DNA of 64,000 nucleotides, taken from assembly GCF_003031585.1 (NCBI RefSeq), contig NZ_PWAA01000061.1:1-64000 (forward strand), written 5' to 3'. Below, one piece after another: positions 1 to 64,000 of this stretch (within the stretch, counting starts at the first letter, position 1; every line of letters starts with the position of its first letter). The translations under genes and the position numbers were made by a program. The DNA is from Thalassobius sp. I31.1 (GTDB taxonomy: Bacteria; Pseudomonadota; Alphaproteobacteria; Rhodobacterales; Rhodobacteraceae). The notes beneath the pieces are model-generated. The model did no database searches, was not told the DNA's origin, and saw nothing but the letters and a program-made list of their open reading frames with translations.

Positions 1-943
1 GTTGTGACTTTCGACCATAGATAGGTTCCTCTTTATTGTTCAAAAGTGTTTGGGAGTTTATGGAGATCCGTGCTCCGGCATAAAGTAATTTGGAACAATC
101 GGATGCCATTTCAAGAGGAGAAATGCGGCGCGCGAATGGAACTAGTGCGTTGAATGCGTTGATAATTTCATTCGTCACGAATAAACGGAGGCGCGTGCCT
201 ATTTGTAAGGGGAATGCGTGAAGTGCTGGTTTCAATTTTGGGAAACTGTTGTCGTCAACTTTTTTTGTTGCGTGTGGTGAAATCAGGCCAATTAGAAAAT
301 TATTAGTCAGTGAGCGTCATCAAGGCGCATCTTTCATGCTGCAAGCGGCAAGCCAGAAATCGATCCGGCTAGTTATTCTGGCTGACTGGTTTTCGAAATT
401 GATACCAATAAACAGCCTTAATATCGATTGGCCGGAAACCACGATCACGCCTGATTGCATTACGATGCCAAAGCCGCTCCAGAATAAGCTGTCGGGTTTC
501 AGATGGACAGGTCAGTGTGGAGTGGATCAATTGCAAGACGCCCGCAGCGCACCCATTGCGCGGCTTAGACCATCATCGGTGACACGACAGGTCAACGTAA
601 TTATTACACACCCAGTGGTCCCCAGGTTCAATCTGGTGGGCATTGGTGCAGGTGTATATGGGATTGGCAACCACGGTTTCGGTCGTTGATGTTGGCACCA
701 ACCGCTCGATCATCGCGGTCACGTCAGGATGTTTCTCACAGGGATCAGCGACACCGATGTCATGGTGCAAAGTGTCCATTGCAATTTGACGCTGCTTCGC
801 GGCCAGAAATAACCAGCATCATCTAATATCCATAAGTTGTTGGGTAAAAAAGGGGGCAATCGATTGCGTGACTGCCCCCAAACACCCCATCAAGCACATC
901 GGGTCACAGGGATGATCTTCAACATGCAAACATGGGGTAACAC
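1..943. other. No confident gene; AT-richer end of integrated element
   Basis: This stretch is visibly richer in A and T than the rest of the window. It holds a few open frames, none convincing. A 32-codon frame at 123-221 on the plus strand follows a good ribosome site (AGAGGAG). A plus frame at 249-689 would need a TTG start without a ribosome site. A 68-codon minus frame at 573-779 also lacks one. I recognise no protein family in any of them. It is most likely decayed or poorly conserved cargo of the element whose integrase lies at 2650-3945. Confidence 0.5.
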
Positions 944-1399
944 TTAGCGACCGTCGCAATCTCCGTATGTGGCGTCGCTGGTATATGCATCACCACCGGG
1001 GGCCACTTCCGCATTGGTTTCGCCAGTATGTCCAACGGCTTGACCCCAACCATCCGGCGAAACGGCGGGGTCGGGACTTTTCTCTGATGTGGATCGATTG
1101 ATGCAGTGATCAACCGCTGCCAATTTCCGCCCGGCTTCCGCTTCCATCTCTTCAACCAATTCAGGGTTTGCCACACGCCATGCAACATACCCTGCATAGC
1201 CAGCTTGATTGGCTTCAGCGCGTTCTACAGAGGTCATGGTTTCATAGGTCGCCATATCGACATCAGGCAAAAACCCCAGCTTAACCTCCGTATAGGCCGC
1301 CGTGCAGGCTTCGACTTCACCGCGATCCAGCATTCGGACCTCGGCGGTTTCTGAACAAGTAAAATACAGCGCGATCAGAGCAAGAAATTCAGTCGTCAT
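944..1399 (-). CDS. Hypothetical protein of the integrated element
   Basis: A 151-residue protein that I do not recognise. It starts with a short hydrophobic stretch (residues 4-14, then a Cys), which could be a weak export signal. The middle, around residues 60-100, is acidic with several Ala-Glu runs and looks helical. The C-terminal third is rich in Gly, Ser, Asp and Thr and probably disordered. Its ATG directly abuts the TAA stop of the upstream small regulator, so the two are almost certainly cotranscribed and translationally coupled. The position suggests an element-borne accessory protein under that regulator. Confidence 0.5.
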   Translation of the reverse strand: MTTEFLALIALYFTCSETAEVRMLDRGEVEACTAAYTEVKLGFLPDVDMATYETMTSVERAEANQAGYAGYVAWRVANPELVEEMEAEAGRKLAAVDHCINRSTSEKSPDPAVSPDGWGQAVGHTGETNAEVAPGGDAYTSDATYGDCDGR

Positions 1400-1618
1400 T
1401 TAAGTCTCCTTGGTTGTTGTCAGGCCATCGGCGGCTTGCACAAGATCATTCGCGGTCACTGCTCCATCCGTCGCAGAAATTATTGCCCGCATGGTTTTAC
1501 GATGAGGAAAAACGCGGCCCGTGCGGATGCGATAGATGGTTGCAGCGTTCACGCCGATCTGCTCTGCAAAATTTGCGCCAGAGATGTCGAATGTGGTCAG
1601 ATATTTATCCAGCGTCAT
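1400..1618 (-). CDS. Small Cro/YdaS-like HTH regulator
   Basis: A 72-residue protein when started at the ATG at 1618; an in-frame upstream start would run through the palindrome at 1624-1645. Residues about 8-45 read as a helix-turn-helix: an 'FAEQIGVNAATIYRIRTGR' segment is followed by 'FPHRKTMRAI', the usual layout of short Cro/YdaS-type DNA-binding proteins. It is divergent from the Xre-type gene at 1747, with two inverted repeats between them, like the paired regulators of temperate phages and integrative elements. It probably autoregulates through the repeat overlapping its own promoter. The class is fairly sure; the exact role is inferred. Confidence 0.7.
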   Translation of the reverse strand: MTLDKYLTTFDISGANFAEQIGVNAATIYRIRTGRVFPHRKTMRAIISATDGAVTANDLVQAADGLTTTKET

Positions 1619-1623
1619 GTGAT

Positions 1624-1645
1624 ATGCATTATCCACATAATGCAT
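1624..1645. promoter_or_regulatory. Perfect inverted repeat, likely operator
   Basis: ATGCATTAT (1624-1632) and ATAATGCAT (1637-1645) are perfect 9-bp arms around a 4-bp spacer. The repeat lies just upstream of the small HTH gene's ATG at 1618, where a repressor would block its promoter. Confidence 0.65.
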
Positions 1646-1694
1646 GATTCGCAATCAAGGATTGACTACATTGATCAACTGTGACCTTCACACC

Positions 1695-1713
1695 TCATGC
1701 ATTTTGTGCATGA
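1695..1713. promoter_or_regulatory. Second inverted repeat, likely operator
   Basis: TCATGCA (1695-1701) and TGCATGA (1707-1713) are perfect 7-bp arms around TTTTG. They share the ATGCA core with the repeat at 1624-1645. The site lies 34 bp upstream of the Xre-type gene start and about 50 bp from the first repeat, so one regulator could bind both. Confidence 0.6.
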
Positions 1714-1746
1714 TGGGTGGCAAAACCAGAACCGTAAGGCTGCAAA

Positions 1747-2157
1747 ATGTTGCACGAGACACTGAAAGAAGCGCGGCTGAACGCCAACCTCACGATGGAA
1801 GAGGCTGGAAAACGTTTGGACGTGTCACAAAGTACGCTCAGTCGCATAGAGGCTGGCGAAACTGGTGTGTCGTCACAACGGTTGGTCGATCTGGCTTCTG
1901 CCTATGGCGTATCGCCCAGTGCGCTTCTGGATGGTTCGGTGGTGCGCAGCATGTCTGAAACCGATTTGGATCGCATGGGAATGGTCATAGAGTTTGTTGA
2001 AGAGACACTGGCTGAGAAATCACCACGTCCGTCACCGCGCCAGATTAAGAACGCTGTGGTGACCATTTTCAAACAAGAGACTGCATTGTCGTGGGATACC
2101 GGGGCGACGTTTGATCCAACCCGCTATCAGGACCTTATGGCATTGTTATTTGAATAG
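1747..2157 (+). CDS. XRE-family transcriptional regulator
   Basis: A 136-residue protein with an N-terminal Xre/cI-type helix-turn-helix at residues about 4-58 ('MEEAGKRLDVSQSTLSRIEAG' is the canonical helix pair). Residues 70-136 form a separate helical domain that I cannot assign; it could mediate dimerisation or ligand binding. It is transcribed divergently from the small HTH gene at 1400-1618 across a 128-bp region with two palindromes sharing the ATGCA core. That arrangement suggests a two-regulator switch for the element. The HTH class is clear; the switch role is inferred. Confidence 0.85.
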   Translation: MLHETLKEARLNANLTMEEAGKRLDVSQSTLSRIEAGETGVSSQRLVDLASAYGVSPSALLDGSVVRSMSETDLDRMGMVIEFVEETLAEKSPRPSPRQIKNAVVTIFKQETALSWDTGATFDPTRYQDLMALLFE

Positions 2158-2435
2158 ATGATGTCGCACGCGCATGGCGATACCATACAACATGCTGTCT
2201 GTTTGATTGAGAGAATATCTTTATGGACCTCTTGATCTTCAAATCCATCGTTACCACATAAAGCCTTCAAGAAGATGTCCTCTTGCTTAGGCCCACATGG
2301 CCAGAGCCGAACCATGGACGGAATTAAGAGCAAGTAATGCTCAATGGCGGCTTTCTTCGCCATGTCTGTTTGTGCGCATCGGTCAACTGGAACGAGGGTA
2401 GGAAACTCGAACCCCTGATTTAGGGTTCATGGGCA

Positions 2436-2681
2436 TTGCAGGAATCTTGCCATCACCACACATCACTGGTGCAACACGCACCTTCATCGAACACAGACCT
2501 GCGCATCCGGCTGGAACGTGCACAGGCCACCGTTGCACAATTGGTTGTAGAGGACCCCGTGTATATCCCGGTATTTGAACGGCTGGAGCGGGAACTGGAT
2601 GCGCTGGATGCGCAGACTGATGCGATCTCAAGGGCCAGAGACATCGCCCTCAGATCGCGACAACCTGCAAGGCTTCAGTGA
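2436..2681 (+). CDS. Hypothetical small helical protein
   Basis: An open frame of 81 residues from a TTG start; a GTG at 2469 gives 70 residues and is equally possible. Residues from about 20 on form an amphipathic, charged helix pattern ('RIRLERAQATVAQL' ... 'FERLERELDALDAQ') that looks like a short coiled coil. This resembles small conserved hypothetical proteins next to integrases, but I cannot name a family. Its 3' end overlaps the convergent integrase gene by 32 bp. No strong ribosome site precedes either start, so reality and start are uncertain. Confidence 0.45.
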   Translation: MQESCHHHTSLVQHAPSSNTDLRIRLERAQATVAQLVVEDPVYIPVFERLERELDALDAQTDAISRARDIALRSRQPARLQ

Positions 2682-3945
2682 GTTCATCCAGCTTGGGTGC
2701 GCCGTATTTTTCCCGCGCATATGTATGCCCGAACAATTCAGCACGCAGACGTTCATCAATCTTTGCACGCCTCAGACGTTCTTCAAATGAATGCCTGAGG
2801 CTGTAGGCGACGTGCTGTGGCGTTTCCCGCAAACCATTCTTAGTCAGATATGCATTGGTTACATCAGAGAGCGTGGGGTTATCGCGATAGGTTGGAAACC
2901 CGCAGGGGCATTGCTTCATGGCGTCCAGACTGACACCAACCAATGGGATCATGCGCTCGGCGTTCTTTGACTTCAATTGTCGGCTTACGGGGGCGATCAG
3001 GATGTGGGGGTAATCATGATCCAGAATGATCTGTTCTGGTTGCAGGTTGGCCAATTCGCTGGGGCGTGCACCTGTGTTGATCATACCCAGGAAAATGGTG
3101 CGCGCCTCAATATCCAACCCGTCCAATGCACCGGGCGCCAGTAATTTGGTTTTAATCCAGTCTGTGGTGAACTGGGGCCGCGATTTCTTCTTCCCTTCTG
3201 CCAGAAGCAGACCGTCAACAGGCAGATTAAGGCCCAACCGCTTCAGATCATTCACGGTTTTTAGCACGCTGCCGAAGTGAATGAAGTCCTTATTGGCGGT
3301 GCCTGCGTCACGCCCTTCAACCTCAACCCGCATCAACCACCAGGCACGAAATGCCAGCATATCGTCTCTGGTGATCTCCGCGATGGGTTTGTCGGATATG
3401 AGTGTGGTGAAGTTTTTAACCGCTTTGATACGTGGGTTTTTCCAACGCCTGACCTGATCCGGGGACTTTTCCATAATCCGGTCTTTGGTCAGGTCCCAGT
3501 ACTCCTCCAAAGCCTCAGATATCGTCAGCTTTGGCACATCCACCGCCCCCAACGCCGCACGGGCCTGTGCAGTGTCTGGTTCACCGCGATGCAAACCAAT
3601 GGCTTCAACACGCTTCAACAGGTCGTCAATCGGCAAATCAGCAACCTGCGTCACTGGCAAATATTGAATACCCTTCGCATCAGCCAATGCCTTCGCCGTT
3701 TCAAAATGTTGCGTTGCATCGTCAGACTTCCCAGCCAGACGCGCCTCCCACCCGGCGAGATGCGCATTCCAGACATCCTTCGCCTTTTCCCGGGCAAGCA
3801 CGAGTGAATCAGTGCCGAGCGAAACCCACACCGTCTCCCGATCATCTACACTGTGATATTCCACAGGAACCCGGCGTTTGAGCGAATAGGTGGAGCCACG
3901 CAGGATTAGATTTTTGTCTTTTACCACCACGCCACCACGCTCCAT
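2650..3945 (-). CDS. Tyrosine recombinase / site-specific integrase
   Basis: A 431-residue phage-type integrase. The N-terminal part (residues 8-65) resembles the DUF6538-type domain of alphaproteobacterial integrases. Residues about 135-250 are the core-binding domain. The catalytic domain follows, with the first Arg in 'TGARPSEL', the box II Arg in 'SLRHSFEERL', a His in 'LFGHTYAREKYG' and the nucleophile Tyr in or just after that segment. Length is normal and the frame is intact, so it may be active. It lies 135 bp from the 3' end of tRNA-Ser, a classic attachment site, and points away from it. The element therefore extends to the left, beyond the window start. Confidence 0.93.
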   Translation of the reverse strand: MERGGVVVKDKNLILRGSTYSLKRRVPVEYHSVDDRETVWVSLGTDSLVLAREKAKDVWNAHLAGWEARLAGKSDDATQHFETAKALADAKGIQYLPVTQVADLPIDDLLKRVEAIGLHRGEPDTAQARAALGAVDVPKLTISEALEEYWDLTKDRIMEKSPDQVRRWKNPRIKAVKNFTTLISDKPIAEITRDDMLAFRAWWLMRVEVEGRDAGTANKDFIHFGSVLKTVNDLKRLGLNLPVDGLLLAEGKKKSRPQFTTDWIKTKLLAPGALDGLDIEARTIFLGMINTGARPSELANLQPEQIILDHDYPHILIAPVSRQLKSKNAERMIPLVGVSLDAMKQCPCGFPTYRDNPTLSDVTNAYLTKNGLRETPQHVAYSLRHSFEERLRRAKIDERLRAELFGHTYAREKYGAPKLDELTEALQVVAI

Positions 3946-4080
3946 TGAATCACCAATTGTGTAGCAAAATGTGTAGCAAAAAGCGAGTAAAATCCGGCGC
4001 GATCATATGTGGTAAGACGGGAGAAGCGTTATAATACTCACGTTATCAACAACTTATAGCAATATGATGATAAAGAGAAA

Positions 4081-4170
4081 TGGCGGACAGACAGGGATTC
4101 GAACCCTGGAGACGGTTCCCCGCCTACACACTTTCCAGGCGTGCGCCTTCGACCACTCGGCCACCTGTCC
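4081..4170 (-). tRNA. tRNA-Ser(GGA)
   Basis: Read on the minus strand, the gene starts GGACAGGTGGCCGAGTGG and ends with an encoded CCA at 4083-4081. The acceptor stem pairs with one G-U. The anticodon loop contains GGA, there is a long class II variable arm, and the T-loop is GTTCGAATC. All are serine tRNA hallmarks, and 90 nt fits. Its 3' end faces the integrase at 2650-3945, so it is the probable attachment site of that element and has been kept intact. Confidence 0.95.
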
Positions 4171-4373
4171 ACTGAGCGAGGGAATAGCCTTTATCCTGGG
4201 GGGAGTTCAAGAGGCAAATCGTGCCTTTTTCAAAAAAACTGCACAACGGTATAACTGTCTGTCACTTGCAGTAAATTCCACCTGTCCAGCCCGTCACCCG
4301 GCCAGAGATAAAGCAACGCGCCCTGCCCGGCGAACGATCTGGCGCAGCCGCGCTGCACCAGATCTTTGTAAAG

Positions 4374-6803
4374 TCAGCGCGCGTCGCCGCCTGAATCGGC
4401 TTCATCAGCTGTATCAATCAGATCACGGTCGATATCATCCGCTGTGGTGACAACCGGCGGGGTCTGTTGTTCCCCCTGCCCGGCGGACCCATTCAGGGCT
4501 TCGGGATTGCGCAGCCAGATGTCCCGCTGTGCGAATGGGATCTCGATCCCTTCAAGCGCGAACCGTTCCGCGATCTGGTGGTTCATCTCGGAACGCACGC
4601 CAAGACCAAAGTTAATATCCCGCAGAATGGCCCGGATCTCAAAATCCATACTATCCGCGCCAAAGCCCTTAAAGATCACACCAGGTGGCGGGTTCATCAC
4701 GACCAGCGGGTGCGCCTCGGCGATCTCGCGCAGAATGCCTTCGATCTTGCGCGTGTCCGATCCATAAGCCACGCCAACCGGCACGATGATCCGCCCGGTC
4801 AGATTGCCTTTGGTCATATTCATCACAACGCCGGAAATCAGATCCGCGTTGGGCACGATGACATCCGCGCGGTCAAAGGTCTGAATACGGGTGGAGCGTA
4901 CGGAAATCGATTTAACCGTGCCGGACTGGCCGGAAACTTCGATCCAGTCGCCTTCGGCAATCGGGCGTTCGATCAACAGAATGATGCCGGAAACAAAGTT
5001 CGACACGATATTTTGCAGACCAAAACCAATCCCAACGGAAAGCGCACCCGCAACAATCGCAAGGGCTGACAGATCAATCCCCGCCCCGGTAATCGCAATC
5101 AGCGCGGCCAGGAAAATGCCGATATACCCGGTGCCGGAAACAATCGCATTCTGCCCGCCTGCATCAAGATTGGTCTTAGGCAGGATTGTATTGCGCAGCG
5201 CGCCCTGCATCAGCTTGGTCAACATGTAACCAATCGAGAAAATCACCGCGAGACTGATAAACACCGTCGGGGAAATACGGGTTTCGCCAAGGGGTACACC
5301 TTGCAGGAAGGTCGCCCAGTATTCCGACAGGGTCGCCGGGCGCATGCCCCAGATCAAAGCCAGCAGTGGCATCGCACCCAACGTCAGCAGGAAACCCGCC
5401 AGCACAGGCACAAGCGTGTCTCGCGCCTCTTCGCCGCGGCCGGACAGAAGCACCCAGATCTCACTGATCAGTCGCTGCAGGATCAGAACAAAGCCCAACA
5501 GCCCCAGCGTGCCCGCCGCCGGGAACACCAGCTGGCTGCCTGCCTGGAAATAGCCGATGGCCGCAAGAATGCCGCCACCAATGGCCACAAACATTGCGGC
5601 CCGCCCCATAAGACGCAGCATCCGGCAGCGATAGTTCGGAATGCCTTCGTCCAGGTCTTTCATCTCGTTTTTGTAATGCGCAACCAGCAGCTGCCCGATC
5701 CGCGACACCATCAAAGCGACCAGCAGCAGCATCGGGAAGATCAGAACCACGCGTGTTTCTGAAGGCCAGTTCTCAAAATCAGCCAGAGCCACCAGAACCG
5801 TTGTCAGCGCGATCAGCAGACCAAGGGAGGCCGCATAAAGCCGCCCTTCCGTGCGTTGTTGCGCGGACAGGTTCAGATAGTTCAGATCCCCGGCCTTGCG
5901 CGGGAACACCCGGACACCAACCCAGCTGGCGGCAAAGAAGATCATGCCAGCGCCAGGAATAACCTGAAGGATCGTATCCCCGGCAAGGCCGACAAGTCCG
6001 GTCAGATAAATCGCAACCACAAGTGCAGACAGGCCAAACACAGGCAGGGCCACCTGCCCCAGGGACACAACAAACCCCAGCAACCAGCGCCAGGCAATCT
6101 GATTGTGACTTTGCAGCCAAAGCGCCAGACGTTCAGACCAGCGCCGCCCGCGCAGAAGCAACACAAGCCCCAGCACCGTCAGCACAGACACCGGCAGGAA
6201 ACTGGCTTTGGTTTCGGCCTGTTGCACGGGGCTTTCCCAGGCGTTGGTGAATTCATGGACAACAGATGTGCCGCTTTCGATCAGATCATTCAGCGCACCA
6301 CCCCAAAGCGCGGGGTTCACAGGCGTCGGCCCAAGTGACAGCAATTCATCCGTGGAACGTGTCAGGATGATACTGTCGATCTGATCAATCAGCGCATCCG
6401 CACGGGACCGGGCCGCTTCAGCGGTCTGAACCGGCGCACGGGTCGCAGCCAGGCGATCATTCAGTTGCTGGCGGCGCGCGGCGATTTCTTCGGCTTCCAG
6501 CCCGTCTTCGGGCACCGGGCCAAGCGCTGCAATCTGCGCCCGCAGGCTATCGATTTGCGGGGCGTTCTGATCCTGTGCCGCCGTGAACCCATCGCGCCAG
6601 GCCACAAGCTGACTGCGCAGGTTTTCCAGCGCCACATCAGACGCGCGCCCGGCTGCAATCGCATCATCGGCCCGGGTGGCTGTTGCCTCCCACAATGTAT
6701 AGTCCAGCCCGGTCTGATCACTGTTCTGTGCCAGTGCAGCACTGCTCAGCCCCAGAGAGGCCAGCAGGAAAACAACCTGAAAAAAACGAATGATTATCCC
6801 CAT
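4374..6803 (-). CDS. MscS-family mechanosensitive channel with DUF3772 domain
   Basis: An 809-residue inner-membrane channel that should open under membrane tension and protect against osmotic downshock. A signal peptide (residues 1-25, ending SAALAQ) leads into a periplasmic, helical N-terminal region of DUF3772 type (about 26-190). Several membrane segments follow (about 200-560). The MscS core comes next, with the Gly/Ala-rich pore helix in 'AGALSVGIGFGLQNIVSNF' and then the beta-domain ('RPIAEGDWIEV'). The C-terminal tail is acidic and probably disordered. The long extension places it among MscK/YbdG-like large MscS proteins. It lies 70 bp downstream of cysK, behind that gene's terminator. 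Confidence 0.92.
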   Translation of the reverse strand: MGIIIRFFQVVFLLASLGLSSAALAQNSDQTGLDYTLWEATATRADDAIAAGRASDVALENLRSQLVAWRDGFTAAQDQNAPQIDSLRAQIAALGPVPEDGLEAEEIAARRQQLNDRLAATRAPVQTAEAARSRADALIDQIDSIILTRSTDELLSLGPTPVNPALWGGALNDLIESGTSVVHEFTNAWESPVQQAETKASFLPVSVLTVLGLVLLLRGRRWSERLALWLQSHNQIAWRWLLGFVVSLGQVALPVFGLSALVVAIYLTGLVGLAGDTILQVIPGAGMIFFAASWVGVRVFPRKAGDLNYLNLSAQQRTEGRLYAASLGLLIALTTVLVALADFENWPSETRVVLIFPMLLLVALMVSRIGQLLVAHYKNEMKDLDEGIPNYRCRMLRLMGRAAMFVAIGGGILAAIGYFQAGSQLVFPAAGTLGLLGFVLILQRLISEIWVLLSGRGEEARDTLVPVLAGFLLTLGAMPLLALIWGMRPATLSEYWATFLQGVPLGETRISPTVFISLAVIFSIGYMLTKLMQGALRNTILPKTNLDAGGQNAIVSGTGYIGIFLAALIAITGAGIDLSALAIVAGALSVGIGFGLQNIVSNFVSGIILLIERPIAEGDWIEVSGQSGTVKSISVRSTRIQTFDRADVIVPNADLISGVVMNMTKGNLTGRIIVPVGVAYGSDTRKIEGILREIAEAHPLVVMNPPPGVIFKGFGADSMDFEIRAILRDINFGLGVRSEMNHQIAERFALEGIEIPFAQRDIWLRNPEALNGSAGQGEQQTPPVVTTADDIDRDLIDTADEADSGGDAR

Positions 6804-6846
6804 ATCGGAATGCCTTTAGTCTTTGTGTTGACGCTAAAAAGGAAAA

Positions 6847-6866
6847 GCCCGGCGCGAGGGCCGGGC
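6847..6866 (-). terminator. Terminator after cysK
   Basis: Arms GCCCGGC (6847-6853) and GCCGGGC (6860-6866) form a 7-bp GC stem. On the minus strand it is followed by TTTTCCTTTTT, so it ends cysK transcription before the channel gene. Confidence 0.8.
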
Positions 6867-6873
6867 ATGATCA

Positions 6874-7914
6874 TTACTGATCCTCAAATACAGAGGGCAG
6901 CGGTTTTGGTTCGCGGTCCAGCCATTCCGGCACCGGCAGGTTCTTTTCCTTCAGGAAGGCCGGGTTAAACAGTTTCGACTGATACCGATTGCCGTAATCA
7001 CACAGTATCGTCACCACGCGCGATCCTTTGCCCAGATCACGGGCCATCTTCATGGCACCGGCAATGTTAATTGCAGAAGACCCGCCCAGCATCAGGCCTT
7101 CGTCTGCCAGCAGATCATAGACCAGCGGCAGGGCTTCTTCATCACTGATGGAATAGGACATATCCGGCTTGAACCCGACGAGGTTCGCAGTCTCACGCCC
7201 CTGCCCGATGCCTTCGGTGATAGACCCACCTTCAGAGCCAAACGCACCTTCGGTGTAATATTTATACAGGGCCGAGCCTTTCGGATCAGACAGCGCGATT
7301 TTCACATCTTTGCTGCGCTCGCGCAGACCCATGGCCACACCGGCCAGCGTGCCACCGGATCCAACCGCACAGGTGAAACCATCAATCTGCCCGCCGGTCT
7401 GTTCCCAGATCTCAGGTGCAGTGGTTTCAATATGGGCCTGACGGTTTGCAACATTGTCAAACTGGTTCGCCCAGACCGCACCATTGGGTTCCGTCTGCGC
7501 CAGCTTTTCCGCCAGACGCTGTGAATAGCGTACATAGTTGTTCGGGTTCTTAAACGGTGCCGCCGGCACCTGAACCAGTTCCGCGCCCGCAAGGCGGATC
7601 ATGTCTTTCTTTTCCTGGCTTTGCGTTTCCGGGATCACGATCACGGTCTTAAAACCAAGGGATGCGCCCACCAGTGCCAGACCGATGCCGGTGTTGCCCG
7701 CTGTGCCTTCAACAATCGTGCCGCCTGGTTTCAGATCACCGCGCGCAATCGCATCTTTAATGATATAAAGCGCCGCGCGATCCTTCACAGACTGACCCGG
7801 GTTCATGAATTCGGCCTTACCCCAGATTTCAGCACCCGTGGCTTCAGAGGCGGCATTCAGACGGATCAAAGGCGTATTGCCAATGGTTTCAACAAGATCT
7901 TTACATACACGCAT
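6874..7914 (-). CDS. cysK: Cysteine synthase A
   Basis: A 346-residue PLP enzyme making cysteine from O-acetylserine and sulfide. The PLP lysine is in 'NPGQSVKDRAA' (about residue 44). The substrate loop reads GTAGNTG rather than the common TSGNTG, and the phosphate-binding 'GSGGTLAG' follows. It is longer than enteric CysK (about 320 residues), as in a recognised alphaproteobacterial form. A CGGAG ribosome site precedes the ATG. It lies downstream of trgA and trgB; in Rhodobacter sphaeroides the trgAB-cysK locus is linked to tellurite resistance, so a role in thiol supply under oxidative or metalloid stress is plausible. Confidence 0.93.
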   Translation of the reverse strand: MRVCKDLVETIGNTPLIRLNAASEATGAEIWGKAEFMNPGQSVKDRAALYIIKDAIARGDLKPGGTIVEGTAGNTGIGLALVGASLGFKTVIVIPETQSQEKKDMIRLAGAELVQVPAAPFKNPNNYVRYSQRLAEKLAQTEPNGAVWANQFDNVANRQAHIETTAPEIWEQTGGQIDGFTCAVGSGGTLAGVAMGLRERSKDVKIALSDPKGSALYKYYTEGAFGSEGGSITEGIGQGRETANLVGFKPDMSYSISDEEALPLVYDLLADEGLMLGGSSAINIAGAMKMARDLGKGSRVVTILCDYGNRYQSKLFNPAFLKEKNLPVPEWLDREPKPLPSVFEDQ

Positions 7915-8040
7915 GGTGGTCTCCGGAAGATATCTGGTGCAGGTCCTGGGAATTTGAGACTGCAGAATTTGACTAATCAGTAAGCACGCAGACGGGGAAA
8001 CTCAAGGCCGGGCGACAGAAAACCCGGCCAGAGCGCCCGG

Positions 8041-9165
8041 TTAATTTCCGTATTCTGCCCGCAGACGATCCCGGTGCCGCGCCAGCCAAAGCGCGGAAAC
8101 CACCAATGGTCCGACCTGGGCCTCGCCACTGTCCAGAAGATCCATCAGCTCGTCAAAGCTGAACAGCTGGCTGCGAATGTCTTCATTTTCATCAGCAAGC
8201 CCGCCGATGCCTTCGATATCATCCGGCAGATCGCACAGCCCCAGAAAACAGTGATAAAATTCACAGGTAATCCCTGGCGACGGATAGTGGCGGCTGATGG
8301 GCAGAAGTTCATTCAGCGTCAGCCCCGTTTCTTCCATCGCCTCACGGTGCGCGGCCTCTTCTGCGCTTTCGCCCGGATCAATACGCCCGGCGATGGGTTC
8401 CAGCATCCAGGGGTTCATATCCCCGCGCAAAAAGGCGCCACTGCGGAACTGTTCCACCAGCAGAACCCGATCGCGCCTGGGATCATACGGCAGCAGCAAC
8501 ATCGCATCGACGGTCACCGTCACTTCGCGGTTGACCGGCCCGGACATTGTTCCGTCAAATCTTTTATGTGTGACGGTGATTTCATCCATGGCAAAGAATG
8601 ACTCATAAGCCCGGTGATGGGTCTGCAAACTGACATCCGCAGTGGTCATGCCCGCGCGCCTGCCGTTGGCAACACTTTCACCAACCCGCCAGCCCTTCGC
8701 CGCAACAGAACGCAGCATTGGCAGGCGTTTCATTGCTTCGTCACGGTCCACTTTCCCATAAAGCTGCATGAATGATTTTGCGGTGCGCAGGTTATGCGTG
8801 CCGTGATCACGAATGAAATCTTCAAGGCTCCAGGGCGCGCCGAAATCCCAGGTGCCCGGCTGTGCAAAGTAAACTTCAACCGGGTCGGTTTCCCCTTCCG
8901 GAACAATCAGTTCCAGATCGAAATTAAACCCACCCTCGTAGAAGTTCAGCCGCGCCAGCGCATCCTCATCCGCGTTGAAAACGATCCCTTCCGCAAAACC
9001 GCCTTCTTCCTTGCGGATCATCGGAAAAATCTGATCTTTCGCCCAGTACACCGCGTGGCCCGGCAATCTTGCACTGCGAACTTCACCTTCCGTCAAAGAC
9101 CGGCCAATCACCAGTTCCAACAGATCCAGATGGCAAAGCGTGCCATAGAAAAACATTTGCGTCAC
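8041..9165 (-). CDS. trgB: TrgB-like fusion: gamma-glutamylcyclotransferase-like plus Nudix hydrolase
   Basis: A 374-residue two-domain protein. Residues 1-110 carry the gamma-glutamylcyclotransferase/AIG2-like fold signature ('FFYGTLCHLDLLELVIG', then 'LNFYEGG'). Residues about 185-370 are a Nudix hydrolase of the ADP-ribose pyrophosphatase type, with a complete Nudix box: G, five residues, E, seven residues, REAMEETGL. The Nudix half probably cleaves ADP-ribose or a related nucleotide; the activity of the first half is unproven. Its place between trgA and cysK matches the R. sphaeroides tellurite-resistance locus, which is the basis for the symbol. Confidence 0.85.
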   Translation of the reverse strand: MTQMFFYGTLCHLDLLELVIGRSLTEGEVRSARLPGHAVYWAKDQIFPMIRKEEGGFAEGIVFNADEDALARLNFYEGGFNFDLELIVPEGETDPVEVYFAQPGTWDFGAPWSLEDFIRDHGTHNLRTAKSFMQLYGKVDRDEAMKRLPMLRSVAAKGWRVGESVANGRRAGMTTADVSLQTHHRAYESFFAMDEITVTHKRFDGTMSGPVNREVTVTVDAMLLLPYDPRRDRVLLVEQFRSGAFLRGDMNPWMLEPIAGRIDPGESAEEAAHREAMEETGLTLNELLPISRHYPSPGITCEFYHCFLGLCDLPDDIEGIGGLADENEDIRSQLFSFDELMDLLDSGEAQVGPLVVSALWLARHRDRLRAEYGN

Positions 9166-9229
9166 AGGGGCCTCCGGCGAAAGTTACCCTCCGGACCTGG
9201 CACAGCCCCGCTTATAGCGCAAGCGCTTC

Positions 9230-9670
9230 TCAGCCCCAGTAGCGCTGTGCTTTCCAGGACAACCAGCCGCAAAAAATGCCGCCCGCGATCAGTGTGGTCA
9301 CAATATCTGTGGTCAGAAAGACCGAAGCCCAGTTCATGCTGATTTCAAACACGGCACCGATGGCTTCGGTCACACCATGATAAATCTTACGCATGGACAG
9401 GTTCACCATGCGGATGCCTGCATGCAGAAAAACAGCAACAAGAAAGGCCGCAATAGAGGTCGTGACCCCGCCCGCAAAAGCAATCAGCCGTGTGCTTTCC
9501 CCACGTGGCCCCATGATCTTCCAGCCACAGACCAGCCCCACAGGGCAGTTCAGCAGCCACAGCGACTCGCCACTTGTGCCCTCAGGCAGCAATGGCAGGA
9601 TCATAGTAGAGATAATAAACGCAAGAACCGTGAACGTAAGAGCACCAACAAGTCTGGATGCGGTCGGCAT
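9230..9670 (-). CDS. trgA: TrgA-family tellurium resistance membrane protein
   Basis: A 146-residue integral membrane protein with about four hydrophobic segments (near residues 8-28, 38-52, 64-86 and 113-135) and a short basic C-terminus. The pattern and the 'TASRLVGALTFTVLAF' opening match TrgA of Rhodobacteraceae. The gene is 64 bp upstream of trgB on the same strand with a clear AGGA ribosome site, so the two are probably one transcript. TrgA has been linked genetically to tellurite resistance, but its biochemical role is unknown. The assignment rests on size, topology and the trgA-trgB-cysK order. Confidence 0.8.
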   Translation of the reverse strand: MPTASRLVGALTFTVLAFIISTMILPLLPEGTSGESLWLLNCPVGLVCGWKIMGPRGESTRLIAFAGGVTTSIAAFLVAVFLHAGIRMVNLSMRKIYHGVTEAIGAVFEISMNWASVFLTTDIVTTLIAGGIFCGWLSWKAQRYWG

Positions 9671-9804
9671 GAGAATATCCTGTTTAACCGGAAAACAACT
9701 GAACCCAGGGTAGTTTATACAACGGTTGAAATACAGCGCAAAAATGCAACGTAAATCTGCAATGGCCTATGTGCCACAGGCCATTGCAGTCTGATAATGC
9801 CCGG

Positions 9805-11034
9805 TCAGATCACCTGATCAAGCGCTGAGATCAGCTTTGTTACCTCTTCTTCAGAGGTATAATGCACGAAACTCAGACGCAGCACGCCTTTTTCCAGATC
9901 AAGCCCCATGGCGGACAATGGGCGTGATCCGTAAAAATCACCGCCACCGGCCATAATACCAAGGGGTGCCAGATCCGCAGCGGCCTGCCGTCCCGATCCT
10001 GCCAGCTCGACCGCAACGGTCGGGGCTTTTGCCGCTGCATCCGCGGAACCAATCAGCCGGGCTGAGTTTTTGCTGCCCAGATAATCCAGCAAGGGCTGCA
10101 ACAGTTTTGTTTCATATGAACGCTGCAGATCATGCACCGCTTTGCTGCGGGCTGCCGGATCTGCCTGACCGCCCGGGAAATGATGTGCGTAAAGATCATC
10201 GATATAATCCGCCATCCCCGCACAGGCCGCGACCTGGGCGTGATCCGGGCCTGCCGGGGTCAGACGTTTGTACAGAACATCCCCATTAAACCAATGCGCC
10301 TGGTTCGGAAGTTTCATCCCCAGGTCACGGCGGATCACCATGATCCCCTGGTGTGGCCCAAAGGTCTTATAAGCTGAAAACAGATAAATATCCGCGCCGA
10401 TTTCATCCACATTTACAAAGCCATGCGGCGCATAGCTGACCCCATCAACACAGGTATAGATCCCCTGCGCGCGGGCCATTTTGCAGACAGCCGCCACATC
10501 GTTAATCTCGCCAACGATATTGGAACAATGCGGGAAAGCGATCAGCTTCACCTTGTCGTCAATCAGCGCCTCAAGATCAGATATCTCAAGGCTGCCGCTG
10601 TCCGGGTTGACCGCCCATTCGCGGACTTCAAAGCCTTCCTCTGCCAAACGACGCCAGGGGCCTGAGTTTGCCTCATGGTCCTGATTGGTCACAATCACAA
10701 CGTCACCCGGTGACAGAAACCGGCGGAAAGCATTGGCCAGAACATAGGTGTTCTGCGTGGTCGATGGCCCGAAGGACAGCTCATCCGTTTCCACGCCCAA
10801 CAGGGCCGCAAGACGCACCCGGGCTTCGTCCATTTCCTGCCCTGCCAGTGTAGAAGCCTCATAGGGCGCATAGGGCTGCACTTTGCGTTCATTGTAATAC
10901 CGTGTCAGCCGGTCAATCACCGGCTTGCAGGTATAGCTGCCACCGGCGTTTTCAAAAAACGCCTGCCCCTGCAGCGAGGCCTGTTCAAACGCCGTGAACT
11001 GGCTGCGTACAAAGGAAATGTCGAGATCGCTCAT
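9805..11034 (-). CDS. Class V aminotransferase / cysteine desulfurase-like protein
   Basis: A 409-residue PLP enzyme. The Schiff-base lysine is in 'SAYKTFGPHQG' (about residue 224), and the cofactor-stacking His is in 'NQDHEANSGPW'. The opening 'FENAGGSYTCKPV' is typical of the group annotated as cysteine desulfurase-like. It lacks an obvious IscS- or SufS-type active-site Cys loop, so the true substrate is uncertain; lyase or aminotransferase chemistry is possible. The ATG at 11034 follows a GGAG site, which fits better than a TTG one codon upstream. It sits upstream of trgA-trgB-cysK on the same strand but with a 134-bp gap. Confidence 0.85.
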   Translation of the reverse strand: MSDLDISFVRSQFTAFEQASLQGQAFFENAGGSYTCKPVIDRLTRYYNERKVQPYAPYEASTLAGQEMDEARVRLAALLGVETDELSFGPSTTQNTYVLANAFRRFLSPGDVVIVTNQDHEANSGPWRRLAEEGFEVREWAVNPDSGSLEISDLEALIDDKVKLIAFPHCSNIVGEINDVAAVCKMARAQGIYTCVDGVSYAPHGFVNVDEIGADIYLFSAYKTFGPHQGIMVIRRDLGMKLPNQAHWFNGDVLYKRLTPAGPDHAQVAACAGMADYIDDLYAHHFPGGQADPAARSKAVHDLQRSYETKLLQPLLDYLGSKNSARLIGSADAAAKAPTVAVELAGSGRQAAADLAPLGIMAGGGDFYGSRPLSAMGLDLEKGVLRLSFVHYTSEEEVTKLISALDQVI

Positions 11035-11295
11035 CAATTGCTCCGTCAGAGATATGTCAGATGGGTTGGCAGGTCTTCCAGCCAGTCACCAGCGCGGCAA
11101 CAGACAGCGGCACAGCGCTGACAGGCAAGTGTTTGCACCCCAACAGATTCCGGTCAAGCCGCTACACCGGAAATGCACATATAAACCTGTGAGATCCGTA
11201 AACGCCCGGGGCCAGAAGATCCGGATTTCCGGGCTTGCCATCCATAAATGTTCACCCTACGTTCACACAAAAATATACCCCGAAGGATCTGACGG

Positions 11296-11514
11296 ATGAG
11301 AGAAAGTCTGAGACACAAAGCGATTGCAGTCTGTGAAGATAAGATCGCCAAAAAAGGCGATACCGTCGGCCTGTCGTTCTACGCGTTTTTTGCCAATAAA
11401 AACGATGATCCCGAATTGCTGATGGAAGCCGCAGAATGGTGGATCAGAACCCACGCATTGGATCACTTTGAGAAAGCCGCAAAAATCCGGGATCTGATGA
11501 AATCCGGTGCCTGA
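11296..11514 (+). CDS. Small conserved hypothetical protein
   Basis: A 72-residue soluble protein with a good ribosome site (AAGGA, 8 bp before ATG). It is mostly helical, with an aromatic middle ('GLSFYAFFANK', 'AAEWWIRTHAL'). I do not recognise a family or function. It is divergent from the aminotransferase gene and ends just before a strong bidirectional terminator. The clean start, normal codon use and terminator support a real gene. Confidence 0.7.
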   Translation: MRESLRHKAIAVCEDKIAKKGDTVGLSFYAFFANKNDDPELLMEAAEWWIRTHALDHFEKAAKIRDLMKSGA

Positions 11515-11537
11515 CCCCGGCCCCTGCCACGTTAAAC

Positions 11538-11582
11538 AAAAAAGCCCCCGGGGCTGATTGCTCCGGGGGCCTTTTTTATTTT
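11538..11582. terminator. Bidirectional terminator
   Basis: Arms GCCCCCGG (11544-11551) and CCGGGGGC (11563-11570) are flanked by an A-run on the left and a T-run on the right. It serves the small plus-strand gene ending at 11514 and the convergent BCCT gene ending at 11595. Confidence 0.9.
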
Positions 11583-11594
11583 TGTCTGCGCAGC

Positions 11595-13154
11595 TTATTC
11601 GCCAGCGCGCGCCTTACGCAGTCCCAGGAAAAGGGACACACACATCAGAACCAGTACAATTGCGAAGGGGAAACCTGTTGCAATTGCCGCCGCCTGAAGT
11701 GCCGCAAGACCACCGCCCAGAAGCAAAGCAATCGCAATCGCCCCTTCCAGGATGCACCAGAACACACGCTGTGCGGTTGGCGCATTGGTTTTGCCACCTG
11801 CGGTGATGGTGTCGATCACCAGAGAGCCAGAGTCAGATGACGTTACGAAGAACACGATCACCAGGATAATGCCCACGAAGGACAGAATGCCGGACAGCGG
11901 GAAGTTTTCGAACAGAACATACATCTTGATCTCAAGTGCGGCATCTTTCAGCGCCTGACCACCGTCACCCATGATCTGATCCAGGGCTGCGCCACCGAAT
12001 ACAGTCATCCAGATCGCACCAACGATTGTTGGGATGATCATGACGCACAGCACGAATTCACGCACAGTACGGCCACGGGAAATACGCGCAATGAACATGC
12101 CCACGAAAGGTGACCAGGAAATCCACCAGGCCCAGTAAAACGCGGTCCAGCCCTGCATGAAGTTGGTGTCTTCACGACCTACCACACCTGACAGTGCCGG
12201 CAGGTTCACGGCATAGGCCCACATGTTGTCAAAGAAACCCGTGAAGATCGCCATTGTCGGACCAACAATGATCACCAGAACCAGCAGGATCGCGGCAAGG
12301 ATCATGTTTGCTTCGGACAGACGCTTCACGCCTTTATCAAGGCCGGCAACAACGGAAACCAGTGCAAAAGCTGTGATCGCAATGATCAAAAGCACTTTCA
12401 TGCCGTCCGTCACAGGCACACCAAACAGGTGGTTCAGACCACCCAGCGCCTGTTCCGCACCCAGACCAAGCGATGTCGCAAGACCAAAGATCGTTGCAAA
12501 AACCGCCAGCACATCAATGATGTGGCCCGGGATGCCCCAGGTGTATTTGCCAAAGATCGGGTAGAACACAGAACGCATGGTCAGTGGCAGGCCACGGTTA
12601 AAGCTGAAGAACGCCAGTGACAGCGCCACAACCGCATAAACCGCCCATGGGTGCAGGCCCCAATGGAAGATCGTCGCGGCCATCGCCAGATCACGTGCCG
12701 CCGCAGGATCACCCGCTGCCGCACCTGCAGGTGCCCAGTCGGTGCGCACGCCTTCGGCTTCGGCAATACCGCCAAGAGCAGCGCCATAATGGGAAATCGG
12801 CTCAGCCACGCCCCAGAACACAAGGCCAATGCCCATGCCTGCCGCGAACAGCATCGCAAACCATCCCGCGTAGGAATAATCAGGTTTCGCGTCATCCCCA
12901 CCAAGGCGGATCTTGCCATAAGGCGTCACCACCAGCAGCAGCGAGAACAGCACAAAGATGTTCCCGGACAGCATGAAGACCCAGTCAAACTTGCTGGTCA
13001 GTGCCGGGCGCAGCCATCCGAAAAATTCACCGGCCTGTTCTTTGAACACCAGTGAGAAGAAGACAAAAGCCAGAATGGTGGCAGCAGAGACTGCAAACAC
13101 CGGGTTATGGACATCAAGCCCCATGAACTGGACGTTCATCCTGTCCGGTTTCAT
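11595..13154 (-). CDS. BCCT family transporter (betaine/choline/DMSP type)
   Basis: A 519-residue secondary transporter with the twelve membrane segments of the betaine/choline/carnitine family. The substrate-site glycine motif GMGIG is at residues 106-110 and is followed by 'FWGVAEPISH'. The family's Trp-rich TM8 region is present ('FYWAWWISWSPFVGMFIARISRGR'). The GMGIG form is that of sodium-coupled betaine carriers such as BetP; many BCCT proteins of this group also take up DMSP. It lies downstream of dmdA and acuI on the same strand but behind its own non-coding gap and a terminator, so it may have its own promoter. Confidence 0.92.
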   Translation of the reverse strand: MKPDRMNVQFMGLDVHNPVFAVSAATILAFVFFSLVFKEQAGEFFGWLRPALTSKFDWVFMLSGNIFVLFSLLLVVTPYGKIRLGGDDAKPDYSYAGWFAMLFAAGMGIGLVFWGVAEPISHYGAALGGIAEAEGVRTDWAPAGAAAGDPAAARDLAMAATIFHWGLHPWAVYAVVALSLAFFSFNRGLPLTMRSVFYPIFGKYTWGIPGHIIDVLAVFATIFGLATSLGLGAEQALGGLNHLFGVPVTDGMKVLLIIAITAFALVSVVAGLDKGVKRLSEANMILAAILLVLVIIVGPTMAIFTGFFDNMWAYAVNLPALSGVVGREDTNFMQGWTAFYWAWWISWSPFVGMFIARISRGRTVREFVLCVMIIPTIVGAIWMTVFGGAALDQIMGDGGQALKDAALEIKMYVLFENFPLSGILSFVGIILVIVFFVTSSDSGSLVIDTITAGGKTNAPTAQRVFWCILEGAIAIALLLGGGLAALQAAAIATGFPFAIVLVLMCVSLFLGLRKARAGE

Positions 13155-13297
13155 ATGTTACATCGTCTTTTTGGGCCAAAACGCGCCCTCCATGTTGTTT
13201 TACTCTGCCCCTGCTTTAGGAAGTTTCTGACGGGATACAAGCGACAAACAAGACTGCCCCCTTATCAAAATCGACATTTCTTCGCCCAAATGCGCAT

Positions 13298-13330
13298 AAA
13301 AAAGGCCGCCCGTTACAGGCGGCCTTTTCT
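13298..13330 (-). terminator. Terminator after the shortened BCCT gene
   Basis: Arms GGCCGCC (13304-13310) and GGCGGCC (13318-13324) are flanked by A-runs on the left, which read as a T-run on the minus strand. It follows the BCCT gene that stops at 13350. Confidence 0.85.
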
Positions 13331-13349
13331 GAGCTCTTTTAAAGAGACC

Positions 13350-14798
13350 TTATTCGGACACAGTCGTCTCGATGCCCTGCGCTTCGCGCTGGCTGTCACG
13401 ATAAATCGCTTTCAGCACAGAAATGGCCATCAGAACCATCACAACGCTGAATGGCAGTGCACCGATCACCATCGCAGTCTGAATGGCGCTCAGGCCACCT
13501 GCAATAATCAGGCCACCGACAACCAGCGCCATTGCAACACCCCAGAAGATGATGTGTGGACGGGCTTTCGGGCCCTCATCCCCTGCTGCGTTAATGGTGT
13601 TGATGATCAGAACGCCAGAGTCAGCTGTTGTCACAAGATATGTCAGCAGCAGTACCATCACCACCACAGACATGACCCATGCCAGGCCTTCGCTCAGCAT
13701 CACGTTCAGCATTGCGAACAGCTGATCTGCCTGACCTGCATCAAGGATCGCACGATTTGCGTTACCGTTCAGTTCCAGGTCAATCGCTGTGCCACCGACA
13801 ATAGAGAACCAGATAAAGCACATCAGGCCCGGAACAAGCATCGCACCGATCACATACTCACGTACTGTACGGCCTTTGGACACACGTGCCAGGAACAGAC
13901 CGACGAAAGGTGCAAATGCAATCCACCATGCCCAGTAGAAGATGTTCCAGCCACCTTGCCAGCTGGCGAGCTGAGATGCGACAGAGCCTTCAACACCATC
14001 AGAGGTCCAGACGTTAAACAGGATCCAGGGCAGGTTGGTGATGTAATCCCAGATCCCGACAAACAGCGCCTGCAGACCGAAGAATGTGGAACCAAAGATC
14101 AGGAAGAAGGCCAGCAGGAAGAAGCTCAGACCCATGTTCAGGTTAGAAAGCCACTTAATGCCTTTGCCAACACCGGAAAGTGCAGACATGGTAGATGCGC
14201 CCATGATCACAACCAGGGATACAACGATTGCTGCTTTGGATACGGTCCGTGTGCCTTCTGCGTCAACGGTGTACAGCCATTCACCAAAGCCAATGCGATA
14301 CAGGTCGGATACGAACTGATCCACACCAAAGCCCAGAGTCTGTGCCATACCAAGGATGGTCGCAACCACCGCCACAACGTCAACCAGGTGACCTGTGAAA
14401 CCGGACAGGGATTTCCCGAAGATCGGGGTCAGGCCGGAACGAATGGTCAGCGGCAGTCCACGACGGTATGAGAAATAGCCCAGAGACAGACCAACAATCG
14501 CATAAGACGCCCAGGCCGCCACACCCCAGTGGGTGAAGGACCAGATGTACGCGTCACGGACGTTGCCCAGGGTCTCGCCCTCGGTCAGGCCCATGATGGT
14601 CGATGGGTTGGACTTGAAGTGATAGATCGGTTCAGCGGTTGCAAAGGTCAGCATCCCAATCCCGATCCCTGCCCCGAACATCATCGAGAACCAGGAAAAA
14701 TTTGAAAGCTCTGGTTTGTCACCTTCCAGACCAAGCTTCAGACGCCCCGCTTCTGGCCAGGCGGCAAGCACCACACAGGTCAGAACGAAAAACGCCAT
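13350..14798 (-). CDS. BCCT family transporter, N-terminally truncated
   Basis: A 482-residue BCCT protein whose first membrane segment is missing. The glycine motif (GIGIG) lies at residues 44-48, whereas it is at 106-110 in the neighbouring full-length BCCT. The frame stays open upstream of the ATG to about 14915, and the last part ('GFLGQINSFILATFNFWYV') reads like the normal family sequence. There is no ATG, GTG or TTG there, and the acuI terminator lies only about 130 bp upstream. The remaining core, including 'FYWAWWIAFAPFVG', is intact. Either the 5' end was deleted (a pseudogene) or a shortened carrier is made from the internal Met. Confidence 0.8.
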   Translation of the reverse strand: MAFFVLTCVVLAAWPEAGRLKLGLEGDKPELSNFSWFSMMFGAGIGIGMLTFATAEPIYHFKSNPSTIMGLTEGETLGNVRDAYIWSFTHWGVAAWASYAIVGLSLGYFSYRRGLPLTIRSGLTPIFGKSLSGFTGHLVDVVAVVATILGMAQTLGFGVDQFVSDLYRIGFGEWLYTVDAEGTRTVSKAAIVVSLVVIMGASTMSALSGVGKGIKWLSNLNMGLSFFLLAFFLIFGSTFFGLQALFVGIWDYITNLPWILFNVWTSDGVEGSVASQLASWQGGWNIFYWAWWIAFAPFVGLFLARVSKGRTVREYVIGAMLVPGLMCFIWFSIVGGTAIDLELNGNANRAILDAGQADQLFAMLNVMLSEGLAWVMSVVVMVLLLTYLVTTADSGVLIINTINAAGDEGPKARPHIIFWGVAMALVVGGLIIAGGLSAIQTAMVIGALPFSVVMVLMAISVLKAIYRDSQREAQGIETTVSE

Positions 14799-14929
14799 GG
14801 CACAGACATACCAGAAGTTAAACGTCGCAAGGATGAATGAGTTGATCTGCCCAAGAAAGCCTGCAGTGGGAAAGCGACATGTTGTCGTGAAACTGCGATG
14901 ATTGCCAAATTTTTATCGCGCAAAAAAAC

Positions 14930-14960
14930 AAAACGGGCACCCTGAGGTGCCCGCTTTTAT
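14930..14960 (-). terminator. Terminator after acuI
   Basis: A perfect 8-bp stem, CGGGCACC (14934-14941) and GGTGCCCG (14946-14953), encloses a CTGA tetraloop. On the minus strand a T-rich run follows. It separates acuI from the shortened BCCT gene. Confidence 0.9.
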
Positions 14961-14980
14961 TTACCGTTTAGTCAAAACAA

Positions 14981-15970
14981 TCAGGCGTTTACGTCTACAA
15001 CCACACGACCTTTGATCTGGCCTTTCAGGATATCTTTCCCAAGACCCGGCAGATCAGTCAGAGTTGCCGGTGTGATCATCGCCTCAAGCTTATCCATCGG
15101 CAGATCTTTCGCCAGACGTTCCCAGGCACGCAGGCGGTTGTCATATGGCTGCATCACGCTGTCGATGCCCAAAAGGTTCACGCCGCGCAGCAGGAACGGA
15201 ATAACCGTCGCAGGCAGACCAGCGCCACCGGCAAGGCCAACAGCAGAAACGGAGGCACCGTATTTCATCTGCCCCAGAACCCGTGCCAGCATGTCACCGC
15301 CAACCGCATCCACACACCCGGCCCAGGTTTCGGCTTCAAGCGGGCGTTTGGTGGTTTCATTCAGCTCTTCGCGTGCAACGATCTGGGTTGCGCCCAGGCT
15401 TTTCAGGTAATCTGCCTGTTCCGGACGACCGGTGACACCAGCAACTTCATAGCCAAGGTTCGACAGGATCGCAGTCGCAACCGACCCCACGCCACCTGCA
15501 GCACCGGTCACAAGAACCGGACCATTGCCTGGTTTCAGCCCGTGATCTTCCAGCGCCATAATCGCCAGCATCGCGGTGAAACCAGCGGTGCCAACCGCCA
15601 TGGCCTGACGCGCGTCAATGCCTGCAGGCAGTGGCACAAGCCAATCACCTTTCACGCGGGCTTTCTGGGCATAACCGCCCCAATGGGCCTCGCCCACACG
15701 CCAGCCGGTCAGCACAACTTTGTCACCCGCTTTATAGTTCGGGTTGTCGGAGGCTTCGACCGTACCGGCGAAATCAATGCCCGGCACATGCGGGTAGTTG
15801 CGCACAAGACCACCACCCGGCCCGACACAAAGACCATCTTTGTAATTCACAGTGGAATATTCCACCGCGACAGTCACATCGCCTTCGGGCAGCTGATCCA
15901 CTGTGATCTGCTCTACCGCGGCTGAGGTCTTACCCTCTTCATTTTTGTTCACAACAAGTGCGTTGAACAT
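14981..15970 (-). CDS. acuI: Acrylyl-CoA reductase (NADPH) AcuI
   Basis: A 329-residue MDR-superfamily oxidoreductase without the structural zinc motif. It reduces acryloyl-CoA to propionyl-CoA, which removes the toxic intermediate of DMSP and acrylate catabolism. Visible features are 'VEYSTVNYKDGL' near the N-terminus and the NADPH-binding glycines in 'VTGAAGGVGSVAT' (about residue 155). The start at 15970 follows a GAGGAG ribosome site that overlaps the dmdA stop region, 11 bp after that gene. This dmdA-acuI pairing is the conserved Roseobacter arrangement and strongly supports the assignment over the closely related YhdH quinone-reductase-like proteins. Confidence 0.93.
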   Translation of the reverse strand: MFNALVVNKNEEGKTSAAVEQITVDQLPEGDVTVAVEYSTVNYKDGLCVGPGGGLVRNYPHVPGIDFAGTVEASDNPNYKAGDKVVLTGWRVGEAHWGGYAQKARVKGDWLVPLPAGIDARQAMAVGTAGFTAMLAIMALEDHGLKPGNGPVLVTGAAGGVGSVATAILSNLGYEVAGVTGRPEQADYLKSLGATQIVAREELNETTKRPLEAETWAGCVDAVGGDMLARVLGQMKYGASVSAVGLAGGAGLPATVIPFLLRGVNLLGIDSVMQPYDNRLRAWERLAKDLPMDKLEAMITPATLTDLPGLGKDILKGQIKGRVVVDVNA

Positions 15971-15981
15971 CTGTTTTCTCC

Positions 15982-17079
15982 TCAATTCCAGAATTCTGCG
16001 CGCAGGCGGGCTTTGCGTGTGCCATCCTGCGTTTTCACTTCAACATCTGCCCCGGTGGCAAAGCGATCCGCCTGCACCATGCCGATGGCAACATTTGTGT
16101 TCTGATCCGGTGACCAGGTGGCCGAGGTCACCTGCCCCAGCCGCGCGCCATCCCGGGTGATCGCCCAGTGCCGGTCACAGGCGGGCACGGGATCACCGTC
16201 AATTTCTACAGCGCATAACCGCCATTTCGCACCTTCAGCACGGGCTTGCTCCAGCGCCACCCGCCCGATGTAATCCGCATCCGAATTCACGAATTTCCCA
16301 AGACCACAGTCAAAAGGCGTGTGCGCCGCTGTCATATCATTGCCATAAGACAGCAGGCCACTTTCGACACGTTCAATCAGGTTCGGTCCCCCGGCACGCA
16401 CATTCAGATCGGCCCCGGCGGCAAACAGCGCCTGCCACAGATCCATGCCAATATCGCCACCTTCAACGTAGATCTCAAACCCGCCCTGTTTGGAATAACC
16501 GGACCGCGCAATCACCAGATCACGGCCCTGAAACGGCAGACGTTTATAGCGGAAGAACCGGATGTCACGCACCGCATCACCAAAGACCCGCGCCAGAAGA
16601 TCGTCAGATTTCGGCCCCTGAATGGCAAGCGGCGATACATCCGGTTCCGTGACCGAAACATTCAGCCCCATACCGGCGGCAACACCTTTCACCCAAAGCA
16701 AAAGATCACTGTCAGCAATGGAAATCCAGTAATGATCATCACTGTGTTTCACCGCCACCGGATCATTCAGCATGCCGCCATTCGTGTCGACCATCGGTAC
16801 GTAATAGCACTGATCATCGGCCATTTTTGACAGATCACGCGGGGTCAGCAGTGACAGCAGTTTTCCGGCATCCTGGCCCTGCACAGCAATCTGACGCTCG
16901 CAGGACACATCCCAGACCTGCACATGGTCTTTCAGATGGGCGCAATCGGCAGCCAGGCTTTCGAAGGCTGCAGGCAGCAACATACGATTGTAAACCGTAT
17001 AGGCAGAGACACCCGCAGCTTCGACCCCCTCAGAGAAAGGCGTGCGGCGCAGGCGGTTAGACGGGGCGATGGCAACCAT
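15982..17079 (-). CDS. dmdA: DMSP demethylase DmdA
   Basis: A 365-residue cytosolic tetrahydrofolate-dependent enzyme that transfers a methyl group from dimethylsulfoniopropionate, giving methylmercaptopropionate and 5-methyl-THF. It has the glycine-cleavage T-protein (GcvT) fold: a folate-binding N-terminal part ('VWDVSCERQIAVQG', 'NGGMLNDPVAV') and a C-terminal barrel. The opening 'GVEAAGVSAYTVYNRMLLP' and the length fit DmdA rather than GcvT or sarcosine-related homologues. The direct link to acuI confirms it. The gene sits in a minus-strand operon behind DUF2182 and DUF1326 genes, opposite a GntR regulator. Confidence 0.93.
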   Translation of the reverse strand: MVAIAPSNRLRRTPFSEGVEAAGVSAYTVYNRMLLPAAFESLAADCAHLKDHVQVWDVSCERQIAVQGQDAGKLLSLLTPRDLSKMADDQCYYVPMVDTNGGMLNDPVAVKHSDDHYWISIADSDLLLWVKGVAAGMGLNVSVTEPDVSPLAIQGPKSDDLLARVFGDAVRDIRFFRYKRLPFQGRDLVIARSGYSKQGGFEIYVEGGDIGMDLWQALFAAGADLNVRAGGPNLIERVESGLLSYGNDMTAAHTPFDCGLGKFVNSDADYIGRVALEQARAEGAKWRLCAVEIDGDPVPACDRHWAITRDGARLGQVTSATWSPDQNTNVAIGMVQADRFATGADVEVKTQDGTRKARLRAEFWN

Positions 17080-17142
17080 GAAGTTCTCCGTAGATCAGCG
17101 GGGCCGCAACAGCCCCGCGTTTTGTTCACATCAAAGCCGCGA

Positions 17143-17787
17143 TCAGCGACCCGGACCTTTCCAGTCGATCTGACAGATCTCAGCAGAGCGCCCGTCAAAA
17201 TCCCAGACCCGGCCAAAGGCACGTACTTTGCCTTTGTCGGCTTTCGCCACAGTGATATCCGGCCCCATCCAATAGTTGGTGTTGGTCGCAACCACATCCT
17301 GATCCGGGTCTTTGCCCTCAATCGGGGTGACGGCACCCTGGATGATCTTGCCAACGGTCAGACGGCGGGTCTTGCCTTCGGTTTCAAACGCCACAGGCGC
17401 GCGTTCGGCCCCCAGGAATTCACTGACCAGCATCTTAAACAGCCCGGTTGTGCCTTTCGCGGCCCCCGAGAAAATATGCACCAGCGCTTCAAAAGCTTCG
17501 TCAGACGCACGGTCATCAATATAAGCCGCCGCTTTCCAGTTGCCGCGCGCCATTTTGCCGGGGATTTCCAGCATCAGACCAACGTTCAGACCTGACAGAT
17601 CAATATCGCCATACTGACCTTCATCAATGCGGATCCCGGACCAGGCCTGGCAATAGCCTTCGGTTGGCGGGTGATCCCCAAGGCTGACCACACAGGGGCA
17701 GAACACTGTACAGTTACAGTTCAGGATCAGCTCCCCTTTGATTGTCCAGGGAACCGTCCCTACTTCCATCGTCATGGCACCATCCAT
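17143..17787 (-). CDS. DUF1326 protein in the dmdA operon
   Basis: A 214-residue protein of the DUF1326 family. The N-terminal third contains the family's cysteine cluster 'CNCTVFCPCV' (about residues 23-32), which looks like a metal site, and the rest is predicted beta-rich and soluble. Its function is unknown. DUF1326 genes commonly sit beside DUF2182 membrane-protein genes, as here (23 bp apart, strong GAGGAG ribosome site). It lies 63 bp upstream of dmdA with no terminator between, so it is probably cotranscribed with dmdA-acuI. A link to DMSP metabolism is inferred only from that position. Confidence 0.88.
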   Translation of the reverse strand: MDGAMTMEVGTVPWTIKGELILNCNCTVFCPCVVSLGDHPPTEGYCQAWSGIRIDEGQYGDIDLSGLNVGLMLEIPGKMARGNWKAAAYIDDRASDEAFEALVHIFSGAAKGTTGLFKMLVSEFLGAERAPVAFETEGKTRRLTVGKIIQGAVTPIEGKDPDQDVVATNTNYWMGPDITVAKADKGKVRAFGRVWDFDGRSAEICQIDWKGPGR

Positions 17788-17810
17788 GTTACTTCTCCTC
17801 AGTTTGTCCC

Positions 17811-18581
17811 CTAAAGCGCAAATGCGCCCAGATATGCAAAGCCCGCTGCAATCAGCAGCAGCCCCAGCGGTTTGGTCACCACCCGGCCAATGTCGGGCAG
17901 TTTCTCAAATGTCATCAGAAGGGTTGCGATCCCCATCCACAGCATATTCATCGTGCCGCCAACGAACCCCAGCAACATCAGCGCCCAGCAACAGCCAAGG
18001 CAGACAAAGCCCAGTTCCAGCCCCATGGTCAGCGCGTTCCAGCGTGTGTCACGCCAGCGTTCCATAAAGAAGGTCAGCGGCATACGGCATTTGGACAGGC
18101 AGGCGTCTTTGAATCTGCTGAACTGGTACAAACCCGCAAGGATCAGCAGCGCCGCCGTCAGCCAGATCGAAATGCTCTGGCCGGTTGGTGTCACGAACCC
18201 GTAGATGAACAATGTCAGCTGTGCCCCGGCTGCAATCAGGGAAAACCCTCCCCAGATCACCAGATAGCCTGTCAGAAGTTCCGTCGTTCCGCGCGCCTCA
18301 CTGCCCGGCAGTTCTTCATAGGTCGCCAGCGCAGGCAGAAACGTCGGCGCCATCATCGCCGCAGACATCAGCCCCCACATGAGGAAAAGCTTGCCAAAGC
18401 CTGCCACATCCGGGCTGACCGTGCAAAGCGCCGCCCAGAACTGCGCCCCGTATAATGCGGACAGATCACGCGGGTCACTGTTCAGCGACATAGCATAAAG
18501 AACCACCCAGGCTGCAAGGATCAGCCCAAAGAGCGCAAGCCAGTGCCAGCCCCCCATAGTTCTGATGCGCGTTGCAAACAT
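17811..18581 (-). CDS. DUF2182 integral membrane protein
   Basis: A 256-residue membrane protein of the DUF2182 family (predicted metal-binding). It has about six hydrophobic segments and the family's Met-rich motif 'MWGLMSAAMMAPTFLPAL' (about residues 68-85), followed later by 'LGCCWALMLLGF'. The methionines and cysteines suggest copper or another soft metal, but no function is established. It is the first gene of the minus-strand operon with DUF1326, dmdA and acuI, has an AAGGAG ribosome site, and is divergent from the GntR gene across 102 bp. Confidence 0.88.
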   Translation of the reverse strand: MFATRIRTMGGWHWLALFGLILAAWVVLYAMSLNSDPRDLSALYGAQFWAALCTVSPDVAGFGKLFLMWGLMSAAMMAPTFLPALATYEELPGSEARGTTELLTGYLVIWGGFSLIAAGAQLTLFIYGFVTPTGQSISIWLTAALLILAGLYQFSRFKDACLSKCRMPLTFFMERWRDTRWNALTMGLELGFVCLGCCWALMLLGFVGGTMNMLWMGIATLLMTFEKLPDIGRVVTKPLGLLLIAAGFAYLGAFAL

Positions 18582-18627
18582 CTGCGATTCTCCTTATCTC
18601 TTGCAGTGACTGTGCAATTTTTTTAAA

Positions 18628-18657
18628 TGTCTGACAATTGAAAGATTTACATCAGAC
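18628..18657. promoter_or_regulatory. Candidate GntR/FCD operator
   Basis: TGTCTGACA (18628-18636) is a palindrome of the TGTC-N-GACA type bound by many FadR/FCD GntR regulators. A related inverted half, TCAGAC (18652-18657), mirrors GTCTGA (18629-18634). The site sits in the divergent promoter region between the DUF2182-dmdA operon and the GntR gene. Binding is inferred. Confidence 0.55.
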
Positions 18658-18683
18658 GTCACGTTCTGCGGGGGGAAGAGACA

Positions 18684-19409
18684 ATGGGCGAACGAAAACA
18701 AAGCGCTGATCTGTCTGTCGAAATCGCCACCGCGATCCGCGAGGCGATTATTGAAGGACGACTGATTGTTGATGAACGCCTGCCATCTGAGGCGGAGTTG
18801 TCCGAAGAATTTTCAGTTTCCCGCCCCACTGTACGCGAAGCCTTGAAACGCCTTGCGGCCCAGAACCTTATTCGCACGAAACGCGGGGCCAGCGGCGGGG
18901 CTTTTGTGAACCGGCTGAGTTTTGAGGAAGCCCGCGGCGATCTGATCACGACCTCTACCCTGCTGCTGTCGATGAATGAGGTGGATTTTGACACCGCCTG
19001 CGAAGCGCGATTCACCCTGGAACGGGCCTGCGCACCGCTTTCTGCGGAACGTCGCAGCGCAGATCACCTGGCCACCATGCGGGCTGAAATTACGCGTCAG
19101 GGTCAGGCCGGGCTTTCTGATGAAAGCTTCTGCGCCTCTGACGTTGCCTTTCACCGTGCCTTTGTGGACGGTGCGGGCAATCCCGTACTGTCCTGGCAGC
19201 TTGCCGCGGCGGTGGAGGCGATTGAACCCCTGATGAATATGATCACCTATAGTCAGCGCGACCGGACACAGGTGATTGCCCTACACACCGAGATTGCCAA
19301 TGCGATTGAACGCCAGGACGGGCTGGCAGCAGACCGGGCGCTTATACGGCTGAGCGCCTATACCCAGGAACTGGCCCGCAAAGCGATGGAGTTGCGCAAA
19401 AAACGTTAA
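18684..19409 (+). CDS. GntR-family regulator, FCD subfamily
   Basis: A 241-residue regulator. A winged helix-turn-helix spans residues about 8-75 ('AIREAIIEGRLIVDERLPSE', 'FSVSRPTVREALKRLAAQ'). An all-helical FCD ligand domain spans about 95-230, with a metal-site Asp and His pattern in 'SDVAFHRAFVDGAGN' and a late His near 'VIALHTEIANAI'. It is divergent from the DMSP operon and is the obvious local candidate regulator; a GntR gene beside dmdA is also known in Ruegeria. The effector may be acryloyl-CoA, DMSP or a related acid; this is not visible from sequence. Confidence 0.9.
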   Translation: MGERKQSADLSVEIATAIREAIIEGRLIVDERLPSEAELSEEFSVSRPTVREALKRLAAQNLIRTKRGASGGAFVNRLSFEEARGDLITTSTLLLSMNEVDFDTACEARFTLERACAPLSAERRSADHLATMRAEITRQGQAGLSDESFCASDVAFHRAFVDGAGNPVLSWQLAAAVEAIEPLMNMITYSQRDRTQVIALHTEIANAIERQDGLAADRALIRLSAYTQELARKAMELRKKR

Positions 19410-19443
19410 CGCTGGATTTACCCTATTCTGCTTTCTTTCCCGG

Positions 19444-19683
19444 ATGCAGGATCTGACACATTTTCATTCTCCTCTTTCGCCGGAACACTGGCTCAGAGAT
19501 CTGTTCTCCTCAAAAGCCGCGCGGGATGGAAAGATCATCCGACGTAAAGCGCGGGATATTGAACGCCTTGCCGGCTGGGATCTGTTTTTGTCCGAACTGG
19601 ACCGGCGCGGCTATCACGCGATTGAAAACTGCGGCCAGGTCGTCATTTTCTGCAATAACGCCCCGGTCCATGTGCTGCGCTGA
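19444..19683 (+). CDS. Small conserved hypothetical protein
   Basis: A 79-residue protein. The segment 'KIIRRKARDIERLAGWDLFLSELDRRGYHAIENCGQ' and the C-terminal 'VVIFCNNAPV' match a small Rhodobacteraceae family sometimes mislabelled phosphoribosylanthranilate isomerase; it is far too short to be that enzyme. Its function is unknown. It follows the GntR gene by 34 bp, so it may be cotranscribed, and is followed by two hairpins. Confidence 0.7.
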   Translation: MQDLTHFHSPLSPEHWLRDLFSSKAARDGKIIRRKARDIERLAGWDLFLSELDRRGYHAIENCGQVVIFCNNAPVHVLR

Positions 19684-19684
19684 T

Positions 19685-19729
19685 CCGTTTTCTTTGGAAG
19701 AAAACGGGCCGGAAACTTTGAAAGTTTCC
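19685..19729. repeat. Two tandem perfect hairpins
   Basis: Hairpin one is CCGTTTTCTT (19685-19694) and AAGAAAACGG (19698-19707) with a 3-nt loop. Hairpin two is GGAAACTT (19711-19718) and AAGTTTCC (19722-19729) with a 3-nt loop. They lie between a small gene and ssrA. No clean T-run follows, so this may be a REP-like element or a weak terminator. Confidence 0.55.
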
Positions 19730-19769
19730 GCATGCCCCTTTTCAATCGCGAAGCACACACTTATATAAC

Positions 19770-20092
19770 ACCTGTCCCTCGGGACTATGAACATAAACGC
19801 GCTCGTAATAAGCGGATCGGACCCGGGGGCGGTACCCGGCGACTCCACCACCATCCTTCATTTGAGGACTTTGGGGTCGAAACAGGATCGACGGACGTCT
19901 AAAGGGGTTAGCTTTGTTTCGGTGAGATACCACCGTTATCGGTTCGATTTAAGCTAGTTGCAAATGACAACAAAGCTCCGGCAATGGCTCTGGCTGCGTA
20001 AGCAGTTCGGGTCGCCGAAACTAAGCCCCTTCGCCTAGCCGCGTAGGGCGGGGTTCGCAGGTACCTGGCAACAGAAACCTGCACTTTCACTC
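19770..20092 (+). ncRNA. ssrA: tmRNA, permuted two-piece type
   Basis: This is the circularly permuted alphaproteobacterial form. The acceptor piece comes first and ends with the T-arm and CCA at about 19850 (GGCGACTCCACCA). A short spacer follows, and the coding piece begins at 19873 with GGGGTCG, which pairs with CGACTCC of the acceptor end. The tag frame at 19960-20001 encodes ANDNKAPAMALAA and a TAA stop. tmRNA rescues stalled ribosomes and marks the product for ClpXP. The outer boundaries (about 19770 and 20092) are estimates; the acceptor pairing and tag are certain. Confidence 0.93.
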
Positions 20093-20139
20093 TGTTGTTG
20101 TTTCTTGACATTCCGCACTACCAGGGCATTTCTGTGCCC

Positions 20140-21435
20140 ATGGAAAACACCGCTGCCCGCATCTCCCCGGAACTGCCTGAACTCATCCGCGTCTTCGGGC
20201 GCATTGGCATTCTGTCCTTTGGCGGCCCTGCCGCGCAGATCGCCCTGATGCACCGGGAACTGGTGGAAGAACGTCCCTGGCTTTCTGAGGAAAGCTTCCT
20301 CAATGCCCTGTCCTTCTGCATGATGCTGCCGGGGCCCGAGGCCATGCAGCTTGCGACCTGGGCGGGATGGAAGCAACGGGGCATCATGGGCGGGTTGATC
20401 GCAGGCGGACTGTTTGTTCTGCCCGGTGCGTTTATGATCCTGGCGCTGGCCTTGTTATATGCTCAACTCGGTGATCTGCCCCTGATCCAGAGCCTGTTTT
20501 TCGGCATTAAAGCCGCTGTGGTTATCATTGTTCTGGAAGCGCTTTTTAAGGTTTCAAAGAAAGCTTTCGGCGGGAAGTCAGCGGTCCCGGCCAGCCACAG
20601 CCGCGTGATTGCGGTGTTGTCCTTTATCGGGATTTTCGCGCTTCAGCTGCCTTTCCCGGTGATCATTCTCGCCGCTGGCCTCTGGGGCGCGGTGATTGCC
20701 CGCAGTGATGACACACCCAGCATTCCGTCAGCCCCCCCCTCGCTGAAAAACACCGCCCTGACCTTCCTGATTGGCACGGTAATCTGGGCTTTGCCCTTTG
20801 CGGTGATCCTTGTCAGCCCCCATGCAGAATTTCTGACCGCAAGCGGCCTGTTTTTCTCGAAACTGGCGGTTGTCACCTTTGGTGGCGCTTACGCGGTTCT
20901 GGCCTGGATGACCCAGGAAGTCGTCACAGTGCAGGGCTGGCTGACCACGCCGGAAATGCTGGATGCCCTGGGACTTGCAGAGACAACCCCCGGCCCTCTG
21001 ATCCTTGTGACTGAATTTGTCGGAACTCTTGCCGCCTGGAAAGAGGGCGGTATCGGCCTTGCCCTGATCAATACGGCCCTGACGCTTTGGGTGACATTTG
21101 TGCCCTGCTTCATCTGGATTTTTGCCGGTGCGCCATGGATTGACCGCCTGATGGCACAGCCACGTCTGCGCGCGGGGCTGCAGGCAATCACGGCTGCGGT
21201 TGTCGGGGTGATTGCCAACCTGTCGATCTGCTTTGCCCTGCATGTGTTTTTTGCTGACGTCACGACATGGCAGAAAGGCATTTTTGCGCTGCCCTTGCCC
21301 GTACTGACCAGCCTGAACCTGACCGCATTCCTGCTGGCATTGCTGGCGGCATGGTTGTTGATCAGGCGAAAATGGAACCTGCTTTATGTGCTGGGACTTA
21401 TGGCACTTGCAGGCGGGCTTACGCAGTTTTTCTGA
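20140..21435 (+). CDS. ChrA-family chromate transporter
   Basis: A 431-residue membrane protein made of two homologous CHR domains. The first half has 'ILSFGGPAAQIALMHRELV' and 'MMLPGPEAMQLATWAGW', and the second has 'VVTFGGAYAVLAWMTQEVV' and 'LAETTPGPLILVTEF'. These are the paired FGG and PGP motifs of long-chain ChrA proteins, predicted to export chromate (or act on sulfate-like anions). It starts 48 bp after the tmRNA region; the ATG at 20140 is chosen because an earlier in-frame start would fall inside ssrA. No chrB is visible, so true chromate resistance is not certain. Confidence 0.9.
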   Translation: MENTAARISPELPELIRVFGRIGILSFGGPAAQIALMHRELVEERPWLSEESFLNALSFCMMLPGPEAMQLATWAGWKQRGIMGGLIAGGLFVLPGAFMILALALLYAQLGDLPLIQSLFFGIKAAVVIIVLEALFKVSKKAFGGKSAVPASHSRVIAVLSFIGIFALQLPFPVIILAAGLWGAVIARSDDTPSIPSAPPSLKNTALTFLIGTVIWALPFAVILVSPHAEFLTASGLFFSKLAVVTFGGAYAVLAWMTQEVVTVQGWLTTPEMLDALGLAETTPGPLILVTEFVGTLAAWKEGGIGLALINTALTLWVTFVPCFIWIFAGAPWIDRLMAQPRLRAGLQAITAAVVGVIANLSICFALHVFFADVTTWQKGIFALPLPVLTSLNLTAFLLALLAAWLLIRRKWNLLYVLGLMALAGGLTQFF

Positions 21436-21561
21436 ACCCCGCCCCCTTAGAAATTATGGCCCGTCCTGAAGGTCTGATTCAAAGGGCTGTCATTCGCAAA
21501 GGAATCAATTATGATTAGGGAAAGTGCCTGACATAAAAGGCGGAATAAAAAGAGATTACAG

Positions 21562-22059
21562 ATGTCCGACAGCCCTGAAAACGACAGCATTGATTATGGC
21601 AACCTGATGCATGACGCCCTGCGTCTTCTTATCCGTAACGTGCTGACGGACGTTTCTGAAAACGGCCTGCCCGGGGATCATCACTTTTTCATCACCTTTG
21701 ACACGAACCACCCGGATGCGCGACTCGCGGATTGGCTGAATGATCGTTATCCTGGTGAAATGACCGTGGTTGTGCAGCACTGGTTTGAAAATCTGGATGT
21801 TGGTGATGATGGGTTTTCGATTACCCTGAATTTTGGAGATCAGCCCGAACCATTGTTCATTCCATGGGATTCACTGGTGACCTTTGTAGATCCCTCTGTC
21901 GAATTCGGGCTGCGCTTTGAACATCACAGTGATGACGATGACGACCATGATCCGGATCCTGAAAATGACGAGATCCCGGAAGCCCCCATGGAAGAAAACG
22001 CTGAAGACGATACACCGCATGAAGCGGAAGTCGTCAGTCTGGATGCCTTCCGCAAGTAA
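21562..22059 (+). CDS. sspB: SspB, ClpXP specificity-enhancing factor
   Basis: A 165-residue adaptor of the alphaproteobacterial SspB type. The folded domain (residues 8-115, 'YGNLMHDALRLLIRNVL', 'HHFFITFDTNHP', 'LNFGDQPEPLFIPWDSLVTFVDPS') binds the ssrA degradation tag. An acidic, disordered linker (about 118-152, Asp/Glu-rich) follows. The C-terminal 'EVVSLDAFRK' is the module that docks on ClpX. It lies 1.5 kb from the tmRNA gene with only the ChrA-like gene between, so tag and adaptor are neighbours. Confidence 0.93.
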   Translation: MSDSPENDSIDYGNLMHDALRLLIRNVLTDVSENGLPGDHHFFITFDTNHPDARLADWLNDRYPGEMTVVVQHWFENLDVGDDGFSITLNFGDQPEPLFIPWDSLVTFVDPSVEFGLRFEHHSDDDDDHDPDPENDEIPEAPMEENAEDDTPHEAEVVSLDAFRK

Positions 22060-22080
22060 GGCTCAGGCATGCAAAATCCA

Positions 22081-22117
22081 CCGCATAGGCCTTGCCGGGC
22101 CTGTGCGGTTTTTTATT
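22081..22117 (+). terminator. Terminator after sspB
   Basis: CCGCA-TAGGCC and GGCCTG-TGCGG (22081-22108) form a long, slightly interrupted stem followed by a TTTTTT run. Confidence 0.85.
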
Positions 22118-22129
22118 TGCTCATCATCT

Positions 22130-22387
22130 GGATCATCATTGCCGTTTCTTAAAAAAGGCGGCGCCGCCATCCGGAACCCCACGATTCAGGGTTTTCACCC
22201 CTGTGTGAGAAAGCTTTTTCACGGTCCCTGGAGTGTTTTATGCTCCAATCAGGACGTTTCCGTTGGTGCAGGTCTGGTGGCCTGCTTGTGTCATGACGTG
22301 GATGAAGATGCCTGTGAGGGATTGAGAAAAGGTGAGGTGAGCGTGCGCAGCTGCACAATCGGCGCCCACAAAGGTTAACAAAACCAG
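22130..22387. other. Non-coding, hairpin-rich intergenic region
   Basis: No credible coding frame. It contains a 12-bp palindrome GGCGGCGCCGCC (22157-22168) and at least two further stem-loops (a GGAG/CTCC stem near 22230-22250 and a GCAGG/CCTGC stem near 22268-22285). It is followed directly by the (TTTTCTAG)9 repeat. It could be a small RNA, but I do not recognise 6S, SRP or another known RNA. Confidence 0.4.
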
Positions 22388-22459
22388 TTTTCTAGTTTTC
22401 TAGTTTTCTAGTTTTCTAGTTTTCTAGTTTTCTAGTTTTCTAGTTTTCTAGTTTTCTAG
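22388..22459. repeat. (TTTTCTAG)9 tandem repeat
   Basis: Nine perfect head-to-tail copies of an 8-bp unit (72 bp), flanked by a partial copy. The repeat lies between the sspB terminator and the 3' end of the convergent AEC transporter gene, so it does not disrupt a frame. Each copy contains CTAG, a tetramer generally rare in bacterial genomes. Perfect repetition suggests recent expansion by slippage. Confidence 0.97.
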
Positions 22460-22502
22460 TGAACTGACTTTGTTCAGAAAGCGTTGGCAAGCGGCATCGG
22501 CT

Positions 22503-23423
22503 TTAAAGCGGTAACAGATACAAAAGCCCGGGCAGAACCAGCATCCCGGCAATCGCCTGCCAGGTCATAATATCCGCATATAGCCCCGCATTCCCGCCCA
22601 TACGCCGCGCGATAATATAACCGTTTGCCGCCGCGGGCACCGCCATGACCATCGCCCCAATCAGCAGTTGCAGCGGAACAAGCCCCACCCAGGATCCAAG
22701 CAGGATGAAAACCGCAGGGGCCAACAGCGGACGCAGGATCAGGCCCAGAACAACCAGTGGTCCAACCCGCAACAACCGGCGGAAAGTGATGCCGGCCCCC
22801 ACAGCCAAAAGCCCCACGCCAAGCGCTGCGCGTCCAATAAAATCAAGGGATTGTGCAATGGGGCCAGGGATGCTCAGACCGGATACACTTAGCGTCAGGC
22901 CAATGGCACAGGCCTGGACCAATGGATTTGTCACAATGGTCATCAACATGGTTTTCAGACTGAATTTCCCCGGCCCATAGACGGACAGCATAATGATGTT
23001 CACGATATTGATCAGCGGAATCAGAAATGCCATGACGACCGCGATCAGCAGGATCCCCTCCTGTCCTGCAATCTGTTCTGCCAGTGCCAGACCAATAAAC
23101 CCGTTCCAGCGGGTGGCAGACTGGAACAGCGTGGTGAACGATGCATCATCCATCCGGCTTTGCGGCAGGATTAGGCGCAGCAGGAACATCAGAACGCCAA
23201 GGATCACCAAAGTCAGCACCAGCATCGCAATCAGCGGGCCAAAGCGCGACATTTCAAGATCTGATTCTGCGATGGCCCCGATCAGAACCGCCGGAATCAG
23301 CAGGCGGAAACTCATGACCTCAACCCCGGTCCACTGATCCGCAGGCAGGCCACCACTGACCGCAAGCCCATAGCCACAGAGGATGGTCAGAAAGACCGGC
23401 AGAACCAGAAGTGCGAGATCCAT
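22503..23423 (-). CDS. AEC family transporter (auxin efflux carrier type)
   Basis: A 306-residue membrane protein with about ten hydrophobic segments and the internal duplication of the AEC/malonate-carrier family. Typical landmarks are 'LPVFLTILCGYGLA' at the N-terminus, 'NPLVQACAIGL' mid-protein and 'PAAANGYIIARRMGGNA' near the C-terminus. The substrate is unknown; family members move organic acids such as malonate or malate. The ATG at 23423 follows an AGGA site. It is convergent with sspB and divergent from fumC. Confidence 0.88.
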   Translation of the reverse strand: MDLALLVLPVFLTILCGYGLAVSGGLPADQWTGVEVMSFRLLIPAVLIGAIAESDLEMSRFGPLIAMLVLTLVILGVLMFLLRLILPQSRMDDASFTTLFQSATRWNGFIGLALAEQIAGQEGILLIAVVMAFLIPLINIVNIIMLSVYGPGKFSLKTMLMTIVTNPLVQACAIGLTLSVSGLSIPGPIAQSLDFIGRAALGVGLLAVGAGITFRRLLRVGPLVVLGLILRPLLAPAVFILLGSWVGLVPLQLLIGAMVMAVPAAANGYIIARRMGGNAGLYADIMTWQAIAGMLVLPGLLYLLPL

Positions 23424-23538
23424 AAGCTGTCCTTCATAAATGCGACACAATACCGACGCTTTGCGGATTGGAAATTCTTACCCTCTGCGGTATGAAATGC
23501 GCAACCTAAGAACTGGCACCGATCACCGGAGAATGATT

Positions 23539-24933
23539 ATGACCGATACCCGTACCGAAACCGACAGCTTTGGCCCTCTTGAAGTTCCTTCCGATAAATA
23601 CTGGGGCGCGCAGACACAGCGCAGCCTGATGAACTTCCCGATTGGCTGGGAAAAGCAGCCGGTGGCGATTGTCCGGGCGCTTGGCGTGATCAAACAGGCC
23701 TGTGCCGAAGCAAACATGGCCTCAGGGGCCCTGGATGAAACCCGCGGCAAAGCAATCGTTCAGGCCGCTGGCGAAGTGTTTGGAGGCAAGTTTGACGACA
23801 ACTTCCCGCTGGTAGTCTGGCAGACCGGTTCTGGTACGCAATCCAACATGAATTCTAACGAGGTCATCGCGAACCGCGCGATTGAAATCATGGGCGGCGT
23901 GATCGGATCCAAAGACCCTGTTCACCCGAATGACCATTGTAACATGGGCCAGTCTTCCAACGACACTTTCCCGACCGCCATGCATATCGCAACCGCCATG
24001 TCTGTGCGTGATGTTCTGCTGCCGGGTCTGGAAAAACTGCTGACCTCTCTGGAAGCCAAAGCGGAAGAATTCAAAGATATCATCAAGATCGGCCGCACCC
24101 ACACCCAGGATGCGACACCGTTGACCCTGGGCCAGGAATTTTCCGGTTACGCCCATCAGATCCGTCAGGGCATCGCCCGTGTAAAAGCCTGCCTGCCTGG
24201 CATTTATGAGCTGGCACAGGGTGGCACGGCGGTTGGCACCGGGTTGAACACACGTCCGGGCTGGGGCGAAGAAGTCGCTGGCAATATGGCGCGTATCACC
24301 GGCCTGCCTTTCGTGACTGCACCAAACAAATTCGAAGCCCTCGCCGCCCATGACGCCATGGTCTTTATGTCCGGTGCGCTGGCGACGGTTGCGGGTTCCG
24401 CTTATAAAATTGCCAATGACATCCGTTTCCTGGGTTCTGGCCCGCGTTCTGGTCTGGGCGAGCTGATCCTGCCGGAAAATGAACCAGGTTCGTCCATCAT
24501 GCCAGGCAAAGTGAACCCGACTCAGGCCGAAGCCCTGACACAGGTTGCGGCGCACGTCATGGGCAACAATGCCGCGATGACATTTGCTGGCAGCCAGGGC
24601 CACTTTGAGCTGAACGTCTATAACCCGATGATGAGCTACAACCTGCTGCAATCCATCCAGCTTCTGGGCGATGCAGCCGACAGCTTTACCGAACGTATGC
24701 TGAACGGTATTCAGGCGAATGAGCCCCGCATCGACAAGCTGATGAAAGAAAGCCTGATGCTGGTCACCGCCCTTGCGCCGACCATTGGTTACGATAACGC
24801 AACAAAAGTTGCCAAAACCGCGCATAAAAATGGTACAACTCTGAAAGAAGAAGCGATTGCTCTGGGATTTGTGGATGAAAAAACCTTTGACGAGGTCGTC
24901 CGCCCTGAACAGATGATCGGCCCGAAAGCGTAA
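23539..24933 (+). CDS. fumC: Class II fumarate hydratase
   Basis: A 464-residue iron-independent fumarase of the TCA cycle converting fumarate and malate. The active-site signature '[11 protein letters not shown]' lies near residue 318. Upstream are '[19 protein letters not shown]' and '[16 protein letters not shown]', the other two conserved regions that build the tetramer's shared active sites. The ATG at 23539 is chosen over one two codons earlier because GGAG is better spaced from it. Two small genes follow on the same strand with short gaps, as is common in related genomes. Confidence 0.95.
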
Positions 24934-24966
24934 CGAAAAGTTTAACCGATCAGGGGTGGAACCAGG

Positions 24967-25155
24967 ATGGCGAAGCTCATAAATCTAAACCGGGCCCGTA
25001 AACAGCGGGCCCGCGACGACAAACGTGATAAATCAGCGGAAAATGCTGTAGATCATGGGTTGAGCAAGGCAGAAAAACGCCTTATGGCCACACGCAATAC
25101 GCGGGCACAAAAGATGCTCGATCAACACAAACACGAAGACGATCACGACGCATGA
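24967..25155 (+). CDS. DUF4169 family protein
   Basis: A 62-residue, very charged protein ('LINLNRARKQRARDDK', 'GLSKAEKRL') matching DUF4169, a short alphaproteobacterial family of unknown function. It is basic in the first half and ends in an Asp/His-rich tail. It starts 33 bp after fumC and overlaps the next gene by 4 bp (ATGA), so the three are likely one operon. Confidence 0.82.
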   Translation: MAKLINLNRARKQRARDDKRDKSAENAVDHGLSKAEKRLMATRNTRAQKMLDQHKHEDDHDA

Positions 25156-25418
25156 ACAGCTACATTGATACACGGCCGAAAAAACGTTCCCTGACCCTGA
25201 AGGGTCACCGGACATCTGTTACGCTGGAGGATGATTTTTGGCGGGCGTTTCGGGCGATCGCCTCTGAAAAATCTGTTGCGGTAAATACGCTTGCAGCAGA
25301 AATTGACGCAGAGCGTGGCACAGAATCTGGCCTGGCTACGGCCATACGCCTTTATGTTCTGCGCCACTTTCAGGCAATCGCAAATGATCAGACGCAGCCC
25401 CAGGCACAAGCCAGCTGA
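25152..25418 (+). CDS. Ribbon-helix-helix domain protein
   Basis: An 88-residue protein with a ribbon-helix-helix pattern of the RHH_4 type: the strand 'RTSVTLEDDFWRAFRAIA' is followed by helix segments ending in 'AIRLYVLRHFQ'. Such proteins often bind DNA as dimers, but the fumC-linked family has no known target. It overlaps the DUF4169 gene by ATGA and ends before a strong terminator. Confidence 0.82.
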   Translation: MNSYIDTRPKKRSLTLKGHRTSVTLEDDFWRAFRAIASEKSVAVNTLAAEIDAERGTESGLATAIRLYVLRHFQAIANDQTQPQAQAS

Positions 25419-25435
25419 TATCTGACACCACACAC

Positions 25436-25476
25436 AAAAAAACCGGTCATTGTATGCGCAATGGCCGGTTTTTTTG
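25436..25476. terminator. Bidirectional terminator
   Basis: AACCGGTCATTG and CAATGGCCGGTT pair (25441-25470) with one G-U, flanked by an A-run and a T-run. It ends the fumC operon and the convergent P450 operon. Confidence 0.9.
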
Positions 25477-25483
25477 TATGTAT

Positions 25484-26866
25484 TCAGTGTGCAGCATCCC
25501 TGCGTTCAAGCCGCAGCCAAATGCCATCCTTTGACCGCACCGTCAGATGCGCAACAGGCACCGGTTCACGCCCTTCAACGCGCGTGATGCGGAAGTTCTT
25601 CAGGATCATTGACAGGATCAGCGGCCCTTCTGCCATGGCAAACCCCGCGCCTGTGCAAACACGACTGCCGGCAGAAAACGGGATCCAGGCGTTGCGCATA
25701 CAGTCCCGGCCATTTTCCGTGTCCCAACGGGTGGGATCAAATCCGTCGGGGTTGTCCCACAGGCGTTCATGGCGATGCAGATGCCAGGGCGAAATCACCA
25801 CCTGCGCGCCGGGATCAATATCACGATCCCGAAAGCGTTCGGGGCAGGTATTCTGGCGCACCATCATCGGCACAGGCGGATAAAGGCGCAGGGATTCACG
25901 GAACACATCACGGCTGACGCGCAGGGTTTTCAACGCTGAGAATTCGGGATTTTCCAGGTCTGCCGCCTCTTGTGCGATCTTTTCTTGCCATTCCGGATAC
26001 AGTGCCATCAGATATAACGTCCAGGCCAGTGCCGACGCGCTGGTTTCATGCCCCGCGAGAAAGAAGATCGCCACCTGATCAACCATTTCCTCAGTCGTGA
26101 ATTTTTCGCCGGTCTGCGGATCTGTTGTGGTCATGATCTTGGTTGCCAGATCATCTGGTGCTGTGCCTGCCTCAATCGCCGCCATACGTTCAGACGTCAG
26201 CTGTGTGATCAGATTACGGATGTCGGCGGCGGCCTGGCGGGTATCTTTGCGAAACAGGCGCGGCATCCAGTCCGGCAGCGGTACAAAAGCCGCGATATTC
26301 AGGATCGGCTGACTGCGCTGATAATCACGAAACCGGGTGAAGACCTCGCGCGCGATTTCATGCTCAATCGGGATTGAAAACAGGGTGCGGAAGATCACGT
26401 CAGCTGCGGCGTGGCTGGTTTCTTCTTCAATCTCAAGCGGCACGCCCTGCCCGACCTCTGCGCGCGCATTCAGACGCGCCACACAGGCCTCTGCCGCGTC
26501 CACCATCGCGGGCCAGGTTTCCCGCAGACGCCCGCCTTCAAAGGACGGATCAATGATGCGTCGCTGGCGTTTCCAGGTCTCGCCATTGGTCAGAAAGACC
26601 GAATTGCCCAGAAGCGGGCGCAGGCCTTCGGAAATACGGCTTGATTTGGGAAAATCATCCGGGCGCTTCTTCAGAACCTCATCAATCAATTCCGGCTGAT
26701 TGATCATATAGCTGCGGAAAAACGGCGTCTTAAACGCCGCCATCCAGGCCCGGTACAGACGCTGTGGCTGGGCAGACAGAATATCCTGGCGGAACAGTTT
26801 CACATACCGCCAGAGCGTCACCTTATCCGGGCGCGCCGGGGGTTTTGGGGGGATCTCATCGTTCAT
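25484..26866 (-). CDS. Cytochrome P450
   Basis: A 460-residue soluble P450 monooxygenase. The I-helix oxygen-activation motif is 'FLAGHETSA', the K-helix ExxR is in 'FRESLRLYPPVPM', and the heme-thiolate loop is 'PFSAGSRVCTGAGFA', with Cys near residue 405. The sequence looks like the CYP102/CYP110-like fatty-acid or terpene group rather than camphor-type P450s, but the substrate cannot be told. No ferredoxin or reductase gene is adjacent. Its ATG overlaps the stop of the upstream alpha/beta hydrolase gene by 4 bp, so the two are translationally coupled and probably work on one substrate. Confidence 0.92.
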   Translation of the reverse strand: MNDEIPPKPPARPDKVTLWRYVKLFRQDILSAQPQRLYRAWMAAFKTPFFRSYMINQPELIDEVLKKRPDDFPKSSRISEGLRPLLGNSVFLTNGETWKRQRRIIDPSFEGGRLRETWPAMVDAAEACVARLNARAEVGQGVPLEIEEETSHAAADVIFRTLFSIPIEHEIAREVFTRFRDYQRSQPILNIAAFVPLPDWMPRLFRKDTRQAAADIRNLITQLTSERMAAIEAGTAPDDLATKIMTTTDPQTGEKFTTEEMVDQVAIFFLAGHETSASALAWTLYLMALYPEWQEKIAQEAADLENPEFSALKTLRVSRDVFRESLRLYPPVPMMVRQNTCPERFRDRDIDPGAQVVISPWHLHRHERLWDNPDGFDPTRWDTENGRDCMRNAWIPFSAGSRVCTGAGFAMAEGPLILSMILKNFRITRVEGREPVPVAHLTVRSKDGIWLRLERRDAAH

Positions 26867-28107
26867 GTCATATCCTTAAACGGCGAGAGCGGGGTTTCCA
26901 GACGTGACTTTGACGCAGGACGATCTTTGTAACGATCCCAAAGCGTTACCGGGCCAGCCGTGATCTGGAAGTAATCGTAATCCTTAGGCGCATCAAAGGC
27001 GCAGAGATACTGGAAATGCAGCCGGAAAAACCGCCAGCGCAATTCCTGCCAGCGCGCCGGTGTCAGGCTTTGGGTGAAGGCGGCGGAAAACACCAGCGGC
27101 CAGTGTTTTTCATCCGGCGCAACACCTGTCACCGCAACCGGATCACACAGCGCAAAGGCGCAGCCATCCCCCGGGGCTGTCACATCGACCCAGGGGATCC
27201 GCGCCTGCCCGGCCATGAAGTGCAGGTCAGCCCGTAAGCGGTTGGCATTTCTCAGGAAAGACACCATAGGCACTACCTGACCAAGGGTCAGAAAAGACAG
27301 GGTTGGCGCATCCTCAGGATATTCATTCGCCCGCAGCAGATCCACCAGTAAAGACACACCGATATGCGCGCCAGAACTATGACCAACCACCAGGATTTCA
27401 TCATAATCCTGCACCAGAGCCTCGCGCAGGCGGCCCCGGAATTCGTCAAGCTTTGCTTCCAGTTCCGGCGGGCTGGCGCCGTGGTTGCGGGCGGACCAGG
27501 AATAGTCGTGCATGAGGTAATAAGCGAACAGTTTATTGTCGATCTTACGGAAGAACCGCAGGGTGAACATCACAGTGGCCAGAAGCACCGGCCAGAAGGC
27601 CAGCCCATGGGTCAGCCAGGACGTCAGCGTGCCAATCCCCCACCCCAGAAACAGGGCCACGATCAGCTGCAGCGTCAGCATGAAGATCGGATAAAGCGCG
27701 GCGATCATCGGGCCTTTGCGGGTTTTCAGAAGTCGCCCGAACGCACCAGATCCGATATAAGTCCAGGCGGTGCGAGCCAGCATCAGATAGGTACGTGGGA
27801 TGTTCTGTGTCATCGTGTCTTTGACGATGTCGGACCAGACCAGCACCTCAAAATCTGCATGCACATCCTGGTCATCAATTCTGGCATCCACCTGCCAGCC
27901 ATAGGGGCCACCGGATTTCGCGGCTTTCAGGGCGATGTCATACCCTGTGATCTCTGCCTGCGCGGCACCTTCCTTGCGGTAAAGCTCGCGGTAGCGGCGG
28001 GGATGAAAAGGATCATAACCCGGCAGATAAAAGATCTTACGTCTGCGCACAGGCGTGGCAGAGGATTGCGTGTCAGAGGACATATTGCGGGCACCATTGA
28101 TCGTCAC
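26863..28107 (-). CDS. Membrane-anchored alpha/beta hydrolase-like protein
   Basis: A 414-residue protein that I cannot assign to a named enzyme. It opens with 'RRKIFYLPGYDPFHPRRYRELY'. Two hydrophobic segments lie at about residues 140-190. A GHSSG nucleophile elbow (about 248-252) sits in 'EILVVGHSSGAHIGVSLLVDLL', and possible acid and His positions follow later. This fits a membrane-bound alpha/beta hydrolase or esterase. The start is uncertain: a GTG at 28107 or an ATG at 28083. It overlaps the P450 gene by 4 bp, so a joint lipid or ester oxidation step is inferred. Confidence 0.7.
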   Translation of the reverse strand: MTINGARNMSSDTQSSATPVRRRKIFYLPGYDPFHPRRYRELYRKEGAAQAEITGYDIALKAAKSGGPYGWQVDARIDDQDVHADFEVLVWSDIVKDTMTQNIPRTYLMLARTAWTYIGSGAFGRLLKTRKGPMIAALYPIFMLTLQLIVALFLGWGIGTLTSWLTHGLAFWPVLLATVMFTLRFFRKIDNKLFAYYLMHDYSWSARNHGASPPELEAKLDEFRGRLREALVQDYDEILVVGHSSGAHIGVSLLVDLLRANEYPEDAPTLSFLTLGQVVPMVSFLRNANRLRADLHFMAGQARIPWVDVTAPGDGCAFALCDPVAVTGVAPDEKHWPLVFSAAFTQSLTPARWQELRWRFFRLHFQYLCAFDAPKDYDYFQITAGPVTLWDRYKDRPASKSRLETPLSPFKDMT

Positions 28108-28204
28108 CCCGCTTTGATAAACCGGGAACAGGGTGAGATTAAGTTAAATTCGTAATGTGCCCGCCGTTGAGACGATGATCTGCGGCATTTGCGCCGCAGA
28201 AGGG

Positions 28205-28972
28205 TTAACCAAAGGCCTGAAGAACCGGGAATTTCTCGTTAATCCAGAGGGCAAATTCCGTGAACTGCCCCGTCGCCATCATCAGACCAACCGTCCAGAG
28301 CAACAAACCCATGGTGGCCTCAATCCGGCCCATGTGGCGTTTCATCCAGTTCATAAGGCCTTTCAGGCGCGGGAAGAAGGCCGCAACCAGCAGGAAGGGA
28401 ATGCCAAGCCCAAGGGCATAGAAGCCCAACAGAAGGACGGAACGGGCGGCATCGCCTTCCATCATCGCCATTGTGCTGATCGCACCCAGGATCGGGCCAA
28501 GGCACGGGGACCAGCCAAAGGCAAAGGCCAGACCCAGGATAAAGGCACCAAAGGCTGATCCACCCTGATCACCGGCGTCAATACGGGCTTCGCGGTCCAT
28601 GAACTTAATCCGGAACACACCGACAAAATGCGCACCCATGATCATAATCACGATACCCGCGATGGTCATGAACAGCGTCTGATTCTGGATCAGGAACCGT
28701 CCGGCAAAAGATGCGGCCAGCCCCATCATCAGAAAGACGACAGACAGGCCCATCACGAAAAACACGGCAGCCAGAAGGACTTTGCCGCGTCCCTTTGCCT
28801 GACCGGTCTCATCGCCTGACATCTCTGTCATGCTGATCCCGCTCATATAGGCAAGGTATGGCGGCACAATCGGCAGCACACAGGGGCTGAGAAAGGAGAT
28901 CAGTCCACCCGCCAGTGCGATGAACAATGAAACCAGCAGAGAGGCGTCAAAAATATGGGTCGCGTCAAGCAC
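28205..28972 (-). CDS. ccdA: CcdA-family cytochrome c biogenesis / thiol-disulfide transporter
   Basis: A 255-residue inner-membrane protein with six predicted helices. The two redox cysteines sit in 'SFLSPCVLPIVPPYLAYMSG' (about residue 30) and 'GWSPCLGPILG' (about 147), the CcdA hallmark. It carries electrons from cytoplasmic thioredoxin to periplasmic acceptors used in cytochrome c maturation and disulfide repair. A GTG start follows an AGGA site. The gene is divergent from the TusA-like gene. Confidence 0.9.
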   Translation of the reverse strand: MLDATHIFDASLLVSLFIALAGGLISFLSPCVLPIVPPYLAYMSGISMTEMSGDETGQAKGRGKVLLAAVFFVMGLSVVFLMMGLAASFAGRFLIQNQTLFMTIAGIVIMIMGAHFVGVFRIKFMDREARIDAGDQGGSAFGAFILGLAFAFGWSPCLGPILGAISTMAMMEGDAARSVLLLGFYALGLGIPFLLVAAFFPRLKGLMNWMKRHMGRIEATMGLLLWTVGLMMATGQFTEFALWINEKFPVLQAFG

Positions 28973-29093
28973 GGGGCGTCCTTTCGAAAATCAATATGCG
29001 GGTATGTCTTTACCGCTCTCGTTATTTAGGCGAAACACGGCAGAAGGTCACGTTGCAGAATGTCACAATGACGTGCACAAAAGGAGAGCCGGG

Positions 29094-29336
29094 ATGACAG
29101 AAAAACCAAAGGCCGATCTGGACGTGGATGCCATCGGGCTGCTCTGTCCCCTGCCCGTGCTGCGCGCGGCCAAACGTTTGCGCAGCCTCGCGCCCGGTCA
29201 GGTGCTGCGGCTGGAAACAGATGACCCTGCGGCGGTGATTGATGTGCCACATTTCTGCAATGAAAGCGGGCATGTGTTGCTGGATCAGCAGGCGGGCGAA
29301 AACGCCCATATCTGGTGGATCCGCCACAAGGGTTAA
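29094..29336 (+). CDS. TusA-family sulfurtransferase
   Basis: An 80-residue cytosolic protein of the TusA/SirA fold. The conserved sulfur-carrying Cys lies in 'DAIGLLCPLPVLRAAKRLRSL' (the CPxP motif, residue about 19), followed by 'GQVLRLETDDPAAVIDVP'. TusA relays persulfide sulfur for tRNA thiolation or other sulfur trafficking. The start follows GGAG. The gene is single, between ccdA (divergent) and rne (convergent), so which pathway it serves is not clear. Confidence 0.88.
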   Translation: MTEKPKADLDVDAIGLLCPLPVLRAAKRLRSLAPGQVLRLETDDPAAVIDVPHFCNESGHVLLDQQAGENAHIWWIRHKG

Positions 29337-29354
29337 AAAGCCTGAAGACACAAA

Positions 29355-29392
29355 AGAAAACGCCGGGCTGTTGACCCGGCGTTTTCTTATTT
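29355..29392. terminator. Bidirectional terminator
   Basis: AGAAAACGCCGGG (29355-29367) and CCCGGCGTTTTCT (29375-29387) form a perfect 13-bp stem with a 7-nt loop. It serves the TusA-like gene and the convergent rne. Confidence 0.92.
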
Positions 29393-29397
29393 TCAGA

Positions 29398-32334
29398 TCA
29401 GCTGCCCATAGACCACCACCCGCGCCGTTTTGGCTTGGGGGGTTCGTCATTCGCCGGGGCTTCTTCTGTCACGACTTCCGCCACAGGTTCGGCCACCACT
29501 TCTTTGGGGGCTTCTTCCGCAACAGGTGCAGCTTCAACCACTGCTGGTTCTTCTGCGGCCGCTGGTGCGACAGGTTCCGCCGGGGTTTCCTCAGCTGCCA
29601 CTGCTTCCACAGGGGCTTCTTCCGCGACAGGAGCCGCAACAGGCGCTTTCTTACGGGTGCGACGCGGCTTTGGCTTTTCGGCTTCAGAGGGTGCCTCTTC
29701 CGCAGCTTCCGCTGGTGCGTCAGTCGTGGTCTCAGCCGGGGCTTCTACAGGTGCTTCCACCTCTTCCACCTTCTTACGACGCGTGCGGCGTTTCTTCGGC
29801 TTTTCTTCAGCCTCTGCTTCCGCGGCTTCCGGAGTTGCCTCTTCCGCAGGCGCTTCAGTCACCTCATCGGTTTTCTTACGACGGGTCCGGCGCGGCTTTG
29901 GCTTTTCTTCAGATTGCTCGGCTGCGTCAGTGGATTCCGCAGCATCCGCAGGTGTTTCGGTTGCATCCTCAGAAGCAGCGTCCCCTTCTTCAGAGGTTTC
30001 GCCTTCCTGGCCTTCAGCACCTTCACCACGGCGACCACGGCCACCACGACGGCGGGAACGACGACGGCGTTTGCGCTTTGGCGCATCCTCATCATCACCT
30101 TCTTCGGTGGTCTCAGCTTCGTCCGCTTCCACAGCCTCGTCGATGTCTTCCATCATTTCGATGCTGCCGGTCACAACTTCGGCCTCAGCAGGTTTCACAC
30201 GACGGGTCGCAGTTTTGAAACGCTCGATGGTGAAATCCGGGCTGGTCAGATGCGGATCGGCCTCAAGGCGGATCGAAATGCCATAGCGGGTTTCGATGTC
30301 AGAGATATGTTCACGTTTGTTGTTGAACAGATAGTTGATCACCGCAATCGGCGCTTTCAGAAGGACTTCGCGGGACCGCTTGCGCACGCCCTCTTCTTCC
30401 AGGGCACGCAGAATGGTCAGGGCCAGGTTGTCGTCGGAACGGATCAGACCGGTGCCGTGACAATGTGCGCAAGGCTGTGTTGTGGCCTCAAGCATGCCCG
30501 GGCGCAGACGCTGACGGGACATTTCAAGCAGACCAAAGCCGGAAATACGACCAACCTGAATACGGGCGCGGTCGGTTTTCAGACGGTCTTTCAGACGTTT
30601 TTCAACCGCGTTGTTGTTGCGGCGTTCATCCATATCGATGAAGTCAATCACGATCAGACCAGCAAGGTCACGCAGACGCGCCTGACGGGCGACTTCTTCA
30701 GCCGCCTCAAGGTTAGTCTTCAGCGCGGTTTCTTCAATGGACCCTTCTTTGGTCGCCCGACCAGAGTTCACATCAACCGCCACAAGGGCTTCGGTCACGT
30801 CAATCACGATATAACCACCGGATTTCAGCTGAACCGTCGGGTTGAACATGCCGGACAGGTAATTTTCAACCTGGAAACGGGCGAACAACGGCAGTTGTTC
30901 CTTATAGCGTTTCACGTTTTTCGCGTGAGACGGCATGATCATCTTCATGAAATCTTTGGCGGTGCGATACCCTGCTTCGCCATCCACGATCACTTCGTCA
31001 ATGTCGCCATTGTACAGATCACGGATCGTGCGTTTGATCAGGTTGCCTTCTTCATAGATCTTGGCTGGCGCGATAGATTTCAGTGTCAGTTCGCGGATCT
31101 GTTCCCACATGCGTTGCAGGTATTCGTAATCGCGTTTGATTTCGCTTTTGGTGCGCTGCGCACCGGCCGTGCGCACAATCAGACCCGCGCCCTGTGGCAC
31201 GTCGATCTCATTGGCGATTTCTTTCAGTTTCTTACGGTCAGCAGCGTTTGTGATCTTACGGGAAATCCCGCCACCACGGGCGGTGTTTGGCATCAGAACG
31301 CAGTAGCGACCCGCCAGAGACAGGTAAGTTGTCAGCGCAGCACCCTTGTTGCCGCGTTCCTCTTTCACAACCTGCACCAGAAGGATCTGGCGTACTTTCA
31401 CCACTTCCTGGATTTTATAGCGGCGCGGGCGTGGTTTGCGTGGGCGGCGCACTTCGGCCTGAACATCGTCATCTGCAACAGATTCGATGGTTTCATCTTT
31501 GTCTTTGGCTTCAGGACGCTCGGCTTCTTCCCCGTCGTCGTCAGACGCATCTGCGTCGTCAGAAGAACTGTCCTGCGCAGAGGTTTCTTCTGTTTCAGTT
31601 GCTTCAGTTGCTTCAGCAGTGTCCTCAGCAACAGCGTCCGCGGCAGCAGCTTCGACAGGTGCAGCCTCTTCAGCTGTCGCGTCTTCCGCAGGTGCATCAA
31701 CAGCTGCTTCAACCGCTTCAGCAACGGCTTCCTCAACAACTTCGGCGGTGTTTTCGGTTACGGTCTCTGCCTCTGCAGCGGTCTCTTCTTCAGAACCGGC
31801 TTCAGGGGTTTCAACAGGGGTTTCCCCGACCAGCTCCATAGGGGAGCTGCCTTCAACATCGTCGCGATCATCGTCCAGATCCACAACTTCCATGCCGGAA
31901 GGTGCATCTGTCTCAGTCACTTCACGCGTTTCAACCGCATCGGTGTTTTCCGCTTTCGCAGCAGCCGATTTACGGCGACGGCGACGGCGTGGCTTTTCTT
32001 CAGACTGTGCGTCACGCGCATCATCTTCGGCGCGCATCGCATCCGCATATGCGCGCTCTTCTTCCATCAGAGCTTCGCGATCCGCGAGCGGGATCTGATA
32101 GTAATCCGGGTGAATTTCTGAAAACGCCAGGAAACCATGACGGTTTCCGCCATAATCCACAAAAGCCGCCTGCAGGGAAGGTTCAACACGTGTGACCTTC
32201 GCCAGGTAAATATTACCTGCTAGCTGGCGCTTATTTTCACTTTCAAAGTCGAATTCCTCAACTTTGTTTCCGTCAACCACAACAACGCGGGTCTCTTCCG
32301 CGTGGGTGGCATCGATGAGCATCTTTTTTGCCAT
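29398..32334 (-). CDS. rne: Ribonuclease E
   Basis: A 978-residue endoribonuclease for mRNA decay and rRNA/tRNA processing. The start at 32334 ('MAKKMLIDATHAEETR') is the conserved Rne N-terminus. An S1-type RNA-binding domain (about 37-80 and after 290) is interrupted by a roughly 200-residue Glu/Ala-rich acidic insertion with basic patches, typical of alphaproteobacteria. The catalytic Asp region follows ('VDVNSGRATK', 'VIDFIDMDERRN'), then the zinc-link-like 'CAHCHGTG'. The C-terminal 300 residues alternate Arg-rich and Ala/Glu-rich tracts that scaffold the degradosome. A long leader precedes it. Confidence 0.95.
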   Translation of the reverse strand: MAKKMLIDATHAEETRVVVVDGNKVEEFDFESENKRQLAGNIYLAKVTRVEPSLQAAFVDYGGNRHGFLAFSEIHPDYYQIPLADREALMEEERAYADAMRAEDDARDAQSEEKPRRRRRRKSAAAKAENTDAVETREVTETDAPSGMEVVDLDDDRDDVEGSSPMELVGETPVETPEAGSEEETAAEAETVTENTAEVVEEAVAEAVEAAVDAPAEDATAEEAAPVEAAAADAVAEDTAEATEATETEETSAQDSSSDDADASDDDGEEAERPEAKDKDETIESVADDDVQAEVRRPRKPRPRRYKIQEVVKVRQILLVQVVKEERGNKGAALTTYLSLAGRYCVLMPNTARGGGISRKITNAADRKKLKEIANEIDVPQGAGLIVRTAGAQRTKSEIKRDYEYLQRMWEQIRELTLKSIAPAKIYEEGNLIKRTIRDLYNGDIDEVIVDGEAGYRTAKDFMKMIMPSHAKNVKRYKEQLPLFARFQVENYLSGMFNPTVQLKSGGYIVIDVTEALVAVDVNSGRATKEGSIEETALKTNLEAAEEVARQARLRDLAGLIVIDFIDMDERRNNNAVEKRLKDRLKTDRARIQVGRISGFGLLEMSRQRLRPGMLEATTQPCAHCHGTGLIRSDDNLALTILRALEEEGVRKRSREVLLKAPIAVINYLFNNKREHISDIETRYGISIRLEADPHLTSPDFTIERFKTATRRVKPAEAEVVTGSIEMMEDIDEAVEADEAETTEEGDDEDAPKRKRRRRSRRRGGRGRRGEGAEGQEGETSEEGDAASEDATETPADAAESTDAAEQSEEKPKPRRTRRKKTDEVTEAPAEEATPEAAEAEAEEKPKKRRTRRKKVEEVEAPVEAPAETTTDAPAEAAEEAPSEAEKPKPRRTRKKAPVAAPVAEEAPVEAVAAEETPAEPVAPAAAEEPAVVEAAPVAEEAPKEVVAEPVAEVVTEEAPANDEPPKPKRRGWWSMGS

Positions 32335-32806
32335 TGAATTGTCTTGCAGAGCAGCGACGCAGGCCGGGGCACGCGAAGGCGTGTCGACCGGCGGTCTGTT
32401 CTGCTTTGTCCTGATTGGGCGTACGGGGTGCTGCAAATACCGGCGCGGGGAAGCATTGCTTCCCTGTCACGTCGCCCTTGTGCTGCACTGCCTCGCATCG
32501 CGTTTCTCTCTGACGTCTTTGTGACGCCTGTTTATGTGCTCTGCGCATCTCGCGGGTTTGTCAGCGCCCGCAGGGCCAGAAGCTGTATCCGGTTGCCGGT
32601 TTGTCTGATCATCTGTCGTCAGATCTGTCGGTAACCACATCAGTCTGCCGGAAGCTGGCGTTTGTCGCCCTGCCCCTGGCAGTGAATTCCATCGGCGCAC
32701 ACCTATAGCCGCCGTATGTGCAACATAGTGTCATATACCGGTTAATTACAATGGCAAAACGAACAGAATGTTTTCCTTTGCACAATTCGCAATTCCGGGA
32801 ATGCAA
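32335..32806 (-). other. Long leader region upstream of rne
   Basis: About 470 bp without a coding frame I trust. It probably holds the rne promoter and a long 5' untranslated leader. Several GC-rich inverted segments are visible, for example around GCCCGCAGGGCC near 32570. Long rne leaders mediate autoregulation in enteric bacteria; whether that applies here is unknown. Confidence 0.45.
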
Positions 32807-32808
32807 AA

Positions 32809-32833
32809 CGGCGTGCCTGTGTGTAGCACGCCG
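32809..32833 (-). terminator. Likely terminator upstream of dctD stop region
   Basis: CGGCGTGC (32809-32816) and GCACGCCG (32826-32833) form an 8-bp stem. Read on the minus strand it is followed by TTTTGC, so it probably ends the dctBD transcript that stops at 32885. Confidence 0.7.
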
Positions 32834-32884
32834 CTGGTATAATTCACGATGGGTTAAGCAGATGTGAACGCATATATTCTGTGA

Positions 32885-34222
32885 TCAACCCAGATAATCA
32901 GATCGCTGCAGACCGTATTTCGCCATTTTCTCGTTCAGGGTCCGGCGCGGCAGGCACAGTTCTTCCATCACATTCACGATAGATCCCTTATGGCGGCGCA
33001 TGGTGTTGTCGATCAGCATGCGTTCAAAGGCTTCGACATACTCTTTCAGCGGCTTGCCTTCGGTTGTCATCACCGGTTGCGCGTCATCATCATCCGCCAT
33101 CAGAAGGCTTGCGATGGTGCCGGACCCACGACGGTTCTGCAGCACGGCGCGCTCTGCCACATTGATCAGCTGGCGGATATTGCCCGGCCATGGGGCCTGC
33201 AGCAGTTGCGCCGCTTCCTGGGCGGACACCTCTGGTGCCGGGCAGCCATATTCTTCGGCAAACTGCTCAGAGAGGCGGGAAAACAACAGAAGCACATCGT
33301 CATCACGTGCGCGCAGCGGCGGCAGTGTGATTTTCAGTGCAGCAAGGCGGAAGTACAGATCCGGGCGCAGGGCATCTTCCAGGGTTTTGCCCGCTTCCTG
33401 CAGGTTGGAAATCGCGATCACCCGGGTTTCGGCCGGGTTGCCCTGATCATTGATGAAGGTCAGCAGACGCGCCTGGGCGGCCTGGGACAGGGTTTCAATG
33501 TCTTCCAGAACCAGCGTGCCACCACGGGCGGCCTCAACCAGCGGGATCGACCCGCCATCATCGTCCATCGGACCAAACAGCGTTTTCAGAAGGGCTTCTT
33601 CCTCAAGTGCCGCGCAGGACAGCAGGATGAATTTCTTACCCGCACGCGGGCCAACGGCGTGCAGCGCATGGGCAACAAGGGATTTACCCGTGCCGGTTTC
33701 GCCCTCAATCAGCACGTGACCATCGGCCTGTCCCAGATCCAGGATGTCTTCGCGCAGGCGCTGCATTGCATCGGAAGACCCGATCAGTTTTTTCATGATC
33801 GTGCCGCCATCAGACAGCTCTTTGCGCAGAGCACGGGAATCCAGCGTCATTCGACGGCGTTGGGTGGCTTTCTTGGCCAGTTCGGTCATCCGATCCGGGT
33901 TGAAAGGCTTTTCAAGGAAATCCCAGGCGCCCAGACGCATGGCCTCAACCGCCATCGGCACATCGCCGTGCCCTGTGATCATGATGACAGGCAGGCCGCT
34001 GTCGATGCTCATCAGCTTTTTCAGGAACTGCATCCCGTCCATGCCCGGCATACGGATGTCAGAGACCACAACGCCAGGATAATCCGGGCCAAGGCCTTTC
34101 AGTGCTTCTTCTGCGGATGCAAAGGTTTCTGTGTCAAAACCAGACAGTGCAAGCCACTGGCTGATGGACTGACGCATGTCCCGTTCATCATCCACGATCG
34201 CAATTTTCATAGCCTGTGCCAT
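32885..34222 (-). CDS. dctD: C4-dicarboxylate response regulator DctD, GAFTGA loop missing
   Basis: A 445-residue NtrC-type regulator: receiver domain (residues 5-120, phospho-Asp in 'VVVSDIRMPG'), AAA+ domain (about 140-365) and a Fis-type HTH ('GSIVNVMEELCLPRRTLNEKM'). Walker A 'GETGTGKS' and Walker B 'GGTLVLEDIE' are present. The GAFTGA loop that contacts sigma-54 is absent: 'LFGPMDDDGGSIPLVEAARGG' goes straight to Walker B. It may therefore act without sigma-54, as R. capsulatus NtrC does. It lies 33 bp downstream of the kinase gene with a GGAG site, forming a normal two-component operon. Confidence 0.9.
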   Translation of the reverse strand: MAQAMKIAIVDDERDMRQSISQWLALSGFDTETFASAEEALKGLGPDYPGVVVSDIRMPGMDGMQFLKKLMSIDSGLPVIMITGHGDVPMAVEAMRLGAWDFLEKPFNPDRMTELAKKATQRRRMTLDSRALRKELSDGGTIMKKLIGSSDAMQRLREDILDLGQADGHVLIEGETGTGKSLVAHALHAVGPRAGKKFILLSCAALEEEALLKTLFGPMDDDGGSIPLVEAARGGTLVLEDIETLSQAAQARLLTFINDQGNPAETRVIAISNLQEAGKTLEDALRPDLYFRLAALKITLPPLRARDDDVLLLFSRLSEQFAEEYGCPAPEVSAQEAAQLLQAPWPGNIRQLINVAERAVLQNRRGSGTIASLLMADDDDAQPVMTTEGKPLKEYVEAFERMLIDNTMRRHKGSIVNVMEELCLPRRTLNEKMAKYGLQRSDYLG

Positions 34223-34255
34223 TTACTTCACTCCTGCCCGGTGTACGGGCTTTTC

Positions 34256-36037
34256 TCAGCTCTTGTCCTGCGCGGGGGCGGTTGCGGATGTTTCTGCCCC
34301 GAGGGTCGGAAGATGCAGAACAAAGACCGCGCCGCCTTCAGCGCTGTTATGTGCAGTTAAACGTCCGCCGAAGTCGGCTGCAATCCCGGAAGAGATCGCA
34401 AGCCCCAGACCAACGCCGTCGCCAGGTTCTTTGGTGGTGTAAAACGGTTCAAACAGGCTTTCGAGATCATCAATCCCCTCGCCGTTGTCGCGAATGGTCA
34501 GGGTCACCTGATGTCCGGCAGACAGAACGATTTCGATGCGTGGTTCGGATGTGAATTTGGTCGCATCCACCGCATTGCGCAGAAGGTTGATCAGAACCTG
34601 TTCAAGCCGCAGCGGATCCGCCAGAACCATCGCCGGATCCCGGGGCAGACCGGATTTGATTTCAATCTGGCGCTGCTTCAGCTGAGGTTCCATCATTTCC
34701 AGGGCTGCATTCACGCAAACCCTTGAATCTATGGGTTCAAACGTTTCTTTGCTTTTGCGGGCGTAAGATTTCAGCTGGCGGGTAATCGCCCCCATTCGTT
34801 CAATCAGATCATCAATCCGGTAGAAAGACGACATGGCTTCTTCCGGGCGTTTGCGCTGCAACAGCAACCGTGCCCCCGCAAGGTATGTTTTCATCGCCGC
34901 CAGCGGCTGGTTCAGCTCATGGCTGACCGCTGCGGACATCTCACCAAGGGCGGCAAGTTTCGAACTTTGCGCCAGGGTTTGTTCCGCAGTTTTGAGGTTC
35001 TTTTCCACCCGTTCACGTTCGGCAATTTCCCGCTGCAACTGACTGTTCAGCGCGCGCAGTTCCGCCGATTCCTGCTGGAACATCCGCAGCTTGCCGGTTG
35101 TGCGGCGGCTCATCAGATAGAAGGTCAGGGTCAGCAGCATGGCAAACCCCATGATCTCAATCGCAAGGAACCCGTTCACACGTTCCCGCACAGAGGCAAA
35201 AGAGGTGAAAGAGGCAATGCGCCAGCCCTGAAACGGCAGGCGTGCCTCAAGGCGCAACACAGCCGCCCCTTCAAGCCAGGCATCCGGGGGTTCCGCCCAG
35301 TCCACCGTCGCCTGAAAGGCCCGGGTCAGTGCAGAGGGCACAGACTGCACTTCAAGCGCATCCGCTTCCTGCAGCCCCCGCCAGCGCGGTTCAGTTGCCA
35401 GCAGGATCGTGCCTTCACTGTCGGTCACAAAAACCGCATCCGAAATACCGGCCCAGGCGGTCTGAAATTTATGCAGGTCAACTTCGACCACAATCACACC
35501 AACGGTCTGATCCCCCTGCTCCATCCGGCGCGACCAGGTGAAACGTGGTGTCACCACATCGGGGTTTCCGGCGGAAAACAACGTGTCGTTGCTGCGGATC
35601 GCATCAATGAAAAAACGTTCGCTGCGCATCGAGGTGCTGATCATATTGCGATCGGTTGAAGCAACGGTGCGCCCATCGGAATCCAGCATAAAGATATTCG
35701 CGGCCCCGATTTCATCGTCATATGAAATCAGGCGCTGGCTGGATTGTGAAAAATCACCGGATTGCAGGGCCCCGATCAGCGCCGGATCACGGGCCAGCAG
35801 CTGTGGCACAATCGCATTGCGGCGCAGTTCAGACAGAAGGTTGCCGGAATACAGCGCAAGACGCAATTCACCCCGGTTGCGGGTGGATTCTGTGAAACGT
35901 TCGGTCAGGAACAGATTGCTGACCCAGACAACACTCACGGCAAAGGCGAAAAACGCGCCAATAAGCAGCCGCAGCCGCCAGGACAGCGGAGAGGATTTCT
36001 TTGCACGCAGTTCAGTTGGGGTCTGTTCCGTAATCAT
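34256..36037 (-). CDS. dctB: C4-dicarboxylate sensor histidine kinase DctB
   Basis: A 593-residue sensor. A transmembrane segment (about 21-43) is followed by a periplasmic double-Cache/PDC sensing domain (about 45-290, with 'GAANIFMLDSDGRTVAS' and 'SMRSERFFIDAI'). A second membrane segment lies near 295-312, then a coiled coil. The HisKA domain carries 'AVSHELNQPLAAMKTY', and the ATPase has N-box 'INLLRNAVDAT', 'DNGEGID' and 'GLGLAISSGIAADFGG'. It should sense dicarboxylates such as succinate and phosphorylate DctD. No TRAP or DctA carrier gene is adjacent. Confidence 0.92.
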   Translation of the reverse strand: MITEQTPTELRAKKSSPLSWRLRLLIGAFFAFAVSVVWVSNLFLTERFTESTRNRGELRLALYSGNLLSELRRNAIVPQLLARDPALIGALQSGDFSQSSQRLISYDDEIGAANIFMLDSDGRTVASTDRNMISTSMRSERFFIDAIRSNDTLFSAGNPDVVTPRFTWSRRMEQGDQTVGVIVVEVDLHKFQTAWAGISDAVFVTDSEGTILLATEPRWRGLQEADALEVQSVPSALTRAFQATVDWAEPPDAWLEGAAVLRLEARLPFQGWRIASFTSFASVRERVNGFLAIEIMGFAMLLTLTFYLMSRRTTGKLRMFQQESAELRALNSQLQREIAERERVEKNLKTAEQTLAQSSKLAALGEMSAAVSHELNQPLAAMKTYLAGARLLLQRKRPEEAMSSFYRIDDLIERMGAITRQLKSYARKSKETFEPIDSRVCVNAALEMMEPQLKQRQIEIKSGLPRDPAMVLADPLRLEQVLINLLRNAVDATKFTSEPRIEIVLSAGHQVTLTIRDNGEGIDDLESLFEPFYTTKEPGDGVGLGLAISSGIAADFGGRLTAHNSAEGGAVFVLHLPTLGAETSATAPAQDKS

Positions 36038-36122
36038 GCCGCGAACCTAGGCGCATTTGACAGGGGCGACAACCACAAGCCCCCCAAGCCGCCCCGCAAG
36101 GCGGCTTTCAGCCTCTGGCCGG

Positions 36123-36791
36123 TCAGGCGGTTTCAAAAAGACCGGCAAGACCTTTGAACATAGGCGCACCTTCAACGGAACCATGACCCTCATCAGAGGC
36201 ACGTTCCGGATGTGGCATCATGCCCAGAACCCGGCGGTTTTCAGACAGAATACCGGCGATATCATCAGCCGCACCATTCGGGTTGTCTGTATAGGTAAAG
36301 GCGATACGATCTTCCGCCTTCAGACGCGCCAGCGTGTCAGCATCCGCGTTATAATTGCCATCATGATGCGCGATTGGCACGTTGATCACGTCGTCTTTGG
36401 CCCATTCAGATGTGAAAGCACTGTCCGCAGTTTCCACTTTCAGACCAACGGTTTTGCAGATGTACTTCAGTCCCGCATTGCGCAGCAGCGCACCTGGCAA
36501 AAGACCAGTTTCAGTCAGGATCTGGAAGCCGTTACAGACGCCAAAGACATAGCCGCCTTTATTCGCGAAATCGACAACGGAACGACAGATCGGGCTTTGC
36601 GCCGCAATCGCGCCACAGCGCAGGTAATCGCCAAAGCTGAACCCGCCCGGAATGCCAACAAAATCCAGCCCATCCGGCAGGGTTGTATCCTTGTGCCACA
36701 CCATGGTGACATCCATCCCCTGGGCTTCCAGAGCCACTTTCAGGTCACGGTCGCAGTTGGACCCGGGAAATACGATAACGGCGGCTTTCAT
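36123..36791 (-). CDS. purQ: Phosphoribosylformylglycinamidine synthase subunit PurQ
   Basis: A 222-residue class I glutamine amidotransferase that supplies ammonia to the FGAM synthase complex PurL-PurQ-PurS. The nucleophile Cys is in '[11 protein letters not shown]' (about residue 86), and the His/Glu pair is in 'MMPHPERAS'. The start '[17 protein letters not shown]' is canonical. It is cut off from purS-purC (39.5-40.6 kb) by an alcohol dehydrogenase and a reverse transcriptase gene. Its ribosome site overlaps the dehydrogenase stop, so it is probably read from that upstream transcript. Confidence 0.94.
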
Positions 36792-36800
36792 GGCAGGCTC

Positions 36801-37844
36801 CTATCGGGAAAAATCAGTGATCACGGCCACACCCGGCGGGGTGAGACCATTGAAGGCTGCAACTTCGTCGCTGGCCTGTGAGAGGGTGATTTCGCGCGCA
36901 ACAAGGGGGGAAAGATCCACCTGCCCCGCGTCAATCATGTTCAAAAGAGAAGGATAACGCCAGCCCGGCATGCCGCGCGTGCCAAACAGCGCAAGCTGCC
37001 CGGAATACAGCGCATCCATCGGCAGGGTCATTTCCGTATGTTTGCCCGCAGGCATGCCCACCTGAACCATCCGGCCCAGTTTGCGCAGGCATTGCATGGC
37101 GGCACGTGTGGTGGCCTCAATCCCCAGGGCTTCAATCGCCACATGCGCCCCGCCCCCGGTCAGATCGCGGATGGCGGCAGGCGCATCGGCCTCTGCGGAA
37201 TTCACCACGTGATCCGCGCCCAGGGTTTTGGCAAAGCTCAGTTTTTCCGGCACGATATCAACACAAATAACCCGCGCCCCAATGGCTTTCGCCAGCAAAA
37301 GCGCAGACAGGCCAACGCCCCCCGTGCCAAACACCGCAACCCATTCGCCAGGGGCCAGTCCTGCACGATCCGTCAGCGCATGCCAGGCGGTGGTTGTACG
37401 ACAACCAAGCGCTGCGGCAAGTGTCACATCAATGCTGTCCGGCAGACGCGCCAGATTGCCATCGGCCTGAGGCACCGCGATATATTCCGCAAAAGCGCCG
37501 GGATGGGTGAAACCAGGCACAGCCTGGGTCGGACAGGTTGTCTGATGACCCGCGGCGCAGGACGGGCAACGGTTACAGGCCAGGATAAAAGGCGCAATCA
37601 CGCGATCTCCGACCTTCCAGTCCCGACACTGTGCGCCGGCCTCGATCACTTCACCGCAATATTCATGCCCCGGGATCTGGCCCGGTTTGACATCGGGATC
37701 AGAGCCATTCCAGGCATGCCAGTCAGATCGGCAAACCCCACAGGCCAGCACCCGCAACACAACACCGTCCACAGGGCAGACAGTATCTGCAACCTGACCA
37801 AGGGTCAGAGGGGCATTAAACTCTGTGATCTGCGCTGCAAGCAT
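36801..37844 (-). CDS. Zinc-dependent alcohol dehydrogenase
   Basis: A 347-residue MDR-family dehydrogenase. The catalytic-zinc ligands are in 'CGVCRSDWHAW' and 'GHEYCGEV', the structural-zinc cysteines in 'CNRCPSCAAGHQTTC', and the NAD(P) site in 'VFGTGGVGLSALLLAK'. The substrate is unknown; it resembles polyol or threonine-type dehydrogenases. The ATG at 37844 fits family length; a GTG 27 codons earlier is possible. It stands between the RT gene (91 bp upstream) and purQ (9 bp downstream), which suggests cotranscription. It could have arrived together with the RT. Confidence 0.88.
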   Translation of the reverse strand: MLAAQITEFNAPLTLGQVADTVCPVDGVVLRVLACGVCRSDWHAWNGSDPDVKPGQIPGHEYCGEVIEAGAQCRDWKVGDRVIAPFILACNRCPSCAAGHQTTCPTQAVPGFTHPGAFAEYIAVPQADGNLARLPDSIDVTLAAALGCRTTTAWHALTDRAGLAPGEWVAVFGTGGVGLSALLLAKAIGARVICVDIVPEKLSFAKTLGADHVVNSAEADAPAAIRDLTGGGAHVAIEALGIEATTRAAMQCLRKLGRMVQVGMPAGKHTEMTLPMDALYSGQLALFGTRGMPGWRYPSLLNMIDAGQVDLSPLVAREITLSQASDEVAAFNGLTPPGVAVITDFSR

Positions 37845-37934
37845 TGCGTGTAAACCGCCAGGGATCTGTGAAGACTTGCGGGCGGCATAGACTGTGGAAG
37901 GCGTGGGATCAAGAGAAGATACCACGCGCGCGGG

Positions 37935-39236
37935 CTATGCTGTGATTTTCTGCGCCTCTGCCCACCCCAGAAGCGTTAACAGTTTCTCCCCCCGTGCAGG
38001 GTTAAGATGGCGGAGCCACTGAATACGGCCGATCAGCCGGGCGCGGTAATGCGGATCAGAAAGACGCAGATCACCGGGCCTGCCACAGGCGTGAATTTCG
38101 GCCTTCAGCTGATCAAATTCAGCCCGCCGCATATTCAGATGCGCATTCACGACAATACCGGTCACCACCTGCCGTCCGCCCGACGGCATCACCCGGGCTT
38201 TCCCGGGATTGCTGCGAAACCCTTCATCCCGAATGATCTCGGGCACCAATTTCAAAAGGCCCCGGCCAAGGCCCGCCTGTCCGGAAAACGTCAGATCGTC
38301 GGCGTATCGCGTGTAGCTTGCCCCAAGTTTTGCGGAGAGGGCGTTCAGGCGGCAATCAAGATTGAACAACAGAATATCCGCAAGCGCAGGGGACGTGGGT
38401 GCGCCCTGGGGCAGATGCGGAATGCGGTAAAGCTGCCGCATCGCGAAAGGAAACTGTCCCCGCACATCAGGTGCCGTTTCTGTTGTGCACAGCCCCGCAA
38501 GCAATCGTGTCACGGCTTCGGGATAGCCCAGATGGCGAAACACACCAAAGACCCGTGAAAAAGACACAGAGGGAAAGAAATCAGCCAGATCAAAACAAAC
38601 AACTTCATCGTGACCGCAATGCAGGCGTGCCGCATCCGCGCATCCCTTGTCCGGGGCGAACCCATAAGCGGCCTCATGCACCGGAATGTGACGCAAAATC
38701 CCTTGCAGGATTTGTCGTTGTACAGCTTTCAACTGCGATTTCGGTGCCTCAATCAGGCGAAGACCACCGGATTTTTTAGGCTCAGCAACAGCGTGATAGT
38801 GCCGAATGGTTCTGTAGGCATGGCAGGCATAGCGCCCATCCACATCCGCAAGATAGTTCAGACGATCCACCGGCACTGGCAACCAAGCCGCAAAATCGCC
38901 CGGCGTATCCAGATGTGGCACCTCCGGCCGGCCCACCCCGGATGCAGGCTGCATCCGCGTTTCTGTCAGCACCGGCGCCGGCCAGATCGCTTTCTTCGCG
39001 CAGTGACGATAGAGGCGTTCAAATGTGGGCCTGTCACGCAAGCGCACCACCAACTGCCGTTCCGGCGGGGCAACAGGGCCGGGAAAGATTTGCAAAAGCT
39101 CGGCGGCAAGCCGTTCCGACAGGGCCTTTTGCGGCCCGGGCAATCGCTGCAACAGGCATTGCGACAGCTCTGTCTCTGACCAGCGGCGTGCCAGCAAAGA
39201 TGGGGCAAGGCTTAATGCAAATTGTGTCCGGTTCAT
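37935..39236 (-). CDS. Retron-type reverse transcriptase
   Basis: A 433-residue RNA-directed DNA polymerase. Residues 1-125 form an N-terminal extension that I cannot assign. RT motifs follow in order: 'YHAVAEPKKSGGLRLIEAP' (about 147-165), 'CFDLADFFPS' (214-223), 'PQGAPTSPALA' (276-286), and the catalytic YADD at 311-314 in 'YTRYADDLTFSG'. A retron-like VTG (358-360) lies in 'RQVVTGIVVN'. There is no maturase or endonuclease domain, which argues against a group II intron. The ATG at 39236 is chosen because upstream codons overlap a hairpin-rich leader. Retrons usually act in phage defence; this role is inferred. Confidence 0.88.
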   Translation of the reverse strand: MNRTQFALSLAPSLLARRWSETELSQCLLQRLPGPQKALSERLAAELLQIFPGPVAPPERQLVVRLRDRPTFERLYRHCAKKAIWPAPVLTETRMQPASGVGRPEVPHLDTPGDFAAWLPVPVDRLNYLADVDGRYACHAYRTIRHYHAVAEPKKSGGLRLIEAPKSQLKAVQRQILQGILRHIPVHEAAYGFAPDKGCADAARLHCGHDEVVCFDLADFFPSVSFSRVFGVFRHLGYPEAVTRLLAGLCTTETAPDVRGQFPFAMRQLYRIPHLPQGAPTSPALADILLFNLDCRLNALSAKLGASYTRYADDLTFSGQAGLGRGLLKLVPEIIRDEGFRSNPGKARVMPSGGRQVVTGIVVNAHLNMRRAEFDQLKAEIHACGRPGDLRLSDPHYRARLIGRIQWLRHLNPARGEKLLTLLGWAEAQKITA

Positions 39237-39480
39237 GATCCGAATTCCAGAAAGTCTAAATAAAATAAAGAAACACAACCAAACAAAACGCAGCACACGA
39301 TTTCCGCCAACCTGGTTCTGCGTGCCGGGAGGTGGGTGAAAGCCCACGCGCCGGCGCGCCCCGAATTGCATCGTATTAAAATCAGACGGGGATGCCCCGC
39401 CCTGCGCCCTTAACAGGCACGTTCCGGAAACCGGCACTGCCCTCTGTATCTGCACCGAAATGGTGTAATTTCAAAGATAT
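39237..39480 (-). ncRNA. Candidate msr-msd leader of the reverse transcriptase
   Basis: A 244-bp non-coding region between the purS terminator and the RT start. Structures seen are CGGGG/CCCCG (39387-39399), palindrome CGCGCCGGCGCG (39347-39358), GTGGG/CCCAC (39332-39347) and CACC/GGTG near 39455-39465. GTGCCGG and CCGGCAC segments about 110 bp apart could form an outer stem. This matches where a retron RNA template would lie, but no template boundaries or branching G are provable here. Confidence 0.4.
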
Positions 39481-39489
39481 TTTTCCAAC

Positions 39490-39522
39490 AAAAAAGCCGC
39501 CCCGGACGGGGCGGCTTTTTTT
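39490..39522. terminator. Bidirectional terminator after purS
   Basis: GCCGCCCC (39496-39503) and GGGGCGGC (39508-39515) pair, flanked by an A-run and a T-run. It separates the purC-purS transcript from the RT region. Confidence 0.92.
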
Positions 39523-39543
39523 ATTCTGCGTTGAAACTATGTC

Positions 39544-39783
39544 TCAGACGATTTCAACCGTGTAGCTTTCGATCACGGTGTTCGCCAGAAGCTTTTCACA
39601 CATGTCTTTGACGCTTGCTTCGGCCTTTGCGGCGTCGGTTTCTGCGAGGTCCAGTTCAATCACCTTGCCCTGACGCACACCGTCGACACCGTCAAACCCC
39701 AGCGCACCCAGCGCATGACGCACGGCGTCGCCTTGTGGGTCAAGAACACCATTTTTCAGCATAATATGAACACGGGCTTTCAT
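39544..39783 (-). CDS. purS: Phosphoribosylformylglycinamidine synthase subunit PurS
   Basis: A 79-residue small subunit that bridges PurL and PurQ in purine synthesis. 'KARVHIMLKNGVLDPQGDAV' at the N-terminus and the 'VRQGKVIELDL' strand are canonical, and the length is normal. It follows purC by 11 bp on the same strand with an AAGG site. It ends in a strong terminator, so purQ, which often follows directly, is not on this transcript. Confidence 0.94.
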   Translation of the reverse strand: MKARVHIMLKNGVLDPQGDAVRHALGALGFDGVDGVRQGKVIELDLAETDAAKAEASVKDMCEKLLANTVIESYTVEIV

Positions 39784-39794
39784 GGCAGGGCCTT

Positions 39795-40556
39795 TCAGTG
39801 AACGATTGTCGGTTTGGTGGCCGGGGCCACATTCGCAGGCAGCACGCCAAGACGGCGGGCAACTTCGGTGTAGGCGTCTGTCAGATTACCAAGATCACGG
39901 CGGAAGACGTCTTTATCCAGTTTCTGGCCGGTCTCAATATCCCAGAGACGACAGCTGTCAGGGCTGATTTCATCGGCTACGATCAGGCGCATGAAATCGC
40001 CTTCCCAGACGCGGCCGATCTCGATTTTGAAATCGATCAGTTTGATGCCAACGCCATACATCACGCCGGACAGGTAGTCATTCACCCGCAAGGCCAGCGC
40101 CAGGATATCATCCAGATCCTGCTGAGACGCCCAGTTGAAGGCGATGATATATTCCTCAGGCACCAATGGGTCGCCAAGGCTGTCATCTTTATACGAGAAT
40201 TCCACAATCGGGCGCGGCAGCTGTGTGCCCTCTTCGATGCCCAGACGTTTGGACATGGACCCTGCGGCATAGTTGCGCACGATCACTTCCAGCGGCACGA
40301 TCTCACAGCTTCGGATCAGCTGTTCGCGCATGTTCAGGCGTTTGATGAAATGGTTCGGCACGCCGATCTGGGTCAGACCATTCATGAAGAATTCAGACAG
40401 GCGGTTGTTCAGCGCGCCTTTGCCATCGATGGTGTCTTTCTTCTCAGCATTAAACGCCGTCGCATCATCCTTAAAATACTGGATCAGCGTATCGGGTTCA
40501 GGGCCTTCATACAGAACCTTTGCTTTGCCTTCGTAGAGCTTTTTACCTTTGGCCAT
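39795..40556 (-). CDS. purC: SAICAR synthetase PurC
   Basis: A 253-residue phosphoribosylaminoimidazole-succinocarboxamide synthase that joins CAIR and aspartate using ATP. Landmarks are '[12 protein letters not shown]' and 'FKDDATAFN' (ATP and substrate site), '[10 protein letters not shown]' and '[10 protein letters not shown]'. The ATG at 40556 gives the usual length and N-terminus '[13 protein letters not shown]'. It is the first gene of purC-purS and is divergent from the ATPase zeta gene. Confidence 0.95.
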
Positions 40557-40793
40557 GGGACCTCCCTGATGCCAGCAACCGGTTGCGCACTGCCGGAACC
40601 CGGGCCGGGTCCGCGCGGCTTTGGACGCCCTATAAGCCAGGTATGGCGTCAGAGCAAGACAAGAGGCAGCCGTGTTTCCCCGATACACGTATTTTTCACA
40701 GCCTACACGCGAGACTTCCCCTTGATACAACACCCAAAGGGGGGCATATGAGTGTTAACAACAGATTATTTTCATTTCTGAAGGAGAGCCGAA

Positions 40794-41108
40794 ATGAGCA
40801 CCTTTGACGAACGCGAAGCCGCCTTTGAAGCAAAATTCGCCCATGATGCGGAAATGCAGTTCAAAGCAGAAGCCCGCCGCAACAAGCTGACCGGTCTCTG
40901 GGCGGCAGAACTGCTGGGCAAATCCGGTGACGAAGCTGCTGCTTACGCTGTAGAAGTCGTGAAATCCGACTTTGAAGAAGCAGGCCACGACGATGTTGTG
41001 CGCAAGCTGGCCGGTGACCTGGGCGACAAAGCGTCTGAAGACGCGATCCGCGCGAAGATGGCAGAAATGATGGCTGTCGCCAAAGATCAGATCATGAACG
41101 AAGCCTGA
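40794..41108 (+). CDS. ATPase inhibitor subunit zeta (DUF1476)
   Basis: A 104-residue helical protein of the DUF1476 family, known in Paracoccus denitrificans as the zeta subunit that inhibits the F1F0-ATPase. The opening 'MSTFDEREAAFEAKFAHD', 'RRNKLTGLWAAELLGKSG' and 'VVRKLAGDLGDKASED' are typical. Its short N-terminal segment is the inhibitory part that enters F1. A GGAG ribosome site precedes the ATG and a clean terminator follows, so it is a single-gene unit. Confidence 0.92.
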   Translation: MSTFDEREAAFEAKFAHDAEMQFKAEARRNKLTGLWAAELLGKSGDEAAAYAVEVVKSDFEEAGHDDVVRKLAGDLGDKASEDAIRAKMAEMMAVAKDQIMNEA

Positions 41109-41136
41109 TCCACAGGATCAGTGCTGAACACTCTGA

Positions 41137-41164
41137 AACGCGCCTGACCGGGCGCGTTTTTTTG
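41137..41164 (+). terminator. Terminator after the ATPase zeta gene
   Basis: AACGCGCC (41137-41144) and GGCGCGTT (41151-41158) form an 8-bp stem followed by a T-run. Confidence 0.92.
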
Positions 41165-41275
41165 TCGCTTCATATGTGTCGCCTCATAAAAATTCCCTTC
41201 ACATTTTATCTGTTAAGACTTCGCTTAGCACGCGCCTGCATAGTGCTTTCCGGGTGAATTATCGGAGGGGTGTGC

Positions 41276-43285
41276 ATGGATTTCGCATCAGGTGGGTCGA
41301 AAGACGCAATACAGAAACACAATAGAATACAGGTTTTACGGGCACGTCCCCTGCCCCCGCGCATCAGGTTGCGTCAAGTGATCCGCAACGGATTGCCCCT
41401 GGTTCTGGCCGGGGCTTTTCTGATCCTGTTGATGCAGCAACTGGAAGGTCTGGATTTATCCGCTGTGATGGCCAGCGCCCGGCAGGTCAGCGCCCTGCAA
41501 TGGGGGCTTGCCCTGTTTTTCACCGCCCTCAGTTTTCTTGCCGTCGGGCGTTATGATGTGCTGGTGCACCGGATGCTGAAAACAGATGTACAACCGGAAC
41601 GCGCGTTGAAAGCCGGGATCACAGCGATTGCCATCAGCCAGACCACCGGGTTTGGCCTGTTTACCGGCACACTGTCGCGCTGGCGCATGCTGCCGGAAAT
41701 TTCCCTGTATCAGGCCGGACGCATGACCGCGATTGTTGCGGTGACCTTCCTCAGCGGCTGGCTGGTGACTGTGGCCCTTGTTCTGCTGATCAGTGGCGCC
41801 CCAGACAGCACAGCCCTTGCAAACCTGCCGGCCTTCACAGACTGGCTTATTCCTTTGGGCCTTGTGACAGCTTTGCTGTCAGTCCTTTTCTCTTTGCTGC
41901 AGCCGCGCAGGCTTCCCCTGCCCGCATTTCCATCGCTTAAAACCCTGTTTTCAGTTGTTGCCCTGACCGCGCTTGACACATTCACCGCATGTGGCGCGCT
42001 TTGGGTGCTTCTGCCTGATGCGGCGAATCCCGGCCTTCAGATGCTGATCCCCGTCTTTCTGCTGGCCTTTGGTCTTGGGTTGATCTGTGTATCCCCGGCG
42101 GGTGTTGGTCCGTTTGAGGTTGCGATTTTTGCGCTTCTGCCCCTCGCCCCTCAGGCCGAACTTCTGGCGGGCATTCTCGCCTGGCGGCTGGTCTATTACC
42201 TTATTCCCGCCCTTTTGGGGGTGACGGCGCTGGCCTTCGGGCAAAAAAACCTGCCCGTGTCATCACACCAGCCACGGCCAACTGTGCTGACAGATCATCC
42301 GCCTTCGCCCCTGCTTCAGGCCCGCGCGCCTTTTGCAGAAGCAGGCCTTGCCTGGCAGGAACAGCTGAAGACCAGCACATCTGTCGGGGCTTCGGTATCC
42401 TGGCTGACCGGGGACACAGGCCAGGCCCTTGTCGCCTTGCGCGCGCCCCTTGATGCGCCTTCGGACACGGCCGCCCTTCAGGTCCTGGCCCGCACCGCCC
42501 AGACCCGGGGGAAGCTGCCCTGTCTTTATAAATGCCCCGCCAGGCTTGCCACAGCGGCACGCCGCAAAGGTTGGAAGGTCCTGCGTATAGCCGAAGAAGC
42601 CTGGGTCAGCCCCGCAAACTGGACCTTAAATACACCCGCGCGACGCGGTTTACGGCGCAAAATCCGCAAGGTGGAAAAGTCTGACACTGAAATCAGTTAC
42701 GCCCCCTGGCTGACCGCAGAGGATCAGGCCCGGATGACTGAAATCTCTGCAAACTGGGCCAGAGCAAACCGGGGCGAACGCGGGTTTTCCATGGGGCGGT
42801 ACTGCCCGCAATATCTGACACGGCAAAAGGTTTTTGTCGCCCGGCGAAACGGCAGGATCATTGCCTTTGTCAGCTTTCACCAGAACCCCAACGAATGGGC
42901 GTTGGATCTGATGCGTCAGGGCGAAAACACACCGGATGGCACAATGCAGGCCCTGATCACAGCAGCCCTTGTTATGGCACGCGCACAGGGCATTCCCCGC
43001 CTGAGCCTCGCAGCGATGTCTGTCCCTGCATATCCGTGGTTATTCAGTCGTGCTGTGTATAAAAAACAAGAAGGGCTGAGGCGTTTTAAACTGGGTTTCG
43101 CACCGCAAATCAGCCCACTGTATATCGCCTGCCCGGGCTGGATTTCCCTCTGTGTCTCTGCCATGGATATCACCCGCGCGATATGTCGCCCGCCCGCACT
43201 GCATGCAACCCCGGCAAACCGGACGTTCGCGCGATGGTTCAGAACACCGCCCTGCCGTTCTGAACGAAACTCACAATCATTATGA
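41276..43285 (+). CDS. MprF-like lipid aminoacyl transferase/flippase
   Basis: A 669-residue membrane protein. The N-terminal half (about 35-330) is an eight-or-so-helix flippase-like region ('SQTTGFGLFTGTLSRWRML', 'GVGPFEVAIFALLP'). The C-terminal half (about 350-640) is a DUF2156/acetyltransferase-like domain ('LRRKIRKVEKS', 'ANRGERGFSMGRYCP', 'FHQNPNEWALDLMR') as in phosphatidylglycerol lysyltransferases. It should make and flip aminoacylated phosphatidylglycerol, or a related modified lipid, altering envelope charge. The ATG at 41276 follows a GGAGG site; a GTG two codons upstream is also possible. It is a single-gene unit. Confidence 0.85.
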   Translation: MDFASGGSKDAIQKHNRIQVLRARPLPPRIRLRQVIRNGLPLVLAGAFLILLMQQLEGLDLSAVMASARQVSALQWGLALFFTALSFLAVGRYDVLVHRMLKTDVQPERALKAGITAIAISQTTGFGLFTGTLSRWRMLPEISLYQAGRMTAIVAVTFLSGWLVTVALVLLISGAPDSTALANLPAFTDWLIPLGLVTALLSVLFSLLQPRRLPLPAFPSLKTLFSVVALTALDTFTACGALWVLLPDAANPGLQMLIPVFLLAFGLGLICVSPAGVGPFEVAIFALLPLAPQAELLAGILAWRLVYYLIPALLGVTALAFGQKNLPVSSHQPRPTVLTDHPPSPLLQARAPFAEAGLAWQEQLKTSTSVGASVSWLTGDTGQALVALRAPLDAPSDTAALQVLARTAQTRGKLPCLYKCPARLATAARRKGWKVLRIAEEAWVSPANWTLNTPARRGLRRKIRKVEKSDTEISYAPWLTAEDQARMTEISANWARANRGERGFSMGRYCPQYLTRQKVFVARRNGRIIAFVSFHQNPNEWALDLMRQGENTPDGTMQALITAALVMARAQGIPRLSLAAMSVPAYPWLFSRAVYKKQEGLRRFKLGFAPQISPLYIACPGWISLCVSAMDITRAICRPPALHATPANRTFARWFRTPPCRSERNSQSL

Positions 43286-43432
43286 ATCTTTTTGCAATCC
43301 GCGTTCCCTGCCGGTGTTTGCTTTGCGAGGGCATTTCTGGCATGTGCTTTGGATGCTGGCGGGAATATCCCGGGACAAACCGGCATCTTTCGCTGCGCGG
43401 CGCAGCCCAGAAGCAAGATAAAGGCCAGGAAT

Positions 43433-44455
43433 ATGAGCACCGCTTCCAAAGTTAATCCCCTGCAAACCATGCTGGACACCCGCGACTGGATTCTCGCAGA
43501 CGGGGCGACGGGCACAAACCTGTTCAACATGGGCCTGTCATCCGGCGATGCGCCAGAGCTGTGGAATGTGAATGAGCAGGATAAAATCCGCGCCCTTTAC
43601 CAAAGTGCTGTGGATGCGGGCAGTGATCTGTTTCTGACCAACAGCTTTGGCGGCAATGCCTCGCGTCTGAAACTGCATGATGCGCAGGGTCGTGTGGGCG
43701 AGTTGAACCGCGCTGCTGCTGAACTTGGCCGCGAAGTTGCAGATAAATCCGACCGTGACATCATTGTTGCCGGGTCTGTTGGCCCGACGGGTGAGATCAT
43801 GGAACCCATGGGCACGCTGACCTATGCGAGCGCGGTTGAGATGTTCCAGGAGCAGGCCGAAGCTTTGAAAGCGGGCGGTGTTGATGTGCTTTGGGTTGAA
43901 ACCATTTCAGCCCCGGAAGAATTCAAAGCCGCCGCCGAAGCCTTTGAAAATGCGGGCATGCAATGGTGTGGCACCATGAGCTTTGATACCGCCGGCCGCA
44001 CCATGATGGGTGTGACCAGCACAGATCTTACGGATCTTGTCGGCAAGCTTTCCCCCGCACCTCTGGCCTTTGGCGCCAACTGCGGTGTCGGGGCCTCAGA
44101 CCTTTTGCGCACTGTGCTGGGCTTCAGCGCCCAGGGGTCAAACACGCCAATCATTTCCAAAGGCAATGCGGGCATTCCGAAATATGTGGATGGTCATATT
44201 CACTATGACGGCACCCCGGAACTGATGGCCGATTATGCCGTGCTGGCCCGTGACTGTGGCGCAAAAATCATCGGCGGTTGCTGCGGCACGATGCCGGAAC
44301 ATCTGCGTGCCATGCGCGAGGCGCTTGAAACACGCCCGGCAGGCGGACGCCCGTCGCTGGAAACGATTGCTGAAAAGCTTGGTGGGTTTTCATCCGGATC
44401 AGACGGCACAGATGATGCCGCACCAACCCCGCGACGCACCCGCCGCCGGGGCTGA
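43433..44455 (+). CDS. bmt: Betaine/folate-type homocysteine S-methyltransferase
   Basis: A 340-residue zinc methyltransferase of the BHMT/MetH N-terminal family that methylates homocysteine to methionine. The start 'LADGATGTNLFNMGL' binds substrate, and zinc ligands are in 'FGANCGVG' and 'IIGGCCGTMPEHL'. The C-terminal 45 residues are a low-complexity, basic tail. A corrinoid protein gene lies 1.3 kb downstream with a radical SAM gene between. In Roseobacters such a protein forms the homocysteine-binding part of a split cobalamin-dependent methionine synthase, which fits here; direct betaine use is the alternative. Confidence 0.88.
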   Translation: MSTASKVNPLQTMLDTRDWILADGATGTNLFNMGLSSGDAPELWNVNEQDKIRALYQSAVDAGSDLFLTNSFGGNASRLKLHDAQGRVGELNRAAAELGREVADKSDRDIIVAGSVGPTGEIMEPMGTLTYASAVEMFQEQAEALKAGGVDVLWVETISAPEEFKAAAEAFENAGMQWCGTMSFDTAGRTMMGVTSTDLTDLVGKLSPAPLAFGANCGVGASDLLRTVLGFSAQGSNTPIISKGNAGIPKYVDGHIHYDGTPELMADYAVLARDCGAKIIGGCCGTMPEHLRAMREALETRPAGGRPSLETIAEKLGGFSSGSDGTDDAAPTPRRTRRRG

Positions 44456-44464
44456 TAAAAGACA

Positions 44465-44497
44465 CAGAACCCGCCGCATTCCGGCGGGTTTCTTTTT
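44465..44497 (+). terminator. Terminator after bmt
   Basis: AACCCGCCG (44468-44476) and CGGCGGGTT (44482-44490) form a 9-bp stem with a short loop and a following T-rich run. Confidence 0.88.
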
Positions 44498-44521
44498 CTC
44501 AGAACTTCTTTTTCTCAGAAC
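44490..44521. repeat. Tandem 16-bp duplication at a gene end
   Basis: TTCTTTTTCTCAGAAC occurs twice head to tail at the convergent ends of bmt and the radical SAM gene. The second copy includes the TGA stop of the latter, so it may have shifted or preserved that stop. Confidence 0.75.
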
Positions 44522-45615
44522 AGTGCCATCTGACGTCCGTTTTCCAGCGGCACCTCAAAAAGATCACAGCGCAGATCCGGGGCGTCTTCGTTCAGCCCCA
44601 GCCGGGCACAGGCCTGGCGGAACCGTGCCCCAAGCAAGGCCGCATATGGTCCCTCACCCCGCATACGCTGGTGCCAGGCGGAACTGTATTCTTTGCCGCC
44701 GTGCATATCGCGCAGCTTGCACATCACCTTTTCAACCTTTGCCGGGTAATGTTCCTCAAGCCAGGATTTGAACAGCGGGGACACTTCCTGCGGCAGACGC
44801 AGCATGATCCAGCTGGCCGCCGTTGCCCCGGCGGACCGGCAGGCGCGCAGGATAGCTTCCAATTCATGATCGTTCAGCCCCGGGATCATCGGGGACACCA
44901 TGGCACGCACGGGAATGCCGGCGTCTGTCAGGTTTTCAATCACCTTCAGGCGTCGCGCGGGCGCAGGCACGCGCGGTTCCAGTCGGCGGGATAATTTCGC
45001 ATCCATAGAGGTTACTGAAATACCAACCCGCACAAGCCCCCGTTCTGCCATCGGGGCAAGAATATCAATGTCGCGTTCAATCAGGCTGCCCTTAGTCACA
45101 ATCGCCACCGGATGGTTGAAGCGCGCCAGCACCTGCAGAATATCACGCATGGTTTCATATTCTTTTTCAATCGGTTGATACGGGTCGGTGTTTGATCCGA
45201 TCGCCAGAGGCGCCACCTTATAACGCCGCGCCCGCAGTTCCTGCTCCAGGACCTCGGCGATATTGGGCCGTGCGATCAGCTTTGTTTCAAAATCTAGCCC
45301 CGGGGACAGGTTCAGATAGGCATGGGTTGGCCTTGCGAAACAATAGATACAGCCATGTTCGCACCCCCGGTATGGGTTGAGCGAGCGATCAAAGGGCAGA
45401 TCCGGCGATTTCACCCGGTTTATGGCTGACCGCACCTGTTCCTCGCGCACCTCAGTGCGCAGAACCGGTGGCTCTTCGCCATCGCCGGGCCAGTCGTCGC
45501 ATGTGTTTTCCCGCGTAAAAGCCTCATAGCGCGGGGTTTCATTTGTCAGGGCCGCACGGCCTTTTGCAAGGCTGCGTGGGGGCGCTTCGCCCGGTGTCAT
45601 GGAATCTTCAATCAT
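44515..45615 (-). CDS. PA0069-family radical SAM protein
   Basis: A 366-residue radical SAM enzyme. The 4Fe-4S cluster motif is in 'NPYRGCEHGCIYCFARP' (CxxxCxxC, about residues 84-91), followed by 'IGSNTDPYQPIE' and 'VTKGSLIERDIDIL', the landmarks of the PA0069 family related to spore photoproduct lyases. The function is unknown; DNA-related or other radical chemistry has been guessed for relatives. The disordered 60-residue N-terminus is charged. It is convergent with bmt and lies between bmt and the corrinoid gene, though on the other strand. Confidence 0.88.
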   Translation of the reverse strand: MIEDSMTPGEAPPRSLAKGRAALTNETPRYEAFTRENTCDDWPGDGEEPPVLRTEVREEQVRSAINRVKSPDLPFDRSLNPYRGCEHGCIYCFARPTHAYLNLSPGLDFETKLIARPNIAEVLEQELRARRYKVAPLAIGSNTDPYQPIEKEYETMRDILQVLARFNHPVAIVTKGSLIERDIDILAPMAERGLVRVGISVTSMDAKLSRRLEPRVPAPARRLKVIENLTDAGIPVRAMVSPMIPGLNDHELEAILRACRSAGATAASWIMLRLPQEVSPLFKSWLEEHYPAKVEKVMCKLRDMHGGKEYSSAWHQRMRGEGPYAALLGARFRQACARLGLNEDAPDLRCDLFEVPLENGRQMALF

Positions 45616-45778
45616 GAGAACAAAAGTAGAACATTAATATGAAAATTGCCACAGAAAGTTCATAACCGTCGCTCTCATTCATCTTCGTGTCGGAAACCGG
45701 CAGGTTGCGCGGCGATAAATCGCAGATTAAGGGGTTAAGAAACTCCGGGGGCTCCCCGCTTAACGCCAGGAAATACAC

Positions 45779-46477
45779 ATGTCTGACGAAGAAGATATCA
45801 TCCTCTCTGAACTGCCCGATGACGAACTTGTCTTGCAGATGCATGACGACCTTTACGACGGTCTGAAAGAAGAGATCGAAGAAGGTGTGAACATCCTGCT
45901 TGGCCGCGGCTGGCAGCCCTATGACGTACTGACCAACGCACTGGTTGGCGGTATGACCATCGTTGGGAAAGACTTCCGCGACGGTATTCTCTTTGTACCT
46001 GAAGTGCTTCTCGCGGCGAACGCGATGAAGGGCGGCATGGCGATCCTGAAGCCTCTGCTGGCTGAAACCGGCGCGCCACGCATGGGCACCATGGTGATCG
46101 GCACCGTTAAAGGCGACATCCACGATATCGGCAAAAACCTTGTTGGTATGATGATGGAAGGCGCTGGCTTTGAAGTGCGTGACATTGGTATCAACAACGC
46201 TGTTGATGCTTACATGGAAGCCCTGGACGCTGGTGATGTTGACATCCTGGGCATGTCCGCCCTGCTGACAACCACAATGCCTTACATGAAGGTCGTGATT
46301 GATGCGATGGTCGAAAAAGGTGTGCGTGATGATTACACCATCCTCGTTGGTGGCGCGCCGCTGAACGAAGAATTCGGCAAAGCCATCGGTGCTGACGCGT
46401 ATTGCCGTGACGCAGCTGTTGCTGTTGACACTGCAAAAGAATTCATGTCCCGCAAGCACAACCAGGTTGCTGGCTGA
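45779..46477 (+). CDS. Corrinoid (B12-binding) methyltransferase protein
   Basis: A 232-residue protein with a helical cap domain (residues about 14-100, 'LVGGMTIVGKDFRDGILFVPEVLLAANAM') and a Rossmann B12-binding domain. The cobalt-ligating His lies in 'GTVKGDIHDIGKNLVGMMMEGAGF'. It is like the MetH or methylamine-methyltransferase corrinoid module and should shuttle a methyl group between a donor enzyme and homocysteine methyltransferase. DUF1638 follows 115 bp downstream beyond a terminator. Together with bmt it looks like the B12 part of a split methionine synthase. Confidence 0.93.
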   Translation: MSDEEDIILSELPDDELVLQMHDDLYDGLKEEIEEGVNILLGRGWQPYDVLTNALVGGMTIVGKDFRDGILFVPEVLLAANAMKGGMAILKPLLAETGAPRMGTMVIGTVKGDIHDIGKNLVGMMMEGAGFEVRDIGINNAVDAYMEALDAGDVDILGMSALLTTTMPYMKVVIDAMVEKGVRDDYTILVGGAPLNEEFGKAIGADAYCRDAAVAVDTAKEFMSRKHNQVAG

Positions 46478-46520
46478 GGGTAAGAAATCTCTCCTCCGGG
46501 CTTTGGCCCGGAAGACTCTG

Positions 46521-46546
46521 CCCCGGCCCCTGTGCCGGGGTTTTTC
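46521..46546 (+). terminator. Terminator after the corrinoid protein gene
   Basis: CCCCGGC (46521-46527) and GCCGGGG (46534-46540) pair, followed by TTTTT. A second hairpin (TCCGGGC with GCCCGGA, about 46496-46512) lies just upstream. Confidence 0.85.
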
Positions 46547-46592
46547 TTTGCCAGCCATTGTGGCAAGCTCAAAAGAACCTGGAGATCATAAG

Positions 46593-47246
46593 ATGCTGCC
46601 TGATGATAATACGCTGACGGAAAAAGGCCTTGAGGGCACAACACCGGGCAAACCCGGGCGTATCCTGTTGTTGGCTTGCGGGGCACTTGCGCGTGAAATT
46701 CTTGCGATCAAAGAGCTGAACGGCTGGGATCACATGGATCTGACCTGCCTGCCTGCGATTTACCATATGTTCCCGGAAAAAATCGTCCCTGAGATCGAGA
46801 AAGCGATTGGCAAACATCGCGAAAACTATGCCGATATCTTTGTGGTCTATGCGGATTGCGGCACCGGTGGCCTGCTACAGGCGAAATGTGAAGAGCTGGG
46901 CGTTCAGATGCTGAAAGGCCCGCATTGCTATTCTTTCTATGAAGGCAATGACCGTTTTGCTGAACTTGCCGAGGATGAGATCACATCTTTCTATCTGACA
47001 GATTTCCTGGTGCGCCAGTTTGATGCGTTCATCATGAAACCCATGGGGCTGGACCGGCATCCGGATCTGATCAGCATGTATTTCGGGAATTACGAAAAGC
47101 TTATCTATCAGGCGCAGGTGGAAGATCCGGAACTGGATGCAAAGGCCGAAGCCGCCGCGGCAAAGCTGGGTCTGGCATATGAACGTCGTTTTACGGGCTA
47201 CGGCGATCTGCAAAATGAACTGGCGACACTGAAAAAGCCGCAGTAA
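46593..47246 (+). CDS. DUF1638 family protein
   Basis: A 217-residue protein of the DUF1638 family, of unknown function. Conserved Cys and Asp residues are visible in 'LLLACGALAREILAIKE', 'LTCLPAIYHMFPEKI' and 'VVYADCGTGGLLQAKCEELG'; several Cys could bind a metal. DUF1638 genes occur next to corrinoid methyltransferase genes, as here, so it may assist methyl transfer or corrinoid reactivation. This role is inferred only from neighbourhood. The ATG follows a GGAG site. Confidence 0.85.
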   Translation: MLPDDNTLTEKGLEGTTPGKPGRILLLACGALAREILAIKELNGWDHMDLTCLPAIYHMFPEKIVPEIEKAIGKHRENYADIFVVYADCGTGGLLQAKCEELGVQMLKGPHCYSFYEGNDRFAELAEDEITSFYLTDFLVRQFDAFIMKPMGLDRHPDLISMYFGNYEKLIYQAQVEDPELDAKAEAAAAKLGLAYERRFTGYGDLQNELATLKKPQ

Positions 47247-47302
47247 GGGGGCTCTGCCCCCGTCAGCAGGCTGCCTCCCCCGGAGTATTTTCAGAAAGAT
47301 GA
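47247..47302. repeat. Rhodobacteraceae-type intergenic repeat
   Basis: GGGGGCTCTGCCCCC forms a short hairpin, then a CTCCCCCGGAGTATTTTC segment ends in AGAAAGATGAAG. This composition resembles an interspersed repeat often seen between genes in this family. Only one copy is in the window, so the repeat status relies on recollection. Confidence 0.5.
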
Positions 47303-47305
47303 AGA

Positions 47306-47719
47306 TCAGGCGCTTTGTACTGTGGCCACGGCGCGAATGCGTTCAACCATGGCGCGGACCCCGTTTGAACGCTGGGACGACAGATGTTCATCAAGGCCAA
47401 GGCGCGCAAGTTCGCCCTGCGCATCCGTCGCCAGAACATCCGCAAGCGTCAGCCCGTTATACAGCGACAGAACCACCGCGATCAGCCCGCGTACGATCAT
47501 TGCATCGCTGTCGCCTTTCGCCTGAAAGATGCCGCCTTCAATAACCGGGTGAATCCAGACCTGGCTTGCGCAGCCATCAACCTTATTGGCGGGCACCTGA
47601 AGCGCCGCGTCAAGGGCTTCCATATTCTTGCCAAGGTCAATCACATAGCGATAGCGATCTTCCCAGTCGTCCAGAAAGTCAAAGTCTTCCGCAATATTTT
47701 CAAAGGCTTCACTTGCCAT
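47306..47719 (-). CDS. sufE: SufE-family Fe-S assembly protein
   Basis: A 137-residue sulfur acceptor. The active Cys is in 'ANKVDGCASQVWI' (about residue 50). 'DRYRYVIDLGKNMEAL' and 'VVLSLYNGLTLADVL' are conserved SufE/CsdE regions. It takes sulfur from SufS cysteine desulfurase for iron-sulfur cluster assembly. No other suf genes are near, which is common for sufE in this group. It is divergent from a lipoprotein gene. Confidence 0.92.
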   Translation of the reverse strand: MASEAFENIAEDFDFLDDWEDRYRYVIDLGKNMEALDAALQVPANKVDGCASQVWIHPVIEGGIFQAKGDSDAMIVRGLIAVVLSLYNGLTLADVLATDAQGELARLGLDEHLSSQRSNGVRAMVERIRAVATVQSA

Positions 47720-47861
47720 GTCGCTGAGATCCTGCTGCTATATGAACACGGGGCTTATGCCCGACAAATGTGATCTAGGGGTTTTGCTGCGAAAGGTCCA
47801 GTCGCGACGCTTTGCAAAGCGCTGGCTTTGGGGTAGATCTGACGCAAAGGGAGAGAATTTA

Positions 47862-48344
47862 ATGACGAAATCTGTGGTGAAATCCGTTTCTGTTGCGCTG
47901 AGCGCCTGTCTGTTTCTGACCGCCTGCGGTGGCTCAGCCAGTTCCCTGAGTTCCGCCAATCCGTTTAACTGGTTCGGTGGCAAAAACCGCGCCGCAGAAG
48001 CCGCCACCACAGCAGAGCTGCCCACAGATCCGCGCGCGCTGATACCACAGATTACAGATGTGAAGACCGAACGCGCAACCGGCGGTGTGATCCTGCGTGT
48101 AACCGGCCTGCCTGCGCAACAGGGATGGTCGCAGGCGGCGCTTGTGCCGCAGAATGAAGGCATCGCCCGTGATGGTGTGTTAAGCTTTGAATTCCGCGCC
48201 CTGCCCCCGCGTGTCAGAACCCTGACCTCGACACCGCAATCGCGTGAAGTTGTCGTGGCCACCTTTCTGAGTGACTCTCAACTGTCCGGGGTGCGTAGCA
48301 TTCAGGTGCTTGGTGCATCCCGCAGCCTGTCGGTCCGCCCGTAA
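47862..48344 (+). CDS. Predicted lipoprotein
   Basis: A 160-residue protein of unknown function. The N-terminus is a lipoprotein signal ending in the lipobox LTAC (Cys about residue 24), with the mature part anchored in the membrane. A Ser/Ala-rich linker is followed by a globular, probably beta-rich domain ('ITDVKTERATGGVILRVTGLP', 'VLSFEFRALPPRVRTL'). A GGGAGAG site precedes the ATG at 47862. It is convergent with the AsmA-like gene. Confidence 0.82.
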   Translation: MTKSVVKSVSVALSACLFLTACGGSASSLSSANPFNWFGGKNRAAEAATTAELPTDPRALIPQITDVKTERATGGVILRVTGLPAQQGWSQAALVPQNEGIARDGVLSFEFRALPPRVRTLTSTPQSREVVVATFLSDSQLSGVRSIQVLGASRSLSVRP

Positions 48345-48353
48345 CGGGCAGGG

Positions 48354-51300
48354 TTATTCCGTCGGCACCTCTGGGGCACGCCCGCGGAAGACATCGCGCA
48401 GAATACCCGGGGTCAGGATCGACAGCGGGTTCACCCGGACTTTTGGATCATCCGCAGTCCCCTGCAAACGATAGTTAAACCCAAATAACCCCTCTCGCCG
48501 ACGCGACACGGCAGCGCCGACACCGTTCAGCAGGTAGATCGGCGAAACCACGCCGCGCAGATCAAGCCCGGAGGTTCCGAGGTTATAAATCCCTTCCATC
48601 GACACCCCAAGAGAGGCCCCAATTGCGCTGCCATCCAACAGGTTCACATAGCTTGGGGTCAGCACAAAATGCGACTGCACACTGCCAAATCGGATGCCAT
48701 CACCGTTCAGTTGCTGAAGCAAACCGACGACAGAAATCGCGCCCAGGATTTCCGCCAGGGCCGGTGCGCCACGAATTTTGATGCCTTCTGCTGTCAGGCG
48801 GCCGTCGTAATGCCCTTCCTCAGCGCGTGGCACAAGGAACATATCCATTGAGCCGCCATAGACTTTGGAAAACACACCTGCAGCCCGCAGAACAGCCCCG
48901 CTGTCATCGCTGCGGATGCGGACCGATGTGCCTTCAACTGATGGGCTGAGGCGACCAGACACAGACGCCTGCCCGTTCACAAGACCGGTGAAATCACCCT
49001 GCAATGCAGGTGATGTGTTCAGCTGACCGCGCATATTATGCAAGGCAATACTATCGGTGATCTGCAGGCGATCCAGCGCAAGCGTGATCGGTGTATTGGA
49101 AGAACCTGTCCCGGCACTGCCGCCCTGCCCGAAGGTTGTACGCCGGATATCAACCCGTCCGCCACGCACAGAAATTGCCGGGGACTGGCCTGCATTCCTA
49201 GCCGTCAGGGTAACCGGCGCATCCAGCCAGCTGCCGACAGTTACGCGGTCAAACACAGCCTCGCGGAAGCTGTTGTTATCGTTCAGAACCACCTGACCAA
49301 CCGCATTCAGACCATTGCTTTCCAGTTGCAGGCGATCAATCCGGACAGGCGCGCCAAGATGCCCGGAGATCTCAAGGCTGCCACCAGAGGACGCAGGCTT
49401 AGACCAGCCAATTTCCCCAATGCGCAGACGCGCGCCGCGCAGATCGGAACTCAGCCGCATATGCGGTGCTTCGTCACGGCGCAGGTCAATCGCAAATTCG
49501 CCCCGGCTTTCGCCACGAAGGAAACCATCCGGCAGTGCAATGCCGAATTCATCCAGAAACGCCTGATCCAGAATAACCTGACCAGACACCGAAGATTGCC
49601 CGGCGTTTTCCGGTGCCAGGCTTTGCTGCCACAGCGCATCAAACCGGGCGCCTGTTGTGGCGGTTTCGGCCTTTGCAACAAAGCCAGACCCCGAAATTTC
49701 AAGCTGTTCATTGTTGGCAAAAACCTGCATGGCATCTGCCAGCACCCATTTGCCGGGCACAATTTCACGGGTGCCCATATTGCGCAGGGTCGCGCGGGCT
49801 TCAAAGGGCACATCTTCGGCCTGCAGATCACGCCGCAAAGGCACGGTGATATCGGCCACAACCTGTGCTGTGCCAGTTGCAAGATCAACGGGAAGCTCTG
49901 CCTTCGTAAAGAATTCAAACGGGCGCTGATCAAGGAGCGACGTCACCGCCGTGATATTGCCCTGCGCCTGCAAGTCGACATGCAGATCCGGTGGTCGCAG
50001 GCTGATATCTTCCAGCGTCATAACAGATCCACCAACCTGCAGCGCGCCCCCTTCTGGTGGTGCAACCTGGCCTTCTTCCGCCACCAGAACAAAGCGATTG
50101 CCCTGCAGGGAACCGTAACCGCGCCCATGCGTGATCAGGGGCATCTGGCGCATGAACCGCACAGCCGCGTCCTGAAAACCGAATTGTGCAGTGACAACAG
50201 GCTTTTCACCGGGGTTCAGACGCAAGGCCGCACTGGCGGGGCCAATCACACCTTCCAGAATGTTAGCGTCCAGCCATTTCCGGGTATTCCCCGCCGCCGC
50301 CAATGGCCAGAGCGCCACGACAGAACGTGCCTCCATCTGATCAAGCTCTGCGTCAACGGAGACCTCCCAGCCGCCAGGTTTGGCAGCAACCTGCCCCCGG
50401 GCCACCAGATGACCATCACCCTGTTGCAGCATGGCCTGTCCAAGGGTCAGGGTGAATGGGTTCAGTTCAAGGCGCAGTTCAACCACACCCTGATCAATAC
50501 TGACAGGGGCGGCAAAAACGCCGTCAGGGCTGAGTTCCAGCGTATCAAGACGGAACTGCCCCAGAATTTCTTTGGGCCAGCCGTTGCGGATATCGCGCAA
50601 AAGCCCCTGCCCGGACATCTGGAAGCTGCCGTAATCCGTTGAAACGGAAAGTTCATCAAAGTGAATACGCTGCTGCGCCGGATCAAAACCAAAATAGGCC
50701 CGGGCACCGTCAAATCCCACGGGCACCGTGTCTTCGGTCGGCTTCAGCGCACCCGCGCCGATATCCAGCGTGCCATCGGTAGAGGCAAGATTGCCTTCGT
50801 CATCAATTTCCGCACGCAGCGCCCCGGACACGGGTGCATCCAGCACCTCAAGCCAGGCCAAAGCCGGGGCCTGACTTGCGAAGTCAGATGCAGGCAGGCC
50901 GATCACATTGGTCGCCAGCACCGCCCGTCGGGATCCTTTAAATGATGTAAAGGAAACCGCAGCCTGGGCCGGTTTGTCTTCGCCATAAAGCAGCTGAAAC
51001 CCCAGGCGCAGTTCCAGCTTGTCCGGCTGTTGTGTCAGTTCAAACGCACCGCCCTCTGCGATCCAGAATTTCGCGGCGCGCACATCTTCGTATTGAAAGG
51101 TGAAATCTTCCGCGGACATCATCCGCACAGATGCAAGTTCCGGCGTTTCAAAGATCCGGTCAATGCCATCCAGAATATCAGCAAGGTTCCCGGTGCCCTG
51201 CAACGCGCGGCCATCCGGGCTTTCAAGCGCCATGTCAAACAGCCCGTCAGGATCGCGGCGCAGGGCCATGAAACCGCCATTCACTGTGACATCCAGCGGG

Positions 51301-51806
51301 GCAACGGTGGCCCGCAGAAGTTCACGACGCGACAGTGTCACCCGGATATTGCGCAGTTCTGCAATCGGCAGGTTGGTCTGATCCGCCAGCGCCAGACGTT
51401 CAATCCGGATCTGCGGCTGCCATTCTTCGGTCAGGATCACATCAATCCGGCCCAGATCCATCTGACCACCAGCCAGCGACTGCCCCAGAACTTTTTCAAC
51501 ACGCACCGCCAGGAATTCTGGTGCTTTCACCGCGCGCCCCGCGACAAGTGCCAGTGCGATCGGCACAAGCACCGCCAATATCGCAAAGAGAACCAGCAGG
51601 CTGAAAATCGTCGCATGGCGCTGACGCCAGGGTTTCTTCGTTTTTTTCGGTTTGCGACGACGTTTTTTACGCCCCTGTTCCAGATGCGGCTGCAACGTCG
51701 CCATCAATTGTTCCGGGCGGATTTCTTCGTCAGGCACAGCAACAGGTGCAGCGGTTTCAGCCTCTGCATCTTTCGTTTCTTCCAGATCCTTTTCGGGGGT
51801 CGTCAT
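48354..51806 (-). CDS. AsmA/YhdP-like envelope protein (DUF3971)
   Basis: An 1150-residue inner-membrane-anchored periplasmic protein. A cytoplasmic N-terminus (residues 1-60, acidic then a Lys/Arg run) precedes one membrane helix ('IFSLLVLFAILAVLVPIAL'). A very long beta-rich repeat region of the AsmA/TamB/YhdP class follows, including DUF3971-like segments and an AsmA-like C-terminal domain ('LLDGSAIGASLGVSMEGIYNL'). Such proteins are thought to form bridges that carry phospholipid to the outer membrane. The ATG at 51806 follows GGAG. It is divergent from bcp. Confidence 0.88.
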   Translation of the reverse strand: MTTPEKDLEETKDAEAETAAPVAVPDEEIRPEQLMATLQPHLEQGRKKRRRKPKKTKKPWRQRHATIFSLLVLFAILAVLVPIALALVAGRAVKAPEFLAVRVEKVLGQSLAGGQMDLGRIDVILTEEWQPQIRIERLALADQTNLPIAELRNIRVTLSRRELLRATVAPLDVTVNGGFMALRRDPDGLFDMALESPDGRALQGTGNLADILDGIDRIFETPELASVRMMSAEDFTFQYEDVRAAKFWIAEGGAFELTQQPDKLELRLGFQLLYGEDKPAQAAVSFTSFKGSRRAVLATNVIGLPASDFASQAPALAWLEVLDAPVSGALRAEIDDEGNLASTDGTLDIGAGALKPTEDTVPVGFDGARAYFGFDPAQQRIHFDELSVSTDYGSFQMSGQGLLRDIRNGWPKEILGQFRLDTLELSPDGVFAAPVSIDQGVVELRLELNPFTLTLGQAMLQQGDGHLVARGQVAAKPGGWEVSVDAELDQMEARSVVALWPLAAAGNTRKWLDANILEGVIGPASAALRLNPGEKPVVTAQFGFQDAAVRFMRQMPLITHGRGYGSLQGNRFVLVAEEGQVAPPEGGALQVGGSVMTLEDISLRPPDLHVDLQAQGNITAVTSLLDQRPFEFFTKAELPVDLATGTAQVVADITVPLRRDLQAEDVPFEARATLRNMGTREIVPGKWVLADAMQVFANNEQLEISGSGFVAKAETATTGARFDALWQQSLAPENAGQSSVSGQVILDQAFLDEFGIALPDGFLRGESRGEFAIDLRRDEAPHMRLSSDLRGARLRIGEIGWSKPASSGGSLEISGHLGAPVRIDRLQLESNGLNAVGQVVLNDNNSFREAVFDRVTVGSWLDAPVTLTARNAGQSPAISVRGGRVDIRRTTFGQGGSAGTGSSNTPITLALDRLQITDSIALHNMRGQLNTSPALQGDFTGLVNGQASVSGRLSPSVEGTSVRIRSDDSGAVLRAAGVFSKVYGGSMDMFLVPRAEEGHYDGRLTAEGIKIRGAPALAEILGAISVVGLLQQLNGDGIRFGSVQSHFVLTPSYVNLLDGSAIGASLGVSMEGIYNLGTSGLDLRGVVSPIYLLNGVGAAVSRRREGLFGFNYRLQGTADDPKVRVNPLSILTPGILRDVFRGRAPEVPTE

Positions 51807-51922
51807 CCCGTCTCCGGTTGTTCCTGATCCGCACGACACTGGCTGTCGCACCGGTTTCGCTTTATCTTCGCGCGTTGCACGCTAAAACGGAACCAGAATC
51901 TTTGTGAAGGGAAGAGAAGCCC

Positions 51923-52414
51923 ATGCCAACCGATACATCCTACACCCCACCTGAAACTGGCGAAAAAGCGCCTGATTTCGCTTTGCCATCAGATGATTGC
52001 GGTGACATCACCCTGTCAGATCTGACAGGCAGCGCGGTTGTGTTGTTTTTCTACCCCAAAGACAACACGCCGGGCTGCACCAAAGAAGCCTGCGGGTTTT
52101 CTGATGACAAAGCCGCATTTGAAGCCGCGGGCGCGCGCGTTTTCGGGATTTCCAAAGACAGCCTGAAGAAACACGAAAACTTCCGCAAGAAACACGGGCT
52201 CACCGTGCCCCTGCTGTCGGATGCCGACAGTGATACCTGTGAAAAATACGGTGTCTGGAAAGAAAAGAAGATGTACGGCAAGACCTTCTGGGGCATTGAA
52301 CGCACAACAGTTCTGGTCGCGTCTGACGGCACAATCGCCCGGATCTGGCGCAAAGTGAAAGTGCCCGGTCATGTCGAAGAAGTCCTGGCCGCCGTGAAGG
52401 AGCTTTCCGCATGA
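51923..52414 (+). CDS. bcp: Thioredoxin-dependent peroxiredoxin (Bcp type)
   Basis: A 163-residue thiol peroxidase. The peroxidatic Cys is in 'FFYPKDNTPGCTKEACGF' (PxxxTxxC form). The second Cys five residues later suggests an atypical 2-Cys mechanism. 'RTTVLVASDGTIARIWRKVK' closes the fold. It reduces peroxides in the cytosol with thioredoxin. Its stop overlaps the DUF455 gene start by 4 bp, so the pair is an operon. Confidence 0.93.
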   Translation: MPTDTSYTPPETGEKAPDFALPSDDCGDITLSDLTGSAVVLFFYPKDNTPGCTKEACGFSDDKAAFEAAGARVFGISKDSLKKHENFRKKHGLTVPLLSDADSDTCEKYGVWKEKKMYGKTFWGIERTTVLVASDGTIARIWRKVKVPGHVEEVLAAVKELSA

Positions 52415-53229
52415 TGACCCTGTCGGAAATGGCGGTAGATGTGCTGACCTGCGCGGATGGCCGCGAAAAGGCGGCGTGCAGCCTGGCACATGGCAAGGCC
52501 TGGTTTGACATGCGCAAGGCTGGTGATCTGCCTGACATCGGCACAGCCAGCCCGCCGGATTTCCCTGCACGTCCCGACAAACCGGAACTGCTTTCACCGC
52601 GTGACGTGCCCCGCCGCCGTCCCGGAACCGACGCCGGGCGCATCGCACTTTTGCACGCTGTGGCGCATATTGAACTGAATGCGGTTGATCTGCACTGGGA
52701 TATCATTGCCCGGTTTGCTGACGTGAAAATGCCCGGTGGTTACTATGATGACTGGGTCAAGGCCGCCATGGAAGAAAGCAATCATTTCAATATGGTATCT
52801 GATTGTCTTGAACGTCTTGGCAGCCATTATGGCGCACTCCCGGCCCACGCCGGCATGTGGCGGGCGGCGGAAGATACGGCAGAAGATTTCATGGGACGGC
52901 TGGCGGTTGTGCCCATGGTGCTGGAAGCCCGCGGCCTGGATGTCACCCCCGGCATGATCGAAATTTTCCGCAAGGCAAAAGACGATGAATCTGTTGCCGC
53001 ACTTGAAGTGATCTATGCTGAAGAAGTCGGCCATGTGGCTTATGGATCCAAATGGTTCCACTTCCTCTGTGGCCGTCATGAACTGGACCCGAAGGAACAG
53101 TTTCACAGCCTTGTACGCAAATATTTCCACGGGTTGCTGCGCCCGCCGTTTAACGAAGAAAAACGCGCCGAAGCGGGCCTGCCGCCTGATTTCTACTGGC
53201 CCCTGACTGAAGATCTGCCCCAGGATTAA
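52411..53229 (+). CDS. DUF455 ferritin-like protein
   Basis: A 272-residue protein of the DUF455 family, a ferritin-like four-helix di-iron fold. Likely metal ligands are in 'AVAHIELNAVDLHWDI' (ExxH-like), 'MEESNHFNMVSD' and 'VIYAEEVGHVAYG'. The function is unknown; tRNA-modifying MiaE is a distant relative. It is translationally coupled to bcp and ends before a terminator, so an oxidative-stress role is plausible. Confidence 0.88.
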   Translation: MMTLSEMAVDVLTCADGREKAACSLAHGKAWFDMRKAGDLPDIGTASPPDFPARPDKPELLSPRDVPRRRPGTDAGRIALLHAVAHIELNAVDLHWDIIARFADVKMPGGYYDDWVKAAMEESNHFNMVSDCLERLGSHYGALPAHAGMWRAAEDTAEDFMGRLAVVPMVLEARGLDVTPGMIEIFRKAKDDESVAALEVIYAEEVGHVAYGSKWFHFLCGRHELDPKEQFHSLVRKYFHGLLRPPFNEEKRAEAGLPPDFYWPLTEDLPQD

Positions 53230-53275
53230 ACCCATCAGATCCGGTATCTTCCCGATGAGTTTTCATCAGATCAGA

Positions 53276-53308
53276 CAAAAAACCGGCCATAACCCGCCGG
53301 TTTTTATC
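53276..53308 (+). terminator. Terminator after the DUF455 gene
   Basis: AACCGGC (53281-53287) and GCCGGTT (53296-53302) pair, with a T-run after and an A-run before. Confidence 0.85.
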
Positions 53309-53520
53309 ATTTTGACCCTGTGTCGCGCAAAAATTCTTGCCCCAAAGCCGGGGTGGCGCTAACAGATTACCAAAGCCTTAACCTGTGCAAACAGGCTGGC
53401 ATTGAGGGGTTCTTCAGGCGGTTCACGACGCCACCTGCCGGAACTTGGGACGAAATATCAGCGACCGGGGAACTGTTTCGCTGTCAGGGTTATGCGGCCC
53501 TGTGTGACGGGTTAAGTGAC

Positions 53521-54834
53521 GTGGCATTTACTAAGCTGAATTCTTTGCTGGAAAAGCGTTTTCCGGACAGACGTATCTTTTTGCGTTCTGACGAGGAAAC
53601 CCGTTTTATCCGTCTTTCGCCTCTGGCGCAGGTCACCGCACTGACCGGTGTTACCCTGACATTTTCCTGGACCGTTCTGGCAACCGCCATTCTTCTGATG
53701 GATAACATTGGTGCCGGATCTGTCCGTGATCAAAGCCAGCGGGAAAAAGTCCTTTACGAAGAACGTCTGAACACCCTGTCCTCTGAACGCGATCAACGCG
53801 CCGCCGAAAGCCTTGCTGCACAGGCCCGCTTTAACGTGGCGCTGGCCGAAGTGTCCGCCATGCAAAGCCAGCTTCTGGCCGCTGAAGATCGCCGCCGCGA
53901 ACTGGAAACCGGGCTTGAGGTCATTCAGGGCAAGTTGAATTCTGCCCTGTCAGAACGCGATAATGCCCGGGACAATGTGAACACGCTGACGGCTGAACTG
54001 GCCGGTGAAACCGGATCTGCCCGCACAGAAGCTTCCAGTGTTGCGGATGTCGAAAACACCCTTGATTTCCTGACTGCTGCGCTGGAACAGACCGCGGATG
54101 AACGTGACCGTATCGCAGGTTTTGCCACGGCGCATGAAAACACTGTGAAAGATCTGCTGTTTGAAGCCCGCCTTGTGGAACAACGCAATGACCGGATTTT
54201 CCAACAGCTTGAAGATGCGGTCACCGTTTCCCTGAAGCCGCTGGATGATATGTTCCGCGCCGTGGGCCAGGACCCGGATCGTCTGATTGAATCCGTGCGT
54301 CAGGGCTATTCCGGTCTTGGTGGCCCGCTGACACCGCTGCTGGTGCCCGGTGCTGATGGCCAGATCGATGCTGACAGCCTGCGCGCCAATGCTATTCTGC
54401 GCGAAATGGACCGCGTGAACCTTTACCGTATCGCCGCACAGAAGGCGCCTTTCGCCATGCCTGTGCGCGGGAACTTCCGTTTTACATCTGGTTTTGGCCG
54501 TCGCTGGGGCCGGATGCACAATGGTTCAGATTTTGCCGGGGCCCATGGCACCCCGATTTACGCAACGGCAGATGGCGTTGTGACACATGCTGGCTGGCAG
54601 TCGGGCTATGGCCGATTGGTGAAAATTCAGCATGATTTTGGTATCGAAACCCTCTATGCACATCAGACCCGTCTTCACGTCCGTGTCGGCGAGCGTGTAT
54701 CGCGTGGTCAGCAAATCGGCGAAATGGGGAACACCGGACGTTCGACCGGCACCCATCTTCACTATGAGATCCGCGTCGGCGGAACACCCGTAAATCCCAT
54801 GAACTATATCAGGGCAGCCCAAGATGTTTTCTAA
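53521..54834 (+). CDS. M23 family metallopeptidase with DUF5930 region
   Basis: A 437-residue envelope endopeptidase when started at GTG 53521; that start matches related DUF5930 proteins ('KRFPDRRIFLRSDEETRFIRL') and leaves room for a promoter behind the terminator at 53308. A GTG at 53320 would add 67 residues. A membrane helix (about 45-65) is followed by a long coiled coil (70-270). The LytM/M23 domain has zinc ligands in 'RMHNGSDFAG' and 'GTHLHYEIRV'. It probably cuts peptidoglycan cross-links. Its stop overlaps the bactofilin start by 11 bp. Confidence 0.88.
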   Translation: MAFTKLNSLLEKRFPDRRIFLRSDEETRFIRLSPLAQVTALTGVTLTFSWTVLATAILLMDNIGAGSVRDQSQREKVLYEERLNTLSSERDQRAAESLAAQARFNVALAEVSAMQSQLLAAEDRRRELETGLEVIQGKLNSALSERDNARDNVNTLTAELAGETGSARTEASSVADVENTLDFLTAALEQTADERDRIAGFATAHENTVKDLLFEARLVEQRNDRIFQQLEDAVTVSLKPLDDMFRAVGQDPDRLIESVRQGYSGLGGPLTPLLVPGADGQIDADSLRANAILREMDRVNLYRIAAQKAPFAMPVRGNFRFTSGFGRRWGRMHNGSDFAGAHGTPIYATADGVVTHAGWQSGYGRLVKIQHDFGIETLYAHQTRLHVRVGERVSRGQQIGEMGNTGRSTGTHLHYEIRVGGTPVNPMNYIRAAQDVF

Positions 54835-55315
54835 GAGCAAAATCCACGAACCAGGTCCAAAAGCAGGTTCTGACGACACTTCCAAACCAGCAACAGCACC
54901 GGTTGAAAAGCCAGCTGTGCCTGCACCCGCTGCGGCGGCCCCTGCCCCAAAGGCAAAACCACCAGCGTCCCAACTGTCCTCTGACCTGCATATCACAGGC
55001 AACCTTAAGACAACCGGCGACATCCAGGTTGAAGGCCAGATTGACGGCGACATCCGCGCACATCTGCTGACAGTTGGCGAAGGTGCCACTGTACGCGGCG
55101 AAGTTGTTGCTGATGACGTGGTTGTCAACGGCCGCATCGTTGGTCGTGTGCGTGGCCTGAAAGTCCGCCTGACCTCTACTGCACGCGTGGAAGGTGACAT
55201 CATTCACAAAACCATCGCGATTGAATCTGGTGCACACTTCGAAGGTTCTGTCCAGCGCCAGGATGATCCGCTGAACGCGTCTGCCAACGCAAAGCCTGCT
55301 GCGAAATCTGAGTAA
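54824..55315 (+). CDS. Bactofilin
   Basis: A 163-residue cytoskeletal protein. Residues 1-50 are a Pro/Ala-rich disordered tail. The beta-helix domain runs from 'SDLHITGNLKTTGDIQVEGQ' through 'GRIVGRVRGLKVRLTSTARVEGDI' to 'GAHFEGSV', the repeat pattern of bactofilins, and the C-terminus is a short tail. Bactofilins polymerise under the membrane and recruit M23 peptidases for local cell-wall work, which fits the 11-bp overlap with the M23 gene. Confidence 0.93.
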   Translation: MFSKSKIHEPGPKAGSDDTSKPATAPVEKPAVPAPAAAAPAPKAKPPASQLSSDLHITGNLKTTGDIQVEGQIDGDIRAHLLTVGEGATVRGEVVADDVVVNGRIVGRVRGLKVRLTSTARVEGDIIHKTIAIESGAHFEGSVQRQDDPLNASANAKPAAKSE

Positions 55316-55340
55316 TCAGGTTTCCTGAAGTACAAATTTC

Positions 55341-55370
55341 AAAGGGCACCCACTGCGGTGCCCTTTTTAT
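55341..55370 (+). terminator. Terminator after the bactofilin gene
   Basis: AAAGGGCACC (55341-55350) and GGTGCCCTTT (55357-55366) form a 10-bp stem followed by T residues. Confidence 0.92.
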
Positions 55371-55550
55371 TTGCCAGCATCTCATTTCTGGAAACGCAAG
55401 GTCACAGCAGGGCTTGGCCTAATTGACCAAATGCCAGAACCTGAATACCGCATATCACAGCACAGATCTGCCGCTGCAATAGAACTGACCGGATACCAAT
55501 GCATCCGTTCAGCATCCTCTCCCGACATAACAACATAAGGACCTGAGAAC

Positions 55551-55771
55551 ATGATCTCAGCCGATTTCTGCCGCCTCATGGCGCACTACAACACCTGTCA
55601 AAACGGCGCGCTGATAAATGCCGCCGATGGCCGCACCGATCACGCGCGTCGCCTCAACAGAGACGCCTTCTCCGGATCAATCACCGACCCCATCACCGGG
55701 GCCAGATCCATGCTATGCTGACAGCGGCTGGTGCCATCCCAACCCCGACGAACCTGTCAGATCTGGAATAA
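55551..55771 (+). pseudogene. DinB-family protein remnant with internal deletion
   Basis: The 5' part (55551-55679) reads as the N-terminus of a DinB-family protein ('MISADFCRLMAHYNTCQNG' ... 'AFSGSI') behind an AAGGA site. From about 55679 the sequence continues in another frame as the family C-terminus ('NHRPHHRGQIHAMLTAAGA' ... 'NLSDLE' stop at 55769-55771). The middle, roughly 85 residues in a normal 160-residue protein, is gone, and the join shifts the frame. An expected Trp is Cys in 'YNTCQN'. The gene is therefore dead. DinB proteins are metal-binding four-helix proteins, some of them thiol transferases. Confidence 0.85.
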
Positions 55772-55777
55772 AACAGC

Positions 55778-56581
55778 TTACCCCCGCGTCCGCTTGCGCC
55801 GTGTGACAGGCACCAGCGTCAGGCGATAAAGATGCCAGGATGCATGTCCCAGCACAGGCAGTACAACCAGCAGGCCAATAAAGCCCGACAACATGCCGAT
55901 AAACATCATTACCCCGATCAGCACGGCCCAGAACATCATCACACCGAAATTCGCGGCCACCGCCTGCACAGACAGGATCATCGCAGTGATGTAATCCATC
56001 TCAAGATCCAGCAGCATCGGCAGGGTCATCACGGTGATTGCATATAAAAAGAACGACAGCGCCGCACCAACGACGGTGCCAAACATCAGCATGATCAGCC
56101 CGTTCCCTGTCAGGAAGAACCCGGGGTCTGACACATTGACCAGCGACATCGTTCCCAGAAACAGCGCAAAGATCATATGAGAGATGAAGAACCAGAACAG
56201 AAAGATAAAGATCACAATCGCGCAGACAGAGGGGATCTGACGATCTTTCTGCCGCCAGATCACCCCCAGGACTTCGCGCCATTCCAGCGGCAACCCGGCC
56301 TCAATCCGGTGGCTGACCTCATACATGCCAATCGCCGCAAATGGCCCGACCAGCGGAAAGCCAAAGACCGCCAGCACAAGCCAGTAACTCTGCCCCGTCG
56401 CCATGGTGATCCAGGTCATGATCCAGCCCGCAAACATATAGGTCGCAGCAAAGAACAGGCCAAACATCGGCGCTTTGCGAAAATCGGCAAAGCCGCGCCC
56501 CATGGCGGTCTTCAGAGTTGAAATTGAAATTTCCGCGATGTCCGGTCGCGGTGATGCTTCTGGCACAGTGTTCTCTGCCAT
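55778..56581 (-). CDS. DUF2189 membrane protein
   Basis: A 267-residue integral membrane protein with about six helices, matching DUF2189. 'MGRGFADFRKAPMFGLFFAATYMFAG' and 'FGFPLVGPFAAIGMYEVSHRIEAG' are typical, and 'DLEMDYITAMILSVQAVAANF' lies mid-C-terminal. Its function is unknown. The start 'MAENTVPEASPRPD' is a short hydrophilic tail. It runs convergent to the DinB remnant, whose stop lies 6 bp from its own. Confidence 0.88.
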   Translation of the reverse strand: MAENTVPEASPRPDIAEISISTLKTAMGRGFADFRKAPMFGLFFAATYMFAGWIMTWITMATGQSYWLVLAVFGFPLVGPFAAIGMYEVSHRIEAGLPLEWREVLGVIWRQKDRQIPSVCAIVIFIFLFWFFISHMIFALFLGTMSLVNVSDPGFFLTGNGLIMLMFGTVVGAALSFFLYAITVMTLPMLLDLEMDYITAMILSVQAVAANFGVMMFWAVLIGVMMFIGMLSGFIGLLVVLPVLGHASWHLYRLTLVPVTRRKRTRG

Positions 56582-57397
56582 GGGTCGCCTTCCTGTCGTG
56601 CAGCGGTTTCGCGCGTGTTCTCTGGCGCCTTCCTCCGCTCCAGGTCCACCCGCTGCTGTTATTGTGGGATCAGGCTAGCAAGGGACAGAATGCCGCGCCA
56701 GTATTTTGTCGCAGGCTCGTTCCAAAACCATGCGTCACGAAAGCCGCTTATTCCTGGTAAACGCCACAAAGAGGCGGGCGTGGCGTACCCCGTTCTGTGG
56801 AGGTCATACCTTCATACCTGCCAGCGCCCATCGCAATCACCTGCAATTCAAAAAGAAGCCAGGCATTGCCGTTACGGCCTTCGGCTATGCGTTCATACAG
56901 TATTTGAACTGGAAGGCGTATCACATCTGCGGGGCAGTTCATTGAATCTCCCAGCTCCCCCCCTCGCTCCACAGTTTTCGCAATTTTCCCCATCCAGAAA
57001 GCACCCAGGATCACCATGTTACGCATAGGCATCGGGCGCTGATGTCGCTGCCAGAACTTCAGGGTCACTGATGGAAACCCCGCTCATCACCTGTGGCAGT
57101 TCGATCTTGCAGACTGGTTCTGGTGGGAAAATCCAGTGCCCCGAAACAATCGCCTCCGGCACAGCTTTCAGATCGTCGATCACCGCCTGGTCAAACCCGG
57201 CCTCAAGTGCAGCCACTTCCGTTGATGGGCCAATCGCACAGACATGGGGCCCATAAACTTTGCCAGGGTCTCCTCACTACGACTGGCGCGGAAGCAGTGA
57301 ACCCAATCACTACAATAGGGCTTTTAAAAAATTATACTCTGAAAACCTTTGTCTTTCTTTTCAGCGAAAATATCCCCGCCGGAGGCATAAAAGTAAA
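56582..57397. other. Gap with possible gene remnants
   Basis: No gene I can name. On the minus strand an open stretch at 57019-57216 reads as a natural-looking C-terminus ('EAGFDQAVIDDLKAVPEA', 'SGHWIFPPEPVC'), open upstream to about 57262 without a good start. A second minus frame at 56748-57068 overlaps it. Composition and mixed frames suggest a decayed gene. No transposase or repeat was recognised. Confidence 0.4.
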
Positions 57398-57427
57398 GGG
57401 CACCCGCCTGAAAGGCGGGTGCCCCCG
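57395..57427 (-). terminator. Terminator after prfB
   Basis: A perfect 12-bp stem, GGGCACCCGCCT (57398-57409) and AGGCGGGTGCCC (57413-57424), has a GAA loop. Read on the minus strand it is followed by TTTACTTTT. Confidence 0.88.
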
Positions 57428-57473
57428 AAACAAAACCTGGCGTGGCCGTCAGGCTGCGCAATCTCTCTTATAA

Positions 57474-58601
57474 TCAGTCGACGCCCTGGGCTTCGCCGCG
57501 GGACTTACCTGCAACATCCATCGCCAGAGTCGCTGCCATAAGCCCATCCAGCGCGCCATCCAGAACCCCTTTGGTGTCAGAGGTCTCATAGTTGGTCCGC
57601 AGATCTTTCACCATCTGGTAGGGCTGCAGCACGTAAGACCGGATCTGGTTGCCCCAGCCCGCGTCACCGGCGTTTTCATGCACCTCATTCACCAGCGCAG
57701 ACCGTTTATCCAGCTCGATCTGGTACAGGCGCGATTTCAGGGCTTTCATCGCGATATCACGGTTCTGGTGCTGGGATTTCTCAGAACTTGTGGTCACAAT
57801 ACCTGTTGGCATGTGGGTGATCCGCACGGCAGAGTCTGTGGTGTTCACGTGCTGACCACCAGCACCGGACGACCGGTAGGTATCAATCCGCAGGTCAGAC
57901 GGGTTTACTTCGATTTCAATGTTGTCATCCACAACCGGATAGACTTTGACCGAGGTAAAAGAGGTATGGCGTTTCGCAGCTGAATCAAACGGCGAAATTC
58001 GCACCAGGCGATGCACACCGCTTTCAGATTTCAGCCAGCCATAAGCGTTGTGGCCGGAAATTTTATAGGCAGCAGATTTGATGCCTGCTTCTTCACCGGC
58101 GCTCTCAGATTGCAGTTCAACCTTATAGCCCTTCTTTTCCGCCCAACGCACATACATGCGTGCCAGCATCGACGCCCAGTCACAGCTTTCTGTACCACCG
58201 GCGCCAGAGTTGATCTCAAGGAAGGTGTCATTGCTGTCGGCTTCCCCGTCCAGCAGCGCCTCAAGCTCTTTCTCAGCGGCTTTCTCAACCAGGGCTTTCA
58301 GCGCCTCTTCTGCGTCTTTGATGACGTCTTCGTCTTCTTCCATCTCGCCAAGTTCAATTAGCTCAACGTTGTCAGACAGATCCTGCGCGATGCCTTTGCA
58401 GGTATCCAGTGCATCCACCAGCATCTGGCGTTCGCGCATCAGCTTCTGTGCGTTTTCCGGATTGTCCCAGAGGGTCGGATCTTCAACACGTGCGTTGAAT
58501 TCTTCCAGGCGATGGGGCGCAGCTTCCCAATCCAGGCGCTGCTTCAGCAGTGCAATGGATTTTTCAATGGCCTCAACCCAGTTCTGTGCTTCCGCGCGCA
58601 T
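57474..58601 (-). CDS. prfB: Peptide chain release factor 2
   Basis: A 375-residue class I release factor for UGA and UAA. The codon-reading SPF tripeptide is in '[13 protein letters not shown]' and the catalytic GGQ is in '[18 protein letters not shown]'. The frame is continuous from the ATG at 58601 (GAGGA site), so the programmed +1 frameshift of many RF2 genes is absent, as usual in alphaproteobacteria. It lies 107 bp downstream of the PBP1A gene and is probably in its own or a shared transcript. Confidence 0.95.
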
Positions 58602-58708
58602 GGCTTTTCCTCTGATCATATTTGTAGCGGTGATAGCAACGCCCCGCCGCGCCGTCCAGCACCCGCAGGGCGGATACTGCTGCGTTTTTCATGAAATTGC
58701 GGGCAACG

Positions 58709-61252
58709 TCAGTATTCGCCGCCATCCAGCAGGTCAAAACTGTTGGCCTGGCCACCGATTTCCACCTGACGCCCGGTGGATGTGGTCACGGTCTGCACAT
58801 TGTCCCGCGCTTCATCAAACAAAGGCAGGTTCGCCCCCATGGCAAAGCCACCGTCAATTGCAGCGCCCAGACCAAAGACAGGCTCTTCCCCATCCCGGAA
58901 GTATTCCGCAACCACGTTGTCTCCGGAAGCGTCATTGGCCAGACGTGCACCGGAGAAACGGTCAATCTTAATGAAGTGCCCGCCTTCCGGTACGTCAAAG
59001 GCACCGCCACCGTATTTCTCGGTCGCTTCCTGCATGAAACGGTTAAAGACCGGGCCACAGAATCCCCCACCAGATGCCCCACGGCCCAGCGGACGCGGGC
59101 GGTCATACCCGATGTAACAACCGGCCACGATGTTTGACGTAAAGCCAACGAACCACACATCGCGTGCTTCGTTGGTTGTCCCGGTTTTACCGGCCACAGG
59201 CACATTCAGGTTCACACGCCCCGACGCTGTCCCGCGTTCCACAACGCCGCGCATCATAGATGTCAGCTGATAAGCGGTGATCGGATCCATCACCCGTTCG
59301 CGGTCAGATGTGATGCGCGGGCCATAGCCCGGTGTAATCACATCATCATTACAATCTGTACACTGGCGTTGGTCATGCCGGTAAATGGTGCGACCCCAAC
59401 GATCCTGCACACGGTCCACAAGGGTCGGTTCCACCCGTTCGCCGCCATTGGCAAACATCGCATAAGCGGACACGATCTTAAACAATGTGGTTTCCTGCGC
59501 CCCAAGCGCGTTCGACAGGAAGGGGTTCATCCGGTCATAAACACCAAAACGTTCCGCATAGCCGCCCACAACATCCATGCCGATTTCCTGCGCCAGGCGC
59601 ACAGTCATCAGGTTCCGCGACCGTTCAATCCCGGTGCGCAGCGGTGTCGGGCCATAGAACTGACGGCTGGCGTTTTGGGGCCGCCAGATGCCTGCACCGG
59701 TCTGAATTTCGATCGGCGCGTCAATGACGATGGTTGCAGGTGTAAACCCGCTGTCCAGCGCCGCCGCATAGACGAAAGGTTTGAAGCTTGAGCCCGGCTG
59801 ACGCTGCGCCTGAGTTGCGCGGTTAAAGACCGAGGACTGATAGGAAAACCCGCCCTGCATGGCAATCACACGGCCTGTGTTCACATCCATCGCCATAAAG
59901 CCGCCCTGGACCTCAGGCACCTGGCGCAGAGTCCAGCGGATAAAGCTTCCGTCACTGTCGCTGGTCATGGCGCGCACATGCACAACATCGCCGACTTCAA
60001 CCAGATCACCTGCATTGCGGGCCTGACGGGCAAGGGTGCCATCTTCCAGAAGTTTCCGCGCCCAGGTCACATCACGGGGGACGATCCAGTGACCATCTGC
60101 GTCTTCTTCCACACCTTCAATGCCGATACGGGCGTGGGTGCTGCTAACGTCCAGAACAACCGCCGGGAACCAGCCTTCGATATCACGGGCAATTTCGACA
60201 TCTGCCAGCGCTGCACGCCAGTTTTCTTCACCGTCCAGCAGGGCAGGATCAACCTGATCCACGATACCGTGCCAGATGCCCCGGCCCCGGTCATAATCCT
60301 CAAGCGCCTTGCGCAGGGAAGAGGCTGCCACAGGCTGCAATTCCGGATCCATAGTCGCACGCACAGACAGGCCACCGGTGAAGAATTCCTCTTCGCCGAA
60401 ATCCTCAGACAGCTGACGGCGGATTTCATCGGTAAAGTAATCACGCGGCGGCAGCGAGCGACGGAAAGCCGGGTAATCGCCATTCTGAACCGTACGCAGT
60501 GGGGCTTCGCGAGCTTCATTATAGGCCAGTTCACTGACATAGCCGTTTTCATACATTTCTTTCAGTACGAAATTACGACGGGTCACCGCGCGTTCATTTT
60601 CCCGTACCGGATGATAGTTCGACGGGCCTTTGGGCAGGGCGGCCAGATAGGCGACCTCTTCCAGATCCAGTTCGGACAGGGTTTTGTTGAAATAGGTCTG
60701 CGCCGCAGCGGCCACCCCATAGGAATTCTGACCCAGGAAGATTTCGTTCAGATAAAGTTCAAGGATCGCTTCTTTGTCCAGCGTACCTTCAATCCGGGCC
60801 GCCAGGATGATTTCCTTGATCTTACGTTCCAGGCGACGTTCACCGCCCAGAAGGAAGTTCTTCATCACCTGCTGTGTGATCGTAGAAGCCCCGCGCAGAC
60901 GCCCGCCCCGCGCTGCATCCCGTACAGCCGCCAGAATACCCAGGGCATCAAAGCCACCGTGATTATAGAAATTCTTGTCTTCCGCAGAAATAAACGCCTG
61001 TTTCACCAGATCAGGAATGTCATCCGCCGGGGTAAACAGGCGACGTTCACGGGCGAATTCATCCATGATCCGCCCTTCACCGGAATAAATCCGGCTGATG
61101 GTTGGCGGTGTATATTGCGACAGCTGTTCATGGTTCGGCAAATCGCGCCCATACATGACAAACACCGCAGCAAGCCCCAGCATCGCCATAAAGACCCCGA
61201 GGGTGATAAAACTGAACACGCCGCCCAGCATTCTTGAAATAAAAGCGATCAC
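58709..61252 (-). CDS. mrcA: Penicillin-binding protein 1A
   Basis: An 847-residue bifunctional class A PBP. An N-terminal membrane helix (about 6-30) precedes the glycosyltransferase domain, with the catalytic Glu in 'SAEDKNFYNHGG' and 'GASTITQQVMKNFLL'. An OB-like insertion follows. The transpeptidase carries SxxK 'GSSFKPF', SxN 'SRN' and KTG 'AGKTGTTNEARD'. It polymerises and cross-links peptidoglycan. A GTG start at 61252 follows GGAG. It sits between amiC and prfB on one strand, the usual alphaproteobacterial order. Confidence 0.94.
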   Translation of the reverse strand: MIAFISRMLGGVFSFITLGVFMAMLGLAAVFVMYGRDLPNHEQLSQYTPPTISRIYSGEGRIMDEFARERRLFTPADDIPDLVKQAFISAEDKNFYNHGGFDALGILAAVRDAARGGRLRGASTITQQVMKNFLLGGERRLERKIKEIILAARIEGTLDKEAILELYLNEIFLGQNSYGVAAAAQTYFNKTLSELDLEEVAYLAALPKGPSNYHPVRENERAVTRRNFVLKEMYENGYVSELAYNEAREAPLRTVQNGDYPAFRRSLPPRDYFTDEIRRQLSEDFGEEEFFTGGLSVRATMDPELQPVAASSLRKALEDYDRGRGIWHGIVDQVDPALLDGEENWRAALADVEIARDIEGWFPAVVLDVSSTHARIGIEGVEEDADGHWIVPRDVTWARKLLEDGTLARQARNAGDLVEVGDVVHVRAMTSDSDGSFIRWTLRQVPEVQGGFMAMDVNTGRVIAMQGGFSYQSSVFNRATQAQRQPGSSFKPFVYAAALDSGFTPATIVIDAPIEIQTGAGIWRPQNASRQFYGPTPLRTGIERSRNLMTVRLAQEIGMDVVGGYAERFGVYDRMNPFLSNALGAQETTLFKIVSAYAMFANGGERVEPTLVDRVQDRWGRTIYRHDQRQCTDCNDDVITPGYGPRITSDRERVMDPITAYQLTSMMRGVVERGTASGRVNLNVPVAGKTGTTNEARDVWFVGFTSNIVAGCYIGYDRPRPLGRGASGGGFCGPVFNRFMQEATEKYGGGAFDVPEGGHFIKIDRFSGARLANDASGDNVVAEYFRDGEEPVFGLGAAIDGGFAMGANLPLFDEARDNVQTVTTSTGRQVEIGGQANSFDLLDGGEY

Positions 61253-61445
61253 TCTGTTGCTCCGGCCTGCTCGGCATCTGTTCTGGCGTCTGTTCTGCTG
61301 ATCTTACCACAAAACCGCGATTCCTGTCTGCGCAACATAAAGCGCCCCTGTCCTGGCGTCAAAACGCTTCGGCCATCTGTTGCCTGCTTCACGCTGCCTT
61401 ACCCATGAACCGTTGCATTTGCGCAAGCAGCGGCGGGTGGGATTT

Positions 61446-62696
61446 TCACTGTCGTATCAGCTGCGCTTCTGCGGCGTCCTGCAGCGCCCATTCCTGAAGC
61501 GCGCGACGGATGGCGCGGGTCATGGATTGTTCCCATTCAGAAGATAAGATCCGGTTCAGATCGTTTGGGTTGTTCATAAAACCCAGCTCAATCAGAACAG
61601 ACGGAATATCCGGCGCTTTCAGCACGGAAAACCCGGCCTCAAGATGCGGGCGTTTGTACAGATTGCCGATGTCCTGGCGGATGCTTGCAACCAGCTGCTG
61701 CGCCAGATGGGTGCTGCGCGGGGCGGTTTCGCGGCGGGCCATATCCATCAGAACCATGGCGATCTGATCATCATGCCGGCGCAGATCCACCCCGGCCAGA
61801 AGGTCTTCACGATCATGACGTTCCGCAAGCAAAGCGGAGGCCCGGTCCGATGCTTCATCAGACAATGTATAAATCGTGGTTCCGGTCGCCTGGCCTTCAG
61901 ACACTGTATCTGCGTGCAGGGAAATAAACAGATCAGCCCGGGCGGCACGGGCGATGGTCACCCGACGTTCCAGCGAGATAAAGCTGTTGTCATTGCGGGT
62001 CAAAACCACGTTAAACCCGCCAGCCCGCACCAGTTCTTCGCGCAGGGCACGGGCGAAATCCAGCATAAGATCGGCTTCGTTCAGTCCCTGTCGCTGTGCC
62101 CCCGGATCCACACCGCCATGACCCGGATCAAGCACCACAGTCAGCGCACGATCGCCTTGCTGGCGGCGAATGATTTCACCGGGCACGTCGACCACATCTT
62201 CATCCGCAGCCACCCCGGTGTCCGGCGCACCTGCCCCGGCAAGAAACGCCTCTTCCGGCACGGAAATGACATTCAGGTTCAGGGTGGCCTGCTGGCTGGC
62301 GTCATCAATGCGCATAAAGGCACTGCGCACCCCCAGGGGTTGGTTCAGTTCCAGCACCAGCCGTGACCAGCCCGGACGCAAAGCCCCGGCGCGCAGATCA
62401 GAGACACCGGAAAGATTGCGCAGCCTGGTGCGATCCAGATCACGCCAGGTGACCTCGTTGAAATCCAGAACCAGACGCATGGGATCCGCCAGGGTATACA
62501 CCTGAAATGGCACCCCCTGCGACAGGGTCAGTGCCATGCTGAAGCCGCCATCGGTTGCCTCTGTCACAATGGTACTGTCAGGGATCACCCGGGCCTGACC
62601 GGTGAAACGGTCCTGGGCTTTGATCGGCTGCGACGCCAGCAGAGCCAGCCCCAGAAAGGCGGCGATAAAACCATTCGCGCGAAGTTTTGTGATCAT
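61446..62696 (-). CDS. amiC: N-acetylmuramoyl-L-alanine amidase (AmiC type)
   Basis: A 416-residue periplasmic zinc amidase that cuts septal peptidoglycan. A signal peptide (1-27, ending SQPIKAQ) is followed by an AMIN localisation domain (about 35-140) and the Amidase_3 domain. Zinc and catalytic residues are in 'VLDPGHGGVDPGA', 'LFISLHADTV' and 'SVLIELGFMNN'. It is 193 bp upstream of the PBP1A gene on the same strand and divergent from the M48 protease gene. Confidence 0.94.
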   Translation of the reverse strand: MITKLRANGFIAAFLGLALLASQPIKAQDRFTGQARVIPDSTIVTEATDGGFSMALTLSQGVPFQVYTLADPMRLVLDFNEVTWRDLDRTRLRNLSGVSDLRAGALRPGWSRLVLELNQPLGVRSAFMRIDDASQQATLNLNVISVPEEAFLAGAGAPDTGVAADEDVVDVPGEIIRRQQGDRALTVVLDPGHGGVDPGAQRQGLNEADLMLDFARALREELVRAGGFNVVLTRNDNSFISLERRVTIARAARADLFISLHADTVSEGQATGTTIYTLSDEASDRASALLAERHDREDLLAGVDLRRHDDQIAMVLMDMARRETAPRSTHLAQQLVASIRQDIGNLYKRPHLEAGFSVLKAPDIPSVLIELGFMNNPNDLNRILSSEWEQSMTRAIRRALQEWALQDAAEAQLIRQ

Positions 62697-62898
62697 CTGC
62701 TCTGCTTTGCTTGCCGGGGCTTTGCGCCTTTATCCCCTAAGTCCGGCGCGCTGTGAAGGGTGCAATTCACACGCCTATCGGCACCTTCCCGCCCGTTCCC
62801 TGTCACAATCGCGCCAACAGGCCCCAGGCCGCTTGCCTATTGCTTCACCACACCACTAGACTGCCCCGTAATCCACATGCCGTGGCCAGAGGATACGA

Positions 62899-64000
62899 AT
62901 GTTTTTGCGCAGGTTTATTCAGAAACACATCACCCACCCGCTGAAAATGTTGTGCGCGGCGGGGATTATGACACTGCCCCTTGCACAATCCGCAACGGCC
63001 CAGAACCTGATCCGGGATGCAGAACTTGAACATTCCCTGACAGAACTGGCCCGTCCGATCCTGAATGCCGCCGGCCTGTCCCCTTCGCGGGTAAAGATCA
63101 TTGTGCTGAGTGACCGTTCTCTCAACGCTTTCATCATTGATACGCGCCATATTTTCATTCACTCAGGTCTGATCACCCGCATGGAAGATCCTTCTATGTT
63201 GCAGGCGGTGATCGCCCATGAAGCCGCCCATATCGCCAATGGCCATATCTCGCGGCGTCTCGCGAATATGCGGTCTTCACGCACAGCCGCGGGCTTTGGT
63301 CTGTTGCTGTCAGCCTTTGTCGCCGCCGCGGGCAGCCCCGAGGCCGCATCCGGCATTGCCGCCGGGTCTGTGGGCACATCCCAGCGGGTGTTGTTTGCCC
63401 ATACCCGTGGCGAAGAAAGTTCTGCCGATCAGTCCGGCGCGCGTTTTATGGCGAATGCCGGTGTTAATCCCGAAGCAATGGTGCGCGTGCTGGATCTGCT
63501 GCATGGTCAGGAAGTCCTGTCCGTTGGTCGCCAGGACCCATACGCCCGCACACACCCATTATCGTCTGAACGCCGCCGTCAGGTGCGGGGCTATGCCGCC
63601 GCCTTTGGGGGCAATTCAGACATCACTCCGACCGCACAATACTGGTTTGACCGGGCGCGGGCGAAACTGTCAGCCTTCACCGGGAATTCGCGCGAAACCC
63701 TGCGGCGTCTGCGCCGGACACGCGGCAATGATGTGACCGAAACCGTGATCCTGCAACGCGCCATCGCCTTTCACCGCCAGGCCAACACCCGCAAGGCGCT
63801 GGAAAATGTGAACGCCCTGATCAACGCTCGCCCGAATGATCCTTATTATCACGAGTTAAAAGGTCAGATCCTGCTGGAAAGCCGCGAGGCCACCCGTGCG
63901 GTGCAATCCTATCGCCGCGCCGCCCAGATCCTGCCGGATCAGCCGCTGATCCTTGCGGGCTATGGTCGTGCCCTGCTGGCCGCCGACACCCAAAGCAGCC
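62899..64000 (+). CDS. M48 family metalloprotease with TPR region (partial at window end)
   Basis: An open frame from the ATG at 62899 that runs off the window; at least 367 residues. A signal peptide (about 1-34, ending ATAQN) is followed by a zinc protease domain with HEAAH at residues 107-111 in 'AVIAHEAAHIANGHIS', and a third ligand region 'GEESSADQSGARFM'. Tetratricopeptide-like helices begin after about 270. This is the BepA/YfgC layout: periplasmic quality control of outer-membrane protein assembly. It is divergent from amiC. The C-terminus is outside the window. Confidence 0.92.
   Translation, partial: MFLRRFIQKHITHPLKMLCAAGIMTLPLAQSATAQNLIRDAELEHSLTELARPILNAAGLSPSRVKIIVLSDRSLNAFIIDTRHIFIHSGLITRMEDPSMLQAVIAHEAAHIANGHISRRLANMRSSRTAAGFGLLLSAFVAAAGSPEAASGIAAGSVGTSQRVLFAHTRGEESSADQSGARFMANAGVNPEAMVRVLDLLHGQEVLSVGRQDPYARTHPLSSERRRQVRGYAAAFGGNSDITPTAQYWFDRARAKLSAFTGNSRETLRRLRRTRGNDVTETVILQRAIAFHRQANTRKALENVNALINARPNDPYYHELKGQILLESREATRAVQSYRRAAQILPDQPLILAGYGRALLAADTQSS

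Follow-up and report, generated by a model that had tools for sequence, protein, structure and literature searches.

We propose that the reverse transcriptase (RT) gene at 37,935-39,236, on the minus strand of the window (the whole 64,000-nucleotide stretch of DNA that was analysed), is part of a retron of the clade that PADLOC models as RT_other and RT_outgroup, and that this retron would make msDNA, a reading that we hold on sequence grounds with a probability of about 0.85. It is drawn from retron motifs in the protein, an upstream msr-msd, the co-occurrence of the RNA with the protein, purifying selection and the lack of a partner gene. An earlier note on this DNA had already called the protein a retron-type RT, and this is borne out by its position inside the retron RTs in phylogenetic trees, by the closest solved structures, which are those of retron RTs, and by the structured RNA; the msr-msd RNA itself, at 39,285-39,444, had been overlooked.

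The gene encodes 433 amino acids from an ATG at 39,236, as indicated by the list of open reading frames, profile matches and an alignment (A1). Mechanical ORF calling gives 506 amino acids from a GTG start (37,935-39,455), because the RT frame is open upstream through the RNA, and alignment identifies the ATG as the conserved start. The RT core (residues 111-433; 37,938-38,906, minus strand) was delimited by Pfam, alignment and structure comparison, and the motifs listed in the earlier note lie as follows in the 433-residue frame: QGAPTSP at residues 277-283, YADD at 311-314 (codons 38,295-38,306, minus strand) and VTG at 358-360 within RQVVTGIVVN, such that YxDD, QGxPxSP and the retron VTG motif are all present. 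In a congener (G002, L002:1501-2799) YVDD replaces YADD in an RT frame that is otherwise open. At the position of NAxxH, which we take to be the retron X motif, residues 202-206 read AARLH, with A and H retained and N not, and H206 is invariant across 66 aligned rows. A passage of PMC4244168 describes the A and N of this motif as variable among retrons.

The sole Pfam match on the 433-residue protein is RVT_1 (residues 153-350), and the top NCBIfam model is that of retron St85, at 187 bits and under its cut-off of 235. The NCBIfam group II RT/maturase model (48 bits against a cut-off of 300) and the Drt2 and Drt3a models (31.6 against 390 and 12.9 against 200) place the protein neither among the maturases nor among the DRTs, and in the PADLOC library, through which the UG classes were checked, the best 25 rows are retron RTs throughout. 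Compared with G002 the RT gene has a Ka/Ks of 0.17, with 0.19 for the N-terminal and 0.15 for the RT part (G000 versus G002), and by these ratios both parts of the protein are under purifying selection. A full-length RT is present in 15 of 394 genomes of Rhodobacteraceae, and 13 other genera of the family have full-length homologues with 40-50% identity.

A maximum-likelihood tree of 45 RT cores recovered all 26 rows of the RT clade as monophyletic (100/100), joined the retron rows (100/100) against five group II RTs, and kept the clade apart from the rows of types III-A, XII and XIII; a quick 60-row tree agreed with it. Tree placement among non-retron RTs, which the earlier note had named as evidence against its reading, was thus not found with the outgroups used, namely group II RTs and, in the 60-row tree only, one DRT9, the trees including no DGR or Abi RTs. 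Two loci (L202 and L204) had no usable frame, six (L027, L029, L030, L196, L203 and L205) were omitted from the 45-core tree, and the type labels of L017, L018, L020 and L026 were assigned by resemblance rather than by PADLOC. Structure comparison likewise gave retron RTs in its first 14 rows, with Ec86 at the top followed by Ec67, Ec78/Eco7, Eco8 and Ec83, as against Z scores of 20.3 for a group II-like RT and 19 for DGR RTs. In Ec86 the RNA lies ahead of the RT, the same order as here. The RT of Ec86 (Eco1) is the closest solved structure (Z 28.4 over 300 residues, 2.7 Å), but Ec86 has an effector (title of 7v9x) and a 314-residue chain, whereas the protein described here has 433 residues and no effector in cis.

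The closest catalogued systems are the PADLOC models RT_other (PDLC02949) and RT_outgroup (PDLC03740, described as a retron), which give the window protein its best full-length matches (416 and 394 bits). Both cover the whole protein including its N-terminal extension and both match all 66 rows of our alignment A3, hence the RT itself is already catalogued, while neither entry names a type, an effector or an RNA. The window protein scores below an RT from Pyxidicoccus (L072, 546 bits), an organism that carries three retron-like RTs, of which L072 belongs to the same clade as the window RT, L209 is assigned to RT_XIII by score (515 bits) and falls with type XIII in the tree (89/93), and L208 likewise has RT_XIII as its best model (388 bits) but could not be placed in the tree. 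Type XIII retrons (RT_XIII) and the 483-residue L209 resemble the window protein in being retron RTs with a long N-terminal extension. However, type XIII forms a separate clade in the 45-core tree that excludes the window RT, RT_XIII scores the window protein 107 bits below RT_other, a profile comparison of the type XIII and clade N-termini gave a probability of 0.12% (with only three type XIII rows), and the covariance model R1 described below had no match on L208 or L209. We take L209 to be Mx162-like. The section of PMC6868368 on myxococcal RTs attributes an N-terminal extension of unknown function to Mx162, Mx65, Sa163 and Ne144. A long near-palindromic stretch with below-threshold Rfam microRNA matches lies upstream of the L209 RT (1477-2925) and is probably its msd. 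Three type XIII-like RTs from Rhodobacteraceae (L016:847-2832, L017:1051-2835 and L018:1051-2907, of which only L016 was scored with PADLOC) have open frames of 595-662 amino acids, and their C-terminal extension ends in hydrophobic, membrane-like segments that could be a fused membrane effector. As for retrons with a lone RT, the portion of PMC12548924 on Retron-Bth1 reports an RT without an effector gene, and a passage of PMC8867640 mentions some retrons with no clear effector-gene association. By that account Bth1, likewise a lone RT, is extrachromosomal and interrupted by a group II intron, unlike the window RT, which lies between ordinary genes on a genome contig and has relatives in six phyla among the best 80 of 562 loci.

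The RNA that lies directly before the RT on the same strand (39,285-39,444, minus strand, 160 nt) is, judging from folds, covariation and a covariance model, the msr-msd of a retron. Read from 39,444 to 39,285 it folds such that a long stem closes over two hairpins and a third, long one. The closing stem consists of an a1 arm (39,425-39,444) and an a2 arm (39,286-39,306), both located by a pairing test and the single-sequence fold, and the first base past the a1 stem, at 39,424, is by its position the candidate branching guanosine. The first msr hairpin (39,404-39,420) is variable and appears in single-sequence folds only, outside the RNAalifold consensus, the second (39,384-39,402), with a GGGG-3nt-CCCC core, is the most conserved element, and the msd hairpin (39,320-39,359) shows covariation and forms part of the predicted reverse-transcribed template, the cDNA probably extending from about 39,307 to 39,383. 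All of these elements are on the minus strand, as is the terminator-like hairpin after the purS-like gene (39,490-39,521) that bounds the retron on its 5' side.

The absence of a structured RNA next to homologues had also been named in advance as evidence against a retron, and the reverse was found, as the same architecture precedes the RT start in 15 Rhodobacteraceae loci, that of the window included. RNAalifold on a plain MAFFT alignment of the 15 sequences returned 20 pairs, all in hairpin 2 and the msd hairpin, and 13 of these show changes on both sides. The closing stem, which is absent from that consensus, is supported by the single-sequence folds and the pairing test: its arms differ in sequence among loci but remain complementary, the own a2 arm was the best partner of a1 in 10 of 14 loci (second in two and fourth in two), and the mean pairing energy was −36.3 kcal/mol for own against −25.9 kcal/mol for crossed arms over the 14 loci. 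An a1/a2 inverted repeat and hairpins, as expected of a retron, are therefore present next to the RT. Between G000 and G002 the RNA differs at three of 160 sites.

The covariance model R1 was built from the 15 Rhodobacteraceae copies and applied to 80 loci from public genomes that were picked by their RT (the best 80 of 562). Matches directly upstream of the RT were found in 62 of these 80 loci at E ≤ 0.01 and in 69 at E ≤ 1; after removal of six loci whose genome or species is already represented in the model the counts were 56 and 63 of 74 (still from the best 80 of 562). By record titles, the RNA-positive loci at E ≤ 0.01 (best 80 of 562) come from Pseudomonadota, Planctomycetota, Acidobacteriota, Actinomycetota, Myxococcota and Gemmatimonadota. 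One locus titled as an Exiguobacterium profundum metagenome-assembled genome (L046) has a retron and neighbours that are Rhodobacterales-like, and its title looks wrong. Eleven of the 80 loci (best 80 of 562) had no R1 match at E ≤ 1, two of which begin at a contig edge and seven of which possess the N-terminal domain, and none of ten loci with retrons of other types (L016-L025) was matched. R1 also gave reverse-strand matches on the near-palindromic msd among the loci, and one match 5 kb from the RT in L049 (E 0.67). A simple GGGG-N-W-H-CCCC hairpin pattern was present upstream in 60 of 68 loci and in none of 68 control windows (best 80 of 562; six of the 74 loci had too little upstream sequence and were left out, and broken-frame loci, for which the RT position is unsure, were counted). 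In 44 of the 60 loci (best 80 of 562) YCAAG precedes the conserved hairpin, most distant relatives having it near the position of the candidate guanosine, and it resembles the retron branching-guanosine sites TAGC, CAGC, GAGC and others that are given in a part of PMC6868368. The window has no YCAAG; the base past a1 is G39,424 in a different surrounding sequence, and it is for this reason only a proposed branch site.

In Rfam neither a retron family nor any match at gathering score was found on the element or close to it, and eight relatives gave nothing except one unrelated sRNA; 29 below-threshold matches, mostly on the terminator-like hairpin at 39,490-39,521, were taken as chance. A fold of the whole region 39,237-39,540 had a z-score of −3.7, with one of 100 shuffles as stable, but this same hairpin is part of the region, and the value therefore does not count towards the retron RNA by itself. 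A consensus scan for sigma-70 promoters had no match. Elsewhere in the window, an ordinary alphaproteobacterial tmRNA gene lies at 19,735-20,092.

The N-terminal extension was described in the earlier note as about 125 residues with no recognisable domain. An extension does exist, but its boundary has to be redrawn, as prediction of its structure, one of the checks that had been suggested, gave a confident bundle of five helices at residues 3-82, followed by a loop to about residue 110, and assigned the helices at 112-130 to the RT fold. AlphaFold2 with 66 rows modelled the full protein with a pLDDT of 93.7 and a pTM of 0.87, and the N-terminal domain alone with a pLDDT of 80.5. On the basis of this model and profile matches we define a domain of residues 1-82 (38,991-39,236, minus strand) and a loop of residues 83-110 (38,907-38,990, minus strand) in which P97 and P107 are retained. 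The domain is indeed unassigned in Pfam and in the PDB by sequence and by fold, but it is already covered by the PADLOC RT_other and RT_outgroup models. Foldseek found no fold match (best E 0.97); the Ec86-led structure comparison says little about the N-terminus, and the lack of a match does not prove that the fold is new. The best PDB hmmsearch match, a cytochrome construct at E 0.0026 with no stretch passing alone, and the HLA chains from E 0.07 were regarded as noise, and a Pfam phage tail-tube model matched by one of 54 members (E 0.0024) was put down to chance.

The search for homologues with the same N-terminus, also suggested beforehand, yielded profile matches at E ≤ 1e-4 in 74 of the best 80 of 562 loci; 39 of the 80 are themselves in the profile, and of the other 41, 35 matched. 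The six misses (best 80 of 562) are L057, which is explained by a contig edge, L074, in which the domain is absent, and L091, L096, L101 and L105, whose N-terminal part the profile does not recognise and which may be a divergent subgroup; L091, L096 and L105 also have no RNA match. Seventeen loci of other retron types gave no match at E < 0.05, and as far as tested the strong matches are confined to the RT of this clade. Every one of the 66 A3 rows carries the domain, a count that applies to that selection of long frames only: A3 comprises the window, 14 Rhodobacteraceae loci and 51 contig loci, the last taken from 66 long RT frames in those 68 of the 80 contig loci that have an RNA match (less L098), and L074 is among the 15 long-frame loci left out. 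Mean pairwise identity is 0.22 in the N-terminal domain against 0.48 in the RT, the best polar column in residues 1-110 is an arginine at 0.56 while the RT has 21 polar positions conserved at 0.97 or above, and the mean net charge of the domain is +4.9 (sd 5.3) as compared with +16.9 for the RT. The natural exception is L074:5812-7020 from Aeoliella straminimaris (Planctomycetota), in which an intact RNA is directly followed by an RT that lacks the domain. Of 57 loci, 40 allowed the spacing between RNA and RT core to be measured, and L074 has 66 residues ahead of the R160 motif where the remaining 39 have 154-176. A search of the L074 locus for a detached copy of the domain detected none. This single case could be a recent deletion; nonetheless, as L074 keeps the RNA and an open RT frame, the domain is not strictly needed.

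The neighbours of the retron were read from sequence as purS (39,544-39,783), separated from the RT element by the hairpin at 39,490-39,521, an alcohol dehydrogenase (36,801-37,925) and then purQ, which agrees with the earlier statement that no known effector is adjacent. The description of the RT as stand-alone also stands in a wider sample, as none of the 25 largest clusters formed by the flanking ORFs of the best 80 of 562 loci is a conserved partner. These clusters are generic, with ABC transporter-like ORFs near 12 loci (median distance 1.7 kb) and response regulators flanking nine (both best 80 of 562), and synteny is at the level of the genus, with a neighbour read as nadD in five Rhodobacterales loci (best 80 of 562). 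From 20 loci the 40 nearest ORFs were listed and Pfam was run on 20 of them, from 15 loci, with the result that four of the 20 had no match and the others had unrelated metabolic, regulatory, transport and protease domains (sigma-54, ribonucleotide reductase, pirin, HemD/URO-D, mechanosensitive channel, subtilase and others). Pfam found no effector domain within the RT protein. The named retron types have effectors; in the case of the typed tripartite defense retrons (I-XIII) this is an effector gene or a fused domain, and neither was found here in cis.

The RNA, the RT and the N-terminal domain, by their profile matches, occur together. R1 matches 16 of 388 Rhodobacteraceae genomes, 15 of which hold the full-length RT and supplied the model; the sixteenth (G081) is independent of it, and there the end of the contig cuts off the same RT within its N-terminal part. 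Strong matches to the N-terminal profile (E ≤ 8e-22) fall in the same 16 of 388 genomes, and two further matches at 6.6e-4 among the 388 were taken as chance. One congener (G001) has no retron, and a clean empty site was sought there and rejected, since purS precedes other genes and the region is rearranged, which makes the boundary of an insertion unreadable. A mobile origin was also considered and rejected on the plasmid, phage and viral matches. Plasmids gave 14 records at E ≤ 1e-30, two of which cover at least 80% and are both large Burkholderia replicons, phages gave eight records at E ≤ 1e-20, none spanning 80% of the query, and in the viral relatives (best 80 of 196) the matches begin at query residue 79 or later.

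How might such a retron work? From established retron biochemistry, the transcript would fold and the RT would bind the msr hairpins, priming by the 2'-OH of the guanosine that follows a1 would start the cDNA at the a2 side of the msd, and elongation would halt before msr hairpin 2, giving a branched msDNA of about 60-80 nt that would stay bound to the RT. We consider it about an even chance that the N-terminal bundle is a non-enzymatic docking module of this msDNA-RT ribonucleoprotein, one that would hold a factor encoded elsewhere in the genome or organise RT oligomers rather than act as a toxin, and the particle may be kept as a chromosomal sensor or defense element with no toxin in cis. 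Docking is favored because the domain is bound to the clade, fast-evolving, mildly basic, devoid of polar invariants and dispensable in L074, the absence of conserved polar residues and the charge being its foundation. The earlier note had suggested that the extension could be a built-in effector, and a toxin restrained by the msDNA-RT complex is a conceivable role for the domain, as other retrons have fusions to TIR, Toprim or protease domains. PADLOC models of types XI, XII and I-C represent single-gene retrons with a fused domain, no effector gene is conserved nearby (best 80 of 562 loci), and the domain is clade-confined as tested and diverges more than the RT (0.22 versus 0.48). This role nevertheless appears improbable: the top polar column, an arginine at 0.56, contrasts with 21 RT polar positions at 0.97 or above, there is no convincing Pfam or PDB match, and L074 has the RNA and RT without the domain. 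The lack of a conserved polar residue together with L074 argues against an enzymatic effector, and the suggestion is accordingly not supported.

A stronger competitor to docking, although still on the unlikely side, is that the domain is a structural or RNA-binding aid to the making of msDNA in an element that is housekeeping or selfish rather than defensive. Its mean net charge of +4.9 and its presence in 74 of 80 loci (best 80 of 562) would fit such an aid, and a non-defense element would be in keeping with viral loci (best 80 of 196) that never match query residues 1-78, with the failure of all eight phage records to cover 80%, and with a partly conserved synteny beside a nadD-like gene in five loci (best 80 of 562). 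L074 speaks against a needed aid, however, as its RNA is intact and its RT frame open with the domain absent, and the patchy occurrence of the element (15 full-length copies in 394 Rhodobacteraceae genomes) fits poorly with housekeeping. Decay of a defense retron that has lost its effector would account for the missing effector, for the absence of the element from the congener G001 and for the broken RT frame that a frame walk revealed in five of the best 80 of 562 loci, but we regard such a relict as very doubtful given the purifying selection on both protein parts and the few changes in the RNA; moreover, no partner is conserved in 80 loci over six phyla (best 80 of 562), which a single recent loss of an effector does not explain. 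That the protein is a non-retron RT, group II-like or a DRT, beside an ordinary structured leader could be argued from RVT_1, which is common to many RTs, and from the weak matches to the group II and Drt2 models, but it is refuted as far as the sequence tests reported here reach, since the trees, the structure ranking, the PADLOC scores and the covarying msr-msd with its a1/a2 stem leave it hardly any credence.

The RT clade was already known to PADLOC, and the parts of PMC6868368, PMC8867640 and PMC12548924 that concern them put myxococcal N-terminal extensions and effector-less retrons already in print. A shared RNA together with a clade-specific N-terminal domain across phyla was not found in Rfam, Pfam or the literature, while a prior description is possible. 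To our knowledge, those retron functions that are understood depend on an effector encoded next to the RT or fused to it. The clade described here shows no effector, yet its RNA and protein are jointly conserved across six phyla (best 80 of 562). As a tentative proposal, and one that we think somewhat more apt to be wrong than right, it may represent a phylum-spanning chromosomal retron lineage without a cis effector, in which the RNA and the helical domain form an msDNA particle that would control a host factor in trans or serve some purpose besides abortive infection. With the RNA model, the element's bounds and a natural relative that lacks the domain, the role of a toxin-less retron can be tested directly, and this compact RNA-RT pair could be tried for DNA production.
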